Shown piece by piece: positions 1 through 64,000 of a stretch of DNA of 64,000 nt (position 1 is its first letter; each line of letters starts with the position of its first letter). The DNA is taken from contig JAHBTR010000002.1 in assembly GCA_019638475.1 (NCBI GenBank), positions 434,001 to 498,000 on the forward strand, in the 5' to 3' direction. The position numbers were made by a program, and so were the translations under genes. The notes beneath the pieces were generated by a model that was given only the letters and a program-made list of their open reading frames with translations, did not search any database and had not been told where the DNA came from. The DNA is from Chitinophagaceae bacterium (GTDB lineage: Bacteria > Bacteroidota > Bacteroidia > Chitinophagales > Chitinophagaceae).

Positions 1-62
1 ATTTTGCAGGGTTTAATTTTTGTATTTCTTAAATACAAGTTTCTTTAGTTTATTTGCTTTTT

Positions 63-962
63 ATGTCTGTTATTATTCATCATACATCTTGCCCTTGTTG
101 TAATAGTGAAGCGATACATGAAGTATTGATAGCACAAGATTTTACAGTAAGTAAAGAAATATTTCCTATATGGCAATGCAATAGTTGTTATGTAAGGTTT
201 ACACAGAATATTCCAGATGAGTTTTCTATTGCTCCTTATTACCAATCTTCTGCTTATATTTCTCATTCAGATACTAAAGAAGGTTTTATCAATAAACTAT
301 ATCACTCTGTTAGAAATATTACTTTAAAAAGTAAAAGAGAATTGATAAAACAACAAACAAAATTGGCTAAAGGAACATTGTTAGATATTGGTGCAGGTAC
401 TGGTGCATTTGCTCATATTATGCAAGAAGCAGGATGGCAAGTTACAGGGCTTGAACCTGATGAAACTGCCAGACAAATTGCTTTTCAAAAATTCAATATC
501 AAATTTCAACCACCCAATATATTGTATAGTTTAGAGAAAGAACAATTTGATGCTATTACTTTATGGCATGTGTTAGAGCATGTGCATGATTTGCATGGTT
601 ATTTACAAAAGTTTGTAGAGATATTAAAACCCAGTGGCAAATTATTTATAGCTGTGCCAAATTATACAAGTGCCGATGCTGCTATGTATAAAAAATATTG
701 GGCAGCTTATGATGTGCCACGTCATTTATATCATTTTTCTCCTAAAAGCATAGAATATTTGGCTAAAGCCAATAACCTTTTAATTACTGCTTATAAACCT
801 ATGTGGTTTGATAGTTTTTATGTTAGTATGCTGAGTGAAAAATATACAACAGGAAGTAATAATTTCTTGATGGCTTTTATTAATGGTTGTATATCAAATT
901 TAAAAACATTGTTAGATGTGAAACAATGTAGCTCAGTAATTTATGTTTTACAGAAAGTTTAG
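63..962 (+). CDS. class I SAM-dependent methyltransferase with N-terminal zinc-ribbon-like motif
   Basis: Probable SAM-dependent methyltransferase of about 299 residues; the substrate is unknown. A Rossmann motif I (LLDIGAGTGAF) lies near residues 106-116, followed by an acidic motif II region (GLEPD) and a WHVLEHVHD motif typical of this family. The N-terminus carries CPCC and CNSC pairs about 30 residues apart, which could bind zinc, as in methyltransferases of sugar or cell-surface polymer loci. An in-frame ATG nine bases upstream (54) is possible, but the ATG at 63 puts the protein start next to the Cys-rich domain. No partner gene is visible because the window starts just upstream. The next gene is convergent. 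Confidence 0.8.
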   Translation: MSVIIHHTSCPCCNSEAIHEVLIAQDFTVSKEIFPIWQCNSCYVRFTQNIPDEFSIAPYYQSSAYISHSDTKEGFINKLYHSVRNITLKSKRELIKQQTKLAKGTLLDIGAGTGAFAHIMQEAGWQVTGLEPDETARQIAFQKFNIKFQPPNILYSLEKEQFDAITLWHVLEHVHDLHGYLQKFVEILKPSGKLFIAVPNYTSADAAMYKKYWAAYDVPRHLYHFSPKSIEYLAKANNLLITAYKPMWFDSFYVSMLSEKYTTGSNNFLMAFINGCISNLKTLLDVKQCSSVIYVLQKV

Positions 963-987
963 AGCCTGTTTGAGTAAATTATTTTTT

Positions 988-1016
988 ACCACAGAGGCAC
1001 AGAGAACACGAAGTTT
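988..1016. repeat. CACAGAG-type intergenic repeat word
   Basis: Between two convergent genes there is a purine-rich stretch, ACCACAGAGGCACAGAG followed by AACACGAAG, whose base composition differs from the AT-rich surroundings. It contains two CACAGAG words seven bases apart. A weak echo (AACACAGAGAAGTTT) occurs near 29902. Similar words are scattered in many environmental bacterial genomes; nothing here shows function. Confidence 0.35.
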
Positions 1017-1066
1017 TCTTCTTCTTCTATATTTTCTATTTTGTGTGGGGCGAAATGGTTGGTTTC

Positions 1067-1873
1067 TTAGTTTAATTGTATTTCAAAAACGTTAGACCAA
1101 TATTTTCCAGTAATAAAAAAATGATTACTTGTGCTGTCATAAGCAATGCCATTCATTACATCTACTTTTCTACTTATATCTTGTGGTGCATACTTTACTA
1201 AAATATCTTCTAAGTTAGCTTCTGCTACTACTTTGCCTGTATTAATATCTATTTGTACAATTTTATAAGTAGTCCACACATTGGCATAAATAAATCCTTT
1301 TACATATTCTAATTCATTGAGGTTTCCTAAGGGTCCATAATTATTACTAACACTTACTGTTTTTACAATAGCAAAAGTTTCTGGGTCTCTGAAATATATA
1401 TTGTTGCTTCCATTGCCCATAATAATATGTTGCCCATCATTTGTCATGCCCCAACCTTCGCCTTCATAAGTAAATTCTTTTAATAACTTAAATGTTGTTG
1501 CATCATATACAAAGCATTTATGTTCTCTATATGTTAGCTGATAAATTTTATTGTTTAATATAGTAATGCCTTCTCCAAAATATTGTTTAGGCAATAATAT
1601 TTTCTGTATATCTTTTCCTGTTTTTACATCTACTTTAGCCAATTTGCTATTGCCTTCATATTCTGTATCACCTGTTCCTTCATATAAAAAACCATCTTTC
1701 CATTCTAATCCTTCTGTAAAAGCATTTTCATCGTGAGGATAAATATTAATTACATTATAAGTTAGGTGTTTAATATCGTAATTATTAATTGGTTTTTTCT
1801 CTTCATTATTATTACAACTAACAATAGTTATAGCCACCAAATAGACACAATATTTTCTATAAAGCCTCAGCAT
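1067..1873 (-). CDS. glutaminyl-peptide cyclotransferase (glutamine cyclotransferase family), lipoprotein
   Basis: Predicted glutaminyl cyclase of the beta-propeller (plant/bacterial) family, which converts N-terminal glutamine to pyroglutamate in exported peptides. The 268-residue protein begins with a lipoprotein signal ending in IVSC with the lipid-modified cysteine at residue 20, so it should sit in the periplasm or outer membrane. Family sequence blocks are clear: AFTEGLEW, YEGTGDTEYEGNS, FGEGITILNNKIYQLTY and GWGMTNDG. The C-terminal NGIAYD block is also present. Length fits the family. It is transcribed in the same direction as the nuclease/phosphatase gene upstream with a 23-base gap, so the two may be co-transcribed. 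Confidence 0.85.
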   Translation of the reverse strand: MLRLYRKYCVYLVAITIVSCNNNEEKKPINNYDIKHLTYNVINIYPHDENAFTEGLEWKDGFLYEGTGDTEYEGNSKLAKVDVKTGKDIQKILLPKQYFGEGITILNNKIYQLTYREHKCFVYDATTFKLLKEFTYEGEGWGMTNDGQHIIMGNGSNNIYFRDPETFAIVKTVSVSNNYGPLGNLNELEYVKGFIYANVWTTYKIVQIDINTGKVVAEANLEDILVKYAPQDISRKVDVMNGIAYDSTSNHFFITGKYWSNVFEIQLN

Positions 1874-1896
1874 AAATTTCTTTTAATTAAAGACGA

Positions 1897-2949
1897 TTAA
1901 TTTTTTTTCAGAAAAACCAAATAAGTAGGGTAGTGGTCGCTATAACCACCTCTGTAAGTATTACCATCCCAAGTACGCATAGGATAACCTTTGTAACGAC
2001 CTTTATTTTCAGTTAAAAATTCTCTGTTGAAAATAGCTTGTTTAAAAAAGTAAAAACCACTTTGTTCTTTATCTAACCAAGGGTGTGAAATAATAATTTG
2101 GTCAAATAATCCCCAAGCATCTTGGTAAGCTAAAGTGCCATAACCTTTTTTATACATTTCTGTCCAAGGGTTGTATAATCCTCCTTTTCTTACATCTTTT
2201 AATTTTCCTTTTGCTTTTAATACTCCAGTTACACTATTATTAATTGGGTCATCATTTAAGTCGCCCATAATAATTACTTTTTGTTCTCCATCTGTAGCAG
2301 CAATGCTATCTATGTGTTTTTTACAAACCAGAGCAGCTGCTTCACGGGCAGGTGCACTTCTTTCTTCACCTCCATAACGACTGGGCCAGTGATTAACATA
2401 AATATGAATGGTTTCTCCATCTAATTTCCCTTTTACCCAAAGTATATCTCTGGTATAATAAGCATCTTTAGATCCTCCAGGTAATTTTACAAATAGTGGT
2501 TTGCTGTCTTCTACTTTAAAATATTTAGGATTGTATAGCATACCTACATCTACACCACGAGCATCTCTACTATCATAATGTACTATTTTATAGTTTCTTT
2601 TTTTTAGAAGAGGATGATTGACTAAATCTGTTAATACTGTATCATTTTCTACTTCTGCTACACCTAAAATAGCTACTCCATCAGAACTTAAACTTTCTGG
2701 TTTATCATCAGTACCAATTTTTGAAATTACAGTAGCTAATTTTGTTACTTTATCTAAGTATATACTGCTATTATAATTTCTTGCACCCGAAGGCAGAAAT
2801 TCTTCATCATTGACAATAGGATTATTGACAGTATCATAAAAATTTTCTAAGTTATAAAATGCAATAACTGATATTTTATAAGACTTCTGCTGTGCAGCAC
2901 TAAATAATCCTGAACATAATACAATAATTAATAACAGATTTTTTTTCAT
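1897..2949 (-). CDS. secreted endonuclease/exonuclease/phosphatase family protein
   Basis: Secreted member of the endonuclease/exonuclease/phosphatase fold, about 350 residues. The start at 2949 (MKKNLLLIIVLCSG) gives a clean signal peptide ending near SAAQQ; an upstream ATG at 2982 would add 11 residues in front of it. Motifs seen in order are FYNLENFYDT (Asn and Glu of the metal site), GVAEVEND, HYDSRDARGVDVG, VNHWPSRYGG, MGDLNDDP and the terminal SDHYPTYL with the catalytic Asp-His pair. All key residues appear intact. The family covers nucleases, phosphodiesterases and lipid phosphatases, so the substrate cannot be fixed. It lies directly upstream of the glutaminyl cyclase gene on the same strand. 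Confidence 0.85.
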   Translation of the reverse strand: MKKNLLLIIVLCSGLFSAAQQKSYKISVIAFYNLENFYDTVNNPIVNDEEFLPSGARNYNSSIYLDKVTKLATVISKIGTDDKPESLSSDGVAILGVAEVENDTVLTDLVNHPLLKKRNYKIVHYDSRDARGVDVGMLYNPKYFKVEDSKPLFVKLPGGSKDAYYTRDILWVKGKLDGETIHIYVNHWPSRYGGEERSAPAREAAALVCKKHIDSIAATDGEQKVIIMGDLNDDPINNSVTGVLKAKGKLKDVRKGGLYNPWTEMYKKGYGTLAYQDAWGLFDQIIISHPWLDKEQSGFYFFKQAIFNREFLTENKGRYKGYPMRTWDGNTYRGGYSDHYPTYLVFLKKN

Positions 2950-3300
2950 AAATAATTTTTTACTGATTGCAAACTTATACAAGTATAAGTAGTTTTTTAT
3001 TAAGAAATAATTTTTAACACTAACAACGTATTGGCGATGGGCTGGATTTTATGCACCAAAGTTGCTACGAAGCAGAAGGTTCAAATTTAGCAAAAATGTT
3101 TATATGAAGAACGAAACCTAATGATGTATAGTTCATGTTATAGGCTGTGATTCTTTGTTGCTGTTGGGTTGTGTATCTGTAGAAAAATAAGAAAAAGCTG
3201 TGGTAGAAAATTCTTTCTCTGTCTATAAAGAGGCGAACTCTTTTGAAAGGTTGTCTTTTGTGTGCTTTACAAATGTGCCTGAATTAGCGTAGTGAAGATA
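2950..3300. other. gene-free interval with higher sequence complexity
   Basis: No coding gene or RNA gene was recognised in these 351 bases. Unlike most gaps in the window the stretch is not simple AT-rich DNA: it holds ACGTATTGGCGATGGGCTGG and the 3' part AACCTAATGATGTATAG with GTTATAGGCTG. It may be remains of a lost gene or a recombination-derived tail. It separates the nuclease gene from the esterase-GNAT pair, which lie on the same strand. Confidence 0.3.
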
Positions 3301-4311
3301 TTAGTGTTTTGTAAAAGATTCTGCCATGGCACTTTTTACAAGTGCCTCAAATTCATTCAAGGGCTTTGCTCCAGGTATCAATCCTATTAAACAGTGAATC
3401 TGTCCTGCAAAACATTTTTCCCAAACTTTCACTCCAGCATTTTTCAACTTAGAAGCATACAGTATGCCATCATCTCGTAGTGGGTCAAACTCTGCATTAA
3501 TAATTAGTGTAGGAGGTAAACCTGACAAGTCACTTGTTAAGGCAGGAGATACTTCTGGATTATTGAATTGATTTGGGGCGTAAGTTTCAACTGCGAAATA
3601 ACATAATGCCTTTGTTTGAAAATAGCCTACAGCATTTTGCTGATATGAAATAGAAGTTTCCATATTCTGTGGTTGTAGGTTAGCAGGAAGCCCATTTAAT
3701 ACTTGCAACTTTATCCTTTTGCTGATACTATCTTTTTTCGCCTTTTGTGCAATAACAGCAACAAGATTTGCCCCTGCACTATTTCCCATAAGCACTACTT
3801 TATTCGTATCTCCTCCGAACTGATTTGCATTTTCTGTTATCCACTTAAAACTTTCATAACTATCGTTGACTGCTATAGGAAACTTGTATTCAGGAGCTAC
3901 TCTGTAATCAACGGCAAAGACAACTGCTTTGTAATTTTTGGCATCTTGCCATAATGAATATTCAAGACCTGGTACTAAAGGAGATATAAAACCACCACCA
4001 TGATAATGTATAATTACAGGAAGGTTATTCTTATGCAGTGGGTTAAATACCAGAACAGGAATACTATCCTTTGTAATCTTTATTCTTTGTACATCTTCCT
4101 TTGGATAAGGCATAATTGGCAATTGGGGATATTTTATTTGTTCAATCGGCAATGCTCTAAGTTGCTCTAATGTTAAATCTTTATAGTCAATCATTTTTAG
4201 GAAATGAGCAATTTCAGGGTCTAATATTCTATTGCCACATTGTTGAGCATAACTACTAGCTGTTAATAAAACTGTTGTTACCTGTAATATGATATGTATA
4301 AAACTTTTCAT
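3301..4311 (-). CDS. secreted alpha/beta hydrolase (hormone-sensitive-lipase-type esterase)
   Basis: Predicted esterase of the alpha/beta-hydrolase fold, HSL (family IV) type, about 336 residues. From the ATG at 4311 (MKSFIHIILQV) there is a signal peptide ending near SYAQQC, so export is expected. The oxyanion-hole HGGG is near residues 104-107. The nucleophile elbow GNSAGAN is near 176-182 with the catalytic serine. The acid residue is likely in FDPLRDD and the histidine in GQIHCLIG. An upstream in-frame ATG at 4368 would overlap the preceding gene and bury the signal peptide, so it is less likely. The GNAT gene ends 23 bases upstream, suggesting co-transcription. The natural substrate is unknown. 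Confidence 0.85.
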   Translation of the reverse strand: MKSFIHIILQVTTVLLTASSYAQQCGNRILDPEIAHFLKMIDYKDLTLEQLRALPIEQIKYPQLPIMPYPKEDVQRIKITKDSIPVLVFNPLHKNNLPVIIHYHGGGFISPLVPGLEYSLWQDAKNYKAVVFAVDYRVAPEYKFPIAVNDSYESFKWITENANQFGGDTNKVVLMGNSAGANLVAVIAQKAKKDSISKRIKLQVLNGLPANLQPQNMETSISYQQNAVGYFQTKALCYFAVETYAPNQFNNPEVSPALTSDLSGLPPTLIINAEFDPLRDDGILYASKLKNAGVKVWEKCFAGQIHCLIGLIPGAKPLNEFEALVKSAMAESFTKH

Positions 4312-4334
4312 AATGATAGTATTTGTATTGAGTA

Positions 4335-4907
4335 TTATTTTGAAATCAGTTTGTTTAATTGAAGCCATTCTCTTTTCAACATGGCAAACTGAAATTCACT
4401 ACCCCATTTCCCTTTAAAAAATATATTCTCAATAAAATGCCCTTCTTGCTTGAATCCGATACTGTTTAACAGTTTTATTGAAGCAATATTTTTTGCATCT
4501 ACAATTTCAACAACTCGGTGTATGTTTTTTGTTTCAAATAAAAAATTCAAAATTCCATTCAAAACTTCTTTTGCAAAACCTTTTCTTTGTTCAGATGGGG
4601 AAATAGTTATTCCAATTTCTGCAATTCTTGTGTCGTTTTGTTGTAATTTGATAGCACAGTCGCCAATTAGTTTTCCTTTTTCTTTGCTTTCAATTCCATA
4701 TTGTACCCATTCTCCAGCATTTCCAAAATATTTCGTGGAATTTTTTTTAATAAAATCTTCGCACTGCTCAATAGTCATAATATCAAAACCTTGAAATTTT
4801 GTTACATCTGCATCAGAACGATAAGAGTGAAAATCTGATAAGTCCAACAATGTCAAATGTCTAATAAAAAGTCGTGTTGTTTGAATTTTCAATATTTCCA
4901 TAATCAA
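4335..4907 (-). CDS. GNAT family N-acetyltransferase (RimJ/RimL type)
   Basis: Acetyl-CoA-dependent N-acetyltransferase of about 190 residues. The N-terminal TTRLFIRHLTLLD and the central ITISPSEQRKGFAKEVL segment (acetyl-CoA pyrophosphate-binding motif A, Q/R-x-x-G-x-A) place it with the RimJ/RimL group. VDAKNIASIKLLNSIGFKQEG is the usual motif B. The acceptor could be a ribosomal protein N-terminus or a small amine; sequence alone cannot say. Start may be the ATG at 4907 or 4901. It is the first gene of a probable two-gene unit with the esterase downstream. Confidence 0.85.
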   Translation of the reverse strand: MIMEILKIQTTRLFIRHLTLLDLSDFHSYRSDADVTKFQGFDIMTIEQCEDFIKKNSTKYFGNAGEWVQYGIESKEKGKLIGDCAIKLQQNDTRIAEIGITISPSEQRKGFAKEVLNGILNFLFETKNIHRVVEIVDAKNIASIKLLNSIGFKQEGHFIENIFFKGKWGSEFQFAMLKREWLQLNKLISK

Positions 4908-4989
4908 ATGTAAGTATTGGTTTTATGGGATGATAGTTTGGCTTGGCTTTTTGTTTTAATGTTTGTTTATATTACACTAACTAAATACT

Positions 4990-6159
4990 TTATTCGTACA
5001 ATAAATAACTGTTTATTTCTTTTTTCCATTCGGGAATATGTGTTTCTTGTTCTATTCTTTTTAAAAATAATTGCATGGGTAAATCAAATATTTCTTCACT
5101 TGATGGAATGCCCAGCAATTTGTCTAAATGCCTTTCTCCTGTAGGGTTTACAATAGTAGGATAGTTGCTCCATGTAAAATAGTGTGTATGCAAATCTTTT
5201 ACAACTTTCATAAAAAGCAGTGCTGTAAAGACTGCTTGATAGCTTGTAAAATCTTGTATATAAAACTTTACGCCATTGCATAATTCATTTTTATATTTAC
5301 CAAAAGTTGGTGTAAACTGAATTGGTTTAAGCACTACTGCATCTTGCATTGTATTAAACACAGTGCAAATTTTATTGTGTTGCAAATATGCTGCTCCAGC
5401 TATTTCAAAAGGCGTGTTAGCGCCTCTACCTTCACTTACATTAGTTGCTTCTAATAATCCTAATCCTGTATATAGCAATGCAGCATTGAAATGTTGAATA
5501 GCAGGAGAGGTTGGTATAAAATCAATATGCCAATCATTGTGAAACATATTTCTCTGCCAATGTTTAGTATGTATCACTTCAATATTTGCATGAAGATTTT
5601 TAGTACTGTTAAAATACAAAGCCAACTCACCCAAAGTACAACTATGACGCAAAGGAATATTCCAACGACCAATGAATGATGAGCAAAATGTTTCATTTAA
5701 CATAGCACCTTCTGCCAATGACAAATTTCCTGATATTGGATTTGGTCTGTCTAAAATAATGAATGGTGTATGATAGTTTGCACAGGCTTCTAACACATAA
5801 GTCATTGTCCATAAATAAGTATAATACCTGCAACCAATATCAGGAATGTCAAATAAAACAATGTCCACATCTTTCAAATCTTCTTCAGAAGGTTGTAGTT
5901 TTTTATTGTATAAACTTATGATAGGTAAATTGGTTAGTGCATCTATTGTATTGTTGATAGCAGTTCCATCTGCTCCTTGTATATCTAAGCCATGTTCAGG
6001 AGAAAATAATTTTATAATATTAAACCCATTTTGCAATAAAATTTTTCTGGAAGAAATTAATTGATTATTGGTAGCTGCATGATTGGTAACAAAAGCTATT
6101 TTTTGTTTTTTCCATGCTGGATTTTGAAGCACCAAATTATCAATACCAAATAAAAGCAT
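4990..6159 (-). CDS. DUF1343 family protein, NamZ-type exo-beta-N-acetylmuramidase
   Basis: Member of DUF1343, the family that includes the exo-beta-N-acetylmuramidase NamZ, which releases terminal MurNAc from peptidoglycan fragments. Conserved blocks are present: FVTNHAA near the N-terminus, LFSPEHGLDIQGADG, VLFDIPDIGCRYYTY, LDRPNPI and a NVSEGRGANTPFEIAGA block. The protein is 389 residues. Unlike many relatives it has no signal peptide at this start (MLLFGIDNLVLQ), so it is either cytoplasmic or its true exported start is not visible; no better upstream start is found before the 3' end of the intergenic region. It lies alone on its strand, with the divergent DUF6438 gene upstream. Confidence 0.85.
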   Translation of the reverse strand: MLLFGIDNLVLQNPAWKKQKIAFVTNHAATNNQLISSRKILLQNGFNIIKLFSPEHGLDIQGADGTAINNTIDALTNLPIISLYNKKLQPSEEDLKDVDIVLFDIPDIGCRYYTYLWTMTYVLEACANYHTPFIILDRPNPISGNLSLAEGAMLNETFCSSFIGRWNIPLRHSCTLGELALYFNSTKNLHANIEVIHTKHWQRNMFHNDWHIDFIPTSPAIQHFNAALLYTGLGLLEATNVSEGRGANTPFEIAGAAYLQHNKICTVFNTMQDAVVLKPIQFTPTFGKYKNELCNGVKFYIQDFTSYQAVFTALLFMKVVKDLHTHYFTWSNYPTIVNPTGERHLDKLLGIPSSEEIFDLPMQLFLKRIEQETHIPEWKKEINSYLLYE

Positions 6160-6243
6160 ATTTTTAAAAAGTTATTGGCTAAAATAAAGCTATTTATTTG
6201 TTTGAATAATATCTTTATACTGATTTAATTAATAGCTTAAAAA

Positions 6244-6756
6244 ATGTATAATATGAAATATAGTAATATACTGTTCAAAACTTTTTTAGTTAGTAGCTTA
6301 TTTTTTTTGAGTATTGGTTGTGTTAGTACCAAAAATACTATGGAGCATTTTGAAAAAATTATTTTTCATTCAACTACATGTTATGGTTCTTGCCCAAGTT
6401 TATCTCTTGAAGTACATGCAGACAGAAGCACAAAATTGCAAAGACAGTTTTATGCATTTGGAGGAAAAGAAATAGCTGCTAATTCAGGCACTTTTCAAGG
6501 AAGCATGAATAAACAAAGTTTTAAACTATTGATGAAAACTTTGAAAAATAGCCAATACGAAAAATTAGCTTTTCCAAATATTGATTGTTGTGATGCACCA
6601 GTAATAACTATTATTATTTATGCAAATGGTAAAAGAACTTATTTAAAATCTATGATGCCACTACAAGAAGCAACTGAATTAATTCAGTTTTTAACTGAAC
6701 TTACAAAAGATATTAATTTGCCAACAACTACCGAAAAGTTTGAAATAGAACAATAG
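6244..6756 (+). CDS. DUF6438 domain lipoprotein
   Basis: Small lipoprotein of 170 residues. A hydrophobic segment followed by SIGC (cysteine near residue 26) is a lipoprotein signal. The mature part opens with FEKIIFHSTTCYGSCPSLSLEV, matching the DUF6438 pattern with its conserved TxCYGxCP motif; two more cysteines (DCCDAP) lie near residue 120. Function of the domain is not known; the cysteine pairs suggest a disulfide-stabilised periplasmic fold. The two ATGs at 6244 and 6253 are both possible starts. The next gene follows after 33 bases on the same strand. Confidence 0.7.
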   Translation: MYNMKYSNILFKTFLVSSLFFLSIGCVSTKNTMEHFEKIIFHSTTCYGSCPSLSLEVHADRSTKLQRQFYAFGGKEIAANSGTFQGSMNKQSFKLLMKTLKNSQYEKLAFPNIDCCDAPVITIIIYANGKRTYLKSMMPLQEATELIQFLTELTKDINLPTTTEKFEIEQ

Positions 6757-6789
6757 TTTTTGATATTAATTTTACTTTAAAATTGTCCA

Positions 6790-8034
6790 TTGTATTACTT
6801 GTTATTCATATTTTATCTTGCTTTATTCAGCTTTTTTATTACAAGCATAAAATTCTTTGCACAGTCAGGTATTAGCAAAAAAATGCTTGTGCTGCTTTTT
6901 ATGCTAAAAGTAGTTGCAGGACTTGGTTATGCTATGTTTTATAATTTACCATCTTATCATGCAGATAGTGATAGCTTTAGGTATTTTCATTACAGTATTG
7001 AAGAAACTGATATGCTGCTCAAAAGCCCTTTATTGTTTTTGAAAGATTTATTTTCTTATGGTTATAATGATATTGGAAATGTTTTTATTGGCAATAATTC
7101 TTATTGGAATGATTTAAAGAGCAATATTGTTATAAAACTACTTGCAGTATGCAATGTATTTTCTTTTAAAAATTATTATATCAATATTATATTTTTCAAT
7201 TTCTTTTTCTTCTTTGGATTAATAGGTTTTTTCAGGGTAATGAACAATATATTTCTCCATAAAGGTTTATGGTTATTGATTCCTATTTTTTGTATTCCTT
7301 CTTTTTTGTTTTGGAGTAGTGGTATTCATAGAGATGGGTTAATTTTTTCTGCTACAGGATTAATCATTTATTTTTTCTACAACTCTATGAATGATAAGTT
7401 TACTGTAAGAAATACTTTATTTATTGTAGCACTATTATTATTGCTTTTTGCTGTAAGAAATTATGTTTGTTTGGCTTTAATTATGTCATTAACTGCTTGG
7501 TTTGTTTCTACTAAAACTAATAGAGCCTTAGCTTCATTTATAACAATGTATGTGTTAGCTATCATTGTTTTCTTTTTATCTGGAAACTTTCATTCTTCTT
7601 TTAATTTACTTGCATACATTGCTAATAAACAACATGAATTTGTACAACTAAGTGGAGGCAGTGAAATAACATTACCACTATTACAACCTACTATATCAGG
7701 TTTTGTATCTTATTTGCCTGCTGCATTAGATATGGCTTTATTAAGACCACATATTACTGAATTGAAAAATCTAAGTTATCTACCTGCTGTTGCAGAAACA
7801 ATATTGCTTTTTGCATTGCTTATTTTATTTTTTATTTATAGAGATAAGAAACAGTCAATACATCCTGCTGTTTTGGCTTGTATTTTTCTTGGTTTTTCAT
7901 TGCTTTTAATAGCTGGTTATACAGTTACATTTTCTGGTGCTATTGTACGATATAGAAGTTTTGTTTTGCCACTTATTATTACTCCATTAGTAGGTATGCT
8001 ACGTTTTAAAAGCCTACAAATGGTTAAAAAATAA
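6790..8034 (+). CDS. polytopic membrane protein, possible GT-C-like or polymerase-like
   Basis: Integral membrane protein of about 414 residues with roughly ten to twelve hydrophobic segments. The first predicted outer loop carries an acidic DSDSFRYF motif, and SSGIHRDGL occurs near residue 180. Both features are common in Bacteroidota membrane proteins of cell-surface polysaccharide pathways, and an acidic DxD-like loop recalls GT-C glycosyltransferases, but no specific family can be assigned. The start is uncertain: the reading frame opens at a TTG (6790), with no ATG before residue 31. It follows the DUF6438 lipoprotein closely and could share its transcript. Confidence 0.6.
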   Translation: MYYLLFIFYLALFSFFITSIKFFAQSGISKKMLVLLFMLKVVAGLGYAMFYNLPSYHADSDSFRYFHYSIEETDMLLKSPLLFLKDLFSYGYNDIGNVFIGNNSYWNDLKSNIVIKLLAVCNVFSFKNYYINIIFFNFFFFFGLIGFFRVMNNIFLHKGLWLLIPIFCIPSFLFWSSGIHRDGLIFSATGLIIYFFYNSMNDKFTVRNTLFIVALLLLLFAVRNYVCLALIMSLTAWFVSTKTNRALASFITMYVLAIIVFFLSGNFHSSFNLLAYIANKQHEFVQLSGGSEITLPLLQPTISGFVSYLPAALDMALLRPHITELKNLSYLPAVAETILLFALLILFFIYRDKKQSIHPAVLACIFLGFSLLLIAGYTVTFSGAIVRYRSFVLPLIITPLVGMLRFKSLQMVKK

Positions 8035-8161
8035 AACACATTATATTTATTTATATGTACATTTATTTTTTATAATTATTCAATATTTTGCCATTTTGTA
8101 GAAATATTTTTGGATTTTTCTGATATTTTGTCCAATATTTGCACTCATAAACACTTATTTT

Positions 8162-10351
8162 ATGTCTTTTAGATTTTCTGTTATCAATTCTTTATTAAAA
8201 AGAGAAGTAATAAAACCAATAGAATCGCCAAGAACAACAGCCATTTTTGGCGAAAATGTATTTACCTTGCATACTGCCAGAAAATACTTGAGTGATGAAA
8301 CATATAAAAGCCTTTGTGCCAGCATAAAAACAGGTAAAAAAATAGACCGTTTTGCTGCCAATCAAATAGCTAATGGCTTAAAAGCATGGGCAGAAAGTAA
8401 AGGAGTTACCCATTTTACACATTGGTTTCAACCATTAACAGGAGCAACAGCCGAAAAACATGATTCTTTTTTTACATTAAAAAGTGATGGCACACCTATA
8501 GAAGAATTTGATGGTGCTACTTTGGTACAACAAGAGCCAGATGCTTCATCATTTCCTAATGGAGGTTTAAGAACAACTTTTGAAGCAAGAGGTTATACAG
8601 CTTGGGACCCTTCATCTCCTGCTTTTATAATGGAAATTGGCGAAAGCAATACTTTGTGTATTCCTACTATTTTTATTTCTTATACAGGCGAATCTTTAGA
8701 TTATAAAGCACCCTTATTAAAAGCGTTGGAAGAATTGAATAAAAGTGCAGTAGATGTGTGTCATTATTTTGATAAAAATATTTCTAAAGTAACAGCAACA
8801 TTGGGTTGGGAACAAGAATATTTTATTATAGATGAAGCATTAGCCAATGCAAGACCAGATATTGTACAATGTGGTAGAACTGTTTTTGGTGCATCGCCAG
8901 CAAAAGGACAACAATTAGAAGACCATTACTTTGGTTCTATACATGAAAGAGTATTTGCTTTTATGAAAGACTTTGAAACAGAAGCCTATAAATTAGGTAT
9001 TCCTTTAAGAACAAGGCATAATGAAGTAGCACCAGGGCAATTTGAATGTGCTCCTATTTATGAAGAAGTAAGTATAGCTGTTGACCATAATACTTTATTA
9101 ATGGATGTAATGGAAAGAGTTTCTTATAGGCATAATTTGTGTGTGTTACTGCATGAAAAACCCTTTGCTGGTATTAATGGTAGTGGTAAACATAATAATT
9201 GGAGCATGAGTACAGATACTGGAATAAATTTATTAGCACCAGGAAAAACGCCCAAAACCAATTTAATGTTCCTTACATTTTTTATTAATGCTATTAAAGC
9301 TGTACATGATTATGCCGATTTATTAAGAGCTGCTATTGCTAATGCAGGTAATGAACATCGTTTAGGAGCAAGCGAAGCACCACCAGCTATTATTTCAATA
9401 TTTGCTGGTGAATATTTATCAAAAGTATTAGATGAAATAGAAGCAAGAATTGGCGATAAATTTGATGAACAAGATGAAGCCATTTTAAAATTAGATATCC
9501 ATAAAAGTATTCCTGAATTATTTATAGACAATACAGATAGAAACAGAACTTCTCCTTTTGCATTTACTGGAAATAAATTTGAGTTTAGAGCAGTTGGTGC
9601 AAGTGCTAATTGTGCCAATGCTATGACTGTTATTAATACCATTATGGCAGAAACTTTAAAAACATTTAAGAAAGATATAGATACATTAATAGATAAAGGA
9701 GAGAAAAAAGAAATTGCTATTATGCAAACATTGCAGAAATATGTTTCTGAAAGTAAAAAAATATTGTTTGATGGAGATGGTTATAGTGAAGCATGGCATC
9801 ATGAAGCAGAAAGAAGAGGTTTAACCAATGTGCCTTCTGTGCCTTTGGCTTTAGATGCAATGGTTACAGATAAAGTAAAAAAATTATTTACCAGCAATAA
9901 TGTATTTACTCATTCAGAATTAGAAGCAAGACATGAGATAGAATTAGAAAAGTATATTAAAAAAATTCAGATAGAAGCAAGGGTAATGGGAGATTTGGCA
10001 TTAAACCATATTATACCTGCAGCTATTAATTATCAAAATAAATTATTGCAAAATATTAATGGATTAAAAACTGTGGGATTACCTGAATCTGAATATGCAG
10101 GACAATTAGCTATACTAAAAGATGTTAGCAAACACATTCAGCAGATTTATGAAAAAACAAAAGCATTGGTAGAAGCAAGAAAAGTAGTGAATAAAATAGA
10201 AGATACCAGAACCAAAGCCATAGCATATAGTAGTCAAGTAAAAGAAACTTTCTTTAAAGATTTACGTTATCATGTAGATAAATTAGAACGTTTGGTAAAT
10301 GATGAAGACTGGACTTTGCCAAAATATAGAGAGCTATTATTTTTAAAATAA
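8162..10351 (+). CDS. glutamine synthetase type III
   Basis: Type III glutamine synthetase (GlnN type, 729 residues, the usual length for this large dodecameric class). It makes glutamine from glutamate, ammonia and ATP in the cytoplasm. Class-specific blocks are clear: FGENVFTLHTARKYL at the N-terminus, HWFQPLTGATAEKHD, the catalytic-domain ATLGWEQEYFI, RTRHNEVAPGQFECAPI, the ATP-binding KHNNWSMST and NRTSPFAFTGNKFEFR. ATG start is preceded by AT-rich DNA with no clear Shine-Dalgarno, normal for this phylum. It is a single gene; the convergent neighbour ends two bases beyond its stop. In Bacteroidota this enzyme is commonly the main ammonia-assimilating GS; no second glutamine synthetase is in the window. 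Confidence 0.97.
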   Translation: MSFRFSVINSLLKREVIKPIESPRTTAIFGENVFTLHTARKYLSDETYKSLCASIKTGKKIDRFAANQIANGLKAWAESKGVTHFTHWFQPLTGATAEKHDSFFTLKSDGTPIEEFDGATLVQQEPDASSFPNGGLRTTFEARGYTAWDPSSPAFIMEIGESNTLCIPTIFISYTGESLDYKAPLLKALEELNKSAVDVCHYFDKNISKVTATLGWEQEYFIIDEALANARPDIVQCGRTVFGASPAKGQQLEDHYFGSIHERVFAFMKDFETEAYKLGIPLRTRHNEVAPGQFECAPIYEEVSIAVDHNTLLMDVMERVSYRHNLCVLLHEKPFAGINGSGKHNNWSMSTDTGINLLAPGKTPKTNLMFLTFFINAIKAVHDYADLLRAAIANAGNEHRLGASEAPPAIISIFAGEYLSKVLDEIEARIGDKFDEQDEAILKLDIHKSIPELFIDNTDRNRTSPFAFTGNKFEFRAVGASANCANAMTVINTIMAETLKTFKKDIDTLIDKGEKKEIAIMQTLQKYVSESKKILFDGDGYSEAWHHEAERRGLTNVPSVPLALDAMVTDKVKKLFTSNNVFTHSELEARHEIELEKYIKKIQIEARVMGDLALNHIIPAAINYQNKLLQNINGLKTVGLPESEYAGQLAILKDVSKHIQQIYEKTKALVEARKVVNKIEDTRTKAIAYSSQVKETFFKDLRYHVDKLERLVNDEDWTLPKYRELLFLK

Positions 10352-10352
10352 A

Positions 10353-11324
10353 TTATTTATATACAAACTGTAGTTCTAAAATATAATTGCTTTTACTTTT
10401 TTCTTTTAAAACAAGGTTTAGTGTTTTAGGATTGGGTTTTTCTATATCATCAAATTTTAAAAACACTACTTCTCTGATATTGTTTTTTATTTGAGGTAAA
10501 AAATAAACATAGTAATCGCTTAAACTAACCCTAATGTTGGTTAATGCAACTTCAAATTCTTTTTTGGCATCAGGATAATCTTTACATCCTTCTTTGGTGT
10601 AAAGAATCATTGATGTATCTTTTGTTTTATAAGCTCCTTTACATATAAATGGAGGAATTTCTCCCAAACATTCATTGGTAAATTTTCCTCTTTGAAATGT
10701 TCGCATCTGTGCTTTTAATGCACTGGCAAACATAAAACTACTGATAGGCTCATTGTGTGCAAGTTTGTAATAGAAAGGTGGTTTGCCTCCTTTTACTTTT
10801 AGTATAACAGTAAGTGTACTGTCTATATCAGTTTTTTGTTTGTATAATTCAACAAAAATATTGAATAAAAAAAAGCCACTATTTTGTGTAAAGGCAATTT
10901 TTGTTTGTCTTAGCCAAGGGGTATTATCATTGCCTTCTACACTTTTAAACAAAACATTTCCGCCCAATGATTCAGCTATTTGATTACTAAGGTTTACATA
11001 GACTCCTTCTGCAATTTCCATGTTTGTATAACTACCATAATAGTAAGCTGCTATGGGTACTGAGTCTATAATTATTCTACCCAATACAGCACCCTTTAGT
11101 TTTATTTTATTGTAATAAGAGGTATAATCTGTAAAAACAGAATCTTTGCCTGTAGAGGGTTTTTCTGTTATATTTTTAAAAAGAGTAGGGGCATTATTTA
11201 ATAATTGTACAAAACTTTTGGCAAAAGTATTTTTCTTTTGTTTGGGACTTCTAATATAAAAATCTTGTGCATTGCATATACAAATACCAAAGCAGAATAT
11301 ACATGCAATAACAATTCTTAGCAT
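10353..11324 (-). CDS. hypothetical secreted protein
   Basis: Not recognised. The 323-residue product begins with a cysteine-containing signal peptide (MLRIVIACIFCFGICICNAQ) and is probably exported to the periplasm. The rest alternates hydrophobic and polar residues as in a beta-rich fold. A segment with three cysteines lies in the middle third (CLGEIPPFICKG), and EGCKDYPDAKKEFEV follows. There is no membrane segment beyond the signal peptide and no known catalytic motif. The stop codon lies two bases from the stop of the convergent glutamine synthetase gene. It is alone on its strand and separated by about 110 bases from the next gene. Confidence 0.6.
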   Translation of the reverse strand: MLRIVIACIFCFGICICNAQDFYIRSPKQKKNTFAKSFVQLLNNAPTLFKNITEKPSTGKDSVFTDYTSYYNKIKLKGAVLGRIIIDSVPIAAYYYGSYTNMEIAEGVYVNLSNQIAESLGGNVLFKSVEGNDNTPWLRQTKIAFTQNSGFFLFNIFVELYKQKTDIDSTLTVILKVKGGKPPFYYKLAHNEPISSFMFASALKAQMRTFQRGKFTNECLGEIPPFICKGAYKTKDTSMILYTKEGCKDYPDAKKEFEVALTNIRVSLSDYYVYFLPQIKNNIREVVFLKFDDIEKPNPKTLNLVLKEKSKSNYILELQFVYK

Positions 11325-11436
11325 AAAATATTGAAGTGGGTTGTTAAATAAATTGTTTGACCTAATACTATAACGAAAATAATTATATTATGGTATAAAT
11401 GCAAGAAATTAAACTAAATAAAGGGCAGTTTGTATT

Positions 11437-12486
11437 TTATGTAGCCATTGCTTTCAAAAAATCAGTTACTAAGTAAGTAATAAGTTTGCCAGTCAATATA
11501 TCGGTTCTTCCATCATTTAATTGAGTAGCTCCTTCACAAATATGTAAATAGGCTGGTTTACTTTGTATAGCTGCATTATGAATATATTGTCTTGCATGAT
11601 TGGCTGTAATGCCAATAGGAGAGGCTGCACTGCTTAAAGCATATTCAATACTATCAATATCTAATTCAATGCCTGTTAGTGTATCTTCTGTAAAATCTGT
11701 TGCATGAAAAATAGATTGTAAAAAATTTTTCTTTTCATGTATAAAAATGTCTTCGTAAGTAATGCAATCTGTAAATGGATTATTGACTAAATCTAACCAA
11801 ACATTTTGTTGAATATAATTTTCGTGTAAGCCTATAATACAATATTTTTCTAAATAGCCATCTTCATCAGCATACTTAAAACCATTGCCACTATGTCTTC
11901 CTTCTATTGGTCTAAAATCTGCATGTGCATCTAAGTTGATAGCATTAATTTGTGCTAAAGGAATAACCCCTGCTTTGTACCAACCTTTTGCAGCACCTTT
12001 AATACATGGATAAGCATTGTTATGACCCCCACCAATAGCAATAGGCATTTTTTTATTTTGTGTTATAAGGTGCATTAATTGTTCTACTTGTGTATCTATT
12101 GTATTGACAGCATATCTGTAAGCTGTTACTTTTTCATCATCATTTCCTGCATTTGCTTCTATTACAGACGATAGTGAAGTAAAATCAAAATGTCCTAATA
12201 ATAAAATATCTGCACCATCTAAAAAATCATTGCTCTGAATATTTAAAAATGATTGTAAAAAAGGATGCCAAACACTATCTGTTCCTCCAGTGCCATAATT
12301 TGCTTTTACACCAATATCTTCAGGAATACCAAACAATACATATTTTACAGATGGTTGTTGTAATGCTTCTTCTAAGTTTGAACCAGGAGCTATACAACGA
12401 ATACGTTCTCCAAGTTTGGTTTCAAATTTTCTGATACGAGTAAGTGATAAAATATCTTGTTTGCTATAATAGTTAAAGTATTTCAT
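11437..12486 (-). CDS. arginase/formimidoylglutamase family hydrolase
   Basis: Ureohydrolase-fold enzyme of 349 residues, in the arginase/agmatinase/formimidoylglutamase superfamily. The binuclear manganese motifs are visible: GGGHNNAYP, NLDAHADFRP and ELDIDSI. Bacteroidota homologues are usually annotated as formimidoylglutamase (HutG), which hydrolyses N-formimino-glutamate to glutamate and formamide, but no other histidine-utilisation genes are next to it here. The assignment to that substrate is therefore tentative. It precedes folB on the same strand after a 40-base gap in the map; transcription order on the minus strand is trxB, folB, then this gene. Confidence 0.8.
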   Translation of the reverse strand: MKYFNYYSKQDILSLTRIRKFETKLGERIRCIAPGSNLEEALQQPSVKYVLFGIPEDIGVKANYGTGGTDSVWHPFLQSFLNIQSNDFLDGADILLLGHFDFTSLSSVIEANAGNDDEKVTAYRYAVNTIDTQVEQLMHLITQNKKMPIAIGGGHNNAYPCIKGAAKGWYKAGVIPLAQINAINLDAHADFRPIEGRHSGNGFKYADEDGYLEKYCIIGLHENYIQQNVWLDLVNNPFTDCITYEDIFIHEKKNFLQSIFHATDFTEDTLTGIELDIDSIEYALSSAASPIGITANHARQYIHNAAIQSKPAYLHICEGATQLNDGRTDILTGKLITYLVTDFLKAMAT

Positions 12487-12526
12487 GCGGTAATTAATTT
12501 GAATTATTTTTTTATTGTGCCTAAAG

Positions 12527-12883
12527 TTAGCTTCTTTTTAGTTCAAAATGAATACTTACTGAACCTTGCATTTTTACCATAGGTGGATATATTTTTTTTA
12601 TACTGATAGAAACAACATCTACCAATGAAAAATTTTGCAAAATAAGTTTACAAATATCTTGAGCCACTGTTTCTAAAAGGGGTGTAGCTTGTTTCATTCT
12701 TTGCTCTACCAAAGCATATACAGCAGCATAATTAGTACATTGCTGAATGTTGGTAATAGTTTCTGCTACTGTATGTTGTAAAAGTGTAATATTTACTTCA
12801 AATTCATTACCCAAAATTTTTTCTTCTTCGTATAAACCATGATACGAATGGAACAATAAGTTATGTAATTGAATTGTAAGCAA
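12527..12883 (-). CDS. folB: dihydroneopterin aldolase
   Basis: Dihydroneopterin aldolase, 118 residues, which cleaves 7,8-dihydroneopterin to 6-hydroxymethyl-dihydropterin and glycolaldehyde in folate synthesis. Family blocks are intact: LHNLLFHSYHGLYEEEK (catalytic tyrosine/glutamate region), the central NYAAVYALVEQRM, and the C-terminal SIKKIYPPM with the catalytic lysine. Length matches the tunnelling-fold family. It lies 27 bases downstream of trxB on the same strand and is probably co-transcribed with it; no other folate gene is nearby. Confidence 0.93.
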   Translation of the reverse strand: MLTIQLHNLLFHSYHGLYEEEKILGNEFEVNITLLQHTVAETITNIQQCTNYAAVYALVEQRMKQATPLLETVAQDICKLILQNFSLVDVVSISIKKIYPPMVKMQGSVSIHFELKRS

Positions 12884-12910
12884 TGAAATATATTAGTATT
12901 AGTTAAAAAA

Positions 12911-13852
12911 TTATTCTTCTATACCAGCTAAATATCTTTCTGCATCTAAAGCAGCCATACAACCACTTCCTGCTGCTGTTACAGCTTGTCTATATATTTT
13001 ATCTTGCACATCGCCTGCTGCAAAAACGCCTTTTATATTTGTTTTTGATGTTCCTGGAATGGTTTTTATATAACCTGCATCATCCATATCAATCCAGCCT
13101 TTAAAAATATCGCTATTGGGTTGATGACCTATGGCAACAAAAAAACCACTGATAGGAATGTTAGTTTTTTCGCCTGTTTTTGTGTTTACAATTCTTACAG
13201 CTTCTGTTTTATTTTCTCCTAAAATTTCATCTGTTTCACTGTTCCAATAAATCTTAATATTGGGTGTAGCTAAAACTCTTTCTTGCATTATTTTACTGGC
13301 TCTCATTGCATCTCTTCTAATTATCATGTGTACAGTGCTGCACAGTTTGCTTAAATAAATAGCTTCTTCTGCTGCTGTATCTCCTGCACCTACAATAGCT
13401 ACTTCTTTTCCTTTAAAGAAAAAACCATCACAAACAGCACATGCACTAACTCCCATACCATTTAATCTTTGTTCACTTGGAATACCCAACCATTTGGCAG
13501 ATGCACCTGTACAAATAATAACAGCATTGGTTTCAATCCATTTTTCTTCGTCTATTTGTATCTTATATGGTTGTTTAGAAAAATCTGTTTTTGTTGCAAT
13601 TCCATAACGAATATCTGCACCCATGCGTGTTGCTTGTTTTTCAAAATCTACCATCATTTCTGGACCTTGTACACCATTTGCATAGCCAGGATAATTTTCT
13701 ACTTCTGTTGTTATTGTTAATTGTCCACCAGGTTGTACACCTTGATATAAAACAGGTTTCAAACCTGCCCGTGCTGTATAAATAGCTGCTGTATAACCAG
13801 CAGGACCACTTCCTATAATAAGTACATCTACTTTTTCTGTTGCTTCGTTCAT
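12911..13852 (-). CDS. trxB: thioredoxin-disulfide reductase
   Basis: NADPH-dependent thioredoxin reductase of 313 residues, the normal low-molecular-weight form. The FAD-binding GSGPAGYTAAIYTARA lies near residues 13-28. The redox-active pair is CAVC (ACAVCDGFFF) instead of the more common CATC. The NADPH-binding GAGDTAAEEA follows, and the C-terminal FAD motif is GVFAAGDVQD. It keeps cytoplasmic thioredoxin reduced; no thioredoxin gene is in the window. It is the first gene of a probable trxB-folB unit, with a TAnnTTTG promoter box just upstream. Confidence 0.96.
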   Translation of the reverse strand: MNEATEKVDVLIIGSGPAGYTAAIYTARAGLKPVLYQGVQPGGQLTITTEVENYPGYANGVQGPEMMVDFEKQATRMGADIRYGIATKTDFSKQPYKIQIDEEKWIETNAVIICTGASAKWLGIPSEQRLNGMGVSACAVCDGFFFKGKEVAIVGAGDTAAEEAIYLSKLCSTVHMIIRRDAMRASKIMQERVLATPNIKIYWNSETDEILGENKTEAVRIVNTKTGEKTNIPISGFFVAIGHQPNSDIFKGWIDMDDAGYIKTIPGTSKTNIKGVFAAGDVQDKIYRQAVTAAGSGCMAALDAERYLAGIEE

Positions 13853-13879
13853 AATAATTTATTTTAATCTTGTATGCAG

Positions 13880-13887
13880 CAAAAGTA
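13880..13887 (-). promoter_or_regulatory. Bacteroidota -7 promoter box upstream of trxB
   Basis: The minus strand reads TACTTTTG, a match to the Bacteroidota -7 consensus TAnnTTTG, 28 bases before the trxB start codon. No convincing -33 TTTG was found at the usual distance. Confidence 0.55.
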
Positions 13888-14017
13888 TTATTAGTTTTCG
13901 TTAAATAAAGTATGATTTTTCACATAAAATACTAAGGTTTGGGGATAATAGAAAAACCTTACAATAGAGGGCATTTTAATTGTTGATTTTCCATCTATCA
14001 AATTTTAGTTTTCTATT

Positions 14018-14056
14018 TACGAAAAACATAGTATATTGCCTACGAATAAAATCGTA
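14018..14056 (+). promoter_or_regulatory. two candidate BlaI-type operators upstream of blaI
   Basis: Two 16-base dyads lie just before the blaI-like gene. The proximal one (14041-14056) is TACGA-N6-TCGTA, a perfect inverted repeat ending three bases before the ATG. The distal one (14018-14033) is TACGA-N6-TAGTA, with one mismatch. Their starts are 23 bases apart, about two helix turns. BlaI/MecI proteins bind such dyads and repress their own operon; the assignment is inferred from position and symmetry. Confidence 0.55.
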
Positions 14057-14059
14057 AAA

Positions 14060-14443
14060 ATGACGAGTATAAAAAAAATAAAGCCTACAGAAAGTGAATT
14101 AGAAATTTTAAGAGTGTTGTGGGATAAAGGTTCTGCCACAGTTCGTGATGTACATGAAGTATTGAGTTTACATAAAGATAGTGGTTATACTACTACTTTA
14201 AAATTGATGCAAATAATGTTTGAAAAAGGATTGGTAAAAAGAAATGATAGCAGCAAAACACATATTTATACAGCCAATGTAAGTAAAGAAAGTACGCAAA
14301 ACCAATTTGTCAATAAAATGATAGATACACTTTTTAGTGGCTCATCTACACAATTAGTTATGCAGGCTTTGGGCAATAGTAAACCTAATAAAGAAGAAAT
14401 TGAAGAAATACAACAACTACTTAATCAGTTGAAAAAAAGATAA
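14060..14443 (+). CDS. BlaI/MecI/CopY family transcriptional repressor
   Basis: Winged-helix repressor of about 127 residues. The DNA-binding domain starts PTESELEILRVLWDKGSATVRDVHE and continues with GYTTTLKLMQIMFEKGLV, the standard BlaI/MecI helices. The C-terminal part forms the dimerisation helices. In this family the repressor is inactivated by proteolysis when the partner M56 membrane sensor is triggered. The ATG at 14060 is preferred over an upstream TTG (14036), because an operator-like dyad lies between them. It precedes the M56 gene by five bases and the two are clearly one operon. The inducing signal need not be a beta-lactam. Confidence 0.93.
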   Translation: MTSIKKIKPTESELEILRVLWDKGSATVRDVHEVLSLHKDSGYTTTLKLMQIMFEKGLVKRNDSSKTHIYTANVSKESTQNQFVNKMIDTLFSGSSTQLVMQALGNSKPNKEEIEEIQQLLNQLKKR

Positions 14444-14448
14444 GAACA

Positions 14449-16311
14449 ATGAATGTTTTAGCAAATTCTGTTTTATTACAATCATTGGGCTATGCTATTA
14501 TTCATAGCTTATGGCAAATGGCATTGCTTTGGACTGCTTATAAAGTTATTACTACTACTATTAATTTATCTTCTAAAACAAAATATATATTAGCTACTAC
14601 TATACAAATTGCTGGTTTTTTGTGGTTTGTACTTACTTGCTCTTTTTATTATGTACAATATATTAATGAAAATGAGCAAGCAAATTTTCCTTTTTCAGCT
14701 GCAAGAAATGTAGTAGTGGTTTCTTACGAAGCAAATAATTTTCGGTCTTTGTTATTGAATATTATGTTACAGGCAGAACAGTTATTACCTTATTTATCTG
14801 TTGCTTATTTGCTTGTATTAACTATGCTTTTTATACAATGGAATAAACATTATACAACAGCTCAAACACTTAAAAATACAGGGCTTCATAAAATTAATGT
14901 TCAATGGAAATTATTTGTAAAAGAAACTTCTGCATTGCTGGGTATTAAAAAAGAAGTAAAAATATTTTTGAGTGAAAAAGTTACTACTCCGCTAACTATT
15001 GGTTTTCTAAAGCCAATTATTTTAGTTCCATTAGCAAGTATTAATCATTTAAGTGTAACACAAATGGAAGCTGTATTGCTACATGAATTGGCTCATATTA
15101 AAAGAATGGATTACTTACTGCATCTTTTTCTTTCAGTAATTGAGATTGTTTTATTTTTTAATCCATTTACCAAAGCTATTAATACACATATTCAAAGGGA
15201 AAGAGAAAATAGTTGTGATGATTGGGTATTGCAGTTTCAATACAATCCTACTGTATATGCAGAGGCATTGCTAAAAGTAGCAGTACTTAATGCTACATCT
15301 TTTCCTTCTTTTGCTATGACTGCTGTAAAAAGTAAGAATAGCTTACTTCATAGAGTAAGAAGAATGACTGAAGAAAAAAATATTTTATCGTTCAATTATA
15401 AAAAACACTTGATAGCTTTGGTGTTTATTTTATTTGCTGTTATCAGTATTACATGGCTTTTGCCTAAGCATAATTTGTTTAACAATACTCAACAAAAAAG
15501 TTTATACACTACAGATTCATCTTTAAACAGCAAAGAAGATGTGTATATTTATATGAAACCAATGACAGCAAAAATTAGTAATCCTTTGTTTAATCCGTTA
15601 TTCTTTTTCAAAAATCCATTGCAAGAAGAAATTAATAGAAACATTGTTATTACTGAACAAAAAACATCTGCTGTAAAAAATACACCATTATCAAAATCAG
15701 TTGCAGAAACTGCTTCTATTATTCAAGTAACACAAGCAGATGTTTTTAAAGTAGTAGAAGGTGTACTATTGAACAATAATGATACTACTCAACATACTAC
15801 AGAAAGTACAGCTAAAATAGATAATATATTCTGGCTTCAAGGAAAGAGATTTTCATTAGATAGTTCAATCCATTTTTGGAGCAATAAATTAAATCAATAC
15901 AATCAATTATTGAATAACACATTTATTGCACTATCAAAAGAAGCACCAAAAAATGAAATACCACAGGTTTTTGATAAAGCAATATTTTTCAAAGAAAAAT
16001 CTGATTCTTTACAAAAGATTGTAAAACAAAACAGAAAAAAAGTTATACAATTTCAAAGTACAGAAGCAGCAGATGAAGAAAATGTATTGGCATTTCCTGT
16101 TCATTATGCTATGAATTTTTTAAGAGATACTACCAATATGAACACATCAGTAAGTTATGAAAGTGATGTGATGATATTGACTATAAAAAGAAAAAAGAGT
16201 GAGTCTGATTGCCAAGAAAATTCAGCACAAGAAGAAACGCCCAAAAGGTATGATATAGTTATATCTAACCTAGGTGAGCCAGATAAAAGATTGATAATTG
16301 AAATATGGTAA
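14449..16311 (+). CDS. M56 family metallopeptidase, BlaR1-like membrane sensor
   Basis: BlaR1/MecR1-like membrane metallopeptidase of 620 residues. The N-terminal half has about four transmembrane segments. The zinc motif HELAH (LLHELAHIKRMDY, around residues 213-217) lies between them, and RERENSCDDWV carries the third ligand glutamate. The following segment KHLIALVFILFAVISITWLLP is the last membrane helix, at about residue 320. The roughly 290-residue C-terminal part is outside the membrane and lacks the penicillin-binding sensor domain of BlaR1, so it probably senses something else. It is translationally close to the blaI-like repressor upstream, its presumed cleavage target. A bidirectional hairpin terminator follows. 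Confidence 0.9.
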   Translation: MNVLANSVLLQSLGYAIIHSLWQMALLWTAYKVITTTINLSSKTKYILATTIQIAGFLWFVLTCSFYYVQYINENEQANFPFSAARNVVVVSYEANNFRSLLLNIMLQAEQLLPYLSVAYLLVLTMLFIQWNKHYTTAQTLKNTGLHKINVQWKLFVKETSALLGIKKEVKIFLSEKVTTPLTIGFLKPIILVPLASINHLSVTQMEAVLLHELAHIKRMDYLLHLFLSVIEIVLFFNPFTKAINTHIQRERENSCDDWVLQFQYNPTVYAEALLKVAVLNATSFPSFAMTAVKSKNSLLHRVRRMTEEKNILSFNYKKHLIALVFILFAVISITWLLPKHNLFNNTQQKSLYTTDSSLNSKEDVYIYMKPMTAKISNPLFNPLFFFKNPLQEEINRNIVITEQKTSAVKNTPLSKSVAETASIIQVTQADVFKVVEGVLLNNNDTTQHTTESTAKIDNIFWLQGKRFSLDSSIHFWSNKLNQYNQLLNNTFIALSKEAPKNEIPQVFDKAIFFKEKSDSLQKIVKQNRKKVIQFQSTEAADEENVLAFPVHYAMNFLRDTTNMNTSVSYESDVMILTIKRKKSESDCQENSAQEETPKRYDIVISNLGEPDKRLIIEIW

Positions 16312-16325
16312 ATGAATATAGAAAT

Positions 16326-16354
16326 AATAAAGCCACCTAAAAGGTGGCTTTATT
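16326..16354. terminator. bidirectional hairpin terminator
   Basis: A perfect 13-bp stem, AATAAAGCCACCT paired with its complement, with a loop of three A lies between the convergent M56 gene and the DUF2795 gene. The outer AT pairs give a U-rich 3' side when read from either strand, so it could end both transcripts. Confidence 0.75.
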
Positions 16355-16377
16355 ACAATGGGTTACTTGAAATATAA

Positions 16378-16602
16378 TTAGTATTCATCTTCATTAAACA
16401 TAAAATCATCCTGACTTGGATAATCTGGCCAAATATCTTCAATACTCTCATACACTTCAGTACCTTCATCATCTAATTCTTGCAAGTTTTCTACAACTTC
16501 TATAGGAGCACCACTACGAATACTATAATCTATTAGCTCATCTTTTGTAGCTGGCCAAGGAGCTTCTTCTAAGTAGCTTGCTAACTCTAAAGTCCAAAAC
16601 AT
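16378..16602 (-). CDS. DUF2795 domain protein
   Basis: Small acidic protein of about 74 residues, matching DUF2795 (LASYLEEAPWPATKDELIDYSIRSGAPIEVVENLQEL). This domain is widespread as a stand-alone protein in Bacteroidota, where its function is unknown. The ATG at 16602 starts the conserved part (MFWTLELASYLEE). The longer frame from 16647 adds an unconserved tail and is not favoured. The C-terminus is very acidic (DIWPDYPSQDDFMFNEDEY). It is a single gene between a shared terminator and a divergent ABC ATPase. Confidence 0.8.
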   Translation of the reverse strand: MFWTLELASYLEEAPWPATKDELIDYSIRSGAPIEVVENLQELDDEGTEVYESIEDIWPDYPSQDDFMFNEDEY

Positions 16603-16786
16603 AGGTTCAATTTTTTGCAAAAGTAATTGTATAAACGAAACTACCAAATCATAGTTTTAATGAGGGCAATTTTATATTTTTATGCCTATATCTGCCTGAA
16701 TATTATGATTTTGTTATGAATATACTAAAGCCAATCAGTATTTTATTGTATCATTGTTTTAATTTTCAAAGGCATAACTTTATTAA

Positions 16787-17437
16787 ATGTTAGAAGCTAA
16801 AAATATAACTAAGCAATACGGAAATCTGCCAATTTTAAAAGGCGTTAACCTTACTATTCAACATGGTGAAATTGTTAGTATTTTAGGTAGTAGTGGGGCA
16901 GGAAAAAGTACATTATTGCATATTTTAGGAACATTAGATACTGCCGATTCCGGAGAAATTTTTTTAAACAAAACACCTTTACATACACTAAAAGGAAAGA
17001 AACTTTCAACATTTAGAAATAAACAAATAGGTTTTATTTTTCAGTTTCATCATTTATTACCCGAATTTACTGCTTTAGAAAATGTGTGTATTCCTGCATG
17101 GATAGCTAAAAGAAAAACGAATGAAGTACAACAAGAAGCTAAACGCTTATTAGATATTTTTGGCTTGAGTAATAGAATAGATAATAAACCAAATCAATTA
17201 AGTGGGGGAGAACAACAACGTGTAGCAGTAGCCAGAGCATTAATTAATAAACCTTCTATTGTTTTTGCAGATGAACCTACAGGAAATTTAGATAGCACCA
17301 ATGCTAAAGAAATGCATGCATTATTTACACAACTTAGAGATGAGTTTAATCAAACTTTTTTAATAGTAACACACAATGAAGAACTTGCTACTTTAAGTAA
17401 TAGAGTTTTGCACATGAAAGATGGAATGATAGTATAG
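16787..17437 (+). CDS. ABC transporter ATP-binding protein, LolD/MacB type
   Basis: ATPase subunit of 216 residues. Walker A is GSSGAGKST (about residues 37-45), the signature is LSGGEQQRVA, Walker B is IVFADEP, followed by TGNLDS and the H-loop (IVTHNEE). The LNKTPLHTLKGKKLSTFRNKQIGFIFQFHHLLPEFTALENV region is typical of LolD, which powers lipoprotein release from the inner membrane, but MacB and FtsE relatives look alike. No permease gene is adjacent: the next gene is convergent and unrelated. In Bacteroidota lolD is often apart from lolC/E, so the name stays tentative. Confidence 0.85.
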   Translation: MLEAKNITKQYGNLPILKGVNLTIQHGEIVSILGSSGAGKSTLLHILGTLDTADSGEIFLNKTPLHTLKGKKLSTFRNKQIGFIFQFHHLLPEFTALENVCIPAWIAKRKTNEVQQEAKRLLDIFGLSNRIDNKPNQLSGGEQQRVAVARALINKPSIVFADEPTGNLDSTNAKEMHALFTQLRDEFNQTFLIVTHNEELATLSNRVLHMKDGMIV

Positions 17438-17441
17438 ATTA

Positions 17442-18011
17442 CTACAGTAATGATATTTTTTTACTTAGCTCATTATCTATTTTCTTAAATAAATGATAGG
17501 GTTTATATACACGCCAATCATCTATTTGCATAAGTTCTATATAATAGTTTAGTTTCTTTTTTCTAAAATCATATTGTGTAGCTTCTGGCATATTTAAAGA
17601 AATAATCCATCCATTATTTTCATTAATTTGTTCAAACCATTCTTCATAATATTCTTTATCGCTGCTATGAAAGTTGAGTACATTTTCTGTTATAAGAATA
17701 AATTTACTGATTTGCTGTTCCATTAATTTATCTACTACTTCACGCTTAAACTCCATGATGTCATTTTCTATAGCATCATTCCATTCTCCTATCATTTCTA
17801 TAATAACAAAATTTAATTCATAATCGGCATAAATAATTTTGGCATATAAAGTTCTACTACCAAAATCATCCCATTGTGGGTGAATGTAATAATTATATAC
17901 TGTTTGACTAAACTCAAATTCACTATAACTACGACCATAGAATGGGCTTTTTTTATCTTCTTCAGATATATAAATATGTCTCCAGTTGTAATATGGTTCT
18001 ATATTGTGCAT
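17442..18011 (-). CDS. conserved hypothetical protein
   Basis: Not recognised. A 189-residue soluble protein without signal peptide, rich in aromatic and acidic residues (HNIEPYYNWRHIYISEEDKKSPFYGRSYSE at the start). No catalytic motif was found. Its frame is long and without rare features, and it ends five bases from the stop of the convergent ATPase gene, both signs of a real gene. A patch of degenerate tandem repeats lies upstream of its start. Confidence 0.6.
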   Translation of the reverse strand: MHNIEPYYNWRHIYISEEDKKSPFYGRSYSEFEFSQTVYNYYIHPQWDDFGSRTLYAKIIYADYELNFVIIEMIGEWNDAIENDIMEFKREVVDKLMEQQISKFILITENVLNFHSSDKEYYEEWFEQINENNGWIISLNMPEATQYDFRKKKLNYYIELMQIDDWRVYKPYHLFKKIDNELSKKISLL

Positions 18012-18064
18012 AGCAAATGAATAGTCATTAAATAATGAAAGTACAATAGTAAATATAAAAAATA

Positions 18065-18200
18065 AAATATGAAGGGGGGATTTGGTGATTAGGGAATTGG
18101 GTAATTGAGGAATTAGGTAATTGGGGAATTGGTGATTAGGTAATTAAAGAATTGGTAGTTAGCTATGAACCATGAACCACTAATCATTAACCATTAATCA
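18065..18200. repeat. degenerate tandem repeat patch (GGTAATT / AACCATTAATCA words)
   Basis: The first half is built from loosely repeated GGTAATT, GGAATT and GGTGATTAG words; the second half reads AACCATGAACC then repeated CATTAACCATTAATCATTA words, partly complementary to the first. Related words in the opposite orientation (AATGGTTAATGGTGAATG) occur at 27941-27985 after pntB. No coding potential is seen. It looks like a slippage-grown intergenic repeat. Confidence 0.5.
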
Positions 18201-18977
18201 TTAATTTTTACTAATATCTGTATGGTTATTTTTTTTAATTCTTCCAGCACCTTTATAACGATTTCTCCAATAAGTTTCATTCAAATCACTAATCATTACT
18301 CCATTACTGGTAGAAGCATGTACAAATTTGTTATTCAGAATATAAAAACCTACATGAGATACTCTTTTTCTTTTACCTCCACTATGAAAGAAAACCAAAT
18401 CTCCTTCTTCTAAATCATCAGTGGCTATTTTTTTAGAAGCATTATATTGTTCTTGTGAAGTTCTTGGTAATTCAGCACCATACACATCTATAGCTATTGT
18501 TTGTGTAAATGCAGAGCAATCAATACATCTTTCTGTAGTGCCTCCTAAACAATATTTTGTACCCCACCATTTTTCTATATTTTGTAAAAGCGGAATATTG
18601 GTTAATTTTTCTACAGTTGCATCTAATATCACTGCATATTTTAATTGTAAATAATCGGCACTTTCAATAGTAGATTTTGATATAGCTTCATTGGGTTTTG
18701 TATAAGTTACTGTTTGGGTATTGGCTGTAGAAGTTTGTTCACCCTTATCAACTTTACTTTTCTTAGAAGCAGTATTGGTTGTATTATGCTTTGATGTAAC
18801 TACACTACCTGGAGATACTTCAATATTTTCAATAAACTTTACTTGTTTATGCTGATTGGCTAATTGCTCTTTAGAAGCAGAAGTAGAAACATCTTTAGAG
18901 GCAAGGGTTTGCAAAGACTTACAACTTGTAAGTACAGCAATGGCTGCCAATACCAGTATTACATTTTGTATTTTCAT
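18201..18977 (-). CDS. NlpC/P60 family C40 peptidase lipoprotein
   Basis: Cell-wall hydrolase of 258 residues, predicted to cut peptide cross-links of peptidoglycan (gamma-D-Glu-diamino acid bonds in this family). A lipoprotein signal ends in LTSC (cysteine near residue 19). A low-complexity Ser/Thr/Lys linker follows to about residue 120. The C-terminal NlpC/P60 domain has the catalytic cysteine in IDCSAFTQ, the histidine in VSHVGFYI and the third polar residue, His, in FVHAS. The arrangement resembles Spr/MepS-type endopeptidases. It is the only gene between the repeat patch and the dnaE leader and is transcribed away from dnaE. Confidence 0.88.
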   Translation of the reverse strand: MKIQNVILVLAAIAVLTSCKSLQTLASKDVSTSASKEQLANQHKQVKFIENIEVSPGSVVTSKHNTTNTASKKSKVDKGEQTSTANTQTVTYTKPNEAISKSTIESADYLQLKYAVILDATVEKLTNIPLLQNIEKWWGTKYCLGGTTERCIDCSAFTQTIAIDVYGAELPRTSQEQYNASKKIATDDLEEGDLVFFHSGGKRKRVSHVGFYILNNKFVHASTSNGVMISDLNETYWRNRYKGAGRIKKNNHTDISKN

Positions 18978-19313
18978 AATCTGATTGATGCAAATTAACC
19001 CTTCTTTACCTAAAAGTTAATATATCTGCAAAACTTTTTAACATTCTTTTCAGTCTATACCATTTTGTGGAAAACTGACTTACTCAAACAAGCAATACAA
19101 AAACGATATTTGAACTGTTCTAAAAAAATATCTTACAACAACTATCAAGGTCAATTTTTTTGAACATTAATGTTCATCAAAATCTATAAACTGTTAAGAA
19201 GGTATTAGAAAAGTACAAAACACTTTTTCCTAAGAATAAAACAGAACAAAAGATTGGATATTTATATATTAAGTAATCAATCTTGTATTAATCAATACTT
19301 AAAGATTTTTAAT
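18978..19313. other. 336-base divergent intergenic region before dnaE
   Basis: No gene was found here between the divergent peptidase and dnaE genes. It is AT-rich, and its one clear feature is the 16-base palindrome at 19161-19176, listed separately. Confidence 0.5.
19161..19176. promoter_or_regulatory. perfect 16-bp palindrome upstream of dnaE
   Basis: TGAACATTAATGTTCA is an uninterrupted palindrome about 138 bases before the dnaE ATG and 184 bases before the divergent peptidase start. It has the size and symmetry of a dimeric repressor site. No regulator can be named. Confidence 0.4.
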
Positions 19314-22300
19314 ATGCTATTTTCACACCTTCACGTTCACACACAATATTCTTTATTAGATGGAGCAGCATCTATAAAAGGCTTATACCAAAAAGCCATG
19401 AGAGATAATATGCCTGCATTGGCAATTACAGACCATGGAAATATGTTTGGTGCTTTTTCTTTTGTAGCAGAAGCATGGGATAAAACAAAAGTAGTAGGCA
19501 AAGATGAGTATGGCAATGAAATAAAAGAACCTATTGTAAAACCAATTGTAGGTTGTGAATTTTATGTAGTAAAAAATCGTCATGAAAAATCATTTACAAA
19601 AGGAGAGAAGGATGAACGCTATCATCAGGTTTTATTAGCAAAAAATAATACGGGTTATCAAAATTTGCTTCAACTTACTTCTTTGGGTTATATAGAAGGA
19701 GTGTATGGTAAATATCCAAGAATTGATAAAGAATTAATACTACAATATCATGAAGGATTAATAGCTACTACTTGTTGTATAGGTGCTTATGTGCCACAAA
19801 CTATTTTGCACGAAGACGAAGCAACAGCAGAAAAAGAATTTAAGTGGTGGTTAGATATATTTGGAGATGATTATTATATAGAACTTCAACGTCATAATAT
19901 GCAAGAGCAAATAAAAATAAATGACACTTTATTGAAGTTTGCTAAAAAATATAATGTAAAAGTTATTGCTACCAATGACAGTCATTATGTAGATAAAGAA
20001 GATTATAATGCACACGATATTATGCTGTGTATTAATACTGGTGAAAAACAAGCTACACCAGGTTTTGAAGATATTGTTAATGACGATTTGCATGTAAAAA
20101 ATAAACGATTCAAATTTCCTAACGACCAGTTTTATTTTAAAACAACTCAGGAAATGAAAAATTTGTTTGCTGATATTCCTGAAAGTTTAGATAATACCAA
20201 TGAAGTGGTAGATAAAGTAGCTATATTAAATTTAGAAAAAGATATTTTACTACCAGCATTTCCCATTCCAAAAGAATTTGAAATACACAATACAGATGAA
20301 GTAATAGGAAAAAATATTATAAAACCCAATATCAACAATCAATGGGAATATCTTAAACACCTTACTTATGAAGGAGCTAAAAAAAGATATGGCGAAATAG
20401 AAACTTCTACACAAGAACGTATAGACTTTGAATTATTTACTATTAAAACAATGGGCTTTGCTGGATATTTTTTAATTGTAAGTGATTTTATAAAAGAAGG
20501 ACGAAATATGGGCGTTTTTATTGGACCAGGCAGAGGTAGTGCAGCAGGAAGTGTAGTAGCTTATTGTATTGGCATTACAAATATTGACCCCATAAAATAT
20601 AATTTATTGTTTGAAAGATTTTTAAATCCTGATAGAAACTCAATGCCAGATATAGATACAGATTTTGACGATGAAGGCAGACAAAAGGTAATAGATTATG
20701 TGGTAAAAAAATACACTAAAGCCCAAGTAGCACAAATTGTAACATTTGGTACAATGGCTGCAAAAAGTAGTATTAAAGATGTAGCAAGGGTAATGGATTT
20801 GCCATTGCCAGAAAGTATTGCCTTAACAAAATTAGTACCTGATAAACCTGGAACAGAATTAAAACATTGCTTAAATGCCAAACTAACAAACGAAGGTTAT
20901 ATAGTAGTAAAAAAAGATAAAGAAGAAATATTTACACTTGATACAGAAGCTATTGAAAACATTAAAAGGCTTAGAGAAATTTATACATTAACCGATGATG
21001 ATTTAAGAACAAAAGTTTTGAAAGAAGCTGAAAGACTTGAAGGAAGTGTAAGAAACACTGGTATTCATGCAGCAGGAATTATTATTGCACCAAAAAATTT
21101 AACAGAGCTTATTCCTATTGCAACAGCAAAAGATTCTGATTTATGGGTTACACAAATTGAAGGAAGTATTATTGAAAGAGCAGGTGTTATTAAAATGGAC
21201 TTTTTGGGTTTAAAAACTTTATCTATATTAAAAAAAGCATTAGAATTAATAAAACATAATCATCAGATAGAAATAGATTTAGACAACTTGCCTTTAGATG
21301 ATGAAAAAACTTTTCAATTATATCAAGCTGGTGCAACCAATGGAACATTTCAATTTGAAAGCCCAGGTATGCAAAAACATTTAAGAGATTTAAAGCCAGA
21401 TAAATTTGCAGATTTAATAGCCATGAATGCTTTATATCGTCCTGGTCCTATAGCTTACATTCCAAATTACATTGCTCGTAAACATGGTAAAGAACCCATT
21501 ACTTACGATATACCAGATATGGAAACTTATTTAGCAGAAACGTATGGTATTACTGTGTATCAAGAACAGGTAATGCTATTGAGCCAACAACTTGGAGGCT
21601 TTTCAAAAGGCGATGCTGATGTGTTAAGAAAAGCAATGGGTAAAAAACAAAAAAATGTGTTAGATAAAATGAAAGCAAAATTTATTGAAGGAGCTACTAA
21701 TAAAGGACATCCTAAAGATAAATTAGAAAAAGTTTGGACAGATTGGGAATCTTTTGCTGAATATGCTTTTAATAAATCTCACTCTACTTGTTATGCTTTG
21801 GTAGCTTATCAAACAGCTTATTTAAAAGCACATTATCCAAGTGAATACATGAGTGCTGTGCTAAATTATGCAGGTAGTATAGATAAAATTACTTTCTTTA
21901 TGGAAGAGTGTAGAGATATGGGTATTGTAGTTTTAGGACCAGATATTAATGAAAGCATCAAAGGTTTTTCTCCTAACAAGAAAGGAGAAATTCGTTTTGG
22001 TTTAGGTGGCTTAAAAGCTGTAGGAGAAAATGCTATTGAAAATATTATTACTGAAAGAAACTTGCATGGCAATTATACCAACATTTTTGATTTTATTTCA
22101 AGAATAAACCAAAAATCTGTCAATAAAAAATCTTTGGAAAGCCTTATATATAGTGGAGCTTTTGATAGTTTTACAGATTTGCACAGAGCCCAATTTTTTC
22201 ATATTCCTGATGGAGATAAAACAAATGGTCTTGAAAAAATTATCAACTATGCACAAATTAAAGCAGCTTCAAACGAAAAAAATACCAACACCTTATTTGG

Positions 22301-23036
22301 CGATTTAGCTGAAATAGCAGAAATACCTTTACCAAAAATTCCAGCTTGTGAGCAATGGTCATTAATAGAAAAATTAGACCATGAAAAAGATGTAACAGGT
22401 ATTTTTATTAGTGGACATCCTTTAGATAATTTTAAATTTGAATTAAATAACTATAAAATTCTTGCTCTCAAAAATTTTAATGAAATAAAAGAAAGCAACA
22501 CTTTGCTTCAATCCAATCTTAACAGAAATATTCGTATTGCAGGATTGGTAACAGATGCACAGCACAGGCTTTCAAAAAATGGAAAAAGTTATGGCAAATT
22601 AACCATAGAAGATTATAGTAGTAAAACTGAGTTTTTCTTATGGTCGGATAATTATGTAAAATTTCAAAATTATTTAGAAAAAGGAAAAACAGTTTTAATT
22701 AATGGTGCTTTTAAAGTTGGTTGGAAAGAAAATAAAATTGAATTTAGTATAGATAATATTATTTTATTAGAAACAACCAAACAAATGCTTACACAAACTA
22801 TTCATTTAACCATACATCCTGAATTGCTTACTCAAGATATGATTAACTTTTTAGCAAAAAATATAAAAAAGCATCGTGGCGATAATGCTATCAATTTCAG
22901 AATATATGAGCCATATCAAAAAATTGAAATTCTACTTTACAACAAAGAAAAAAATTTTGGTATTAATGATGATATGGTACATTTTCTTATGAGCCATCCA
23001 AACATAGATGTTCGTATTGATGTAAAAAATAATTAG
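19314..23036 (+). CDS. dnaE: DNA polymerase III subunit alpha
   Basis: Replicative DNA polymerase III catalytic subunit, DnaE1 type, about 1240 residues. The PHP domain opens with HLHVHTQYSLLDG (residues 5-17) and continues with ITDHGNMFG. The polymerase active site is PDIDTDF near residues 445-451, with GPGRGSAAGS just before it. A helix-hairpin-helix and an OB-fold (IRIAGLVTDAQHRLSKNGKSY region) follow toward the C-terminus. The start at 19314 (MLFSHLHVHT) matches the family; an in-frame ATG at 19254 would add 20 unconserved residues. Length is slightly above the E. coli enzyme. No other replication gene is adjacent. A membrane protein gene starts 13 bases after the stop. Confidence 0.97.
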   Translation: MLFSHLHVHTQYSLLDGAASIKGLYQKAMRDNMPALAITDHGNMFGAFSFVAEAWDKTKVVGKDEYGNEIKEPIVKPIVGCEFYVVKNRHEKSFTKGEKDERYHQVLLAKNNTGYQNLLQLTSLGYIEGVYGKYPRIDKELILQYHEGLIATTCCIGAYVPQTILHEDEATAEKEFKWWLDIFGDDYYIELQRHNMQEQIKINDTLLKFAKKYNVKVIATNDSHYVDKEDYNAHDIMLCINTGEKQATPGFEDIVNDDLHVKNKRFKFPNDQFYFKTTQEMKNLFADIPESLDNTNEVVDKVAILNLEKDILLPAFPIPKEFEIHNTDEVIGKNIIKPNINNQWEYLKHLTYEGAKKRYGEIETSTQERIDFELFTIKTMGFAGYFLIVSDFIKEGRNMGVFIGPGRGSAAGSVVAYCIGITNIDPIKYNLLFERFLNPDRNSMPDIDTDFDDEGRQKVIDYVVKKYTKAQVAQIVTFGTMAAKSSIKDVARVMDLPLPESIALTKLVPDKPGTELKHCLNAKLTNEGYIVVKKDKEEIFTLDTEAIENIKRLREIYTLTDDDLRTKVLKEAERLEGSVRNTGIHAAGIIIAPKNLTELIPIATAKDSDLWVTQIEGSIIERAGVIKMDFLGLKTLSILKKALELIKHNHQIEIDLDNLPLDDEKTFQLYQAGATNGTFQFESPGMQKHLRDLKPDKFADLIAMNALYRPGPIAYIPNYIARKHGKEPITYDIPDMETYLAETYGITVYQEQVMLLSQQLGGFSKGDADVLRKAMGKKQKNVLDKMKAKFIEGATNKGHPKDKLEKVWTDWESFAEYAFNKSHSTCYALVAYQTAYLKAHYPSEYMSAVLNYAGSIDKITFFMEECRDMGIVVLGPDINESIKGFSPNKKGEIRFGLGGLKAVGENAIENIITERNLHGNYTNIFDFISRINQKSVNKKSLESLIYSGAFDSFTDLHRAQFFHIPDGDKTNGLEKIINYAQIKAASNEKNTNTLFGDLAEIAEIPLPKIPACEQWSLIEKLDHEKDVTGIFISGHPLDNFKFELNNYKILALKNFNEIKESNTLLQSNLNRNIRIAGLVTDAQHRLSKNGKSYGKLTIEDYSSKTEFFLWSDNYVKFQNYLEKGKTVLINGAFKVGWKENKIEFSIDNIILLETTKQMLTQTIHLTIHPELLTQDMINFLAKNIKKHRGDNAINFRIYEPYQKIEILLYNKEKNFGINDDMVHFLMSHPNIDVRIDVKNN

Positions 23037-23049
23037 ACAAGACAGGAAA

Positions 23050-23574
23050 ATGTTATTTGAATTTATAGATGTAGCTTATTCTTTTTCTATCATTTTATTA
23101 CTGATAGCAATATTGCTTGTAAAAAAACCTTACAAGCAATACATCAATAATTGTATTGCAGTAAGCAATCAAATGCTTATTTTTTATAGCTGGTATTTAC
23201 TATTTCAGTTGTATAAACTTATTCAATATATACTTTCTTTAAACTTGCAAATACCTGAAGAAGCAAAAGAAAAACCTATAGATATTTCTTGGTTTCATAT
23301 AAAATTTTTGCTGCTTATTTTATTGCCATATTTATTTCTACACAAAAAAATAGCTGATAGCAAAGTGTTGGCTATTATTATACTAATACTTTTGCAATGG
23401 GATGTTGCTGTAGCCTTGTATCAATATTTTATTATGGCAAAAAATATTTCAGGTGTTTTATTCTATATGCCATATTTAGCTATGTTTAAAATATTAAGTT
23501 ATATATCATTATTCATTGCTCTTTATGCTTTACTTTGGCTTTTGAAAAGATTACCCAATCAACAAGTAAAATAA
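23050..23574 (+). CDS. hypothetical membrane protein
   Basis: Not recognised. The 174-residue product is almost entirely hydrophobic, with about five transmembrane segments separated by short lysine-rich loops (LVKKPYKQY, PEEAKEKPIDISW). No conserved functional motif was seen. It starts 13 bases after dnaE and ends three bases before the next methyltransferase start, so it is likely co-transcribed with both. Confidence 0.6.
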   Translation: MLFEFIDVAYSFSIILLLIAILLVKKPYKQYINNCIAVSNQMLIFYSWYLLFQLYKLIQYILSLNLQIPEEAKEKPIDISWFHIKFLLLILLPYLFLHKKIADSKVLAIIILILLQWDVAVALYQYFIMAKNISGVLFYMPYLAMFKILSYISLFIALYALLWLLKRLPNQQVK

Positions 23575-23577
23575 TTT

Positions 23578-24375
23578 ATGTACGCACCATTAATAGTTGT
23601 TTATAAATATCTTCAATATATGCTAAAAGCCAATAATGGCAAAGGTCATGGCACTCATTCACCTTTTTTATATGATTTTATTACCCATGTATTGAATGAT
23701 AAAAAACAATATGACACTTATCAAAAAATAGAACCTTTACGCAAACAACTTTTAACCAACAACAATATCATAAACATTGAAGATTTTGGTGCAGGCTCTA
23801 AAACAGGATTAACCAAGCAAAGAAGAATAAAAGACATTGCTGCAACCTCTTTAAAATCTACCAAATTTGCACAACTACTTTTTAGAATAGTGCATTATTA
23901 TCAGCCACAAACTATTGTAGAATTAGGCACATCATTAGGTATTACTACAGCTTATTTAGCATCTGCAAAACCAAATACTACTATAATTTCTATGGAGGGT
24001 TCATCTGAAATACTAACAGTTGCCAAAGAAAATTTTAATGCTTTATCTCTACAAAATATTCAGCTTGTGCAAGGAAATTTTGATGAAACATTGCAGCCTG
24101 CTATTCAGCCTTTATCTCAAATTGACTTTGCTTTTTTAGATGGTAATCATCGTTATCTACCTACTGTAAATTATTTCAATGCCATTCTTCCAAAACTGAC
24201 TAATCAAAGTATTGTTATATTAGACGATATTCATTGGAGCAAAGAAATGGAACAGGCTTGGAACGATATTAAACAGCATCCATCTGTAACATTAAGTATT
24301 GATTTATTTACAATAGGTATCTTATTATTTAAAGATGAATTTAAAGCAAAACAACATTTTGCTATTAGGTTCTAA
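23578..24375 (+). CDS. class I SAM-dependent methyltransferase (O-methyltransferase-like)
   Basis: Probable methyltransferase of 265 residues with the Rossmann motif VELGTSLGITTAYLA near residues 120-134, an acidic EGS motif II, and the DFAFLDGNHRYLPTVNYF and VILDDIHWS blocks of the catechol O-methyltransferase-like group. The N-terminal KGHGTHSPFLYDFI segment is typical of a Bacteroidota subfamily of unknown substrate. It begins three bases after the upstream membrane protein, so the two probably share a transcript. The next gene, pntAA, starts about 70 bases later. Confidence 0.82.
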   Translation: MYAPLIVVYKYLQYMLKANNGKGHGTHSPFLYDFITHVLNDKKQYDTYQKIEPLRKQLLTNNNIINIEDFGAGSKTGLTKQRRIKDIAATSLKSTKFAQLLFRIVHYYQPQTIVELGTSLGITTAYLASAKPNTTIISMEGSSEILTVAKENFNALSLQNIQLVQGNFDETLQPAIQPLSQIDFAFLDGNHRYLPTVNYFNAILPKLTNQSIVILDDIHWSKEMEQAWNDIKQHPSVTLSIDLFTIGILLFKDEFKAKQHFAIRF

Positions 24376-24444
24376 AAAATATTTATTAAGATTATAGCTA
24401 TTTTAATTAATAAAAGCAATAATTTCACGCCATAACAAAATACA

Positions 24445-25560
24445 ATGATTGCAGCAATTTTAAAAGAGCCAAATAATGAAAACAGGGTTTCTCTTTTACC
24501 AGAGCAAGTGCAAGCCCTGATTAAAAAAAATGTTCAAGTAGTAGTAGAAGAAGATGCAGGAAAAAATGCAAGTGCATGGAACAATGCTTATACAGATGCA
24601 GGAGCAACTATTGTAAGCAGACAAAAAGCATTAGAAAGTGATTTGATACTCAGTATTCATCCTTTAACTGATAATGATATTACCCATGTAAAAGCTAATG
24701 CTGTACTATTAGGTGTTTATCAGCCATTATTTTGTAAAGATATTATGCAGTCTTGGGCATCAAAAAATCTTAACTGTTTTAGTATAGATATGATTCCAAG
24801 AACTACCAGAGCTCAAAGTATGGATGTATTAAGTAGCCAAGCAAATATTGCAGGTTATCGTGCAGTATTATTAGCTGCTACATTGTTACCTCATTATTTT
24901 CCTATGTTTATGACAGCAGCAGGTAGTATAGCTCCTGCAAAGGTTTTAATATTAGGTGCTGGTGTAGCAGGTTTACAAGCCATAGCCACAGCAAGACGTT
25001 TAGGAGCAGTAGTAGAAGTATTTGATACACGCCCTGCTGTAAAAGAAGAAGTACAAAGTCTTGGAGCAAAATTTATAGAAGTAGAAGGTGCAGCAGATGC
25101 AAGCAAAGCTGGTGGTTATGCTGTAGAACAAACAGAAGAATACAAACAAAAACAACAACAAAAAATTGCCGCATCAGTAGCAAAGAGCAATGTAATTATT
25201 ACTACTGCTCAAATACCAGGGAGGCAAGCACCCATTCTTATAACACAAGAAATGTTGCATAGCATGAAAACAGGAAGTGTTATTATAGACCTTGCAGCAG
25301 CCACAGGAGGCAATACTCCTTTAACAAAAAATAATGAACACATAACTACTGATAATGGAGTGTTGATAGTGGGTAATAGTAATTTACAAAGTGGTATGCC
25401 AAGTGATGCAAGTAAATTATATGGAAAAAATATTATGAACTTTCTACAATTAATTATTACCAATGAAGGAGCTATTAACCTAAACTTTGAAGATGAATTA
25501 GTAAAAGGAACTTGTATAACAAATAATGGAAAAATTGTTCATGAAAGAGTTATTGGATAA
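24445..25560 (+). CDS. pntAA: NAD(P) transhydrogenase alpha subunit, soluble part
   Basis: Subunit alpha-1 of the proton-translocating NAD(P) transhydrogenase, which passes hydride between NADH and NADP+ coupled to proton flow. The 371-residue protein is the soluble NAD-binding domain I only, without membrane helices. It starts AAILKEPNNENRVSLLPEQV; the Rossmann motif is VLILGAGVAGLQAIATA near residues 167-183. The PntAA-type loop DTRPAVKEEVQSLGAKFIEVE and the QTEEYKQKQQQKIA segment follow. The stop is followed 30 bases later by pntAB. The split-gene organisation is common in Bacteroidota and alphaproteobacteria. Confidence 0.95.
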   Translation: MIAAILKEPNNENRVSLLPEQVQALIKKNVQVVVEEDAGKNASAWNNAYTDAGATIVSRQKALESDLILSIHPLTDNDITHVKANAVLLGVYQPLFCKDIMQSWASKNLNCFSIDMIPRTTRAQSMDVLSSQANIAGYRAVLLAATLLPHYFPMFMTAAGSIAPAKVLILGAGVAGLQAIATARRLGAVVEVFDTRPAVKEEVQSLGAKFIEVEGAADASKAGGYAVEQTEEYKQKQQQKIAASVAKSNVIITTAQIPGRQAPILITQEMLHSMKTGSVIIDLAAATGGNTPLTKNNEHITTDNGVLIVGNSNLQSGMPSDASKLYGKNIMNFLQLIITNEGAINLNFEDELVKGTCITNNGKIVHERVIG

Positions 25561-25590
25561 TTAGTATTGTCAATTTTAAAAATAGTTATT

Positions 25591-25905
25591 ATGCAAAATA
25601 TATTAAATTTCATAACAGAACATCAGCAAATTTTATACATAGTAATTCTAATGATTTTTTTAGGAATAGAAATTATTGGAAAAGTTCCCAGTGTATTGCA
25701 TACACCATTAATGAGTGGCGCAAATGCTATACATGGAGTAGTAATTATTGGTGCAATAATAGTAATGGGCAAAGCAGAAAGTGATAATTACCTTGCACTT
25801 ATTTTAGGCTTTTTGGCTGTTATACTTGGTACACTAAATGTAGTAGGTGGTTTTGTGGTAACTGATAGAATGTTGGAAATGTTTAAGAAAAAAACTAAAG
25901 GCTAA
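25591..25905 (+). CDS. pntAB: NAD(P) transhydrogenase alpha subunit, membrane part
   Basis: Membrane subunit alpha-2 of transhydrogenase, about 104 residues with three to four transmembrane helices, matching the family block EIIGKVPSVLHTPLMSGANAIHGVV near residues 25-50. Together with PntB it forms the proton channel. The ATG at 25591 (MQNILNFITEHQQ) is preferred; the frame also opens at a TTG at 25567. The next transhydrogenase gene, pntB, is not directly downstream: a four-helix-bundle gene and a repeat array lie between. Confidence 0.93.
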   Translation: MQNILNFITEHQQILYIVILMIFLGIEIIGKVPSVLHTPLMSGANAIHGVVIIGAIIVMGKAESDNYLALILGFLAVILGTLNVVGGFVVTDRMLEMFKKKTKG

Positions 25906-25932
25906 AAAAAGAAAAACTAAACTACTCAACTG

Positions 25933-26289
25933 ATGGAAAATAAGTATGTAGATTTAGAACAACGAACGGAAAGGTTTTCTTTGGCAATAAGAGATTTTTG
26001 TGTTAAGATAAAAAAAGATACTATCAATCTTGAATATATTAAACAGGTAGTTAGGTCAGCAGGTTCAGTTGGGGCAAATTATATTGAAGCAAATGATGGT
26101 TTAGGGAATAAGGATAAAAAGATGAAGATTAGAATAAGTAAAAAAGAAGCAAAAGAGTCTGCGTATTGGTTAAGGCATGTATTAGTTTATGAAAAAGTTG
26201 ATTTAGAAAAAATAAAATTAGAATTAATATCAGAAGCTCAGCAATTAGTGTTAATATTTGCTGCAATACTTAGAAAATTAGATGATTAA
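25933..26289 (+). CDS. four helix bundle protein (23S rRNA intervening-sequence protein family)
   Basis: Small helical protein of 118 residues of the four-helix-bundle / 23S rRNA IVP family, typified by the conserved QVVRSAGSVGANYIEANDGLG segment and the SKKEAKESAYWL helix. Such proteins occur inside 23S rRNA intervening sequences or as scattered single genes in Bacteroidota, often in variable places, and their function is unknown. Here the gene sits inside the pnt operon, 27 bases after pntAB, on the same strand. Its start (ATGGAAAAT) matches the first nine bases of pntB. It probably entered the operon later. Downstream its stop is followed by the repeat array that leads into pntB. Confidence 0.85.
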   Translation: MENKYVDLEQRTERFSLAIRDFCVKIKKDTINLEYIKQVVRSAGSVGANYIEANDGLGNKDKKMKIRISKKEAKESAYWLRHVLVYEKVDLEKIKLELISEAQQLVLIFAAILRKLDD

Positions 26290-26310
26290 AATACCCGAGT
26301 TTTACACTTT

Positions 26311-26536
26311 AGTTTTTATACTTTAAATATTAGTTTTTAATGAAAAATTTTAGTTTTTATACTTTAAGTATTAGTTTTTAATGGAAAATATTAGTTTTTA
26401 TACTTTAAGTATTAGTTTTTATACTTTAAGTATTAGTTTTTAATGGAAAATATTAGTTTTTAATGGAAAATATTAGTTTTTATACTTTAAGTATTAGTTT
26501 TTATACTTTAAATATTAGTTTTTAATGGAAAATATT
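26311..26536 (+). repeat. tandem array of eleven 20/21-nt units carrying the pntB start region
   Basis: Two unit types share the 5' word AGTTTTTA. Unit A (21 nt) starts AGTTTTTATACTTT; unit B (20 nt) starts AGTTTTTAATGG and holds an ATG. The order is A B A B A A B B A A B, at starts 26311, 26332, 26352, 26373, 26393, 26414, 26435, 26455, 26475, 26496 and 26517. The first B is slightly degenerate (ATGAAAAAT). The last B unit contains the actual pntB ATG at 26525 and its first four codons. A degenerate extra copy may precede at 26298-26310. Confidence 0.9.
26340..26525 (+). promoter_or_regulatory. chain of four overlapping mini-ORFs leading into pntB
   Basis: Reading from the ATG at 26340 gives mini-ORFs 26340-26381, 26381-26443, 26443-26463 and 26463-26525, encoding 13, 20, 6 and 20 residues (MENISFYTLSISF-like). 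Each ends in TAA whose last base is the first base of the next ATG (TAATG), and the last stop overlaps the pntB start. Such overlaps normally allow translation reinitiation. That it regulates PntB is inference. Confidence 0.6.
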
Positions 26537-27940
26537 CTTACAATCTGTTACCTCATTGGTTCGGTAACTTTCATTTTAGGGTTAAAAATGTTATCCCATC
26601 CTGCAAGTGCCAGAAAAGGAAATCTTATAGCAGCAGCAGGTATGACTATTGCTATTTTAGGTACTATCTTTTTGTATGAAGACAAAGAAGAAGGTAAAAA
26701 ATTAGGAAACTATATTTGGATTTTTAGTGGGTTAATTATAGGTACTATTGTAGGTACACTCATTGCCAAAAAAGTTAAAATGACTGCCATGCCTCAAATG
26801 GTGAGTTTATTTAATGGTATGGGTGGTGCTTGTGCTGCATTAATTTCTATTATAGAGTTTCAACATATTGCACATAATATAGAAAATGGAGGAGGTGCTG
26901 TACATCATGGATTATTAATAAGTATTTTTTTAGGAGCAATTATTGGTTCTGTTTCTTTTGCAGGTAGTATGATTGCTTGGGGAAAATTAAATGGCAATAT
27001 AAAAGATTATGCTTATGGTGGACAACAAGTAGTTAATGTAGGCTTAATGGCTGTAATATTAGGTATTGCGGCTTATTTACTTTTTACACTTTCTCCAGAA
27101 AATGCTTATTGGTTTTATATCATATTTGCTGTATCATTATTATATGGTGTATTATTTGTAATGCCTATTGGTGGTGCAGATATGCCTGTGGTAATTTCTT
27201 TGCTTAATTCATTTACAGGTGTGGCTGCTGCTTGTGGAGGCTTTTTGTACGATAATAAAGTAATGCTTACAGGAGGTATTTTAGTAGGTGCTGCTGGTAC
27301 ACTACTTACAATTTTAATGTGCAATGCCATGAACAGAAGTTTGAAAAATGTATTGTTGGGTTCATTTGGTGGTGCTACAAAAGCAAGTGGAGGAAATAAA
27401 GAACAAGGCAATTACAAAGAAATTTCTTTAAGCGATGCCGCAACAGTTATGGCATATTCAAATAAAGTAATGATAGTGCCTGGCTATGGTTTAGCTGTAG
27501 CTCAAGCACAACATACTTGCCATGAGTTAGAAAAATTATTAGAAGAAAAAGGAGTAGAAGTAAAATATGCTATTCATCCTGTAGCAGGTCGTATGCCTGG
27601 ACACATGAATGTTTTATTAGCAGAAGCAGATGTAAGTTATGATAAACTACTTGAAATGGAAGAAGCTAATGATGAGTTTAAAAATACTGATGTAGTATTA
27701 ATTTTAGGTGCTAATGATGTAGTAAACCCTGCTGCAAAAAATGACCCTTCATCACCAATTTATGGAATGCCTATTTTAGAAGTAGAACAAGCAAAAACAG
27801 TTATTGTTAATAAAAGAAGCATGAAACCAGGTTATGCTGGTATTGAAAATGATTTATTCTTTCAGCCAAAAACATCTATGCTATTTGGTGATGCAAAAGC
27901 TGCATTACAAAAATTAGTTGCAGAAATTAAAAATGTTTAA
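26525..27940 (+). CDS. pntB: NAD(P) transhydrogenase beta subunit
   Basis: Beta subunit of the proton-translocating transhydrogenase, 471 residues. About nine transmembrane helices occupy residues 1-270, including LKMLSHPASARKGNLIAAAGM, MPQMVSLFNGMGGACAA and PIGGADMPVVISLLNSFTGVAA. The C-terminal NADP-binding domain starts near residue 290 and has VPGYGLAVAQAQH, HPVAGRMPGHMNVLLAEA and ILGANDVVNPAA. It completes the PntAA-PntAB-PntB enzyme of the operon. The ATG at 26525 is the last of five ATGs in a tandem repeat and overlaps the stop of the preceding mini-ORF by one base. This is an odd initiation region for a core metabolic gene. Confidence 0.96.
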   Translation: MENILTICYLIGSVTFILGLKMLSHPASARKGNLIAAAGMTIAILGTIFLYEDKEEGKKLGNYIWIFSGLIIGTIVGTLIAKKVKMTAMPQMVSLFNGMGGACAALISIIEFQHIAHNIENGGGAVHHGLLISIFLGAIIGSVSFAGSMIAWGKLNGNIKDYAYGGQQVVNVGLMAVILGIAAYLLFTLSPENAYWFYIIFAVSLLYGVLFVMPIGGADMPVVISLLNSFTGVAAACGGFLYDNKVMLTGGILVGAAGTLLTILMCNAMNRSLKNVLLGSFGGATKASGGNKEQGNYKEISLSDAATVMAYSNKVMIVPGYGLAVAQAQHTCHELEKLLEEKGVEVKYAIHPVAGRMPGHMNVLLAEADVSYDKLLEMEEANDEFKNTDVVLILGANDVVNPAAKNDPSSPIYGMPILEVEQAKTVIVNKRSMKPGYAGIENDLFFQPKTSMLFGDAKAALQKLVAEIKNV

Positions 27941-27990
27941 TGCCTAATGGTTAATGGTGAATGATAAATGATGTTTAATGGTTGAGATAT
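27941..27990. repeat. short AATGGTTAATGG-type repeat patch after pntB
   Basis: Directly after the pntB stop the sequence reads CTAATGGTTAATGGTGAATG and continues with AAATGATGTTTAATGG words. These are loose repeats related in the opposite orientation to 18160-18200. No terminator hairpin is visible. Confidence 0.4.
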
Positions 27991-28019
27991 ATTTTTTCTT
28001 TTGAACGATAAGATTTTTA

Positions 28020-29720
28020 TTATTTAATATGTTTTACTTGTATATAATACAACTTTTCTAAGTTCATAATTTCTGCTATTGTATTTTCATTGAATGCTAT
28101 TGTTTGGCTTTTACTGTTTTCATCAAACACAATTTTTAAAGTATTACTGTTTAACCATAATGGTAAATTAAAACCTTGTACACAGTTTTGATATTGCAAT
28201 ATCATTTGTTTTCCATCATCAGAAATTTTGTAGGTTAACATAGGTATTTGTGTAGTTCTTAAATATTGGTCAAATACTTTTTGAAAATTAAAACCTGCCT
28301 GCTTTATAATATAGTCTTCAATTTCTTTAGTGGTAACAGTTTTATGATAAAAAGTTTTATTCAATCCACGTAAAATATTCCTGAACTTTTTATCATCATT
28401 TATTGCAAGGCGAATAGAGTTAATCATATTGCTGCCTTTATCATACATATCGCTACTGCCTTCTTTATTTACATCATAAGGTCCAATAATAGGTTTATCA
28501 TTCAAAATATTTTTTCTTTGCCCATAATTATATTCATTGGCTGCTTGTTTACCATAATAATATTCTGTAAATAATGTTTCGCTGTAAGTGGTAAATGCTT
28601 CATGCACCCATATATCTGCTACATCTTTTGCAGTAATATTATTGCCAAACCATTCATGTCCACTTTCATGCACAATAATAAAATCCCATTTTAAACCCCA
28701 ACCAGTTTCGCCACTTCTATCTTTTCCAAGATAACCATTGTTATATTGGTTGCCATAAGCAATAGCACTTTGATGTTCCATACCTAAATGAGGTGCTTCT
28801 ACTATTTTGTATCCATCTTCATAAAAAGGATAAGCACCAAACCAATATTCAAATGCTCGTAACATGGGTTTTACTTGTTTAAATTGTTCTTTGGCTTTTT
28901 CTACATTATAATCTAATACCCAATAATTAATATTCAATATTCCTTTTTCTCCATGCAATGTATCAGAAAAATTAGTGTATTTACCTATGTAGGGAATAAT
29001 GCAATAATTGTTGATAGGATTTTTTACTTGCCATGTATAAGAATGAAATTGGGAATTTGAAATTTGTTTTACTGAATTTAATACACCATTACTAACAGCT
29101 ATTAATGTATCAGGAACAATGATGGTTAAAGATGCACCGTTATCAGGTTCATCGCTTTGGTGGTCTTTGCAAGGAAGCCATGCACTTGCTCCTAAGCCTT
29201 GTACAGCAACACTTACAAAAGGATTACCATTGTTATCTTTTTCCCAAATCCATCCACCATCCCAAGGTGGCATTTTGGCTTCTTTTGGTTTGCCGTGATA
29301 ATAAATATGAAAATCAATTCTATCACCTTTTCTTTTTGTTTCATTTAATTCAACTAAAACAATATCATCTTTTTGGGTGAATTGATATGTTTGATGAATT
29401 GGATATGATATACGAACACCATTTTTTATAGTAAAAAAATTTCCTTTTCTGATAATGCTATCTACTATTAATGGCTGTTGTAAATCAAGTTGCATTATTT
29501 TTCCTTTCTTTACAGCAACAGCACTAAGAACAACTTTACCTTCAATTTCTTTCTTTTCAAAATCAGGTTTTACAGTAATGTTATATCGCAAAACATTCCA
29601 CCAATTTCTGTTTTCATTTAAGCTGCCTCTTAAACTATCTTCTTTTGTAAATGTTGATTTATCTGTTAAAAGTTGTGCTTGTGTAGCTGTAATAAATAAA
29701 AATAAAAAAATGTTGCTCAT
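28020..29720 (-). CDS. M1 family aminopeptidase, secreted
   Basis: Zinc aminopeptidase of the M1 (gluzincin) family, about 566 residues from the ATG at 29720 (MSNIFLFLFITATQAQ), which gives a signal peptide. The zinc motif is HESGHEWFG near residues 348-356, with the third ligand in WVHEAFTTYSE about 20 residues later. The exopeptidase motif reads GMEHQSAIAYG in place of GAMEN. Bacteroidota have many such exported M1 peptidases that trim peptides in the periplasm. The frame is open to an ATG at 29804, but that would put a conserved 32-nt repeat into the coding part and move the signal peptide inside, so the internal start is preferred. Confidence 0.88.
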   Translation of the reverse strand: MSNIFLFLFITATQAQLLTDKSTFTKEDSLRGSLNENRNWWNVLRYNITVKPDFEKKEIEGKVVLSAVAVKKGKIMQLDLQQPLIVDSIIRKGNFFTIKNGVRISYPIHQTYQFTQKDDIVLVELNETKRKGDRIDFHIYYHGKPKEAKMPPWDGGWIWEKDNNGNPFVSVAVQGLGASAWLPCKDHQSDEPDNGASLTIIVPDTLIAVSNGVLNSVKQISNSQFHSYTWQVKNPINNYCIIPYIGKYTNFSDTLHGEKGILNINYWVLDYNVEKAKEQFKQVKPMLRAFEYWFGAYPFYEDGYKIVEAPHLGMEHQSAIAYGNQYNNGYLGKDRSGETGWGLKWDFIIVHESGHEWFGNNITAKDVADIWVHEAFTTYSETLFTEYYYGKQAANEYNYGQRKNILNDKPIIGPYDVNKEGSSDMYDKGSNMINSIRLAINDDKKFRNILRGLNKTFYHKTVTTKEIEDYIIKQAGFNFQKVFDQYLRTTQIPMLTYKISDDGKQMILQYQNCVQGFNLPLWLNSNTLKIVFDENSKSQTIAFNENTIAEIMNLEKLYYIQVKHIK

Positions 29721-29726
29721 AGTTAC

Positions 29727-29758
29727 AGAAAGTACAAGAGTGCGACGCAACAGGTGTT
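29727..29758 (-). repeat. 32-nt dispersed repeat, copy 1
   Basis: The minus strand holds a GC-rich element with the core TTGCGTCGCACTCTTG. Its complement is repeated without mismatch at 60366-60397. It sits six bases upstream of the preferred M1 peptidase start, in the 5' leader. Its base composition stands out from the AT-rich genome. Confidence 0.75.
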
Positions 29759-29830
29759 TAATTATAGTACAATAGTTTGTTACCAATAAAAAATTTTTAT
29801 TCATGTTTTAAAAGTAAGATATTCGAGGCA

Positions 29831-31528
29831 ATGAATTATCAACAATTTGATAAAAAATATTTAACCACACCTGTACCGCCCTATGCGGTAGTGGCTCAAA
29901 AAACACAGAGAAGTTTACTGACAATTTCTGTAAGTAGATTGATAGCTATTGCTATATGTGCATTGTTCATTTGTTGTACAAGCAAAGATTATTCTAACAA
30001 AAAAGTTTTTACTTATAATGAAACTACTGGTATCACAACATTAGACCCTGCTTTTGCCAAAAATCAAAGTATTATGTGGGCTGTGCATCAGTTATATAAT
30101 ACGTTGGTAGAGGTTGATAGTAATGTACAAATTATTCCTTCTCTTGCTACAAAATGGGAGATAAGTAATGACAGAAAAATTTATACATTTTATTTACGCA
30201 ATGATGTTTTTTTTCATGATAACATAGCTTTTGCAAATGGCAAAGGAAGAAAAATGAATGCTGCTGATGTGGTGTATAGTTTGCAAAGAATTATTGATAA
30301 ACAAACAGCCAGTAGTGGTGCATGGATTTTTAATAATAGAGTAGATAGTATAGAACCTTTTAAAGCTATTGATGATACTACATTTCAACTAAAATTGTTA
30401 CAACCATTTCATCCAATATTGGGTATTTTAAGTATGCAGTATTGTAGTATACTGCCTAAAGAAGTGGTAGAAAAATTTGGTAAAGATTTTAGAAACAATC
30501 CATGTGGTACTGGTGCTTTTAAATTTTTTATGTGGCAAGAAGGACAAGCATTGGTATTGCATAAAAATGAACATTATTGGGAGAAAGATAATGATGGTAG
30601 CAATTTGCCCAAATTAGATGCCATAAAAATTACTTTCTTTGATAATAAGGCAACAGAATTTTTACAGTTTAGACAAAATAAACTTAGCTTCATTAATGAT
30701 ATTGACCCAAGTTTTAAAGATGAAGTTTTAACCAAAGCAGGTGAGCTGAGAAAAGAGTGGAATAATAAATTAGTATTACAAAAACATGCTTATTTAAACA
30801 CAGAATATTTGGGTATTTTGATGGATGAAAATAATGAGTTGGTAAAAAATTCTCCATTAAAAATAAAAGCTGTAAGGCAAGCAATTAATTATGCTATTAA
30901 TAGACAACAATTAATGATGTATATGCGAAATAGCATAGGCTTTGCAGCAGAAAGTGGTTTTGTGCCTTATGGGTTACTTAGTAATAATGTAAAAGGTTAT
31001 ACATACAACCCTGCTAAAGCAAAACAATTATTACAACAAGTTGGTTATAACGATAAATTTCCTGCAATAAAATTATTGACTATTCCTGTATATGCAGATA
31101 TAGCCAGTTTTATTGCTAAACAATGTGAAGATGTAGGTATTAAAATTCAGGTAGAAGTTGTGCAAAAAAGTTTATTGTTAGAACAAACAGCAAAAAGCAA
31201 GGCATTGTTTTTTAGAGGAAGTTGGATTGCAGATTATCCTGATGCTGAAAATTATTTAGCAGTTTTTTATAGCAAAAATCCTGCTCCTCCCAATTATACA
31301 AGGTATAAAAATACTGCTTATGATAAATTGTATGAGCAAGCATTGCAAGAAACCAATGATAGTACACGTTTTACTTTATACAGAGCAATGGATAAAATGA
31401 TTATAGAAGATGCACCAATAGTGCCAATATGGTACGATATGGCTATTCAATTAGTAAATAATAGTGTAAAAGGATTACAGCCAAATACTTTAAATCTACT
31501 TGAGTTAAGAAGAGTAGATATTCAATAA
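29831..31528 (+). CDS. ABC transporter substrate-binding lipoprotein, peptide/nickel type (SBP_bac_5)
   Basis: Periplasmic solute-binding lipoprotein of the OppA/DppA type, about 565 residues. The domain begins KVFTYNETTGITTLDPAFAKNQS and has the family blocks YTFYLRNDVFFHD, NPCGTGAFKF, AINYAINRQQLM and WIADYPDAENYLAVF. A lipoprotein signal (AIAICALFICC, two candidate cysteines) lies about 45 residues after the ATG at 29831, leaving an unusually long N-region. A TTG at 29939 would give a normal signal peptide and is an alternative start. No ABC permease or ATPase genes adjoin it, so it may work with a transporter encoded elsewhere. Confidence 0.88.
   Translation: MNYQQFDKKYLTTPVPPYAVVAQKTQRSLLTISVSRLIAIAICALFICCTSKDYSNKKVFTYNETTGITTLDPAFAKNQSIMWAVHQLYNTLVEVDSNVQIIPSLATKWEISNDRKIYTFYLRNDVFFHDNIAFANGKGRKMNAADVVYSLQRIIDKQTASSGAWIFNNRVDSIEPFKAIDDTTFQLKLLQPFHPILGILSMQYCSILPKEVVEKFGKDFRNNPCGTGAFKFFMWQEGQALVLHKNEHYWEKDNDGSNLPKLDAIKITFFDNKATEFLQFRQNKLSFINDIDPSFKDEVLTKAGELRKEWNNKLVLQKHAYLNTEYLGILMDENNELVKNSPLKIKAVRQAINYAINRQQLMMYMRNSIGFAAESGFVPYGLLSNNVKGYTYNPAKAKQLLQQVGYNDKFPAIKLLTIPVYADIASFIAKQCEDVGIKIQVEVVQKSLLLEQTAKSKALFFRGSWIADYPDAENYLAVFYSKNPAPPNYTRYKNTAYDKLYEQALQETNDSTRFTLYRAMDKMIIEDAPIVPIWYDMAIQLVNNSVKGLQPNTLNLLELRRVDIQ
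29865..29894 (+). other. GC-rich hairpin in the 5' end of the substrate-binding protein gene
   Basis: TACCGC, a five-base loop and GCGGTA form a perfect stem, extended by CCAC and GTGG outside with a five-base bulge. It lies in the first codons if the ATG at 29831 is used, or in the leader if the TTG at 29939 is the start. Confidence 0.5.
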
Positions 31529-31531
31529 AAA

Positions 31532-31942
31532 TTAATCACCTTCACAATTACATTCCCAATCTGTATCTAAATCTATGCAGGTAACTACAGTTACTTCATC
31601 ATTGCATGGTGCAAAAACAATTCTCAATCTTTGTTTGTCTTGGCTAATGCCTTCTACTGCATATTTTTTATTACAATCAGCACCTTTTAAATCGCTTTTA
31701 TTGTAATTAATTTTTCCATTTTTTAAAATATATACTACTTCTCTTTCATCTACTTTTCTGCAATCCATTCTGCAACGTGCATGTTTTGAATAATTAATAT
31801 GAGCAGGATTTCTGTTTAAGCCTCTTTGTCTAATGGTAACTTCTTTATTGGAAGAAATGTTATTTTTTCCTGTACAATTTCTTATAACAATAGCTGCTAC
31901 AACAAGCACAATAAGTACTAAATATGGACTTGCTTTTTTCAT
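31532..31942 (-). CDS. DUF4258 domain protein, membrane-anchored
   Basis: Small protein of 136 residues with an N-terminal hydrophobic segment (SPYLVLIVLVVAAIVI) that is either an uncleaved anchor or a signal. The rest matches DUF4258: INYSKHARCRMDCRKVDEREVVYILKNG, then the short beta segments RLRIVFAPCNDEVTVVTCIDL. The C-terminus is cysteine-rich (DTDWECNCEGD). Related small domains resemble RelE-like toxins in fold, but here the export signal argues against a cytoplasmic toxin. It lies 43 bases downstream of the SprT-like gene on the same strand and ends four bases from the convergent SBP stop. Confidence 0.75.
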   Translation of the reverse strand: MKKASPYLVLIVLVVAAIVIRNCTGKNNISSNKEVTIRQRGLNRNPAHINYSKHARCRMDCRKVDEREVVYILKNGKINYNKSDLKGADCNKKYAVEGISQDKQRLRIVFAPCNDEVTVVTCIDLDTDWECNCEGD

Positions 31943-31985
31943 AATTGATAGTCAGTTATTATTGGCAAAATACAATACATAAAAA

Positions 31986-32612
31986 TTATGTGTTGATTAT
32001 TTTTACTTCTGCCAATGGGTTAAACAAATAAACTCTTCCAGTTGCTATTTCTATACATTCATACAGTTTTCTTCTTTTATTTCCTTTCTTAAAAACTTTT
32101 CCTTTATCAACAATAAATACTGTATGTAAAGGTAAATGTTCTATAGTTACATAGCCTTCTCTTTTAATAGTATTATATTTTCTTAAAACAAGTAATAAAG
32201 AAGTTTCTCCATTTGCAGTAGCAGCAGGATTAAGAATATATTTTTGTAAAACAATTTCTATATCGACAGGAAAAATTTTTCTTTGTACAAAGTCTTGCAA
32301 TAGGTTGCTGTAAAAATATTTCCATTCTTTACCATGAGGTTCTACTTTGTTTTTAAACTGTTCGTAAGTAAGTAAATGTGCAATTTCGTGTAGTAGGGTT
32401 ATTAGAAATTCATATTTATTCAAATTGCCATTGATAGATATTTTATGATTACCTGATATACCAGCATGACGATAATCTCCTAATATGGTTTTTCTTTTTT
32501 TAGTAACCGTTAAATGCACTTTAAATTGATGAATATAAGTTACTACTGGTTCAAAACTTCCTTCAGGTAAAAAATTGGCTAACGCCTGCATGGGTTTTTC
32601 AACTTTTGACAT
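31986..32612 (-). CDS. SprT-like zinc metalloprotease-domain protein
   Basis: Cytoplasmic protein of 208 residues with an SprT-like domain: the zinc motif HEIAH (LLHEIAHLLTYEQF, about residues 75-79) and EPHGKEWKYFYSNLL with the third histidine. The C-terminal part is a beta-rich segment with basic residues. Related eukaryotic SPRTN proteases act on DNA-protein cross-links, while the role of the bacterial group is unproven. Its start overlaps the end of the upstream membrane-protein gene by 14 bases, so translation is probably coupled. Confidence 0.82.
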   Translation of the reverse strand: MSKVEKPMQALANFLPEGSFEPVVTYIHQFKVHLTVTKKRKTILGDYRHAGISGNHKISINGNLNKYEFLITLLHEIAHLLTYEQFKNKVEPHGKEWKYFYSNLLQDFVQRKIFPVDIEIVLQKYILNPAATANGETSLLLVLRKYNTIKREGYVTIEHLPLHTVFIVDKGKVFKKGNKRRKLYECIEIATGRVYLFNPLAEVKIINT

Positions 32613-33021
32613 TAGTTGAATTTTTTTTATTCATGCCTAAGATTGTTTTTACTTCTATCATTGTATAAACTAAATATAAAACCATTACTGCTATTACTGT
32701 TAGTCTGCTTCTATTTTCTTTAGGTATATAAGTTATATACAACAATGCTCCTGTGCCTACAATAATAATTTTTATAAACGTACTTAATAATACACTTCTA
32801 AATAAAACATTGGGATTTTTATGACTAATGGCTTTTAATAATAACCATAAACTAAGCATGGTTAATAAGAATAATAAAGCATTACCAAAAATAATTACTA
32901 TATGATTGAGTTGCATAGCATCCCATTTTTCTGCCCATACAATAAAAACAATATTTACTACTGTAAATAAAGCAAAGAAGGGCATTAATAATTTGCCAAA
33001 TGTAGATTGTTGAAACATCAT
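32599..33021 (-). CDS. AtpI-like small membrane protein of the Bacteroidota ATP synthase type
   Basis: Integral membrane protein of 140 residues with four hydrophobic helices (PFFALFTVVNIVFIVWAEKW; IFGNALLFLLTMLSLWLLL; LSTFIKIIIVGTGALLYITY; VIAVMVLYLVYTMIEV). Proteins of this shape lie between atpZ and atpB in Bacteroidota ATP synthase loci. It overlaps the AtpZ-like gene upstream by four bases, which supports the reading. No atpB or other F0 gene follows here; the SprT-like gene does. The function as an ATP synthase assembly or metal-transport partner is inferred from family context only. Confidence 0.6.
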   Translation of the reverse strand: MMFQQSTFGKLLMPFFALFTVVNIVFIVWAEKWDAMQLNHIVIIFGNALLFLLTMLSLWLLLKAISHKNPNVLFRSVLLSTFIKIIIVGTGALLYITYIPKENRSRLTVIAVMVLYLVYTMIEVKTILGMNKKNSTNVKS

Positions 33022-33227
33022 TTTTTATTTGTGTCTTTTATAAGTTTAACCAAATATCCTATTAAATAAAACATAGGAAAAATCCAAGTAAGTAAAGGCT
33101 TTTCTCTTGCTAATTTTTCGTCAAGCCATTTACCTAACCACAATGTTATGCCTAAGCCAACAAATAGTTGAGTAGCCATATTAGCATATCTGATAAAAAT
33201 ATTATATTTCTTAAAATTCATTGCCAT
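33018..33227 (-). CDS. AtpZ/AtpI family protein
   Basis: Small membrane protein of about 69 residues (start at 33227 or 33221), with two hydrophobic helices. The block RYANMATQLFVGLGITLWLGKWLDEKL matches the AtpZ/AtpI family, linked to F0F1 ATP synthase assembly or magnesium handling. It is the first gene of a minus-strand run atpZ-like, AtpI-like, SprT-like, DUF4258, all overlapping or closely spaced. The ATP synthase genes themselves are not in the window. A longer frame from 33260 is possible but lacks conservation signs. Confidence 0.75.
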   Translation of the reverse strand: MAMNFKKYNIFIRYANMATQLFVGLGITLWLGKWLDEKLAREKPLLTWIFPMFYLIGYLVKLIKDTNKK

Positions 33228-33318
33228 TTGCTTATGCTTGTTTATGCTAATTATTTGCAAAATACGTTGAAATGAATTGATGAACTAAAGTTTTTCTGAT
33301 AAAACCATTTCATAATCT

Positions 33319-33326
33319 TACCTTTG
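33319..33326 (+). promoter_or_regulatory. Bacteroidota -7 promoter box upstream of typA
   Basis: TACCTTTG matches the -7 consensus TAnnTTTG, 83 bases before the typA ATG. It is followed by GCCGCCC, often seen at highly expressed starts in this phylum. No exact -33 TTTG was seen at the normal spacing. Confidence 0.55.
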
Positions 33327-33408
33327 CCGCCCTAAATTTTGCTACCTCATAAATTAATAAATTGAGCTGCATTAATTTTTTAATTATTTATAAAGACAAC
33401 ATACTTAT

Positions 33409-35220
33409 ATGGAAATACGCAACATTGCTATTATTGCTCACGTTGACCATGGAAAAACAACATTAGTAGATAGAATTTTACATGCAACAAAAGTTTTTAG
33501 AGAAAACCAAGATTCTGGTGAATTAATTATGGATAATAATGATTTAGAACGTGAAAGAGGTATAACCATATTTAGTAAAAATGCTGCTGTTACTTATAAT
33601 GATGTAAAAATTAATGTAATTGATACCCCTGGGCACAGTGATTTTGGTGGTGAAGTAGAACGTGTACTTAAAATGGCTGATGGTGTTATTTTATTAGTAG
33701 ATGCTTTTGAAGGACCAATGCCTCAAACTCGTTTTGTATTGCAAAAGGCTTTACGTTTAAACCTTCACCCAATAGTAGTTATTAATAAAGTAGATAAAAC
33801 AAATTGTCGTCCAGACGAAGTACATGATGCAGTTTTTGAACTTTTCTTCAATTTGGATGCTACAGAAGAACAATTAGATTTTCCTACTTTTTATGGTAGT
33901 GGAAAAAATGGTTGGTTCAATGATAGTTTAACACCTATTGATAATATTTTTCCTTTAATGGATGGCATTTTAAAATATGTGCCTGCACCAGAAGTAATAG
34001 AAGGAAGTTTGCAATTACAAATTACTTCATTAGATTATTCTTCTTTCTTAGGTCGTATTGCTATAGGAAAAGTAACACGTGGCATGATTAAAGAAAATAT
34101 GCCTATTGCTTTAATAAAAGCAGATGGAAGTATTAAAAAGAGTAGGGTAAAAGAGTTGTATGTTTTTGAAGGAATGGGAAAAAGAAAAGTAACAGAAGTA
34201 AATGCAGGAGATTTATGTGCAGTTGTAGGATTAGAAGATTTTAATATTGGAGATACTATTGCTGATGCAGAAAATCCTGAAGCATTACCAACTATTAGTA
34301 TTGATGAACCTACTATGAGCATGACTTTTAGTATTAACAATTCTCCATTTTTTGGTAAAGATGGCAAGTTTGTTACAAGTCGTCATTTGAGAGATAGATT
34401 GATGAAAGAAACAGAAAAAAATCTTGCTTTAAGAATAGAAGATACAGATAGTGCTGATAGCTTTTTAGTATATGGACGTGGTATTTTGCATTTAGGCGTT
34501 TTAGTAGAAACCATGCGTAGAGAAGGATATGAATTAACTGTTGGTAATCCACAAGTTTTGGTAAAAGATATTAATGGTAAAAAACATGAACCTTATGAAG
34601 TTTTAGTTGTTGATGTGCCAAGTGAATATAGTGGTAAAGTAATTGACTTAGTTACACAGCGTAAAGGTGAAATGTTAGTAATGGAAAGCAAAGGAGAAAT
34701 ACAACATTTAGAATTTGATATTCCTTCAAGAGGCTTGATTGGCTTACGTTCTCAAATGCTAACAGGCACTGCTGGTGAAGCTGTTATGGCTCATCGTTTT
34801 AGTGAATATAAACCTTGGAAGGGTGTAATACCTGGAAGAAATAATGGCGTATTGGTGTCTAAATTTCAAGGCACTACTACAGCTTATTCTATTGATAAAT
34901 TACAAGATAGAGGAGAGTTTTTTGTAGCCCCAGGTGAAGAAGTTTATGCAGGACAAATTATTGCTGAACACATAAAACCAGGCGACTTAAATGTAAATGC
35001 CATTGAAGCAAAAAAATTAACCAATCATAGAGCAAGTGGAGCAGATGATGCTACACGTATAGCACCTAAAACTTTAATGACATTAGAAGAGTGTATGGAA
35101 TATATTCAACAAGATGAATGTATAGAAGTTACGCCTAAAAATATTCGTATGCGTAAAGTTATTTTAGATGAAATAGAAAGAAGTAAAGCTGCTAAAAATT
35201 TAAAATCAGAAATAGTATAG
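33409..35220 (+). CDS. typA: translational GTPase TypA/BipA
   Basis: Ribosome-binding translational GTPase of the elongation-factor superfamily, 603 residues, the usual length. G1 is AHVDHGKTT (residues 10-18), the switch region ERGITIFS, G3 DTPGHSDF and G4 NKVD. The EF-G-like domain V and the TypA-specific C-terminal block ([20 protein letters not shown]) are present. TypA helps assembly of the large ribosomal subunit and is important in cold or other stress. It is transcribed alone from a TAnnTTTG promoter; the ABC-F gene downstream is convergent with a 10-base gap. Confidence 0.97.
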
Positions 35221-35230
35221 AGTACTACTC

Positions 35231-36856
35231 TTAACTATACATTTCTTCTCTCAAAGCTATTACTCTTTTATCTTCCATATATTCATCAAAAGTCATTAGT
35301 CTATCAATAATGCCTTTGGGTGTAAGTTCAATAATTCTGTTTGCTACTGTTTGTATAAAAGTATGGTCGTGAGAAGTTAATAAAACTATACCTGGAAAGG
35401 TTTGACAACCTTCGTTAAAACTTTGAATACTTTCTAAATCTAAATGGTTGGTTGGTTGGTCTAATACAATTAAATTAGGGTTTTGAAGCATCATTCTGCT
35501 AATCATACACCTTACTTTTTCTCCTCCACTTAGTACATTTGTTTTCTTAGCAATATCATCGCCACTAAACAACATTTTTCCTAAAAAGCCTCTCAAAAAA
35601 GGTTCATCTGCATCTGTAACATGAGCAGGTACAAACTGACGAAGCCACTCCATTAAACTTAAACCTTCTGTAAAAAAAGTATTGTTTTCTAAAGGCAAAT
35701 ATGCTTTGGTAATAGTAGTACCCCATTCAAATTTTCCATCATCGGCTGTTGAATTATTATTAATAATATCAAAAAAATTAGTAACAGCCAATGGGTCTTT
35801 AGAAAGAAAAGCAATTTTATCGCCTTTATTGATGCTAAAAGATGCTTTGCTAAAAAGTATTCTACCATCAACAGTTTTACTTAAATTTTCTACATTTAAA
35901 ATTTGATTACCTACTTCTCTTAATGGTTGAAAAATAATACCAGGGTATTTTCTATTGCTTGGCTCTATTTCTTCTATTGTTAATTTTTCCAATGCTTTTT
36001 TACGAGCAGTAGCTTGTCTGCTTTTAGAGGCATTGGCAGAAAATCGTGCAATGAAGTCTATCAATGCTTGTCGTTTATCTTCTATCTTTTTATTCTTATC
36101 ATTTATTTGTCTTGCCATTAATTGAGAAGACTCGTACCAAAAAGTATAGTTACCAGTAAATACTTTTATTTTTTGTCTGTCCACATCTGCTACATGTGTA
36201 CATACTGCATCTAAAAAGTGTCTATCATGACTTACTACCAAAACAATATTTTCATAATCGGCTAAAAAGTTTTCTAACCAGCCAATTGTTTCAATATCTA
36301 AACCATTGGTAGGCTCATCTAATAATAAAATATCAGGATTACCAAATAAGGCTTGTGCAAGTAATACACGAACTTTCATATTACTTGGTATATCCTTCAA
36401 TAAACTTTGATGAAAAACCTCTTTAACACCCAAACTTCCTAAAAGTGTAGCAGCATCACTTTCTGCAGTATAACCTCCCATTTCTCCAAACTCAGCTTCT
36501 AATTCACCTGCTTTTAAATAATCTTCTTCTGTAGCTTCTGGGTCTGCATAAATAGCATCTTTGGTTTGCATTATTTCCATCATTTGTTTATGCCCCATCA
36601 ATACTGTGTTTAGTACAGTAAAATTGTCAAATTCAAAATGATTTTGTTTTAAGAAACTTAAACGTTCTCCTTTACCAAATTCTACATTTCCTTTATTGGG
36701 TTCTATTTCGCCACTTAATATTTTTAAGAATGTACTTTTTCCTGCACCATTAGCTCCAATAACACCATAACAATTACCTTTTGTAAAGTTGATATTTACT
36801 TCATCAAATAACACTCTTTTACCATAAGCCAATGTAATATTCTTTGCACTTAACAT
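35231..36856 (-). CDS. ABC-F family ATP-binding protein (YbiT/EttA-like)
   Basis: Cytoplasmic ABC-F ATPase of 541 residues with two ATPase cassettes and no membrane domain. Cassette 1: Walker A GANGAGKST (about residues 34-42), Walker B ILLLDEPTNGLD. Cassette 2 has a degenerate Walker A region (AFLSKDPLAVTNF), signature LSGGEKVR and Walker B IVLDQPTNHLD. The linker between them contains the charged coiled segment ARQINDKNKKIEDKRQALIDF. The second nucleotide site lacking the normal GxxxxGKS is typical of the YbiT group in Bacteroidota. These proteins act on the ribosome to relieve stalled translation or protect against antibiotics. Confidence 0.93.
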   Translation of the reverse strand: MLSAKNITLAYGKRVLFDEVNINFTKGNCYGVIGANGAGKSTFLKILSGEIEPNKGNVEFGKGERLSFLKQNHFEFDNFTVLNTVLMGHKQMMEIMQTKDAIYADPEATEEDYLKAGELEAEFGEMGGYTAESDAATLLGSLGVKEVFHQSLLKDIPSNMKVRVLLAQALFGNPDILLLDEPTNGLDIETIGWLENFLADYENIVLVVSHDRHFLDAVCTHVADVDRQKIKVFTGNYTFWYESSQLMARQINDKNKKIEDKRQALIDFIARFSANASKSRQATARKKALEKLTIEEIEPSNRKYPGIIFQPLREVGNQILNVENLSKTVDGRILFSKASFSINKGDKIAFLSKDPLAVTNFFDIINNNSTADDGKFEWGTTITKAYLPLENNTFFTEGLSLMEWLRQFVPAHVTDADEPFLRGFLGKMLFSGDDIAKKTNVLSGGEKVRCMISRMMLQNPNLIVLDQPTNHLDLESIQSFNEGCQTFPGIVLLTSHDHTFIQTVANRIIELTPKGIIDRLMTFDEYMEDKRVIALREEMYS

Positions 36857-36884
36857 ATCTATATTAATTTTTTAAAATTTGCGG

Positions 36885-36892
36885 CAAAAGTA
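36885..36892 (-). promoter_or_regulatory. Bacteroidota -7 promoter box upstream of the ABC-F gene
   Basis: The minus strand reads TACTTTTG followed by CCGC, 29 bases before the ABC-F start. This matches the TAnnTTTG consensus and resembles the rpsL promoter. Confidence 0.55.
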
Positions 36893-36966
36893 AAGGTATT
36901 TGAGATATGATGTTTGAAGCAGTACTTTACAGCAATAAGGATACTTGTTTTAGCAAGAAAGAAGTA

Positions 36967-37983
36967 TTAAAAACTTTTTATTACATCAATCGTTTTTTGT
37001 ACCATATTTTCTGTAATATCTAAATGAACAACTATTCTTACTTGTGAAGGTGAGATAGCAATAGCAAGAATATTTTCTTCTTTCAGTTTTTCTACAAATT
37101 GTTGAGCTGTATATTTTCCTTTTACTTCAAAAATAATAATGTTGGTTTCTACAGGTAAAATTTCTCCAATAAAATCTTTTTGTTGTAATGCTTGTGTTAT
37201 CAGTTGTGCATGATGATGGTCTTGTGCTAATCTATCAATATTATTTTGCAAAGCATATAAACCAGCAGCAGCAATAATGCCAGCTTGTCTCATACCTCCG
37301 CCAAAAACTTTTCTTATTCTTCTTGCCTTTTGAATAAAAGATTTATTGCCTAATAAAACACTACCTACTGGTGCTCCTAAACCTTTGCTTAAACAAATAG
37401 AAATAGAATCAAATGCTTTACCATATTGCTCAGTTCTTTCATTATTTGCTACAATAGCATTAAACAATCTTGCACCATCTAAATGAAATAAGAGTTGATT
37501 GTTTGTACAAACTTGTTGTATAGCTTTTATATCATCAAAATTGTAACAGCTTCCACCACCTCTATTAGCAGTATTTTCTAAGCTCACTAATTTACTAATA
37601 GGTTTGTGTACATCATGAATATTGTTGATAGATTCTGCAACTTGAGAAGCAGTCATTCTTCCTCTATTACCATTAATTAATTTTACAGAGCAACTACTGT
37701 TAAAACCTATTCCTCCTCCTTCATATTGATAAATATGGCTCATTACATCACAAATAATTTCATCGCCAGGTTGGGTATGTGCTTTAATGGCTATTTGATT
37801 AGTCATTGTACCACTTGAGCAATATAAACCAGCTTCCATGCCAAACATATTGGCTGCATAGTTTTCTAAAGCATTAATAGTAGGGTCTTCACCAAATACA
37901 TCATCACCAACAGGGGCTTGTATCATTGCTTCAAGCATTGCTTGAGAAGGTTTGGTTACTGTATCACTTCTAAAATCTATCAT
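36967..37983 (-). CDS. ltaE: low-specificity L-threonine aldolase
   Basis: PLP-dependent aldolase of 338 residues that splits L-threonine/allo-threonine to glycine and acetaldehyde. The family N-terminus FRSDTVTKPSQAMLEAM, GDDVFGEDPT, the YQYEGGGIGF block and HLDGARLFNA are all present. The PLP lysine is in SICLSKGLGAPVGSVL (near residue 200). The start is the ATG at 37983 (MIDFRSDTVT). It lies downstream of the deacetylase gene on the same strand with a 22-base gap. It may be part of a two-gene unit, although the functions are unrelated. Confidence 0.93.
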   Translation of the reverse strand: MIDFRSDTVTKPSQAMLEAMIQAPVGDDVFGEDPTINALENYAANMFGMEAGLYCSSGTMTNQIAIKAHTQPGDEIICDVMSHIYQYEGGGIGFNSSCSVKLINGNRGRMTASQVAESINNIHDVHKPISKLVSLENTANRGGGSCYNFDDIKAIQQVCTNNQLLFHLDGARLFNAIVANNERTEQYGKAFDSISICLSKGLGAPVGSVLLGNKSFIQKARRIRKVFGGGMRQAGIIAAAGLYALQNNIDRLAQDHHHAQLITQALQQKDFIGEILPVETNIIIFEVKGKYTAQQFVEKLKEENILAIAISPSQVRIVVHLDITENMVQKTIDVIKSF

Positions 37984-38005
37984 TTAAAAATAATTTATTA
38001 ATACA

Positions 38006-38833
38006 TTATTTATTCTGTACAGAAGGGTAGTGGTCTATTGTTTCAAAAACATTTCTGGTATCTTTTTTTAATTCAGCAATAAATTTTTCTAATTCTGCTG
38101 CATGTGCTGTTGTACTAAACATTCTATCATGTGCAAGTATTACAATACAATTAGGTTCGTAAGTATTACCATTATCAAAAAGTTGATTCACTTTTGCAAT
38201 CATTTGTTCAGCAGTTTGTTTAGGCTTATTGCCACCAACAAATTCCCATTCAACATCCCAACCAATAATATGATAACCCAAAGAATCTAATATTTTGGCA
38301 ACAGGTATAGTAGCTTTAGTACCCTTTATTTGTCCTTTACTTGCCCATGTAGGATTACCAGGGAAACGAATAATTTTTACAGGAATATTTAATACTTGTT
38401 CTGCATGCAAAAAATCTTTTACAGCACTATCAGGTTTAGCATAAAACGATGAGTATTTATTTTGAAAACCATGAGAATAACTATGATTGGCTAATAAAAA
38501 TTGAGGATAAGCATTGCGAATAGTATCTACAAAATGTTTTCTTCTATTATCTATTTGGTGCATACCCACCATAAAGAAAGTAGCTTTTACTCCTTGTTCT
38601 TCAAAAATTCTTTTACAAATATTACTACCAGGGGGCTGAGGTGCATCATCCCAAGTTAAGAATATATATCTTTTGCTGCTATCATATTGTATGGGTGTTC
38701 CAGGTGTTGGCTTAGTCTGTACATTTTTTAAAGAGTCTTCATTTACTTGATTATTATTACTGTTTTTGCAACTTGTAAATAGTGAAGAAGCAATCATTAT
38801 TAGGATAAAAAATCTTGAAAATAATGGTATCAT
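38006..38833 (-). CDS. polysaccharide deacetylase (NodB-like), lipoprotein
   Basis: Carbohydrate esterase family 4 deacetylase of about 275 residues. From the ATG at 38833 (MIPLFSRFFILIMIASSLFTSC) there is a lipoprotein signal with the cysteine near residue 22. The NodB motifs are FLTWDDAP (usually TFDDGP), ATFFMVG and the metal-binding NHSYSH. The later blocks RFPGNPTW and IIGWDVEW are followed by VILAHD. Probable substrates are peptidoglycan or N-acetylated glycans in the periplasm. The variant TWDDAP keeps the catalytic Asp pair. An upstream ATG at 38911 would place 26 extra residues before the signal and is not favoured. Confidence 0.87.
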   Translation of the reverse strand: MIPLFSRFFILIMIASSLFTSCKNSNNNQVNEDSLKNVQTKPTPGTPIQYDSSKRYIFLTWDDAPQPPGSNICKRIFEEQGVKATFFMVGMHQIDNRRKHFVDTIRNAYPQFLLANHSYSHGFQNKYSSFYAKPDSAVKDFLHAEQVLNIPVKIIRFPGNPTWASKGQIKGTKATIPVAKILDSLGYHIIGWDVEWEFVGGNKPKQTAEQMIAKVNQLFDNGNTYEPNCIVILAHDRMFSTTAHAAELEKFIAELKKDTRNVFETIDHYPSVQNK

Positions 38834-38980
38834 GGTGTATATTTTTTTCAAATATAGAAATACTACACTTCTATAAATTGTATGTGGGTATAAAAAAATC
38901 TTAATAAACAAAATACAAACAGAAACCTATAGTATGTTCAAATTATTTATCACGTTCTTTTATCTACCTTATCACATCCT

Positions 38981-38988
38981 TATATTTG
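38981..38988 (+). promoter_or_regulatory. Bacteroidota -7 promoter box upstream of the carboxyltransferase gene
   Basis: TATATTTG matches TAnnTTTG, 21 bases before the preferred ATG at 39010. The frame's upstream TTG (38986) lies inside this box, which argues for the downstream ATG as the start. Confidence 0.55.
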
Positions 38989-39009
38989 CAAACTAACAAC
39001 TGTAAGTAT

Positions 39010-40638
39010 ATGAATATAGAATTGAATAGAAATGAAGATTGGATGAAATTGAAATGGAGTGAAGTAAAACAACATCTTTCAAAAATTAAAATGGGTGGCG
39101 GAAAAAATGCTATTGAAAAACAGCATAAAAGAAATAAACTTACTGCCCGTGAAAGAATTGAATTTTTATGTGATACTAATAAACCATTTGTAGAAATAGG
39201 AGCATTTGCTGGTTTTGAAATGTATGAAGCAGAAGGAGGTTGCCCAGCAGGAGGCACAGTAGCAGGTATAGGTTATATAAGTGGCAAACAATGTGTTATT
39301 GTAGCTAATGACCAAACAGTAAAAGCTGGTGCTTGGTTTCCTATAACAGGGAAAAAGAATTTGAGAATGCAGGAAATTGCTGCTGAAAATAATTTACCCA
39401 TTATTTATTTGGTGGATAGTGCTGGGGTTTATTTACCCATGCAAGATGAAATTTTTCCAGACAAAGAACATTTTGGAAGAATATTTAGAAACAATGCAAA
39501 AATGAGTGCTAACGGCATTACACAAATTGCTGCTGTAATGGGTGCATGTGTTGCTGGTGGTGCATATTTACCTATTATGAGTGATGAAACTTTGATGGTA
39601 GAAAATAATGGAAGTATTTTTTTAGCAGGAAGTTATTTAGTAAAAGCAGCTATTGGCGAAGACATAGATAATGAAACATTGGGGGGTGCTGTTACACATA
39701 CAGAAATAAGTGGTATTGCAGATTATAAGTTTACAACAGAAGAAGAATGTTTAACACAAATTAAAAAAATAGTTAGCAAATTAGGAGCACATACCAAAGC
39801 AGGTTTTGATAGAATAGAATCTAAACAACCACTTAAAAAAGCTGAGGAAATTTATAGCATCATGCCCGAAGGAAATGCAAAGCCCTACGACATGAGAGAA
39901 ATTATTGAAAGAATAGTTGATGAATCTGAATTTGATGAATTTAAAAAAGATTATGGTAAATCTATTTTATGTGGTTATGCAAGAGTAGATGGTTGGGCTG
40001 TTGGTATTGTAGCCAATCAAAGATTAATAGTAAAAAGCAAAAAAGGAGAAATGCAAATGGGTGGTGTTATTTATAATGATAGTGCAGATAAAGCAGCACG
40101 TTTTATTATGAATTGCAATCAAAAGAAAATACCATTAATTTTTCTGCAAGATGTTACAGGTTTTATGGTAGGTAGCAGAAGTGAACATAGTGGCATTATT
40201 AAAGATGGAGCTAAATTGGTGAATGCAGTTGCCAATTCTGTTGTTCCTAAAATTACTATTATAGTAGGTAATAGTTATGGTGCAGGAAATTATGCTATGT
40301 GTGGTAAAGCGTATGACCCAAGATTTATTTATGCTTGGCCCAGTGCAAAAATTGCTGTAATGGGTGGTGAGCAAGCTGCTAAAACTATGTTGCAAATTCA
40401 AGTAGCTACTATGAAAGCAAAAGGAAAAGAAGTAACACCAGAAGAAGAAAATGCTTTATTAGAAAAATTAAAAACTAAATACGATAAACAAACAACTGCC
40501 TATTATGCTGCTGCAAGACTTTGGGTAGATGAAATTATAGACCCACTACAAACAAGAACAATTATTTCAGAAGCTATTCATGCAGCCAATCATCAGCCTA
40601 CAATGGCAGAATTTAAAACAGGTGTTTTTCAGGTGTAA
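39010..40638 (+). CDS. acyl-CoA carboxylase carboxyltransferase (beta) subunit, MccB/PccB type
   Basis: Biotin-dependent carboxylase beta subunit of about 542 residues that carries carboxyl from carboxy-biotin to an acyl-CoA (methylcrotonyl- or propionyl-CoA). Blocks seen include RNKLTARERIEFLCD, the N-domain CoA site YLVDSAGVYLPMQDEIF, MGACVAGGAYLPIMSDE, GGAVTHTEISGIADY and the C-domain LQDVTGFMVGSRSEH with NSYGAGNYAMCG. The layout agrees best with MccB of leucine breakdown. No biotin carboxylase or biotin carrier gene is next to it, so the partner subunit is encoded elsewhere. A TTG at 38986 could start eight residues earlier but overlaps the promoter box. Confidence 0.9.
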   Translation: MNIELNRNEDWMKLKWSEVKQHLSKIKMGGGKNAIEKQHKRNKLTARERIEFLCDTNKPFVEIGAFAGFEMYEAEGGCPAGGTVAGIGYISGKQCVIVANDQTVKAGAWFPITGKKNLRMQEIAAENNLPIIYLVDSAGVYLPMQDEIFPDKEHFGRIFRNNAKMSANGITQIAAVMGACVAGGAYLPIMSDETLMVENNGSIFLAGSYLVKAAIGEDIDNETLGGAVTHTEISGIADYKFTTEEECLTQIKKIVSKLGAHTKAGFDRIESKQPLKKAEEIYSIMPEGNAKPYDMREIIERIVDESEFDEFKKDYGKSILCGYARVDGWAVGIVANQRLIVKSKKGEMQMGGVIYNDSADKAARFIMNCNQKKIPLIFLQDVTGFMVGSRSEHSGIIKDGAKLVNAVANSVVPKITIIVGNSYGAGNYAMCGKAYDPRFIYAWPSAKIAVMGGEQAAKTMLQIQVATMKAKGKEVTPEEENALLEKLKTKYDKQTTAYYAAARLWVDEIIDPLQTRTIISEAIHAANHQPTMAEFKTGVFQV

Positions 40639-40702
40639 AATATTCAACAATCAATATTCAATAAACAATAATCAACTATTAAACTCCTAAACTTTATAAA
40701 AC

Positions 40703-41218
40703 TTGCAAAAACAATCTCACTCCTTACACATTTATACAGATGGTGCAAGTAGAGGCAACCCAGGCAAAGGTGGTTTTGGCGTTGTAATGATGTGGGGAAA
40801 TGCAGTAAAAGAAATTGCTGCTGGTTATAGGCTTACTACAAATAATCGTATGGAATTGATGGCTGTTATTGTAGCTTTACAACATCTTACCAAAAAAAAT
40901 ATTCCTTTAACCATTTATACAGATAGTAAATATGTAGCAGATAGCATTGAAAAAAAATGGGTTGATAATTGGATAAAAACGAATTTTAAAGGCGGCAAAA
41001 AAAATAAAGATTTATGGCTTCAATATTATCATTTAGCAAAAGATTTTACAATTAAAATAAAATGGGTAAAAGGTCATGCAGATAATATATATAACAATCG
41101 TTGCGATGAATTGGCTACTACTGCTGCCGATGGAAATAATTTATTGATTGATGAAGGCTATGAAAATGCAGAAACAATTAACAACAATCTATCTAATACA
41201 AAACTAAATTTTCTATAA
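40703..41218 (+). CDS. rnhA: ribonuclease HI
   Basis: RNase HI of about 171 residues that removes RNA from RNA-DNA hybrids. The catalytic residues are all present: Asp in YTDGASRGNPGKGGFG, Glu in NRMELMAVIVAL, Asp in YTDSKYVADSI and Asp in NRCDELATTAA, with the KWVKGHADN basic region. The frame opens with TTG (MQKQSHSLHIYTDGA), since no ATG occurs before the first motif; the start is therefore somewhat uncertain. About 25 residues beyond the catalytic core at the C-terminus are not conserved. The ROK kinase gene starts six bases after its stop. Confidence 0.92.
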   Translation: MQKQSHSLHIYTDGASRGNPGKGGFGVVMMWGNAVKEIAAGYRLTTNNRMELMAVIVALQHLTKKNIPLTIYTDSKYVADSIEKKWVDNWIKTNFKGGKKNKDLWLQYYHLAKDFTIKIKWVKGHADNIYNNRCDELATTAADGNNLLIDEGYENAETINNNLSNTKLNFL

Positions 41219-41224
41219 AAAATT

Positions 41225-42193
41225 ATGTCTAATACAATTTCAACTTTTGCAATAGGTATAGATATAGGTGGTACAACTACAAAATTTGGCGTTGTTGATA
41301 AAGAAGGAAAAATATTACAACAAAATAAAATTTCATCTACCCAATATGCAGATATTCATTTATTTATAGATGAACTTTATAAAAAAATATGTCCATTAAT
41401 AGAACAATATGGAGGCTCTCAACATTGTGTAGGAATTGGAGTAGGTGCACCCAATGGAAACTATTATTCAGGAACTATTGAATATGCTCCTAACTTAATT
41501 TGGAAAGGAATTATTCCACTTGCCTCGTTAATACAACAAAAATTTGGCTTAAAAACTATATTAACCAATGATGCCAATGCAGCAGCAGCAGGAGAAATGA
41601 AATATGGCGTAGCAAAAGGAATAAAACACTTTATTACTATTACATTAGGCACAGGTGTAGGAAGTGGTATTGTTATAGATGGAAAAATGTTATTAGGGCA
41701 TGATGGCTTTGCAGGAGAATTAGGTCATACTATTATCAGGCATAATGGAAGACTACATAAAGGCACAGGTGCATTAGGAAGTCTTGAATCTTATGTTAGT
41801 GCAAGTGGTGTGAAACAAACTGCTTTAGAATTTTTAGACGAAGCTAAAGAAACTACAAGTTTGCTTCGTCATTATTCATCAGATGAAATTACCAGCCAAA
41901 TAGTATATGAATGTGCTATAAAAGGAGATGAGATTGCTATTAAAGTTTTTGCATTTACTGGAGAAATTTTAGGAGAAGTCTTAGCAAATTTTGTTATGTT
42001 CTCATCGCCTGAAATGATTGTTTTATTTGGTGGTTTGGCAAATGCAGGAGATTTATTAATGAAGCCAACCAAAGAAGCAATGGAAAAAAAATTATTACCC
42101 ATTTTTAGAAATAAAGTAAAATTGGTTTTTAGCAATTTACCAGAGTCAGATGCTGCTATTCTTGGGGCAAGTGCTTTGGTTTGGGAAAAATAA
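41225..42193 (+). CDS. ROK family sugar kinase (glucokinase-like)
   Basis: Sugar kinase of the ROK family, 322 residues, probably phosphorylating glucose with ATP. The phosphate-binding AIGIDIGGTTTKFGVVD is near residues 9-25, the sugar-binding catalytic part is LTNDANAAAAGE, and ITLGTGVGSGIVIDG follows. GFAGELGHTII contains the conserved histidine. The usual ROK zinc cysteine cluster (CxCGxxGC) is replaced by HKGTGALGSLE, so zinc may not be bound; some relatives in Bacteroidota share such variants. It follows rnhA by six bases. Confidence 0.85.
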   Translation: MSNTISTFAIGIDIGGTTTKFGVVDKEGKILQQNKISSTQYADIHLFIDELYKKICPLIEQYGGSQHCVGIGVGAPNGNYYSGTIEYAPNLIWKGIIPLASLIQQKFGLKTILTNDANAAAAGEMKYGVAKGIKHFITITLGTGVGSGIVIDGKMLLGHDGFAGELGHTIIRHNGRLHKGTGALGSLESYVSASGVKQTALEFLDEAKETTSLLRHYSSDEITSQIVYECAIKGDEIAIKVFAFTGEILGEVLANFVMFSSPEMIVLFGGLANAGDLLMKPTKEAMEKKLLPIFRNKVKLVFSNLPESDAAILGASALVWEK

Positions 42194-42225
42194 TTTTTCT
42201 GAATATTTTGAATGTAATTTGATAA

Positions 42226-42233
42226 TACATTTG
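42226..42233 (+). promoter_or_regulatory. Bacteroidota -7 promoter box upstream of tRNA-Leu
   Basis: TACATTTG matches TAnnTTTG, 29 bases before the tRNA; a TTTG at 42207-42210 may be the -33 element, with a rather short 15-base spacing. Confidence 0.55.
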
Positions 42234-42262
42234 CAAACAAATTTTCAAGTAGTTCTTACAAT

Positions 42263-42346
42263 GCCCAGATGTTGAAATTGGTAGACAAGCCACTTTGAGG
42301 TGGTGGTGTCCGAAAGGACGTGCAGGTTCAAATCCTGTTCTGGGCA
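42263..42346 (+). tRNA. tRNA-Leu (anticodon GAG)
   Basis: Class II tRNA of 84 bases. The acceptor stem is GCCCAGA paired with TCTGGGC, discriminator A. The D arm is GTTGAAATTGGTAGACAAG, the anticodon stem CCACT/GGTGG with loop TTGAGGT giving anticodon GAG, and a long variable arm TGTCC-GAAA-GGACG follows. The T arm is GCAGG-TTCAAAT-CCTGT. CCA is not encoded. It decodes CUC and CUU leucine codons. Confidence 0.96.
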
Positions 42347-42361
42347 CTTTTTAAAATATTT

Positions 42362-42395
42362 TTTTGACTATTTCAATTATAAACCCCTACTTTTG
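42362..42395 (+). promoter_or_regulatory. Bacteroidota promoter of the rplK operon
   Basis: TTTTG (42362-42366) and TACTTTTG (42388-42395) form a -33/-7 pair with 21 bases between, close to the phylum consensus. The start of transcription should fall about 42399. Confidence 0.7.
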
Positions 42396-42396
42396 C

Positions 42397-42479
42397 ACTC
42401 CCAAAAAGTTCTTTACAATAAAAGAATGATTGAAAGCAGTATCAAAATACTGTTTGGGAGTTCTACTGTAAAGTAGAAC
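42397..42479 (+). promoter_or_regulatory. structured RNA leader of the rplK operon
   Basis: ACTCCCAAA (42397-42405) pairs with TTTGGGAGT (42453-42461), enclosing a TTCTTT/AAAGAA hairpin and a perfect CAGTAT/ATACTG hairpin. It is followed by GTTCTAC/GTAGAAC (42460-42479) with a six-base loop. The final hairpin shares two bases with the outer stem, so the two may compete. A role in autoregulation of the L11/L1 operon is likely by analogy, not shown. Confidence 0.6.
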
Positions 42480-42505
42480 GCTATTACCAATTAAATCAAA
42501 ATAAA

Positions 42506-42949
42506 ATGGCAAAAGAAATCACAGGATATGTGAAGTTGCAGGTAAAAGGTGGTCAAGCCAATCCTGCACCTCCAGTAGGTCCAGCCCTTGGCTCTAAGGG
42601 TATTAACATTATGGAGTTTTGCAAACAATTTAATGCAAGAACTCAAGACAAAATGGGAAAAGTTGTTCCTGTTTTAATTACTGTTTATGCAGATAAGTCT
42701 TTCGACTTTATTATTAAAACTGCACCTGCTGTAGTACAATTAATGGAAGCAGCAAAAATTCAAAAAGGAAGTAAAGAAAGTAATCGTTCAAAAGTAGGTA
42801 AAGTAACTTGGCAACAAGTGGAAGCTATTGCTTTAGATAAAATGCCTGATATGAACTGCTTTACCAAAGAAAGTGCTATGAAAATGGTAGCAGGTTCTGC
42901 AAGAAGCATGGGTATTACTATTGATGGAACTGCCCCTTGGGAAAATTAA
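42506..42949 (+). CDS. rplK: 50S ribosomal protein L11
   Basis: Ribosomal protein L11 of 147 residues that binds the GTPase-associated centre of 23S rRNA. The N-terminal [31 protein letters not shown] block and the C-terminal [11 protein letters not shown] are intact. It is the first gene of rplK-rplA-rplJ-rplL, preceded by a promoter pair and a folded leader. secE and nusG, usual upstream neighbours in many bacteria, are not here; a tRNA-Leu gene is. rplA follows after 30 bases. Confidence 0.98.
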
Positions 42950-42979
42950 TTAATTATTCACCATTAAAAATTTAAAAAA

Positions 42980-43672
42980 ATGTCATTGACGAAGAAAAGA
43001 AAAGTAGCCAATACAAAGGTGGATAAAAACAAAGTTTATTCTCTAAAAGAAGCTGCTTCATTAGTAAAAGAAATCAACTGTACAAAGTTTGACAGCTCTG
43101 TAGATTTACACATACGTTTAGGTGTTGATCCTAAAAAAGCTGACCAACAAGTTCGTGGTACTGTATCATTACCACATGGCACAGGTAAAACAAAACGTGT
43201 GTTAGTTTTATGCACTCCAGACAAAGAAAATGATGCAAAAAATGCAGGTGCCGACCATGTAGGATTAGACGAATTTATTACCAAAATAGAAAGTGGATGG
43301 ACAGATATAGATGTAATTATAGCTACACCATCTGTAATGCCTAAAATTGGTAAATTAGGTAAAGTATTAGGACCTCGTAACCTAATGCCAAACCCAAAAA
43401 CAGGAACAGTTACTAACGATGTAGCTGCTGCTGTAAATGAAGTAAAAGGTGGTAAAATAGCATTTAAAGTAGATAAAGCTGGTATTGTTCATGCTTCTAT
43501 TGGTCGTGTTTCATTTGATACTAATAAAATAGCAGAAAATAGTACAGAACTTATTAATGCAATTTTAAAATTAAAACCTACTACAGCAAAAGGTACTTAT
43601 TTAAAAGGTGTAAGCATGGCGAGTACAATGAGCCCTGGCATTACATTAGATACAAAATTATTATCTAACTAA
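42980..43672 (+). CDS. rplA: 50S ribosomal protein L1
   Basis: Ribosomal protein L1, 230 residues, of the L1 stalk, with the blocks [32 protein letters not shown] and [20 protein letters not shown]. It also is a translational repressor of the L11 operon in many bacteria. Length and motifs are normal. It lies between rplK and rplJ in the same direction. The 55-base gap to rplJ contains a hairpin. Confidence 0.98.
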
Positions 43673-43673
43673 T

Positions 43674-43710
43674 CCTGTGGATGCCAAAAACAAATGGCAC
43701 ATGAAACAGG
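43674..43710 (+). promoter_or_regulatory. hairpin with asymmetric internal loop before rplJ (candidate L10 leader)
   Basis: Outer stem CCTGT/ACAGG and inner stem TGCCA/TGGCA are separated by an internal loop of three bases (GGA) on the 5' side and six on the 3' side (CATGAA). The apical loop has eight bases. The element ends 17 bases before the rplJ ATG. Its shape and position suit an L10 autoregulatory site; binding is inferred. Confidence 0.5.
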
Positions 43711-43727
43711 TTTAATAAAACTTAGTT

Positions 43728-44228
43728 ATGACTAAAGACCAAAAAAATCAAGTGATTGAAGTTCTTAAAGAAAAATTCAGTCAATATAACAACTTCTATG
43801 TTACAGATACAGAATCTTTAACAGTAGACCAAGTAGGTAAACTTCGTAAAGTTTGCTTTGATAAGCAAGTGGAAATGAAAGTTGCCAAAAATACTTTAAT
43901 TAAAAAAGCATTGGAAAGTTTGGATAGTGAGAAATATGCAGGTGTATATGAAAGTCTGCATAATGTAACTGCTTTAATGTTTAGTGAAAACCCTAAAGAA
44001 CCAGCAGTTATCATTTCTTCTTTCCGTAAACAAAGCAATGGCGAAAAGCCTGTTTTAAAAGCAGCTTTTATCAATGGAGATATTTATAGTGGAGATAATC
44101 AATTAAGTACACTAACCAAAATCAAAACCAAAAATGAACTTATTGGTGAAGTTATTGGTTTATTACAATCTCCAGCAAAACGTGTATTGGCAGCATTATT
44201 GCACCATCACGAAAAACAAGAAGCATAA
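43728..44228 (+). CDS. rplJ: 50S ribosomal protein L10
   Basis: Ribosomal protein L10 of 166 residues, base of the L7/L12 stalk. The N-terminal domain begins TKDQKNQVIEVLKEKF and includes VKVAKNTLIKKALE-like sequence (MKVAKNTLIKKALESL). The C-terminal helix (LLQSPAKRVLAALLHH) binds L7/L12 dimers. It is co-transcribed with rplL, but a 188-base gap with a long imperfect inverted repeat separates the two. A hairpin just upstream may be the L10 feedback site. Confidence 0.97.
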   Translation: MTKDQKNQVIEVLKEKFSQYNNFYVTDTESLTVDQVGKLRKVCFDKQVEMKVAKNTLIKKALESLDSEKYAGVYESLHNVTALMFSENPKEPAVIISSFRKQSNGEKPVLKAAFINGDIYSGDNQLSTLTKIKTKNELIGEVIGLLQSPAKRVLAALLHHHEKQEA

Positions 44229-44230
44229 TA

Positions 44231-44319
44231 AGTTTGAATGTTTACAAAAGTTCCAATGTTCACAAGTTGAATATTTTAAAAGAACTTTTGGAACAGTTGA
44301 ACTTGTAAACTTTTGAACT
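44231..44319 (+). repeat. 89-nt imperfect inverted repeat between rplJ and rplL
   Basis: A left arm of about 38 bases (AGTTTGAATGTTTACAAAAG, then TTCCAATGTTC words) is largely complementary to a right arm ending ACTTTTGAACT, around a loop of about 14 bases rich in A and T. The arms are made of recurring GTTC/GAAC words. It would form a long hairpin in the rplJ-rplL transcript. No U-run follows, so it is not a plain terminator. Confidence 0.55.
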
Positions 44320-44416
44320 CTTTATAATACCAACGCCTCTGAGGTTTAAATGTGGCAATTATTTATTAACCATTCCGCCGGAGATAAAACGATGAAGGCG
44401 GTTAAAACGTAAAAAC

Positions 44417-44794
44417 ATGGCAGACGTTAAAGCATTAGCCGAACAATTAGTAGGCTTAACAGTAAAAGAAGTACAAGAATTAGCAGATGTATTAAAAGCT
44501 GATTATGGAATTGAACCTGCAGCAGCTGCAGTAGTAGTAGCTGGTGGAGGAGAAGGTGGTGGAGCTGCTGCTGCTGAAGAAAAAACAGCATTTGATGTTG
44601 TTTTAGTAAATGGCGGAGCTAGCAAATTAAACGTAGTGAAAATTGTAAAAGAATTAACTGGCTTAGGATTAAAAGAAGCTAAAGACTTAGTAGATGGTGC
44701 TCCAAAACCTGTTAAAGAAGGTGTTAGCAAAGCAGAAGCTGATGAAATTGCTGCTAAATTAAAAGAAGCAGGTGCTGAAGTAGAAGTAAAATAA
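44417..44794 (+). CDS. rplL: 50S ribosomal protein L7/L12
   Basis: Ribosomal protein L7/L12 of 125 residues, the flexible stalk protein that recruits translation factors. It has the N-terminal dimerisation domain ([21 protein letters not shown]), an Ala/Gly-rich hinge (near 36-56) and the conserved C-terminal domain from [13 protein letters not shown] through [33 protein letters not shown]. Rho-independent termination follows; rpoB and rpoC, the usual next genes, are absent from this position. Confidence 0.98.
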
Positions 44795-44860
44795 TTTTTA
44801 ACTACAAAGTTATTCTCAAAAAATAACTAAAATAAAAATTACGACTAATTAGTACTATCA

Positions 44861-44892
44861 AAAGAGGCTATCTTAGACAGCCTCTTTTTTTT
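44861..44892 (+). terminator. Rho-independent terminator of the rplKAJL operon
   Basis: AAAGAGGCT pairs with AGCCTCTTT over nine bases with a nine-base loop, followed by a run of T to 44892. Confidence 0.88.
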
Positions 44893-45012
44893 GTGTAATA
44901 TTCACCACTTTTTTTATAGAATCTACCCTATGATTGTTGTCAATAAAGCCTCTCTTTAATACTGGTTATTGAACAATGAAAAAAAGAAAAACCATTACTT
45001 GCAACTTTAAGT

Positions 45013-45020
45013 TACTTTTG
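45013..45020 (+). promoter_or_regulatory. Bacteroidota -7 promoter box upstream of the DEAD-box helicase gene
   Basis: TACTTTTG matches TAnnTTTG, 20 bases before the helicase ATG; no clear -33 TTTG is present at normal spacing. Confidence 0.55.
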
Positions 45021-45040
45021 TAGCAAATTTTTACAAAATA

Positions 45041-46714
45041 ATGATAACATTTAGAGAGTTAGGCTTAGATGAGAAATTAATTAAGGCTACTGACACATTA
45101 GGATTTACACATCCAACACCAATACAAGAACAAAGTATTCCTGTTTTATTAAATGGCACTAAAGACATGATTGGCTTAGCACAAACAGGAACAGGAAAAA
45201 CTGCAGCTTTTGGTTTACCATTGTTGCAATTAATAGAAGTAAAACAAAAATTCCCACAAGCATTAATTGTTTGCCCTACAAGAGAGCTTTGTTTGCAAAT
45301 TGTACATGAAGTAGAACAGTTCAAAAAATTTATTCCAGGTATGAACGTTGTAGCTGTTTATGGTGGTTCAAGTATTAGTATGCAAATAAGAGAGCTAAAA
45401 AGAGGAACACAAATTGTAATAGCAACACCTGGCAGACTAATAGATTTGATAGAAAGAAAAGCTATTAATTTAGAACAAATAAAATATGTAGTATTAGACG
45501 AGGCAGATGAAATGCTCAATATGGGCTTTCAAGAAGATATTGAATTTATTTTACAAAACACACCTCAAAGAGAAAGCACTTGGTTATTCAGTGCTACTAT
45601 GCCTCCTGAAATTAAAAAAGTTACCAAGCGTTACATGAAAGAACCATTTGAAGTAACTATTGGTAAAGTAAATACTGCTAATAAAAACATCATACACCAA
45701 TATTATACAACACAAGCACAGCATAGGTATGAAGTGTTGAAAAGGTTAATAGATTTTAACCCTGGTATGTATGCTATTATTTTTACCAGAACCAAAGTAG
45801 ATGCTCAAACAATAGCAGAAAAACTTACAAGAGAAGGCTATGATATAGATGCTTTGCATGGAGACTTAACACAACCACAACGTGATAAAGTAATGAATGC
45901 TTTTCGTGATAAAACATTGCAATTACTAATAGCTACAGATGTTGCTGCTCGTGGTATTGATGTAAAAGAAATTACACATGTAATTAATTATGAATTGCCA
46001 GATGATACAGAAGTTTATACACACAGAAGTGGAAGAACAGGGCGTGCAGGCAGTACAGGAATTTGTATGAGCATTGTACATACAAGAGAAATGTATAAAC
46101 TAAGAAGTATAGAAAGATTAATTCAAAACAAGTTTAATAAATCAGAAATTCCAAGCGGTAAAGATGTTTGTAGAAAACAATTTTATTACTTTATGGATAA
46201 ATTATTGCAAACAGATATTTCTCATGGAGATTACAAAACATTTTTACCAATGCTGCAAGAAAAATTTGCAGAGGTAAGTAAAGAAGAAGTATTACAAAGA
46301 GTAGCTGCATTAGAGTTTGACCGATTTTTGAAATACTATGAAAACGCTGAAGACTTAAATATTCGTGAACAACAAAAAAGGGAATCAAGAAGAGAAGTAT
46401 CTAACAGAGGAGGAAGAGGAGAACAAGAAAGAACAAAAGGAAGAAGTAGAAATGATAATAATTATGGTAATGATAATTATACAAAATTATTTGTCAATCT
46501 TGGTACAAAAGATGGATTTTATAAAGCAAGTTTTTTACAATTTATTTTAGATATGAGTGATTTGAGAAAAGACAGTTTAGGTAGAATAGATATGAGAGAA
46601 ATGAATAGCTGGATTGAAATAGATAAGAAAGCTGCCAAACAAATGATTAATGCCATAGATGGAAAAAATTATAGAGGTAGAAGAATAAGAATGAATAATG
46701 CCAATTCAAGATAA
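45041..46714 (+). CDS. DEAD-box ATP-dependent RNA helicase with DbpA-type RNA-binding domain
   Basis: RNA helicase of 557 residues. The Q motif is FTHPTPIQEQSIP, motif I AQTGTGKT, Ia PTRELCLQI, motif II DEAD (VVLDEADEMLNMGF), motif III SAT and motif VI HRSGRTGRAG. After a charged, Arg/Gly/Asn-rich linker (about residues 445-480) the C-terminus has a DbpA-like RNA-recognition domain (KLFVNLGTKDGFYKASFLQFIL... RIRM). Such helicases act in ribosome assembly and RNA turnover. It directly follows the rplKAJL terminator with its own promoter, and the position near ribosomal genes suits that role. Confidence 0.93.
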   Translation: MITFRELGLDEKLIKATDTLGFTHPTPIQEQSIPVLLNGTKDMIGLAQTGTGKTAAFGLPLLQLIEVKQKFPQALIVCPTRELCLQIVHEVEQFKKFIPGMNVVAVYGGSSISMQIRELKRGTQIVIATPGRLIDLIERKAINLEQIKYVVLDEADEMLNMGFQEDIEFILQNTPQRESTWLFSATMPPEIKKVTKRYMKEPFEVTIGKVNTANKNIIHQYYTTQAQHRYEVLKRLIDFNPGMYAIIFTRTKVDAQTIAEKLTREGYDIDALHGDLTQPQRDKVMNAFRDKTLQLLIATDVAARGIDVKEITHVINYELPDDTEVYTHRSGRTGRAGSTGICMSIVHTREMYKLRSIERLIQNKFNKSEIPSGKDVCRKQFYYFMDKLLQTDISHGDYKTFLPMLQEKFAEVSKEEVLQRVAALEFDRFLKYYENAEDLNIREQQKRESRREVSNRGGRGEQERTKGRSRNDNNYGNDNYTKLFVNLGTKDGFYKASFLQFILDMSDLRKDSLGRIDMREMNSWIEIDKKAAKQMINAIDGKNYRGRRIRMNNANSR

Positions 46715-46756
46715 AATTTTTTAACTCATTAAATATTTATTGCAGTATCTACCACC

Positions 46757-47824
46757 ATGTTAAAAAAAAGTATTGATGATGTTTGGAATAAAAAACCTTT
46801 AATCATTTCAGGACCTTGTAGTGCTGAAACTGAAGAACAGGTTTTGCAAACTGCTCAACAACTTGCTAATACTAATTGTGTAGATATACTTAGAGCTGGT
46901 GTTTGGAAACCTCGTACAAGACCAGGACAATTTGAAGGTATTGGTTCAGAAGCATTACAATGGCTAAAAAATGCTAAAAAAACAGGACTGCTAATAGCAA
47001 CAGAAGTAGCCACTACAAAGCAATTAGAAGAAGCTCTAAAATTTGATATAGACATTATTTGGTTAGGAGCAAGAACAACAGCCAATCCTTTTAGTGTACA
47101 AGAAATTGCCAATGCTTTGCAAGGTATTGATATACCAATTTTTATCAAAAATCCTATCAATCCAGATATAGAATTATGGGTTGGAGCAGTAGAGAGAATT
47201 CATAAAGCAGGTATTAAAAAAATAGGCTTAATACATCGTGGCTTTTCTTCTTACGGAAATATGGAATTTAGAAATGCTCCTATGTGGCATTTGGCTATTG
47301 AAATGAAAAGAAGAAATTCATCATTAATGTTTATCTGCGACCCATCTCATATTTGTGGAAGAAGAGATATATTGCAACATGTAGCTCAAACAAGTATTAA
47401 CTTAGGGTTTGATGGCTTAATGATAGAATCACACATTTCTCCTGATACAGCATGGAGTGATGCAAACCAACAAATAACACCAAATACATTACAAACAATG
47501 CTTAACAACATTGTTTGGCGTAATGAAAATATTGATAATACTGACTTATATTATACCATTGAAAAAATGCGATTACAAATCAATCATCTTGATGATGAAT
47601 TGATGGAAATATTAAGTACCAGAATGAAAATTGTAGAAGAAATTGGTAACTATAAAAAACAAAATGATATTACTATTTTACAAACCCATCGTTGGAATGA
47701 AATTTTAGAAAGAGCTTTTGAAAAATGTGAAAAATTGGGTTTAAGCAAAGAGTTTATTACAAAATATTTTGATGCTGTACACATGGAAAGCATTTATCAT
47801 CAAAATAAAATAATGAATACATAG
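46757..47824 (+). CDS. bifunctional 3-deoxy-7-phosphoheptulonate synthase / chorismate mutase type II
   Basis: Fusion of an N-terminal DAHP synthase of the KDOPS-like (type I-beta) group, residues 1-260, with a C-terminal chorismate mutase of AroQ type, about 262-355. The synthase part has PLIISGPCSAETEEQV, LRAGVWKPRTRPGQFEG, GLIHRGFSS and FICDPSHICGRRD. The mutase part has KMRLQINHLDDELMEILSTRMKIVEEIGNYK. The enzyme joins PEP and erythrose 4-phosphate to start the shikimate pathway and turns chorismate to prephenate, a common arrangement in Bacteroidota with likely feedback via the mutase domain. aroB and aroA follow on the same strand. Confidence 0.94.
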   Translation: MLKKSIDDVWNKKPLIISGPCSAETEEQVLQTAQQLANTNCVDILRAGVWKPRTRPGQFEGIGSEALQWLKNAKKTGLLIATEVATTKQLEEALKFDIDIIWLGARTTANPFSVQEIANALQGIDIPIFIKNPINPDIELWVGAVERIHKAGIKKIGLIHRGFSSYGNMEFRNAPMWHLAIEMKRRNSSLMFICDPSHICGRRDILQHVAQTSINLGFDGLMIESHISPDTAWSDANQQITPNTLQTMLNNIVWRNENIDNTDLYYTIEKMRLQINHLDDELMEILSTRMKIVEEIGNYKKQNDITILQTHRWNEILERAFEKCEKLGLSKEFITKYFDAVHMESIYHQNKIMNT

Positions 47825-47862
47825 TACACAATCATTTACTTTCTAACAAAACATTATTTGTT

Positions 47863-48882
47863 ATGAAAAAACAAACATTCAAATTTACAACTGCCTCAAC
47901 CAATATTTATTTTGAACATTCTTTTTCTAACCTGAAAAAAATAATTGATGCAAAACAAACTGTGATAATTACAGATGAAAATGTTTTTGCACTACATCAA
48001 AATAAATTTAAACCATACAATACAATAGTTATAAAAGCAGGAGAGAAGTATAAAATACAAACCACAGTAGATAGCATAATAGAACAGTTAATACAATTTA
48101 AAGCAGATAGAAAAACTTTATTACTTGGTGTTGGTGGAGGAATGGTTTTAGATATTACAGGTTATGCAGCTTCTATCTATATGAGGGGCTTACAATTTGC
48201 TTTTGTACCCACTACTCTTTTAGCTTTAATAGATGCAAGCATAGGAGGAAAGAATGGCATTAATACTAAAGAATATAAAAATATGGTTGGTACAATAAAA
48301 CAACCTTTATTTATTTTTCACGACTTATCATTTTTAAAGACACTGGCTATAACTGAATGGCAACAAGGCTTTGCCGAAATAATCAAACATGCTTGTATAA
48401 AAGATGCTACTATGTTTAAACTGCTTCAAAAACATTCACTTGCATTTTTTACTACCCATAAAAAGGAGCTTTCAAAACTAATACAGCAAAATGTATTGCT
48501 AAAAATAAAAACAGTTCAAAAAGATGAGTTTGAACAAGGAGAAAGAAAACTGTTAAACTTTGGACATACAATAGGACACGCTATTGAAATGCAATATGAA
48601 CTTTCTCATGGACAAGCAATAGCTATTGGAATAACTTATGCTGCTGAACTTTCTGAAAAAATAATTGGCTTTAAACAAAAAAGTGAAGTAGTAAATATTG
48701 TAGAACAATATGGCTTACCTACTTATGCCGTTTTTGACAAGCAAAAAATATTCAAGCATATAAAAATTGATAAAAAGAAAGAACAAGAAATTATCAATTT
48801 TATTTTATTACATAAAATTGGCAAAGCAGTAATACAGCCTATTAGTTTAAAAACATTAGAACAACATATTCAATTATTGTGA
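47863..48882 (+). CDS. aroB: 3-dehydroquinate synthase
   Basis: 3-Dehydroquinate synthase of 339 residues, second step of the shikimate pathway, NAD- and metal-dependent. The dinucleotide/phosphate region GVGGGMVLDITGYAASIYMRGLQFAFVPTTLLALIDASIGGKNGINTKEYKNMVG is almost textbook. GFAEIIKHACIKD and LLNFGHTIGHAIE carry the metal ligands. The sequence is slightly short but no motif is missing. Its stop TGA overlaps the GTG start of aroA by four bases, so the two genes are translationally coupled. It starts 39 bases after the DAHP synthase gene. Confidence 0.95.
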   Translation: MKKQTFKFTTASTNIYFEHSFSNLKKIIDAKQTVIITDENVFALHQNKFKPYNTIVIKAGEKYKIQTTVDSIIEQLIQFKADRKTLLLGVGGGMVLDITGYAASIYMRGLQFAFVPTTLLALIDASIGGKNGINTKEYKNMVGTIKQPLFIFHDLSFLKTLAITEWQQGFAEIIKHACIKDATMFKLLQKHSLAFFTTHKKELSKLIQQNVLLKIKTVQKDEFEQGERKLLNFGHTIGHAIEMQYELSHGQAIAIGITYAAELSEKIIGFKQKSEVVNIVEQYGLPTYAVFDKQKIFKHIKIDKKKEQEIINFILLHKIGKAVIQPISLKTLEQHIQLL

Positions 48883-50201
48883 ACACAATTATAGAACCTA
48901 CTTTTATTCAAGGAGAAATAATAGCTCCTCCTTCTAAAAGCCTTATGCAAAGGGCATCTGCTGCTGCTTTGATTAGAAAAGGAGAAACAATTATTCACAA
49001 TGTTGGTATGAGTAATGATGATACAACAGCTGTACAAATTATTCAAAACTTAGGAGCAACTGTAAATTTTTTTAATGACACATTAATAATAAATAGCAAT
49101 GGTTTTTCATCAAGCAATATTGTACACAACAAATATATCAACTGCCATGAAAGTGGTTTGTGCCTAAGAATGTTTACACCAATCATTGCATTACATAATG
49201 AAGCATTTGTTATTAATGGAACTGGAAGTTTATTAAATCGTCCTATACATTTTTTTCAAGAAGTTTTGCCACAATTAAATATAGCTGTTCAATTAAATAA
49301 TGGCTTATTGCCTTTGAAAATAAAAGGCTCATTAATGCCGAAAAATATAGACATTGATGCAAGTATTGGCTCTCAATTTTTAACAGGTATATTATTTGCA
49401 TACGCCTCTTTTGTACAAAATGATACATCATGCTTAGTAAAAAATACATCATTGACCATAAAAGCAAATAATTTAAAAAGCAAGCAGTACATAGATGTAA
49501 CCTTACAAGTATTAAAAGATTTTGGCTTACCTTTTCCTGAAAATAATCAATACGAAACATTTGTTTTTCATCAACATAATATTCCTCTACAACATAATTC
49601 AACCCTGCATTATACCATAGAAAACGATTGGAGTAGTGCTGCATTTTTATTAGTAGCAGGAGCCATAAACGGAAATGTTGTTATTAAAAATCTACAACCT
49701 CATTCTTTACAGCCAGATAAAAAAATAATAGATGTTTTAAAAAATGCTGGAGCAAATATTTCTTTTCAAAACAATGATATAAAAATTACCAAATCTTCTT
49801 TACAACCTTTTGAGTTTGATGCAACTCATTGCCCAGATTTATTTCCTCCATTAGTAGCATTAGCAGCTTATTGTAATGGAACAAGCATCATAAAAGGTGT
49901 ACATCGTTTAACCCATAAAGAAAGCAATAGAAGTAAAACATTGCAAGAAGAGTTTGCTAAAATGGGTGTAGCAATTTCGGTAGATAATGATGTAATGAAA
50001 ATAGTAGGCAACAAGAATATACAAGCAGCAGAAATAAATGTTCATCAAGACCATAGAATAGCTATGGCAACTGCTGTAGCTGCATTACAAGCAAATGGTA
50101 AAACAACTATTCATCATAGCGAAGTTGTGCAAAAATCTTATCCAATGTTCTTTAAACACTTACAACAATTAGGGGCTAATCTGCAAGAAAGTTTTAGTTA
50201 G
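48879..50201 (+). CDS. aroA: 3-phosphoshikimate 1-carboxyvinyltransferase (EPSP synthase)
   Basis: EPSP synthase of 440 residues; it joins shikimate 3-phosphate and PEP. The substrate-binding PPSKSLMQRASAAALIRKGE is near residues 17-36, SGLCLRMFTP and GSQFLTGILFAYA are the mid-sequence motifs, and KESNRSKTLQEEFAKMG and HQDHRIAMATAVAAL close the domain. The start codon is GTG, overlapping the aroB stop as GTGA. Some features (SGLCLRM instead of SGTTLR, and spacing) differ from E. coli but the fold-defining residues remain. The convergent sugar transporter ends within this gene's last bases (four-base overlap). Confidence 0.94.
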   Translation: MNTIIEPTFIQGEIIAPPSKSLMQRASAAALIRKGETIIHNVGMSNDDTTAVQIIQNLGATVNFFNDTLIINSNGFSSSNIVHNKYINCHESGLCLRMFTPIIALHNEAFVINGTGSLLNRPIHFFQEVLPQLNIAVQLNNGLLPLKIKGSLMPKNIDIDASIGSQFLTGILFAYASFVQNDTSCLVKNTSLTIKANNLKSKQYIDVTLQVLKDFGLPFPENNQYETFVFHQHNIPLQHNSTLHYTIENDWSSAAFLLVAGAINGNVVIKNLQPHSLQPDKKIIDVLKNAGANISFQNNDIKITKSSLQPFEFDATHCPDLFPPLVALAAYCNGTSIIKGVHRLTHKESNRSKTLQEEFAKMGVAISVDNDVMKIVGNKNIQAAEINVHQDHRIAMATAVAALQANGKTTIHHSEVVQKSYPMFFKHLQQLGANLQESFS

Positions 50202-51646
50202 TTTTTAGCTGTATCAAAATCAATTCCTTGTTTTTTCAAAACACCTTTTACTGCAATAGCATAAAAGGCTAAATAAGCAAAACAAATTACACCAACAATA
50301 TAACTATACTGAATACCTAATAAATTATCTGCTGCAAGATGTCCTTGAATATAACTAATAATACCACCACCCATAATCATCATAATTAAATAACTACTTC
50401 CTTCATTGGTATGCTTTCCAAGTCCTGCTACTGCAAGTGTAAAAATGCAGGGCCAAAGTGTACTACAAAAAAGACCCACACTCACAAAAGCAAAAACACT
50501 TGTCATGCCTGAAGTTAGCATACCAATTAATAAAGCAACTATACCCATAAAAGAAAAAATGAGCAACATTCTTGCAGGATTTCCTTTGCTTAAAATATCG
50601 CCAATAATCATACTAACAATAACAAAAGCATATACATAAAAAGGTGTTATATCATGTTGTGCAATTTTATTAACTGATAAAAAAACTGCAAAAGCAATGT
50701 ATGGCATTAAAAATCTGAGAATATCTTTTGCACTTCCTTTTATATTAAAAGCACCAACACTTCCTGTCCATCTACCAATCATTAAGCTTGCCCAATACAA
50801 AGAAATAAAAGGAGCAATTTTTTCTGTACTAATATTTAGTTTTTCAATTAAGTATTCAGGCAAATTACTTGCTGTGGCTACTTCTACACCTACATATACA
50901 AAAATACCAATCATGCCCATCCATAATTGAGGATATTGAAAAGCATTTTTTTTATGCAATATTTTATCGCTGCTTTCTGTTTCAGAAGAAGCTACTTCAT
51001 CTAAATTAATTTTATTAGGTACAGAAGAAAATTTGAAAAATACAGCTACTAACAAAAATGCTAAACCCAAAATAAGGTAAGGATTTTTTACACTTTCAAT
51101 ACTTGCTTCACTATTATTAGAAACAACACTCCCAAATATGGCAAAGCTGACTAATAAAGGTCCAATAGTAGTGCCAAAATTATTAATGCCGCCAGCCATG
51201 TTTAATCTTTGAGAACCCGTTTTAGGATTGCCCATAACAACTGCTAAAGGATTGGCAGCAATTTGTTGCAATGAAAAACCAAATGCCACAATAAATAATC
51301 CTGAAAGCATTAAATGGTATGAACCTATATTAGCAGCAGGATAAAATAATAAAGTGCCAATAGCAGAAATGCTTAACCCAAGTGCTATACCATTTTTATA
51401 ACCTAATTTATTTAATAAATCTTTACCAATAGTTTTTGAAATAATTAAATAAATAATAGAACCAACAGTATAAGCAATATAAAAGACAAGTGAAACCAAC
51501 TGGCTTTGAGCTTGTGTTAAATGAAACTCTTTTTTGAAAACAGGAATTAAAATATCGTTACTGGCAGCTACAAAGCCCCAGAAAAAAAATACAGTAATAA
51601 GCGTTCCAAACTGTGCCCATTTAGTTTGATTGTTAGTGTTGGTCAT
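50198..51646 (-). CDS. sugar MFS transporter (FucP-like)
   Basis: Major facilitator of 482 residues with twelve transmembrane segments, of the FHS group (L-fucose/glucose/galactose: proton symport). The N-terminal FFFWGFVAASNDILIPVFKKEFHLTQAQSQLVSLVFYIAY is typical of FucP, as are GLFIVAFGFSLQQIAANPLAVVMG and the motif NFGTTIGPLL. The central cytoplasmic loop (NKINLDEVASSETESSDKILHKKN) is hydrophilic as expected. The sugar cannot be named. It is convergent with aroA and 40 bases downstream of a small unknown gene on its strand. Confidence 0.88.
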   Translation of the reverse strand: MTNTNNQTKWAQFGTLITVFFFWGFVAASNDILIPVFKKEFHLTQAQSQLVSLVFYIAYTVGSIIYLIISKTIGKDLLNKLGYKNGIALGLSISAIGTLLFYPAANIGSYHLMLSGLFIVAFGFSLQQIAANPLAVVMGNPKTGSQRLNMAGGINNFGTTIGPLLVSFAIFGSVVSNNSEASIESVKNPYLILGLAFLLVAVFFKFSSVPNKINLDEVASSETESSDKILHKKNAFQYPQLWMGMIGIFVYVGVEVATASNLPEYLIEKLNISTEKIAPFISLYWASLMIGRWTGSVGAFNIKGSAKDILRFLMPYIAFAVFLSVNKIAQHDITPFYVYAFVIVSMIIGDILSKGNPARMLLIFSFMGIVALLIGMLTSGMTSVFAFVSVGLFCSTLWPCIFTLAVAGLGKHTNEGSSYLIMMIMGGGIISYIQGHLAADNLLGIQYSYIVGVICFAYLAFYAIAVKGVLKKQGIDFDTAKN

Positions 51647-51685
51647 ACATTTTTCTTTATTGTAAAATAAAAGTAAATTTTATAA

Positions 51686-52192
51686 TTAAATATGCAACAT
51701 TTGTTTTAAACAAATCCACAACTTACTTTTTTCAATTTTTGCCTCTTGTGTATTAGGCTTCATTAAATTTAATGCAGATGATTGTAGCCATACAGTATTA
51801 TCAAAAGAATATGGTTCAAATAAATTTATTTGAAATGGCAACTGTATATTTTTACAAACATTGCCAAATGCAATACAAATAGTAGGTAATAATTGTTGTT
51901 TAATAGTAGAGTATGTTACTGTTTGTTTTGTAGAATTGACAATAGCAATATCTGCCATATTTAATTTACAAGCTGTTAGTATAGATAATAAAAAAGTATA
52001 ACTATCTTCTTCTAAGTGCAAAGCATTTTCTTCTTCTACCAAAATAATAATGTGTTTTTTATTCTCTCCTAAATAAATAAGCAAATTATTTTGTTCATCT
52101 TTTGACTCAATATTATTCTCTATAATAGTCAAAGAATTTTTATATAAATCAGCAAATACAAAAGGAGTTATTGGTTCATTTATCATATTCAT
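51686..52192 (-). CDS. conserved hypothetical protein
   Basis: Not recognised. A soluble 168-residue protein without signal peptide or membrane helix; no known motif. The N-terminus (MNMINEPITPFVFADLYKNSL) and the ending IEKSKLWICLKQMLHI are the more regular parts. It lies divergently from ilvE, 70 bases from that gene's start, and just upstream of the sugar transporter on the same strand. The coding frame is unbroken and AT-rich like its neighbours. Confidence 0.6.
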   Translation of the reverse strand: MNMINEPITPFVFADLYKNSLTIIENNIESKDEQNNLLIYLGENKKHIIILVEEENALHLEEDSYTFLLSILTACKLNMADIAIVNSTKQTVTYSTIKQQLLPTICIAFGNVCKNIQLPFQINLFEPYSFDNTVWLQSSALNLMKPNTQEAKIEKSKLWICLKQMLHI

Positions 52193-52262
52193 AGCAGTAT
52201 AGTAATATTAACAGTTGTTAGTTTTAAAAAACATACGTTTATTTGCAACAAATATATTCCTT

Positions 52263-53327
52263 ATGACAACAGAAACAGATATTAAAATAATTAAAGCACA
52301 AACAAGTAAGTTGAAAAATGTAAATATTGAAAATGTTCCTTTTGGAAAATATTTTACAGACCACATGCTTGAAGCTGATTATGAAAATGGAGAATGGAAA
52401 AATGTAGTAATAAAACCGTACCAATCTTTAACTTTTGACCCATCTATGGCTTCTTTGCATTATGGACAGGCAATTTTTGAAGGAATAAAAGCGTATAAAG
52501 ACCCTAATGGCAATCCATTTATATTTAGACCTATTGATAATTTTAAAAGATTTAATGTTTCTGCCGAAAGAATGCAAATGCCAACAGTACCAGAAGAAAT
52601 CTTTATGGATGGAATGCACAAATTAATTGCTTTAGACAAAGATTGGATTCCTGCTATGCAAGACCACTCTTTATATATTAGACCATTTATGTTTTCTACT
52701 GACCATTTAATTGGTGTTCGTCCATCAGATACCTATAAATTCATGATTATACTAAGCCCTACTGGACCTTATTATAATGTTCCAATGAAAATATATGTAG
52801 AAGAAAAATATACAAGAGCAGCACCTGGGGGAGTAGGCTTTAGCAAAAATGCAGGAAACTATGGAGGTAGTATGTATGCTACTGCTTTAGCAAGAAAACA
52901 TGGTTATGACCAAGTATTATGGACAGATGCTTTTGAACATAAAACTTTACAAGAAGTTGGTACCATGAATGTATTTTTTATTATTGGTAATACTGCTGTT
53001 ACACCTTCTTTAGAAGATGGAACAATATTGGCAGGTGTTACAAGAGATAGTGCTATTACTATATTAAAAGAAATGGGACTAAATATTGAAGAAAGAAAAA
53101 TTACTGTTGATGAATTAATGGAAGCCCATAAATCAGGTAATTTAAAAGAAGTTTTTGGCACAGGTACAGCAGCAACTATTTCTTTAATAAAAGAATTAAA
53201 ATACAAAGACTACACAATGCAATTTAATATAGATGAATGGAAAGTGTCTAAAGAATTAAAAAACAGAATTGACAATATAAGATATGGTAAAGTAGCAGAT
53301 GATTATGGATGGATGTATAAAGTATAA
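52263..53327 (+). CDS. ilvE: branched-chain-amino-acid aminotransferase
   Basis: PLP-dependent class IV aminotransferase of about 354 residues that interconverts leucine, isoleucine and valine with their 2-oxo acids. The N-terminal QSLTFDPSMASLHYGQAIFEGIKAYK, RPIDNFKRFNVSAERMQMP and LYIRPFMFSTD blocks are typical. The cofactor lysine is in GFSKNAGNYGGS. TDAFEHKTLQEVGTMN and FGTGTAATIS follow. The ATG at 52263 (MTTETDIKII) is preferred over 52215, which adds a hydrophobic stretch in front. No ilv or leu genes are adjacent. Confidence 0.93.
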   Translation: MTTETDIKIIKAQTSKLKNVNIENVPFGKYFTDHMLEADYENGEWKNVVIKPYQSLTFDPSMASLHYGQAIFEGIKAYKDPNGNPFIFRPIDNFKRFNVSAERMQMPTVPEEIFMDGMHKLIALDKDWIPAMQDHSLYIRPFMFSTDHLIGVRPSDTYKFMIILSPTGPYYNVPMKIYVEEKYTRAAPGGVGFSKNAGNYGGSMYATALARKHGYDQVLWTDAFEHKTLQEVGTMNVFFIIGNTAVTPSLEDGTILAGVTRDSAITILKEMGLNIEERKITVDELMEAHKSGNLKEVFGTGTAATISLIKELKYKDYTMQFNIDEWKVSKELKNRIDNIRYGKVADDYGWMYKV

Positions 53328-53453
53328 TCTATCAAGAAGTAGTATAACAGTATGCTCATACCTCTATCATCATTTTAAATGTGTAAAACTTAAAGAGGTA
53401 AATTGTCTTTTTTCTTGAATTGTGGGAAAAAAGAGGGAATATTTTTTAATTTC

Positions 53454-53485
53454 TTTTGTTGGTTTAGTAAAAAATCCTACTTTTG
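53454..53485 (+). promoter_or_regulatory. Bacteroidota promoter of rpsL
   Basis: TTTTG (53454-53458) and TACTTTTG (53478-53485) with 19 bases between agree with the phylum -33/-7 consensus almost exactly. The rpsL ATG follows 25 bases later. Confidence 0.75.
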
Positions 53486-53510
53486 CCGTCCTAAAAAATA
53501 AAAGGTTACA

Positions 53511-53891
53511 ATGCCTACAATACAACAATTAGTAAGAAAAGGTCGTGAAATTATCAGAGCTAAAAGCAAATCAAGAGCTTTAGATGCCTGTCCTCAACGT
53601 AGAGGAGTATGTACAAGAGTTTATACCACAACTCCTAAAAAGCCAAATTCAGCATTGCGTAAAGTGGCTAAAGTTCGTTTAACCAACAAAATAGAAGTAA
53701 TTGCTTATATACCTGGAGAAGGACATAATTTGCAAGAACACTCTATAGTTTTAATACGTGGTGGTAGAGTAAAAGACTTACCAGGTGTACGTTACCACAT
53801 AGTTCGTGGTAGCTTAGATACTGCAGGTGTAAAAGATAGAAAACAAAGCCGCAGTAAATACGGTACAAAAAAAGAAAAAGCTAAAAAATAA
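53511..53891 (+). CDS. rpsL: 30S ribosomal protein S12
   Basis: Ribosomal protein S12 of 126 residues, at the decoding centre. It has the wild-type residues at the streptomycin-linked positions: KKPNSALRK and [13 protein letters not shown]. It is the first gene of a two-gene unit with rpsG, driven by a near-consensus promoter. Confidence 0.98.
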
Positions 53892-53969
53892 TCTTTATTC
53901 ATTTATAATAGGCTGAGTAAAGTTTTAATACTTGAAGATGTTCAGCCAAAAAATTAAAAATTAAATACC

Positions 53970-54437
53970 ATGCGTAAAGCACAAGCCAAAAAATTACCCT
54001 TAGCACCAGACTCTCGTTTTAATGACAAATTAGTAACTCGTTTCATTAATAATGTAATGTGGGATGGAAAAAAAAGCACAGCCATTAAAATATTTTATGA
54101 TGCTATAGATAAAATAAGTAGCATAACAGGCGAAGATGGCTATGAAGTTTGGAAAAAAGCCTTATCTAATGTTACTCCTGCTGTAGAGGTTCGTAGTCGT
54201 AGAATTGGGGGTGCTACTTTTCAAATTCCAACTGAAGTACGTGCAGATAGAAAAATTTCATTGAGTATTAAGTGGTTAGTAAGATATAGTCGTGAAAGAA
54301 ATGGAAAATCTATGGCTGAAAAATTAGCCAATGAAATAATAGCTGCAAGCAAAGGTGAAGGTGCTGCATTTAAAAAGAAAGAAGATGTACACCGTATGGC
54401 AGATGCTAATAAAGCATTCTCTCATTTTAAAGTTTAA
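53970..54437 (+). CDS. rpsG: 30S ribosomal protein S7
   Basis: Ribosomal protein S7 of 155 residues, the assembly initiator of the 30S head. The N-terminal MRKAQAKKLPLAPDSRFNDKLVTRFINNVM and ALSNVTPAVEVRSRRIGGATFQIPTEV blocks are normal. A Rho-independent terminator follows, so fusA, the normal next gene, is not in this operon here. It lies 78 bases after rpsL. Confidence 0.98.
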   Translation: MRKAQAKKLPLAPDSRFNDKLVTRFINNVMWDGKKSTAIKIFYDAIDKISSITGEDGYEVWKKALSNVTPAVEVRSRRIGGATFQIPTEVRADRKISLSIKWLVRYSRERNGKSMAEKLANEIIAASKGEGAAFKKKEDVHRMADANKAFSHFKV

Positions 54438-54747
54438 TAATCTCTTTATATCATAAATTTGAAAACTGCATTAAATTTTAATGCAGTTTTTTGGTTTTAG
54501 ATTAAAAAATAAACTTATTTTTACTAAGGTTTTTGATTATTTTATGTAATTTATAATAAAATTTAATCTGAATTGTATTCATAATTGATATGATGTTTTT
54601 TTGATGATAAAATAAATAAGCAATGTTTTACGTTAATACTTTATATACTTTGAAAATGCGGTATAACAATGATACTTGTATTAAAAAGGTATATAATAAC
54701 TGTAATAGTTGTTTTAAAGAAAAAAAATTAATATCCAAACCTATTTT
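54438..54747. other. gene-free stretch after rpsG
   Basis: Apart from the terminator at 54462-54492 this 310-base AT-rich stretch shows no gene or RNA that I recognise; it leads to the TPR protein gene. Confidence 0.5.
54462..54492 (+). terminator. Rho-independent terminator after rpsG
   Basis: AAAACTGCATTAAA and its complement form a long near-perfect hairpin with a very small loop, followed by T residues. It should end the rpsL-rpsG transcript. Confidence 0.88.
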
Positions 54748-55791
54748 ATGAAAAATCTTTTTATTTTAATTTTCATTATAATATCATGTATTAGTATCAC
54801 TAATGCAACTACTTCAAATTCTTTTAATAATAGTGATAGCACTAAGTATTATCTTACCAAAGCTAAAGAATCTAAAGAAGCAAGAAGAGTTTGGGAGGCT
54901 GAAAAATATTTTAAAAAAGCCTTAGAATTTGATAATGAAAATGAAGAAGTGCGAATTGAATTTGCCAGTTATTATGAAGACCAAAGAAAATATGCCTTAG
55001 CAACTCAGCAATATAGATTTATTATTCAAAAAAATCCAACACATCGTTTAGCATTACCTAAATACATAAGTTTATCATTTCTTCAAAGAAGATGGACAGA
55101 AGTAATACAACATGGAGAATTAGCAATAGCTAATAAAATACCTGTTGAAAATATAAATTTTATGCTTGGAAAAAGTTACTATGAAGAAGAAGATTATGGA
55201 AAAGCAAGAAAATATTTAACTACTCAGTTTTCATTAACACCCAAACACAAAGAAACTGTTATTGCATTAGGAAGAGTATATATTGAAATGAGTATGTATA
55301 ATGATGCAATAGATATGTATAAAATTGCCATAGTAGCAAATCCTGACGATTTTGAATTAATGTATGAAATAGGCTTGCTATATAGTGTGCAAGATAATAA
55401 TAGAGAAGCTGTAAAATACTTTGAACTTGCAGCACAAAAAGGTATTAAACAAGATATTGCCTTTTTACAAAATTTAGGCATGGCATATTTAGCATTTGAT
55501 ATTAAGAAAGGAGTAGAGGTTTTAAATAAAGTATTAGAAAAAAAGCCAGGCGATGTTGAAATACTTACACAAATAGCTCAAGCATATTACAAAGCAGAGC
55601 AATATGGCATTGCACACGATATGTTTTTTCAAATATTTGAAAATGACACAAAGAATACAAGAGCTTTATATATGGCTGGTGTAGCACTAATCAAAAAAGG
55701 AGATAAAAAAAGAGGCTCTCAATTATGTGATAGAGCTATAGCAATGGACCCTCAACTTGCTAAACTAAGAAGCCAAAAATCTGTTTTATAG
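54748..55791 (+). CDS. secreted tetratricopeptide repeat protein
   Basis: Exported protein of 347 residues with a signal peptide (KNLFILIFIIISCISITNA) followed by about eight TPR-like helical pairs, for example AEKYFKKALEFDNENEEVRIEFA, YALATQQYRFIIQKNPTHRLALPKY and YNDAIDMYKIAIVANPDDFELMYEIGLLY. Such proteins act as scaffolds in the periplasm or outer membrane; the partner is unknown. It is a single gene between rpsG and the convergent gldE; the stop codons of the two are 20 bases apart. Confidence 0.85.
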   Translation: MKNLFILIFIIISCISITNATTSNSFNNSDSTKYYLTKAKESKEARRVWEAEKYFKKALEFDNENEEVRIEFASYYEDQRKYALATQQYRFIIQKNPTHRLALPKYISLSFLQRRWTEVIQHGELAIANKIPVENINFMLGKSYYEEEDYGKARKYLTTQFSLTPKHKETVIALGRVYIEMSMYNDAIDMYKIAIVANPDDFELMYEIGLLYSVQDNNREAVKYFELAAQKGIKQDIAFLQNLGMAYLAFDIKKGVEVLNKVLEKKPGDVEILTQIAQAYYKAEQYGIAHDMFFQIFENDTKNTRALYMAGVALIKKGDKKRGSQLCDRAIAMDPQLAKLRSQKSVL

Positions 55792-55811
55792 ATGTGATTG
55801 TGCTTAGTAGG

Positions 55812-57134
55812 CTAAGAACTTTTGATAGTAACTTTTATTTTATTGATACGATTACGTTCTACTTCTATAATAGTAAATTCAAAATTATTATAAGCAATTA
55901 TTTGAGATACATAAGGAATTTCGCCAGCAATTTCTAAAACCAATCCTGCCAGTGAATCACTTTCACCTTTTATAGCATCAAAAGTTTCTAAAGAAATGTG
56001 CATGAATTTGCAGGCATCTTTAATCATCATTTTTCCTTCAAAAATAAAATTGGCTTCATCAATTTTTTTTGCAGTAGAATATTCTTCATCAAACTCATCA
56101 GAAATTTCGCCTATTACTTCTTCTAAAATATCTTCCATTGTTACAATACCACTTGTGCCACCAAACTCATCTACTACAATAGCAAAATGTATTCTTTTAC
56201 CTTGAAATTCTTTTAATAAATCTTCAATCATTTTTTGCTCATGTACAAAAAAAGGTTGTCGCAATAATTGATGCCAATTAAAATCCCCTGCTTGATGAAG
56301 GTGAGGTATTAAGTCTTTGGTATGAATGATACCAGCAATTTCATCTAAACTTTCTTTATACACAGGCAATCTGCTGTAATGCAAGCTATTTATTTGTTGT
56401 AGCATTTCTTCAAAAGAAATATTGTAGTCTAAGCCATGTACATCTAAACGGGTTTTCATTATTTGTTTTACAGATGTATTGCCAAATTTTAGTATGCCTT
56501 TTAAAATATTTTTTTCATTTTCATTACTACTTGTATGTGTTAGGTCAATAGCATAATATAATTCTTCATGTGTATTATTTCCTTTCGTTTTATTAGATAA
56601 TTTTTTTTCAATTATATCACTATACTTTACTAACCATTTACTCAAACCTTTCAAAATATATGCTACAATTTCTATTAACCAACCAACATCTTTTGCAAAA
56701 CGAATATTGTTTTGTGTAGCCATTACTTTAGGCATTACTTCTCCAAACAATACTAATAAGAAAGTTACAATAGCAACTTTTATTAAAAATTCAATCCAAA
56801 TAAGTGAAACATTACTGAAGTTAATAAGATTATCAATTAAAATATTACTGATAATAATGATAGCAATATTAGAAAAAGTATTGGCTATTAATAATGAGCC
56901 TAAAAGCGTTTTGGGCTGTTCTAATAAAGTTACAATACGCTTATAAGCAGGTTGCTGCTTTGTTTTAAGCATATTAATATCTTTATAAGTAAGAGAAAAA
57001 AAAGCAATTTCTGCACCACTCATTATAAAGGAAAAAATTAATAGAAACAGTAGTAGAACAATGAGTACAGAAGTTCCTTGCAGGTTAATTGCTGATGCAA
57101 TAGTATTTATTATAAAAACCGAATGGTAATCCAA
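55812..57134 (-). CDS. gldE: GldE-like CNNM/CorC family membrane protein
   Basis: Membrane protein of 440 residues in the HlyC/CorC (CNNM) family. An N-terminal DUF21 domain of three to four helices starts at about residue 20, two CBS domains occupy about residues 205-330 (RLPVYKESLDEIAGIIHTKDLI, HFAIVVDEFGGTSGIVTMEDILEEVIG) and a CorC_HlyC C-terminal domain follows. In Bacteroidota the gene next to ssb and mutY is usually the gliding-motility gene gldE, and gldD normally follows it. Here ssb and mutY are upstream as expected, but no gldD is present downstream. The gld name rests on this context and the fold. Confidence 0.78.
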   Translation of the reverse strand: MDYHSVFIINTIASAINLQGTSVLIVLLLFLLIFSFIMSGAEIAFFSLTYKDINMLKTKQQPAYKRIVTLLEQPKTLLGSLLIANTFSNIAIIIISNILIDNLINFSNVSLIWIEFLIKVAIVTFLLVLFGEVMPKVMATQNNIRFAKDVGWLIEIVAYILKGLSKWLVKYSDIIEKKLSNKTKGNNTHEELYYAIDLTHTSSNENEKNILKGILKFGNTSVKQIMKTRLDVHGLDYNISFEEMLQQINSLHYSRLPVYKESLDEIAGIIHTKDLIPHLHQAGDFNWHQLLRQPFFVHEQKMIEDLLKEFQGKRIHFAIVVDEFGGTSGIVTMEDILEEVIGEISDEFDEEYSTAKKIDEANFIFEGKMMIKDACKFMHISLETFDAIKGESDSLAGLVLEIAGEIPYVSQIIAYNNFEFTIIEVERNRINKIKVTIKSS

Positions 57135-57215
57135 AATAAATTTTTTAGTAAAACAATATGAAGCAAAATATACAATACTTTGCTTCTGATAACTTACTCA
57201 GTATGCTGCTTATGT

Positions 57216-57644
57216 TTAAAAAGGCAAATTCTCGTCAGTTTCTGGCATAGCTCCAGCATCATTATTACCAGCAAAGCCTTCATCTATATCGCTTCCAGAC
57301 TGACTGCTTTCGTTTCTTTTGTCTAACATAATTAAATTATCGCCTATAATTTCTGTAGCAAATTTTTTATTGCCTTCTTTATCTTCCCAGCTTCTGGTTC
57401 TTAAACGACCTTCTAAATAAACTAAACTTCCTTTGTGCAAATATTTTGCTGCAAGTTCTGCTAAACCACGCCATAGCACTATTGTGTGCCACTCTGTTTG
57501 ACTTATTAATTTACCATTACGGTCTTTATAAGTTTCTGTGGTAGCTAATGGAAATTTTGCTACTCCAATATTTCCTTCTAAGTAATCTACATGTGGGTCT
57601 TTGCCCAAATTTCCAATTAACATTACTTTATTTACGCCTCTCAT
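57216..57644 (-). CDS. ssb: single-stranded DNA-binding protein
   Basis: SSB of 142 residues. The OB-fold begins RGVNKVMLIGNLGKDPHV and contains SQTEWHTIVLWRGLAELAAKYLHKGSLVYLEGRLRTRSWED. The C-terminus ends in the acidic tail DENLPF that recruits repair and replication partners. It lies 82 bases upstream of gldE and downstream of mutY, all on the minus strand. Confidence 0.95.
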   Translation of the reverse strand: MRGVNKVMLIGNLGKDPHVDYLEGNIGVAKFPLATTETYKDRNGKLISQTEWHTIVLWRGLAELAAKYLHKGSLVYLEGRLRTRSWEDKEGNKKFATEIIGDNLIMLDKRNESSQSGSDIDEGFAGNNDAGAMPETDENLPF

Positions 57645-57763
57645 AATTCGTAGTTTTTTTGTAGTAAATTATATTTTGCTTGTCCTAAAATTATTTCTTT
57701 TTACGATATAACCATATTTTTTTTTAAATATTATTGTTTTTGCATAAAATTTATGTGGAAAAA

Positions 57764-58849
57764 CTAAGTATTTACCGCCTTTTTAACCCCCTCATTTTCC
57801 ATAAAATGATTAATAAATTTAGGAAAAGCTAATTGATGTATATTTTTTTCTGCAATCCATTGATAAGTTTTTAAAGTAGTAGGAATAGCAAATAAATCAA
57901 TTTGTATAAACTTTCCACTTATATGTTGATGTGTTAATTGCTGTTCATACTCTTTTGAAATATGAATATTGTGGTACTGTTGAATGTTCAATTCTTTTAA
58001 TACGCTTTCAATCAATTTTTTATTCCATTGTATTTGAGTATCTGTTTCAAAACAATAAAATTCAAACAAGTTTTGCCAAATATCTTTATTCATTCTTTGA
58101 TGAATTAATATTTCATTTTCGCACTTGAAAATAAAATAATACAACCATCGTTTTTTCTTGGTAAGTTTTTTTTCTTTTATGGGTAATTGATTTACTTGTC
58201 CATTTGTATATGCTGTACAATGTGTTTTTATGATACATTGATGGCATTGTGGCAAAAATGGTTTGCATACAGTAGCACCAAAATCCATGATTGCCTGATT
58301 GTACAAAGCAGCATTTTTTTTATCTAAAACAGTATAAGCCAATTTTGTAAATAATTGTTTCCCTTCTGTACTATCTATAGCTGTATCTATTCCAAAATAT
58401 CTTGATAAAACCCTGAACACATTACCATCTACAACTGCATAAGGCTGGTTATAGGCAAATGCTGCAATAGCAGCAGCAGTATATGTTCCAACACCTTTTA
58501 GTTGTAATATATCTTCATAATTTGTAGGAAAAATACCCTTGTATTCTGCTACAATTTTTCTGGCAGTAAACAATAAATTTTTACAACGATTGTAATAACC
58601 CAATCCTTCCCATAATTTAAAAACAGCTTCATCTTTTGCTTTAGCTAATTGATGTATAGTAGGGTAGGTGTGTATAAATTTTTCATAATAAGCAGTACCT
58701 TGTTCTACCCTTGTTTGTTGCAAAATAATTTCGCTTAGCCAAATTTTGTAAGGGTCTTTTTCTCCCTTCCATGGCATAGTTCTTTTATTATGCTTTTTAT
58801 GCCATTGCATTAATGTAGAAGTAAATAATTGTTGGTGTGTATATTTCAT
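57764..58849 (-). CDS. mutY: A/G-specific adenine glycosylase
   Basis: MutY of 361 residues that removes adenine opposite 8-oxoguanine. The helix-hairpin-helix is LKGVGTYTAAAIAAFAY with the catalytic aspartate in AVVDGNVFRVLSRYFG; the catalytic glutamate is in LSEIILQQTRV. The [4Fe-4S] cysteines are spaced C-x6-C-x2-C-x5-C (CKPFLPQCHQCIIKTHC). The C-terminal NUDIX-like domain that reads 8-oxoG follows from about residue 225. It lies upstream of ssb and gldE in the same direction, the normal order in Bacteroidota. Confidence 0.95.
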   Translation of the reverse strand: MKYTHQQLFTSTLMQWHKKHNKRTMPWKGEKDPYKIWLSEIILQQTRVEQGTAYYEKFIHTYPTIHQLAKAKDEAVFKLWEGLGYYNRCKNLLFTARKIVAEYKGIFPTNYEDILQLKGVGTYTAAAIAAFAYNQPYAVVDGNVFRVLSRYFGIDTAIDSTEGKQLFTKLAYTVLDKKNAALYNQAIMDFGATVCKPFLPQCHQCIIKTHCTAYTNGQVNQLPIKEKKLTKKKRWLYYFIFKCENEILIHQRMNKDIWQNLFEFYCFETDTQIQWNKKLIESVLKELNIQQYHNIHISKEYEQQLTHQHISGKFIQIDLFAIPTTLKTYQWIAEKNIHQLAFPKFINHFMENEGVKKAVNT

Positions 58850-58901
58850 ATAATGTACGATATGAAATACATTTTATAAAATGAAAAGCAAATTAGAAAA
58901 A

Positions 58902-60320
58902 TTACCATTCTCTGTGAATATCCCATTTCTCTAATTCTTTGCCAACTGCTGTTAAGAAACTTGCACCAAGGCTGCCATCTACAATTCTATGGTCATAGCT
59001 CATACTTAAATACATCATGTGGCGTATGCCTATGGTATCTCCTTCTGGTGTTTCTACTACTACAGGGCGTTTTTTAATTGCTCCTACAGCCAATATAGCT
59101 ACTTGAGGTTGGTTAATAATAGGTGTACCCATTAGGCTTCCAAATGTACCTACATTGGTCAAAGTAAATGTGCCACCTTGTGTATCATCTGGTTTTAATT
59201 TATTATTTCTTGCGGCATCTGCTAAGTTGTTTACAGTTTTACTCAAACCTACTAAGTTCAACATATCTGCACCTTTTATAACTGGCACAATCAAATTGCC
59301 TGATGGTAATGCAGTAGCCATACCTATATTAAAATCTTTCTTTATAATTATTTTATCTCCGTCTAAAGAAGCATTAATCATAGGGAAACGTTTCATTACC
59401 CTTGTAATACATTCTATAAACATTGGTGTAAAAGTAATTTTTGAACCTACTTGTTTTTCAAATTGTTTTTTCACTCTGTCTCTCCATAAAACCATATTAG
59501 TTACATCTGCTTCTGTAAAGCTGGTTACATGTGGACTTGTATGCTTACTATCAACCATGTGTTTGGCTATTAGTTTACGCATTCTGTCCATTTCTATAAT
59601 TTCTACATTGCCAGAAATGATAGTTGCAGGTTGTTGTTGTGGAGCAGCAGTAATTATTGGTTCTGCTGTTGGTTGAGGAGTTGCAACAGGTTCAGGTGTT
59701 GTAACTGTTTGTGTTGGTGCAGTAGTAGCTACAGGTGCAGCAGCAACTTGTGGTTGAGGAGGTGCTACTTTACCAGCTCTTTTATCTGCTATATATTGTA
59801 AAATATCTTTTTTACTTACTCTTCCGTCAGCACCAGTACCTGCTATATTTTCTAATTCAGAAAGATTAACTCCTTCGCTATTAGCAATATTTAAAACCAA
59901 AGGAGAATAAAATTTATTATTGCTACCACTGGCTCTTGGTATTGTTGTTTCAGTAGCAGGTGGTGTATAAGGCACTTCAACAGTAGCTGTTGGTTGTGCA
60001 GGTTGTGGAGTTTCTTGAATAGGTGCAGGTGCTTGTGTTACAGGTTGTGGAGCAGGTGTTGAAATATTTGCATTTGAGCCACCTGTATCTATACGAGCTA
60101 TAACAGTACCAATAGGAACTACATCATTTACATTAAACAAAATTTCTGTAATAGTACCAGCATGTGTGCTTGGCACTTCACTATCTACTTTATCTGTAGC
60201 AATTTCTAAAACTGTTTCATCTTGCTTTACAGCGTCTCCCACCTTTTTGTTCCAATTTAAAATGGTAGCCTCTATAATACTTTCTCCAAGTTTAGGCATT
60301 ACCAAGTCAACTATTGCCAT
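58902..60320 (-). CDS. 2-oxo acid dehydrogenase E2 component (dihydrolipoyl acyltransferase)
   Basis: E2 acyltransferase of 472 residues. The lipoyl domain (residues 1-75) carries the lipoate lysine in ETVLEIATDKVDSEVPS. A long Ala/Pro/Thr-rich linker and a peripheral subunit-binding domain (YSPLVLNIANSEGVNLSELENIAGTGADGRVSKKDILQY, about residues 137-180) follow. The C-terminal catalytic domain ends with SYDHRIVDG (His and Asp of the active site). The acyl group could be acetyl, branched-chain acyl or succinyl; sequence alone does not decide. It is the gene after mutY on the minus strand. No E1 or E3 gene is beside it. Confidence 0.9.
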   Translation of the reverse strand: MAIVDLVMPKLGESIIEATILNWNKKVGDAVKQDETVLEIATDKVDSEVPSTHAGTITEILFNVNDVVPIGTVIARIDTGGSNANISTPAPQPVTQAPAPIQETPQPAQPTATVEVPYTPPATETTIPRASGSNNKFYSPLVLNIANSEGVNLSELENIAGTGADGRVSKKDILQYIADKRAGKVAPPQPQVAAAPVATTAPTQTVTTPEPVATPQPTAEPIITAAPQQQPATIISGNVEIIEMDRMRKLIAKHMVDSKHTSPHVTSFTEADVTNMVLWRDRVKKQFEKQVGSKITFTPMFIECITRVMKRFPMINASLDGDKIIIKKDFNIGMATALPSGNLIVPVIKGADMLNLVGLSKTVNNLADAARNNKLKPDDTQGGTFTLTNVGTFGSLMGTPIINQPQVAILAVGAIKKRPVVVETPEGDTIGIRHMMYLSMSYDHRIVDGSLGASFLTAVGKELEKWDIHREW

Positions 60321-60715
60321 ACTAAATTTTTTTTATTATGTAACCAACTGATGTAATTCTTTTTTAACACCTGTTGCGTCGCACTCTTGTACTTTCTTAT
60401 CGCTAATCAACAGTGTTAAAACGACTGCAAAATAATGAACAAATACCAAAGAAAGAAAGCTAATTTACAATTATTCAGTATCAATACTTTCAAATGGTTA
60501 TATAGCTTACATCTTACACAAATAAACTTTCGGTATTATTTGTAAAAATAAATTGAATATGTATAAAGTTATTCATGTATTATCCACAAAAAAGCAATAG
60601 AAAATACCAAGCTAAAAAGAAGGGCTTTGTGCGGTTGGTAAAAATGCAAATGTGCTATCAAAAACATTGGATAATTTTATCTGTACAATACCAACAATTA
60701 TTTACCTATGTTGAT
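60321..60715. other. gene-free interval before the E2 gene
   Basis: No gene was recognised in these 395 bases. They carry the second copy of the dispersed 32-nt repeat near one end and otherwise AT-rich DNA. The small open frame at 60575-60796 is weakly supported and overlaps the 3' end of the helicase-like gene. Confidence 0.45.
60366..60397 (+). repeat. 32-nt dispersed repeat, copy 2
   Basis: Exact inverted copy of 29727-29758, with core TTGCGTCGCACTCTTG read on the plus strand. It lies 46 bases before the start of the E2 gene on the other strand and is bordered by AT-rich DNA. Confidence 0.75.
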
Positions 60716-62884
60716 TTATTTAACGGTTACTTTTATTCTGTTGTTTTCTCTTTTTACTTTCTCTTGTTTTACTGCTGTATCAGTGCTGTAACGTAACAAA
60801 GTGTCAATCTGTTTGCCGACTTTTGCAAAGCCGAAAGTTCGGGCTAAGTAGCGAAGCAATTCTTCTTCTTCAATACTCAAATTGTTTGTTACGACTTCCT
60901 CTAAAGCTACTATAATTTCTTCGGGAGCAATGTCTTCCATATTCCGGTTTTCAATGTCGTTGCTACGATAGTAGTCTAATATTGTGTTATTGCTCCAATA
61001 AAACGGTTGATGATGAGTAATTTCAACTACATTCATCTCTTTGATAATTTCCTCTAAATGTTTATCTAATCTTGCTCCAACACGACTTATGTTCCATGCT
61101 TGTAGTACTTTTTTATACAACAAATTTTTACTGATAGGTGCTTCTTTGTCTAATAAAGATTGAATTTGTTGCTTAATAATATTACGGTTTTGAAACTCAA
61201 AAATAGTTTCACTATTCGCAAAAGAAACAGAAGTTAAGGAAGCTGCTACATAAGGTTTTTGCTTGCTTGTATTGTTGTTTGTTAGAATTTCATCAGGCAT
61301 CATCGCTTTTATTGGTTCAAATGTGGGTACAATAATAGGCTCTGCAATAGTTTCTTCTTTAACGACTGGCAGTGTCTGTAGATATTTTATCTTTTCAACT
61401 ATTGTATCAATAACCTTATTTGAATTTTCAAACCAATCCATTGTCCAAATGAGGTGAATGTTCCAACCTAATACTCTTAGTACAGAAGGCATTACCATTT
61501 CCCTATCATTTGTTGTTTGTGCATTGTAATAGTAATGCCCGTCAATTACAATCCCCAAAATATATTGCTGAGGCTTGTCAGGGTGAACAATTCCAATATC
61601 CATTTTAAAACCAGAAGTCCCAATATTGCATTTAACATCATACCCTTTCTCCTGTAATTTTTTGCTGATAGATGCAGACAAATATTGCTTGTTTATTGTT
61701 TTCTGAACATCTTCGGGGTGAACACTTAAATGCCCTTTTTCAGCAAAGTGCAAAAATGCTTTTAAACCTGCTACTCCCTCTGCTGATGTGCGACTTAAAT
61801 CTATTTGGTCAGCTTGCAATGTGGCGAAAATGTGCATTTCGTAACGGGCACGGGTTACGGCTACGTTTAACCTACGCCACCCACCATCACGATTTAAGGG
61901 ACCAAAATTCATACTCATTTTGCCATCTTCATCAGGTGCGTAGCAAACGGAAAAAAGAATAATATCACGTTCATCACCTTGAACATTTTCTAAATTTTTT
62001 ATGAATAATGGTTCATCACTTTCGTTTGTATATTCCTCCAATTTAGGGTCGGATATAAAGAGTTTCTGTAATTTATCTTCAATTAGGTTTTGTTGTGTTT
62101 GGCTGAATGTTACAACTCCTAAACTCAATTTTCGTTTTTTTGAATTGTTGTAGTGCGACTTAACAAACTCCACAATTTCATCCGCTTCAAATTTATTTGT
62201 TCGTGTTTTTCCCTTGTCGTAAAAACCTTTTACTTGATGGTATCTTACTTTCCGGTTTAAATCATCTGATGAAGGAAATGTAAGTAATTTGTTCCCGTAA
62301 TAATTTACATTACTGAAAGTAATCAAACTTTCGTGTTTACTTCTGTAGTGTCGCAATAAATATTTTGAAGGAACAGACAACGACAAACAGTCATCTAAAA
62401 TACTTTCTAAATCTTCCACATCCATATTTTCCTCGTCTAATTTAATGGTGCTGAAAAACGAAGTAGGTGGCATTTGTTTGGGGTCGCCTACAATGACAGA
62501 CTGTTTTGCTCTTGCTAAGGCACTTACTGCTTCGCAAGTTGGTAACTGTGATGCCTCATCGAAAATCAAAATATCAAAATGCTTTGTGCTTACATCAAAA
62601 TACTGTGCAACCGAAATTGGACTCATTAATGTACAAGGGGCAATCCGTGGCAGCAAGGTTGGAATTTGGTCAAATAGTTTCCTTATGCTTAATCCCCGCC
62701 CTCTATTTTTAATAGCACGTTGCAAAATGCCAATTTCAGAACTTTGCATTGCTTCTGTGGTAGTGTTTGGCAACTGTGTAGTCAACTTTACACGCAATTC
62801 CTGAATTGTAATATTCGCTATCAGCTTCCAAAAACGAAACAAGAACAGCATATTCGCATTTTTTCTCTGTGCGGTCTTTGTCAA
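60716..62884 (-). CDS. truncated DNA helicase with Vsr-like nuclease and DUF3320 C-terminal domains
   Basis: C-terminal part of a large superfamily I helicase related to the DUF4011-helicase-Vsr-DUF3320 group. Walker B is IFDEASQLP (near 108-115), motif III GDPKQMPPT, motif V NVQGDERDIILFS and motif VI VAVTRARYEMHIF. A REase/Vsr-like domain (LGIVIDGHYYYNAQTTNDRE, about 445-465) and a DUF3320 helix near the end (NLLYKKVLQAWNISRVGARLDKH) follow. The family's N-terminal half with Walker A is missing: homology begins at about RVKLTTQLP (residue 31, position 62794). The first 29 residues are out-of-frame sequence of the neighbouring DUF2130 gene. Related full proteins have been reported as anti-phage (Hhe). 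It is most likely non-functional. Confidence 0.75.
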   Translation of the reverse strand: MTKTAQRKNANMLFLFRFWKLIANITIQELRVKLTTQLPNTTTEAMQSSEIGILQRAIKNRGRGLSIRKLFDQIPTLLPRIAPCTLMSPISVAQYFDVSTKHFDILIFDEASQLPTCEAVSALARAKQSVIVGDPKQMPPTSFFSTIKLDEENMDVEDLESILDDCLSLSVPSKYLLRHYRSKHESLITFSNVNYYGNKLLTFPSSDDLNRKVRYHQVKGFYDKGKTRTNKFEADEIVEFVKSHYNNSKKRKLSLGVVTFSQTQQNLIEDKLQKLFISDPKLEEYTNESDEPLFIKNLENVQGDERDIILFSVCYAPDEDGKMSMNFGPLNRDGGWRRLNVAVTRARYEMHIFATLQADQIDLSRTSAEGVAGLKAFLHFAEKGHLSVHPEDVQKTINKQYLSASISKKLQEKGYDVKCNIGTSGFKMDIGIVHPDKPQQYILGIVIDGHYYYNAQTTNDREMVMPSVLRVLGWNIHLIWTMDWFENSNKVIDTIVEKIKYLQTLPVVKEETIAEPIIVPTFEPIKAMMPDEILTNNNTSKQKPYVAASLTSVSFANSETIFEFQNRNIIKQQIQSLLDKEAPISKNLLYKKVLQAWNISRVGARLDKHLEEIIKEMNVVEITHHQPFYWSNNTILDYYRSNDIENRNMEDIAPEEIIVALEEVVTNNLSIEEEELLRYLARTFGFAKVGKQIDTLLRYSTDTAVKQEKVKRENNRIKVTVK

Positions 62885-63630
62885 GTTCTTTTAGAAAATC
62901 TTCGTTTTTCTTTTTTGTTGCAGTTTCATCACCCTCATTTTTCATTTCAAACATTATTGAAATGATTTCGTTTCCTACTTCGTCAGTTTCTCTATAAATA
63001 AAATCGCCTTTACTACCGGATTTTGTGTTATTGTCCTTTTCAAAATATGCTCTTTGAAAAGCAGTTGGACGAAGTTTATTAAACTCGGTTTCACAATGTT
63101 GTTCTAATGTTTCGCCTACCATTTTTGTTGATAGTTTCAACTTCATATCTTTTCTCAATGCAATTTCCTCGTCCTTATGCTTAATGATGGCATCTTTTTC
63201 TTTTAATTCAGCCGAATATTTTTCACTTAATGACTTTTCAAGAAGTTGCTTTTCGGTGTCTTTTATTTTTACAACATTAGCCAACTCATCCCTTTCCTTT
63301 TCAATTTTTTGGATTGCTTCATTTATAGCAAGTTTTTTTTTCAACTTCTGCATTGTCAAGTTTGGATTTGAGTTGCTGTAGCTCGGTTGCTTTTTGAGCT
63401 TTTATTTCAGTCAGTTCGTTGTCTTTCTTTGCCAGTTGCTCTTGTAAAGAATTTCTAACATTTGCTTCGGCAAGTTTTACAGCACTTTCTTTCTCCCTGT
63501 TGGCAAGGTTTAATCGTGTTAGCAATTCTTCTTCAAATTGGTGGTCACGAACTTGTTTAAGAATGTCAGTAAAACCTGCTTCATCAACTTTAAAAACCTT
63601 GCTGCAATTTGGGCAAATTATTTCGTTCAT
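62736..63630 (-). pseudogene. DUF2130 protein gene, frameshifted and cut at the 3' end
   Basis: The N-terminal frame (63319-63630) starts MNEIICPNCSKVFKVDEAGF and runs into a coiled coil. The frame that continues it (to 62736) resumes with LAINEAIQKIEKERDEL after a run of nine A on the coding strand (63333-63341), so one base has been gained or lost. The DUF2130 part TFNKLRPTAFQRAYFEKDN-like sequence and FEMKNEGDE continue to ADSEYYNSGI (about 62796). There the normal C-terminal 140 or so residues are replaced by unrelated sequence that leads into the helicase remnant. Intact DUF2130 proteins are about 420 residues. The function is unknown. Confidence 0.75.
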
Positions 63631-63747
63631 GTCGTTTAATGTTTTTTGTCTTTATATTCAGTTGGTTTAATTGGTGTAAGGTTGCCAATAAAATGACTGC
63701 TTACTCCCAAATATAAATTACTTTATCAATTCATATTACTTTTTTTA

Positions 63748-64000
63748 CTACACTTTTAAACCATAATATAAGTGTCCACAAATTTCTCCATCAAAATTGG
63801 CAATATCTGGCAGATGCCCCCATTGCATAAAATGATACTTTTTGAGTAGGTTTATACTGGCTATATTTTTATCTAATACTATGGCAAAAATATTGTTGAA
63901 ATATAGATTTTTTGCTTCTTTGATAGCAAATTCAATTAACGCACTACCTATGCCTTTTTGTTGATAATTTTTATGAACATAATAACTTATTTCAGCAGTA
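63748..64000 (-). CDS. GNAT family N-acetyltransferase, partial (5' end beyond the window)
   Basis: C-terminal 83 residues of a GNAT acetyltransferase running off the right edge. The visible part has ISYYVHKNYQQKGIGSALI, the acetyl-CoA motif A, then IFAIVLDKNIASINLLKKYHF (motif B) and HLPDIANFDGEICGHLYYGL. This pattern is that of the phosphinothricin/methionine-sulfoximine acetyltransferase group. The stop TAG is at 63748-63750. The 117 bases between it and the damaged DUF2130 gene hold nothing I recognise. Confidence 0.8.
   Translation of the reverse strand, partial: TAEISYYVHKNYQQKGIGSALIEFAIKEAKNLYFNNIFAIVLDKNIASINLLKKYHFMQWGHLPDIANFDGEICGHLYYGLKV

Follow-up and report, generated by a model that had tools for sequence, protein, structure and literature searches.

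A four-helix-bundle gene in the transhydrogenase operon of a Chitinophagaceae bacterium as the possible core of an IVS-like element with inverted heptamer arms

How did a gene for a small four-helix-bundle protein come to separate two genes of a transhydrogenase operon, and what kind of genetic object is it? The window analysed here, a stretch of 64,000 nucleotides from a Chitinophagaceae bacterium, carries on its + strand pntAA (transhydrogenase alpha, NAD domain, 24445-25560), pntAB (25591-25905) and pntB (transhydrogenase beta, 26525-27940), host-operon genes whose identities are backed by Pfam and NCBIfam profiles (PF01262/PF05222 and NF006942, PF12769, and PF02233, respectively). A first-pass annotation had reported that pntAB and pntB are separated by a 118-residue gene of the PF05635/TIGR02436 (IVP) family on the same strand. 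This gene is present and intact, although the span given for it, 25906-26310, was slightly over-wide, the ORF proper occupying 25933-26289. The ORF passes the curated cut-offs of both profiles (41.4 bits for PF05635, cut-off 33.8; 53.8 bits for TIGR02436, cut-off 24), and by sequence comparison its product matches the solved structure 2RLD (E=2e-6). In Pfam, PF05635 is the sole match of the protein and a transposase domain was not found. An Rfam scan of the whole window at gathering scores returned tRNA only, and the IVP gene lies outside any 23S rRNA gene. The genome (G000, 2.6 Mb) contains 12 PF05635 matches, among which the pnt-locus gene has the lowest score.

The gene is bracketed by repeats. 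A left arm of A-rich, degenerate 7-bp repeats (AAAAACT AAAGGCT ...; 25878-25921, + strand) takes in the last codons of pntAB (...KKKTKG*); it is identical at the same site in G001, the closest relative, and near-identical in G300, which belongs to another genus. In most of the relatives fetched, pntAB ends in a run of K residues and a stop and the left arm is lacking, while in G000 and G001 the last codons and the stop of pntAB come from the arm. On the other side of the gene, a right arm (26300-26331, + strand; core AAAAACTAAAG) is an inverted copy of the left one, 26 of 32 aligned columns matching. Arms were scored at PF05635 loci by comparing the 200 bp upstream of the gene with the reverse complement of the 200 bp downstream; the threshold of 28, like the ps limit of <=0.60 applied to orthologous pairs below, was set with the data in view. 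Taken alone, the arms of the pnt locus are modest, their score of 28 being reached by 8 of 347 other genes of the genome.

The repeat array that had been noted after the gene is real. It extends from 26309 to 26524 (+ strand), beginning 20 bp past the IVP stop codon, and consists of 20/21-bp units made of the right arm and the pntB start; TRF resolves it into four overlapping rows (scores 176-356), and the anchor TTAGTTTTTA occurs in it 11 times. Four ATG micro-ORFs with TAATG ends lie at 26340-26525, each stop overlapping the next start in a relay into pntB. According to the first-pass annotation, the gene may have entered at the pntB start, an event that duplicated the site into the array. 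The identity of the first nine bases of the IVP gene and of pntB (ATGGAAAAT) on which this idea drew is real, the 10-base match ATGGAAAATA is common to both starts, and the array units contain the pntB start. The nine-base agreement is nevertheless a mild coincidence, since the chance that two ORFs of the genome agree over their first nine bases is about 0.0033 (365 ORFs) and since it was spotted post hoc; the 10-base match could also be due to chance. The same insertion exists elsewhere with no array, which comes close to the kind of finding that the first-pass annotation had named as refuting it: G001 has the gene at this site (91.5% protein identity) with one copy of each repeat unit, in a single-copy precursor ...TTTAGTTTTTATACTTTAAATATTAGTTTTTAATGGAAAATATTC..., and in G300 the right spacer is shorter than 100 bp and holds no such array. 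In addition, an arm is found upstream of the supposed target, on the pntAB side of the gene, which leaves entry at the pntB start unsupported, and I regard this scenario as highly improbable. What stands of the suggested common history is that the array is tied to the element, as expanded right arm plus pntB start; it was not produced at insertion. Since G001 has the gene without the array, the array postdates the gene. It probably arose in the present species when slippage secondarily expanded the right arm, a process that two TTAGTTTTTA copies and an AAATATT common to the right arm and the pntB start may have seeded.

The occupancy of the pnt site was surveyed in 59 relatives, of which 47 gave a pntB match; 29 loci were fetched, 28 of them with pntAB directly upstream of pntB. 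Empty sites, a check that the first-pass annotation had called for, are the rule: in 26 of these 28, pntAB and pntB are separated by a spacer of 3-165 bp that lacks the gene. The two others are G001 and G010, the latter with an IVP protein of 50-56% identity in two pieces in different frames. Solo hairpins are not claimed for the empty pnt spacers, where the best scores were <=25. Several relatives show peculiarities of pntB itself: it matches in two stretches in G004, G005, G006, G009 and G011, with a short in-frame insertion near query residue 187, it is similarly split near query residue 119 in G012, and in G007 (L100, C28:1-8000) it stands without pntAA or pntAB in the 8 kb read, unlike in the other relatives examined. 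In a family sample of 147 genomes, 82 match the IVP protein; among the best 11 loci outside the genome under study, five lie between pntAB and pntB (G300, G308, G254, G362 and G293, with interrupted copies in G254 and G362) and six elsewhere. The arms of G300 at the pnt site score 33, and its left arm aligns with that of G000 with a score of 55, the maximum among 153 other loci being 26.

One IVP subfamily holds the pnt spacer in eight genomes (G000, G001, G010, G254, G293, G300, G308 and G362). Broadly, the lower the pntB identity, the less its members resemble the window protein, and the IVPs of the pnt site by and large follow host relatedness. This pattern is compatible with vertical inheritance accompanied by many losses. 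Could the gene then be an ordinary operon gene, such as a local RNA- or DNA-binding regulator, that happens to have repeat-rich flanks and was lost many times? Its dN/dS of 0.18 against G001, which denotes purifying selection, would suit such a role. However, occupancy of the pnt site is patchy, with empty sites in closer relatives, and synonymous divergence disagrees as well. Between G000 and G001, dS of the IVP gene is 0.198 at the pnt site and 0.085 at the second shared site, acc, far under the flanks and in contrast to 0.50-1.20 in 15 other gene comparisons (Fisher p against the operon neighbours, 5e-6 and 4e-8, respectively). At these two sites the low synonymous divergence is limited to the element. 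The longest identical run between the two genomes at the pnt locus, 107 bp (25861-25967), extends from the pntAB tail through the arm into the gene start; the next longest in 12 kb is 55 bp.

Low divergence is not universal. Sixty-five orthologous-site pairs were available. In 14 of them one flank or both were unsaturated (ps <=0.60), and in these 14 the IVP synonymous difference is below both flanks in seven (pnt and acc included), between them or tied in four and above them in three. Nor is it a constant property of the gene, since the values for L127/L147 and L133/L147 resemble those of the flanks. One of the three pairs above the flanks, L135/L145, has flank dS of only 0.35 and 0.50, yet a different IVP gene and different heptamers; judging from the sequences, this is an in-place replacement. 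Separately, L130, L131, L134, L135, L137 and L145 have, in several genomes, IVP genes with different arms in what is apparently the same host gene pair, a recurrent site. Three further IVP sites of the genome were each compared with four relatives. The L004 site is empty in all four. The L001 site is empty in G008, G007 and G003, and G001 has arm-like repeats there without a gene. The L006 site is empty in G001, G007 and G003, while G008 retains a decayed copy, with an expanded arm and only the 3' part of the gene. By eye, no clear target duplication was seen at the empty sites. Together with the recurrence of the same arm design at unrelated sites and in other phyla, described next, the empty sites, the in-place replacement and the divergence values make simple vertical descent of an operon gene rather unlikely.

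The arm design was examined in three sets of PF05635 loci: a genus set (72 matches, of which 66 were used after six fragments were dropped, 64 with enough flank), a phylum set (30 loci, the best from a survey of the phylum in which 157 of 198 sampled genomes have PF05635 genes) and a multi-phylum set (80 loci ranked by similarity to Bacteroidota proteins, 77 with enough flank). The sets are not independent: orthologous pairs are included in the genus set, and similarity to Bacteroidota proteins determined the ranking of the multi-phylum set. Arms scoring >=28 are found in 38 of 64 loci of the genus set, 17 of 30 of the phylum set and 53 of 77 of the multi-phylum set, compared with 1.5%, 2.5% and 2.0% of cross-locus pairs, respectively; more than half of the tested loci thus have the architecture, while 26, 13 and 24 loci miss the threshold. 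In the genome under study, 9 of 12 PF05635 loci reach it. Among control genes it is reached by 9 of 348 ORFs of that genome, one being the pnt-locus IVP gene itself, and by one of 116 neighbours on the multi-phylum contigs. The multi-phylum loci, assigned to taxon groups from record titles, include Acidobacteriota (6/6 with arms), Alphaproteobacteria (4/4), Betaproteobacteria (2/3), Gammaproteobacteria (1/3), Clostridia (8/9), Cyanobacteria (3/3), Planctomycetota (5/6), Bacteroidota (14/22), Patescibacteria (3/9, six missing the threshold), a single Methanophagales record (1/1) and others in ones and twos. The Methanophagales locus, L240, combines an IVP gene with heptamer-like arms; its record, titled Methanophagales archaeon, is a metagenome bin, so that contamination is possible.

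The arms are heptameric and polar. Autocorrelation at lag 7 amounts to 0.054-0.110 in both flanks in all three sets, and peaks recur at lags 14 and 21, less strongly in the phylum set; controls stay at <=0.02 at lag 7 (300 genes; 134 genes). In arm pairs scoring >=28, counted with a linear gap cost that gives 35, 17 and 53 loci in the sets, G exceeds C in the 5' arm in 101 of 105 cases, with a consensus NNNNAGT; pooled over loci, the GC skew lies between +0.28 and +0.35 in the upstream flank and between -0.18 and -0.25 in the downstream flank, as against -0.03 to 0.07 in controls. The gene itself is mostly in the sense orientation, sharing its direction with the genes on either side in 59 of 66 genus loci, 26 of 30 phylum loci and 52 of 77 multi-phylum loci (both neighbours being known in 68), compared with 36 of 75 control genes. 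Direct repeats flanking the gene score >=28 in 5 of 64 genus loci (1.2% of cross pairs); a few loci do carry such repeats, instead of or besides inverted ones, since L005, L008 and L079 score 52, 86 and 160. Long TCAACC/TCAATC direct repeats occur slightly upstream of the IVP gene in both L057 (G005) and L067 (G006). A cognate code between protein and heptamer was sought and rejected (Mantel r 0.011, within 500 permutations whose maximum was 0.10; Spearman -0.04), and sharing of arms is commoner only between close IVP protein pairs. Two other loci, L063 (G009:C109) and L044 (G004:C313), have an IVP domain that opens a roughly 300-residue ORF and may represent fusions. At L091 (C1:224811-225059 of the genome under study) a decayed IVP gene with an internal stop has kept inverted AATGTTTAATG arms (score 37).

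Are the arms part of the element, or are they independent heptamer repeats, of the kind of the cyanobacterial STRR heptamers, that act as hot spots receiving IVP genes? Heptamer tracts without an IVP gene do exist: the genome has six 7-bp tracts of this sort in 464 kb, as against none or one for any other lag between 5 and 12, and one of them is in the window, at 18161-18213; the arm-like repeats of G001 at the L001 site are a further case of repeats that remain without a gene. The window tract belongs to an intergenic stretch without an IVP gene, 18076-18213, where inverted degenerate 7-8 bp repeats (GGTAATTGGG... / ...CACTAATCATTAACC) form an apparent solo arm pair. Across genomes, the counts of heptamer tracts (6, 0, 1 and 2 in 464, 233, 282 and 288 kb) are too small for a claim that they track IVP number. 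The hot-spot reading is disfavoured by the fixed polarity of the arms around IVP genes, and also by the L004, L001 and L006 sites, where 10 of 12 spacers of relatives contain, by eye, neither gene nor obvious arms. It is in my opinion improbable.

The closest known parallel is the intervening sequence (IVS) of 23S rRNA. In Coxiella burnetii, as described in passages of PMC4990558, the IVS has complementary borders, is cleaved by RNase III and contains GACAGAT heptamers ahead of an S23p ORF; the same passages mention earlier ideas that IVSs are transposition remnants or former mobile elements, and term their function and origin still unclear 25 years after description. The pnt element is similar in its protein family, in its complementary ends, modest at this locus and strong across the family, in its heptamers, in its sense orientation within a transcribed host locus and in its patchy spread, as far as those passages characterize IVSs (PMC4990558). 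It differs in that it occupies the spacer of a protein-coding operon, has heptamer runs on both sides and gives no signal of pairing at the RNA level. Whether the arms could nonetheless work as in 23S rRNA, pairing in the operon mRNA so that RNase III cuts the stem, frees the IVP message and fragments the polycistron, is a matter on which the data are divided. The IVS precedent, in which complementary ends, RNase III cleavage and possible S23p ORFs go together (PMC4990558, same passages), and the strongly favoured sense orientation of IVP loci both agree with it. By contrast, GU-compatible mismatches between the arms are not in excess (102, versus 119 incompatible ones; p=0.28), the RNA of the pnt-site element folds no better than shuffled sequences in two species (z +0.75 in G001, +1.77 in G000), and an rRNA match was found in none of the 24 loci selected for an Rfam scan out of the 80 of the multi-phylum set. 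An RNA-level IVS thus seems unlikely. A role of the arms in DNA is preferred because both the wobble test and the folding test at the pnt site were negative.

A precedent for a DNA-level role comes from DGRs. The accessory protein Avd resembles PF05635 according to the portion of PMC10053308 consulted, and DGR homing requires a DNA hairpin that is needed for its structure and not for its sequence, as stated in part of PMC3240598. By likeness to the DGR target, the arms may act as a DNA hairpin or cruciform. The likeness has a limit: the genome's only reverse transcriptase match in a PF00078 search is on contig C7, while the IVP gene is on C5. Eight of 10 genus genomes had no match, and a reverse transcriptase as regular partner was rejected, matches being confined to 2 of these 10 genomes.

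The explanation that I favour, and consider probable though by no means assured, is that the pnt gene forms the protein-coding part of a small mobile element of the IVS kind that would be exchanged at fixed sites. The layout of such an element, a left arm of degenerate 7-bp repeats, the IVP gene and an inverted right arm, in sense orientation in an operon spacer, is established by the loci described above, as are the arm polarity, the site histories and the low synonymous divergence at two sites. The element would move as a unit, or be exchanged and retained, at fixed sites in a homing-like manner, most likely at the DNA level; its inverted arms would act as a hairpin or cruciform to which the IVP protein, an Avd-related four-helix bundle, might bind. 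Since only PF05635 matches the IVP protein, the element would depend on host or trans-acting enzymes to be cut and copied.

By profile and sequence, the pnt gene is of the same family as the TIGR02436 'four helix bundle protein' genes (PDB 2GSC, 2RLD), an annotation borne by scattered single chromosomal genes. The papers examined describe for these genes neither flanking inverted heptamer arms nor a preference for the sense orientation nor exchange in place. Intergenic 7-bp units like those of the arms are on record: GGGAATC/GGGGAYT is described from Xanthomonas and Nostoc, generally without association to mobile elements, and the Xanthomonas copies lie between aligned ORFs, some of them paired in inverted orientation (main text of PMC4692102); TAACTGA is described from Beggiatoaceae, Cyanobacteria and Bacteroidetes (main text of PMC4679880). 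These two articles treat G-quadruplexes or translation, and the terms S23 and four helix are absent from both main texts; a 23S rRNA IVP domain is named in a figure legend of PMC10910872. IVSs and heptamer repeats are thus each known, and their link to scattered IVP genes was not found in the literature searched: among the matches listed from open-licence literature, there was no paper joining non-rRNA IVP genes to inverted or heptamer repeats.

A wider proposition can be put forward only tentatively, and I hold it to be possible but doubtful: PF05635 may be the hallmark of homing hairpin elements that act at the DNA level and form a class so far unrecognised yet widespread in bacteria, and perhaps present in some archaea, with the G-rich strands of the heptamers pointing inward. 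The 23S IVSs would be members that landed in rRNA, and the orphan heptamers of Nostoc, Xanthomonas and Beggiatoaceae would be traces of such elements. Inward-pointing G-rich strands are the geometry that would be expected if repeat-adding synthesis had lengthened both 3' ends of a break. If the shared architecture is true, the scattered 'four helix bundle' annotation would come to denote an element that can be defined and for which ends, sites and partners are predicted, and heptamer repeats that have been reported without a mechanism would have a source.
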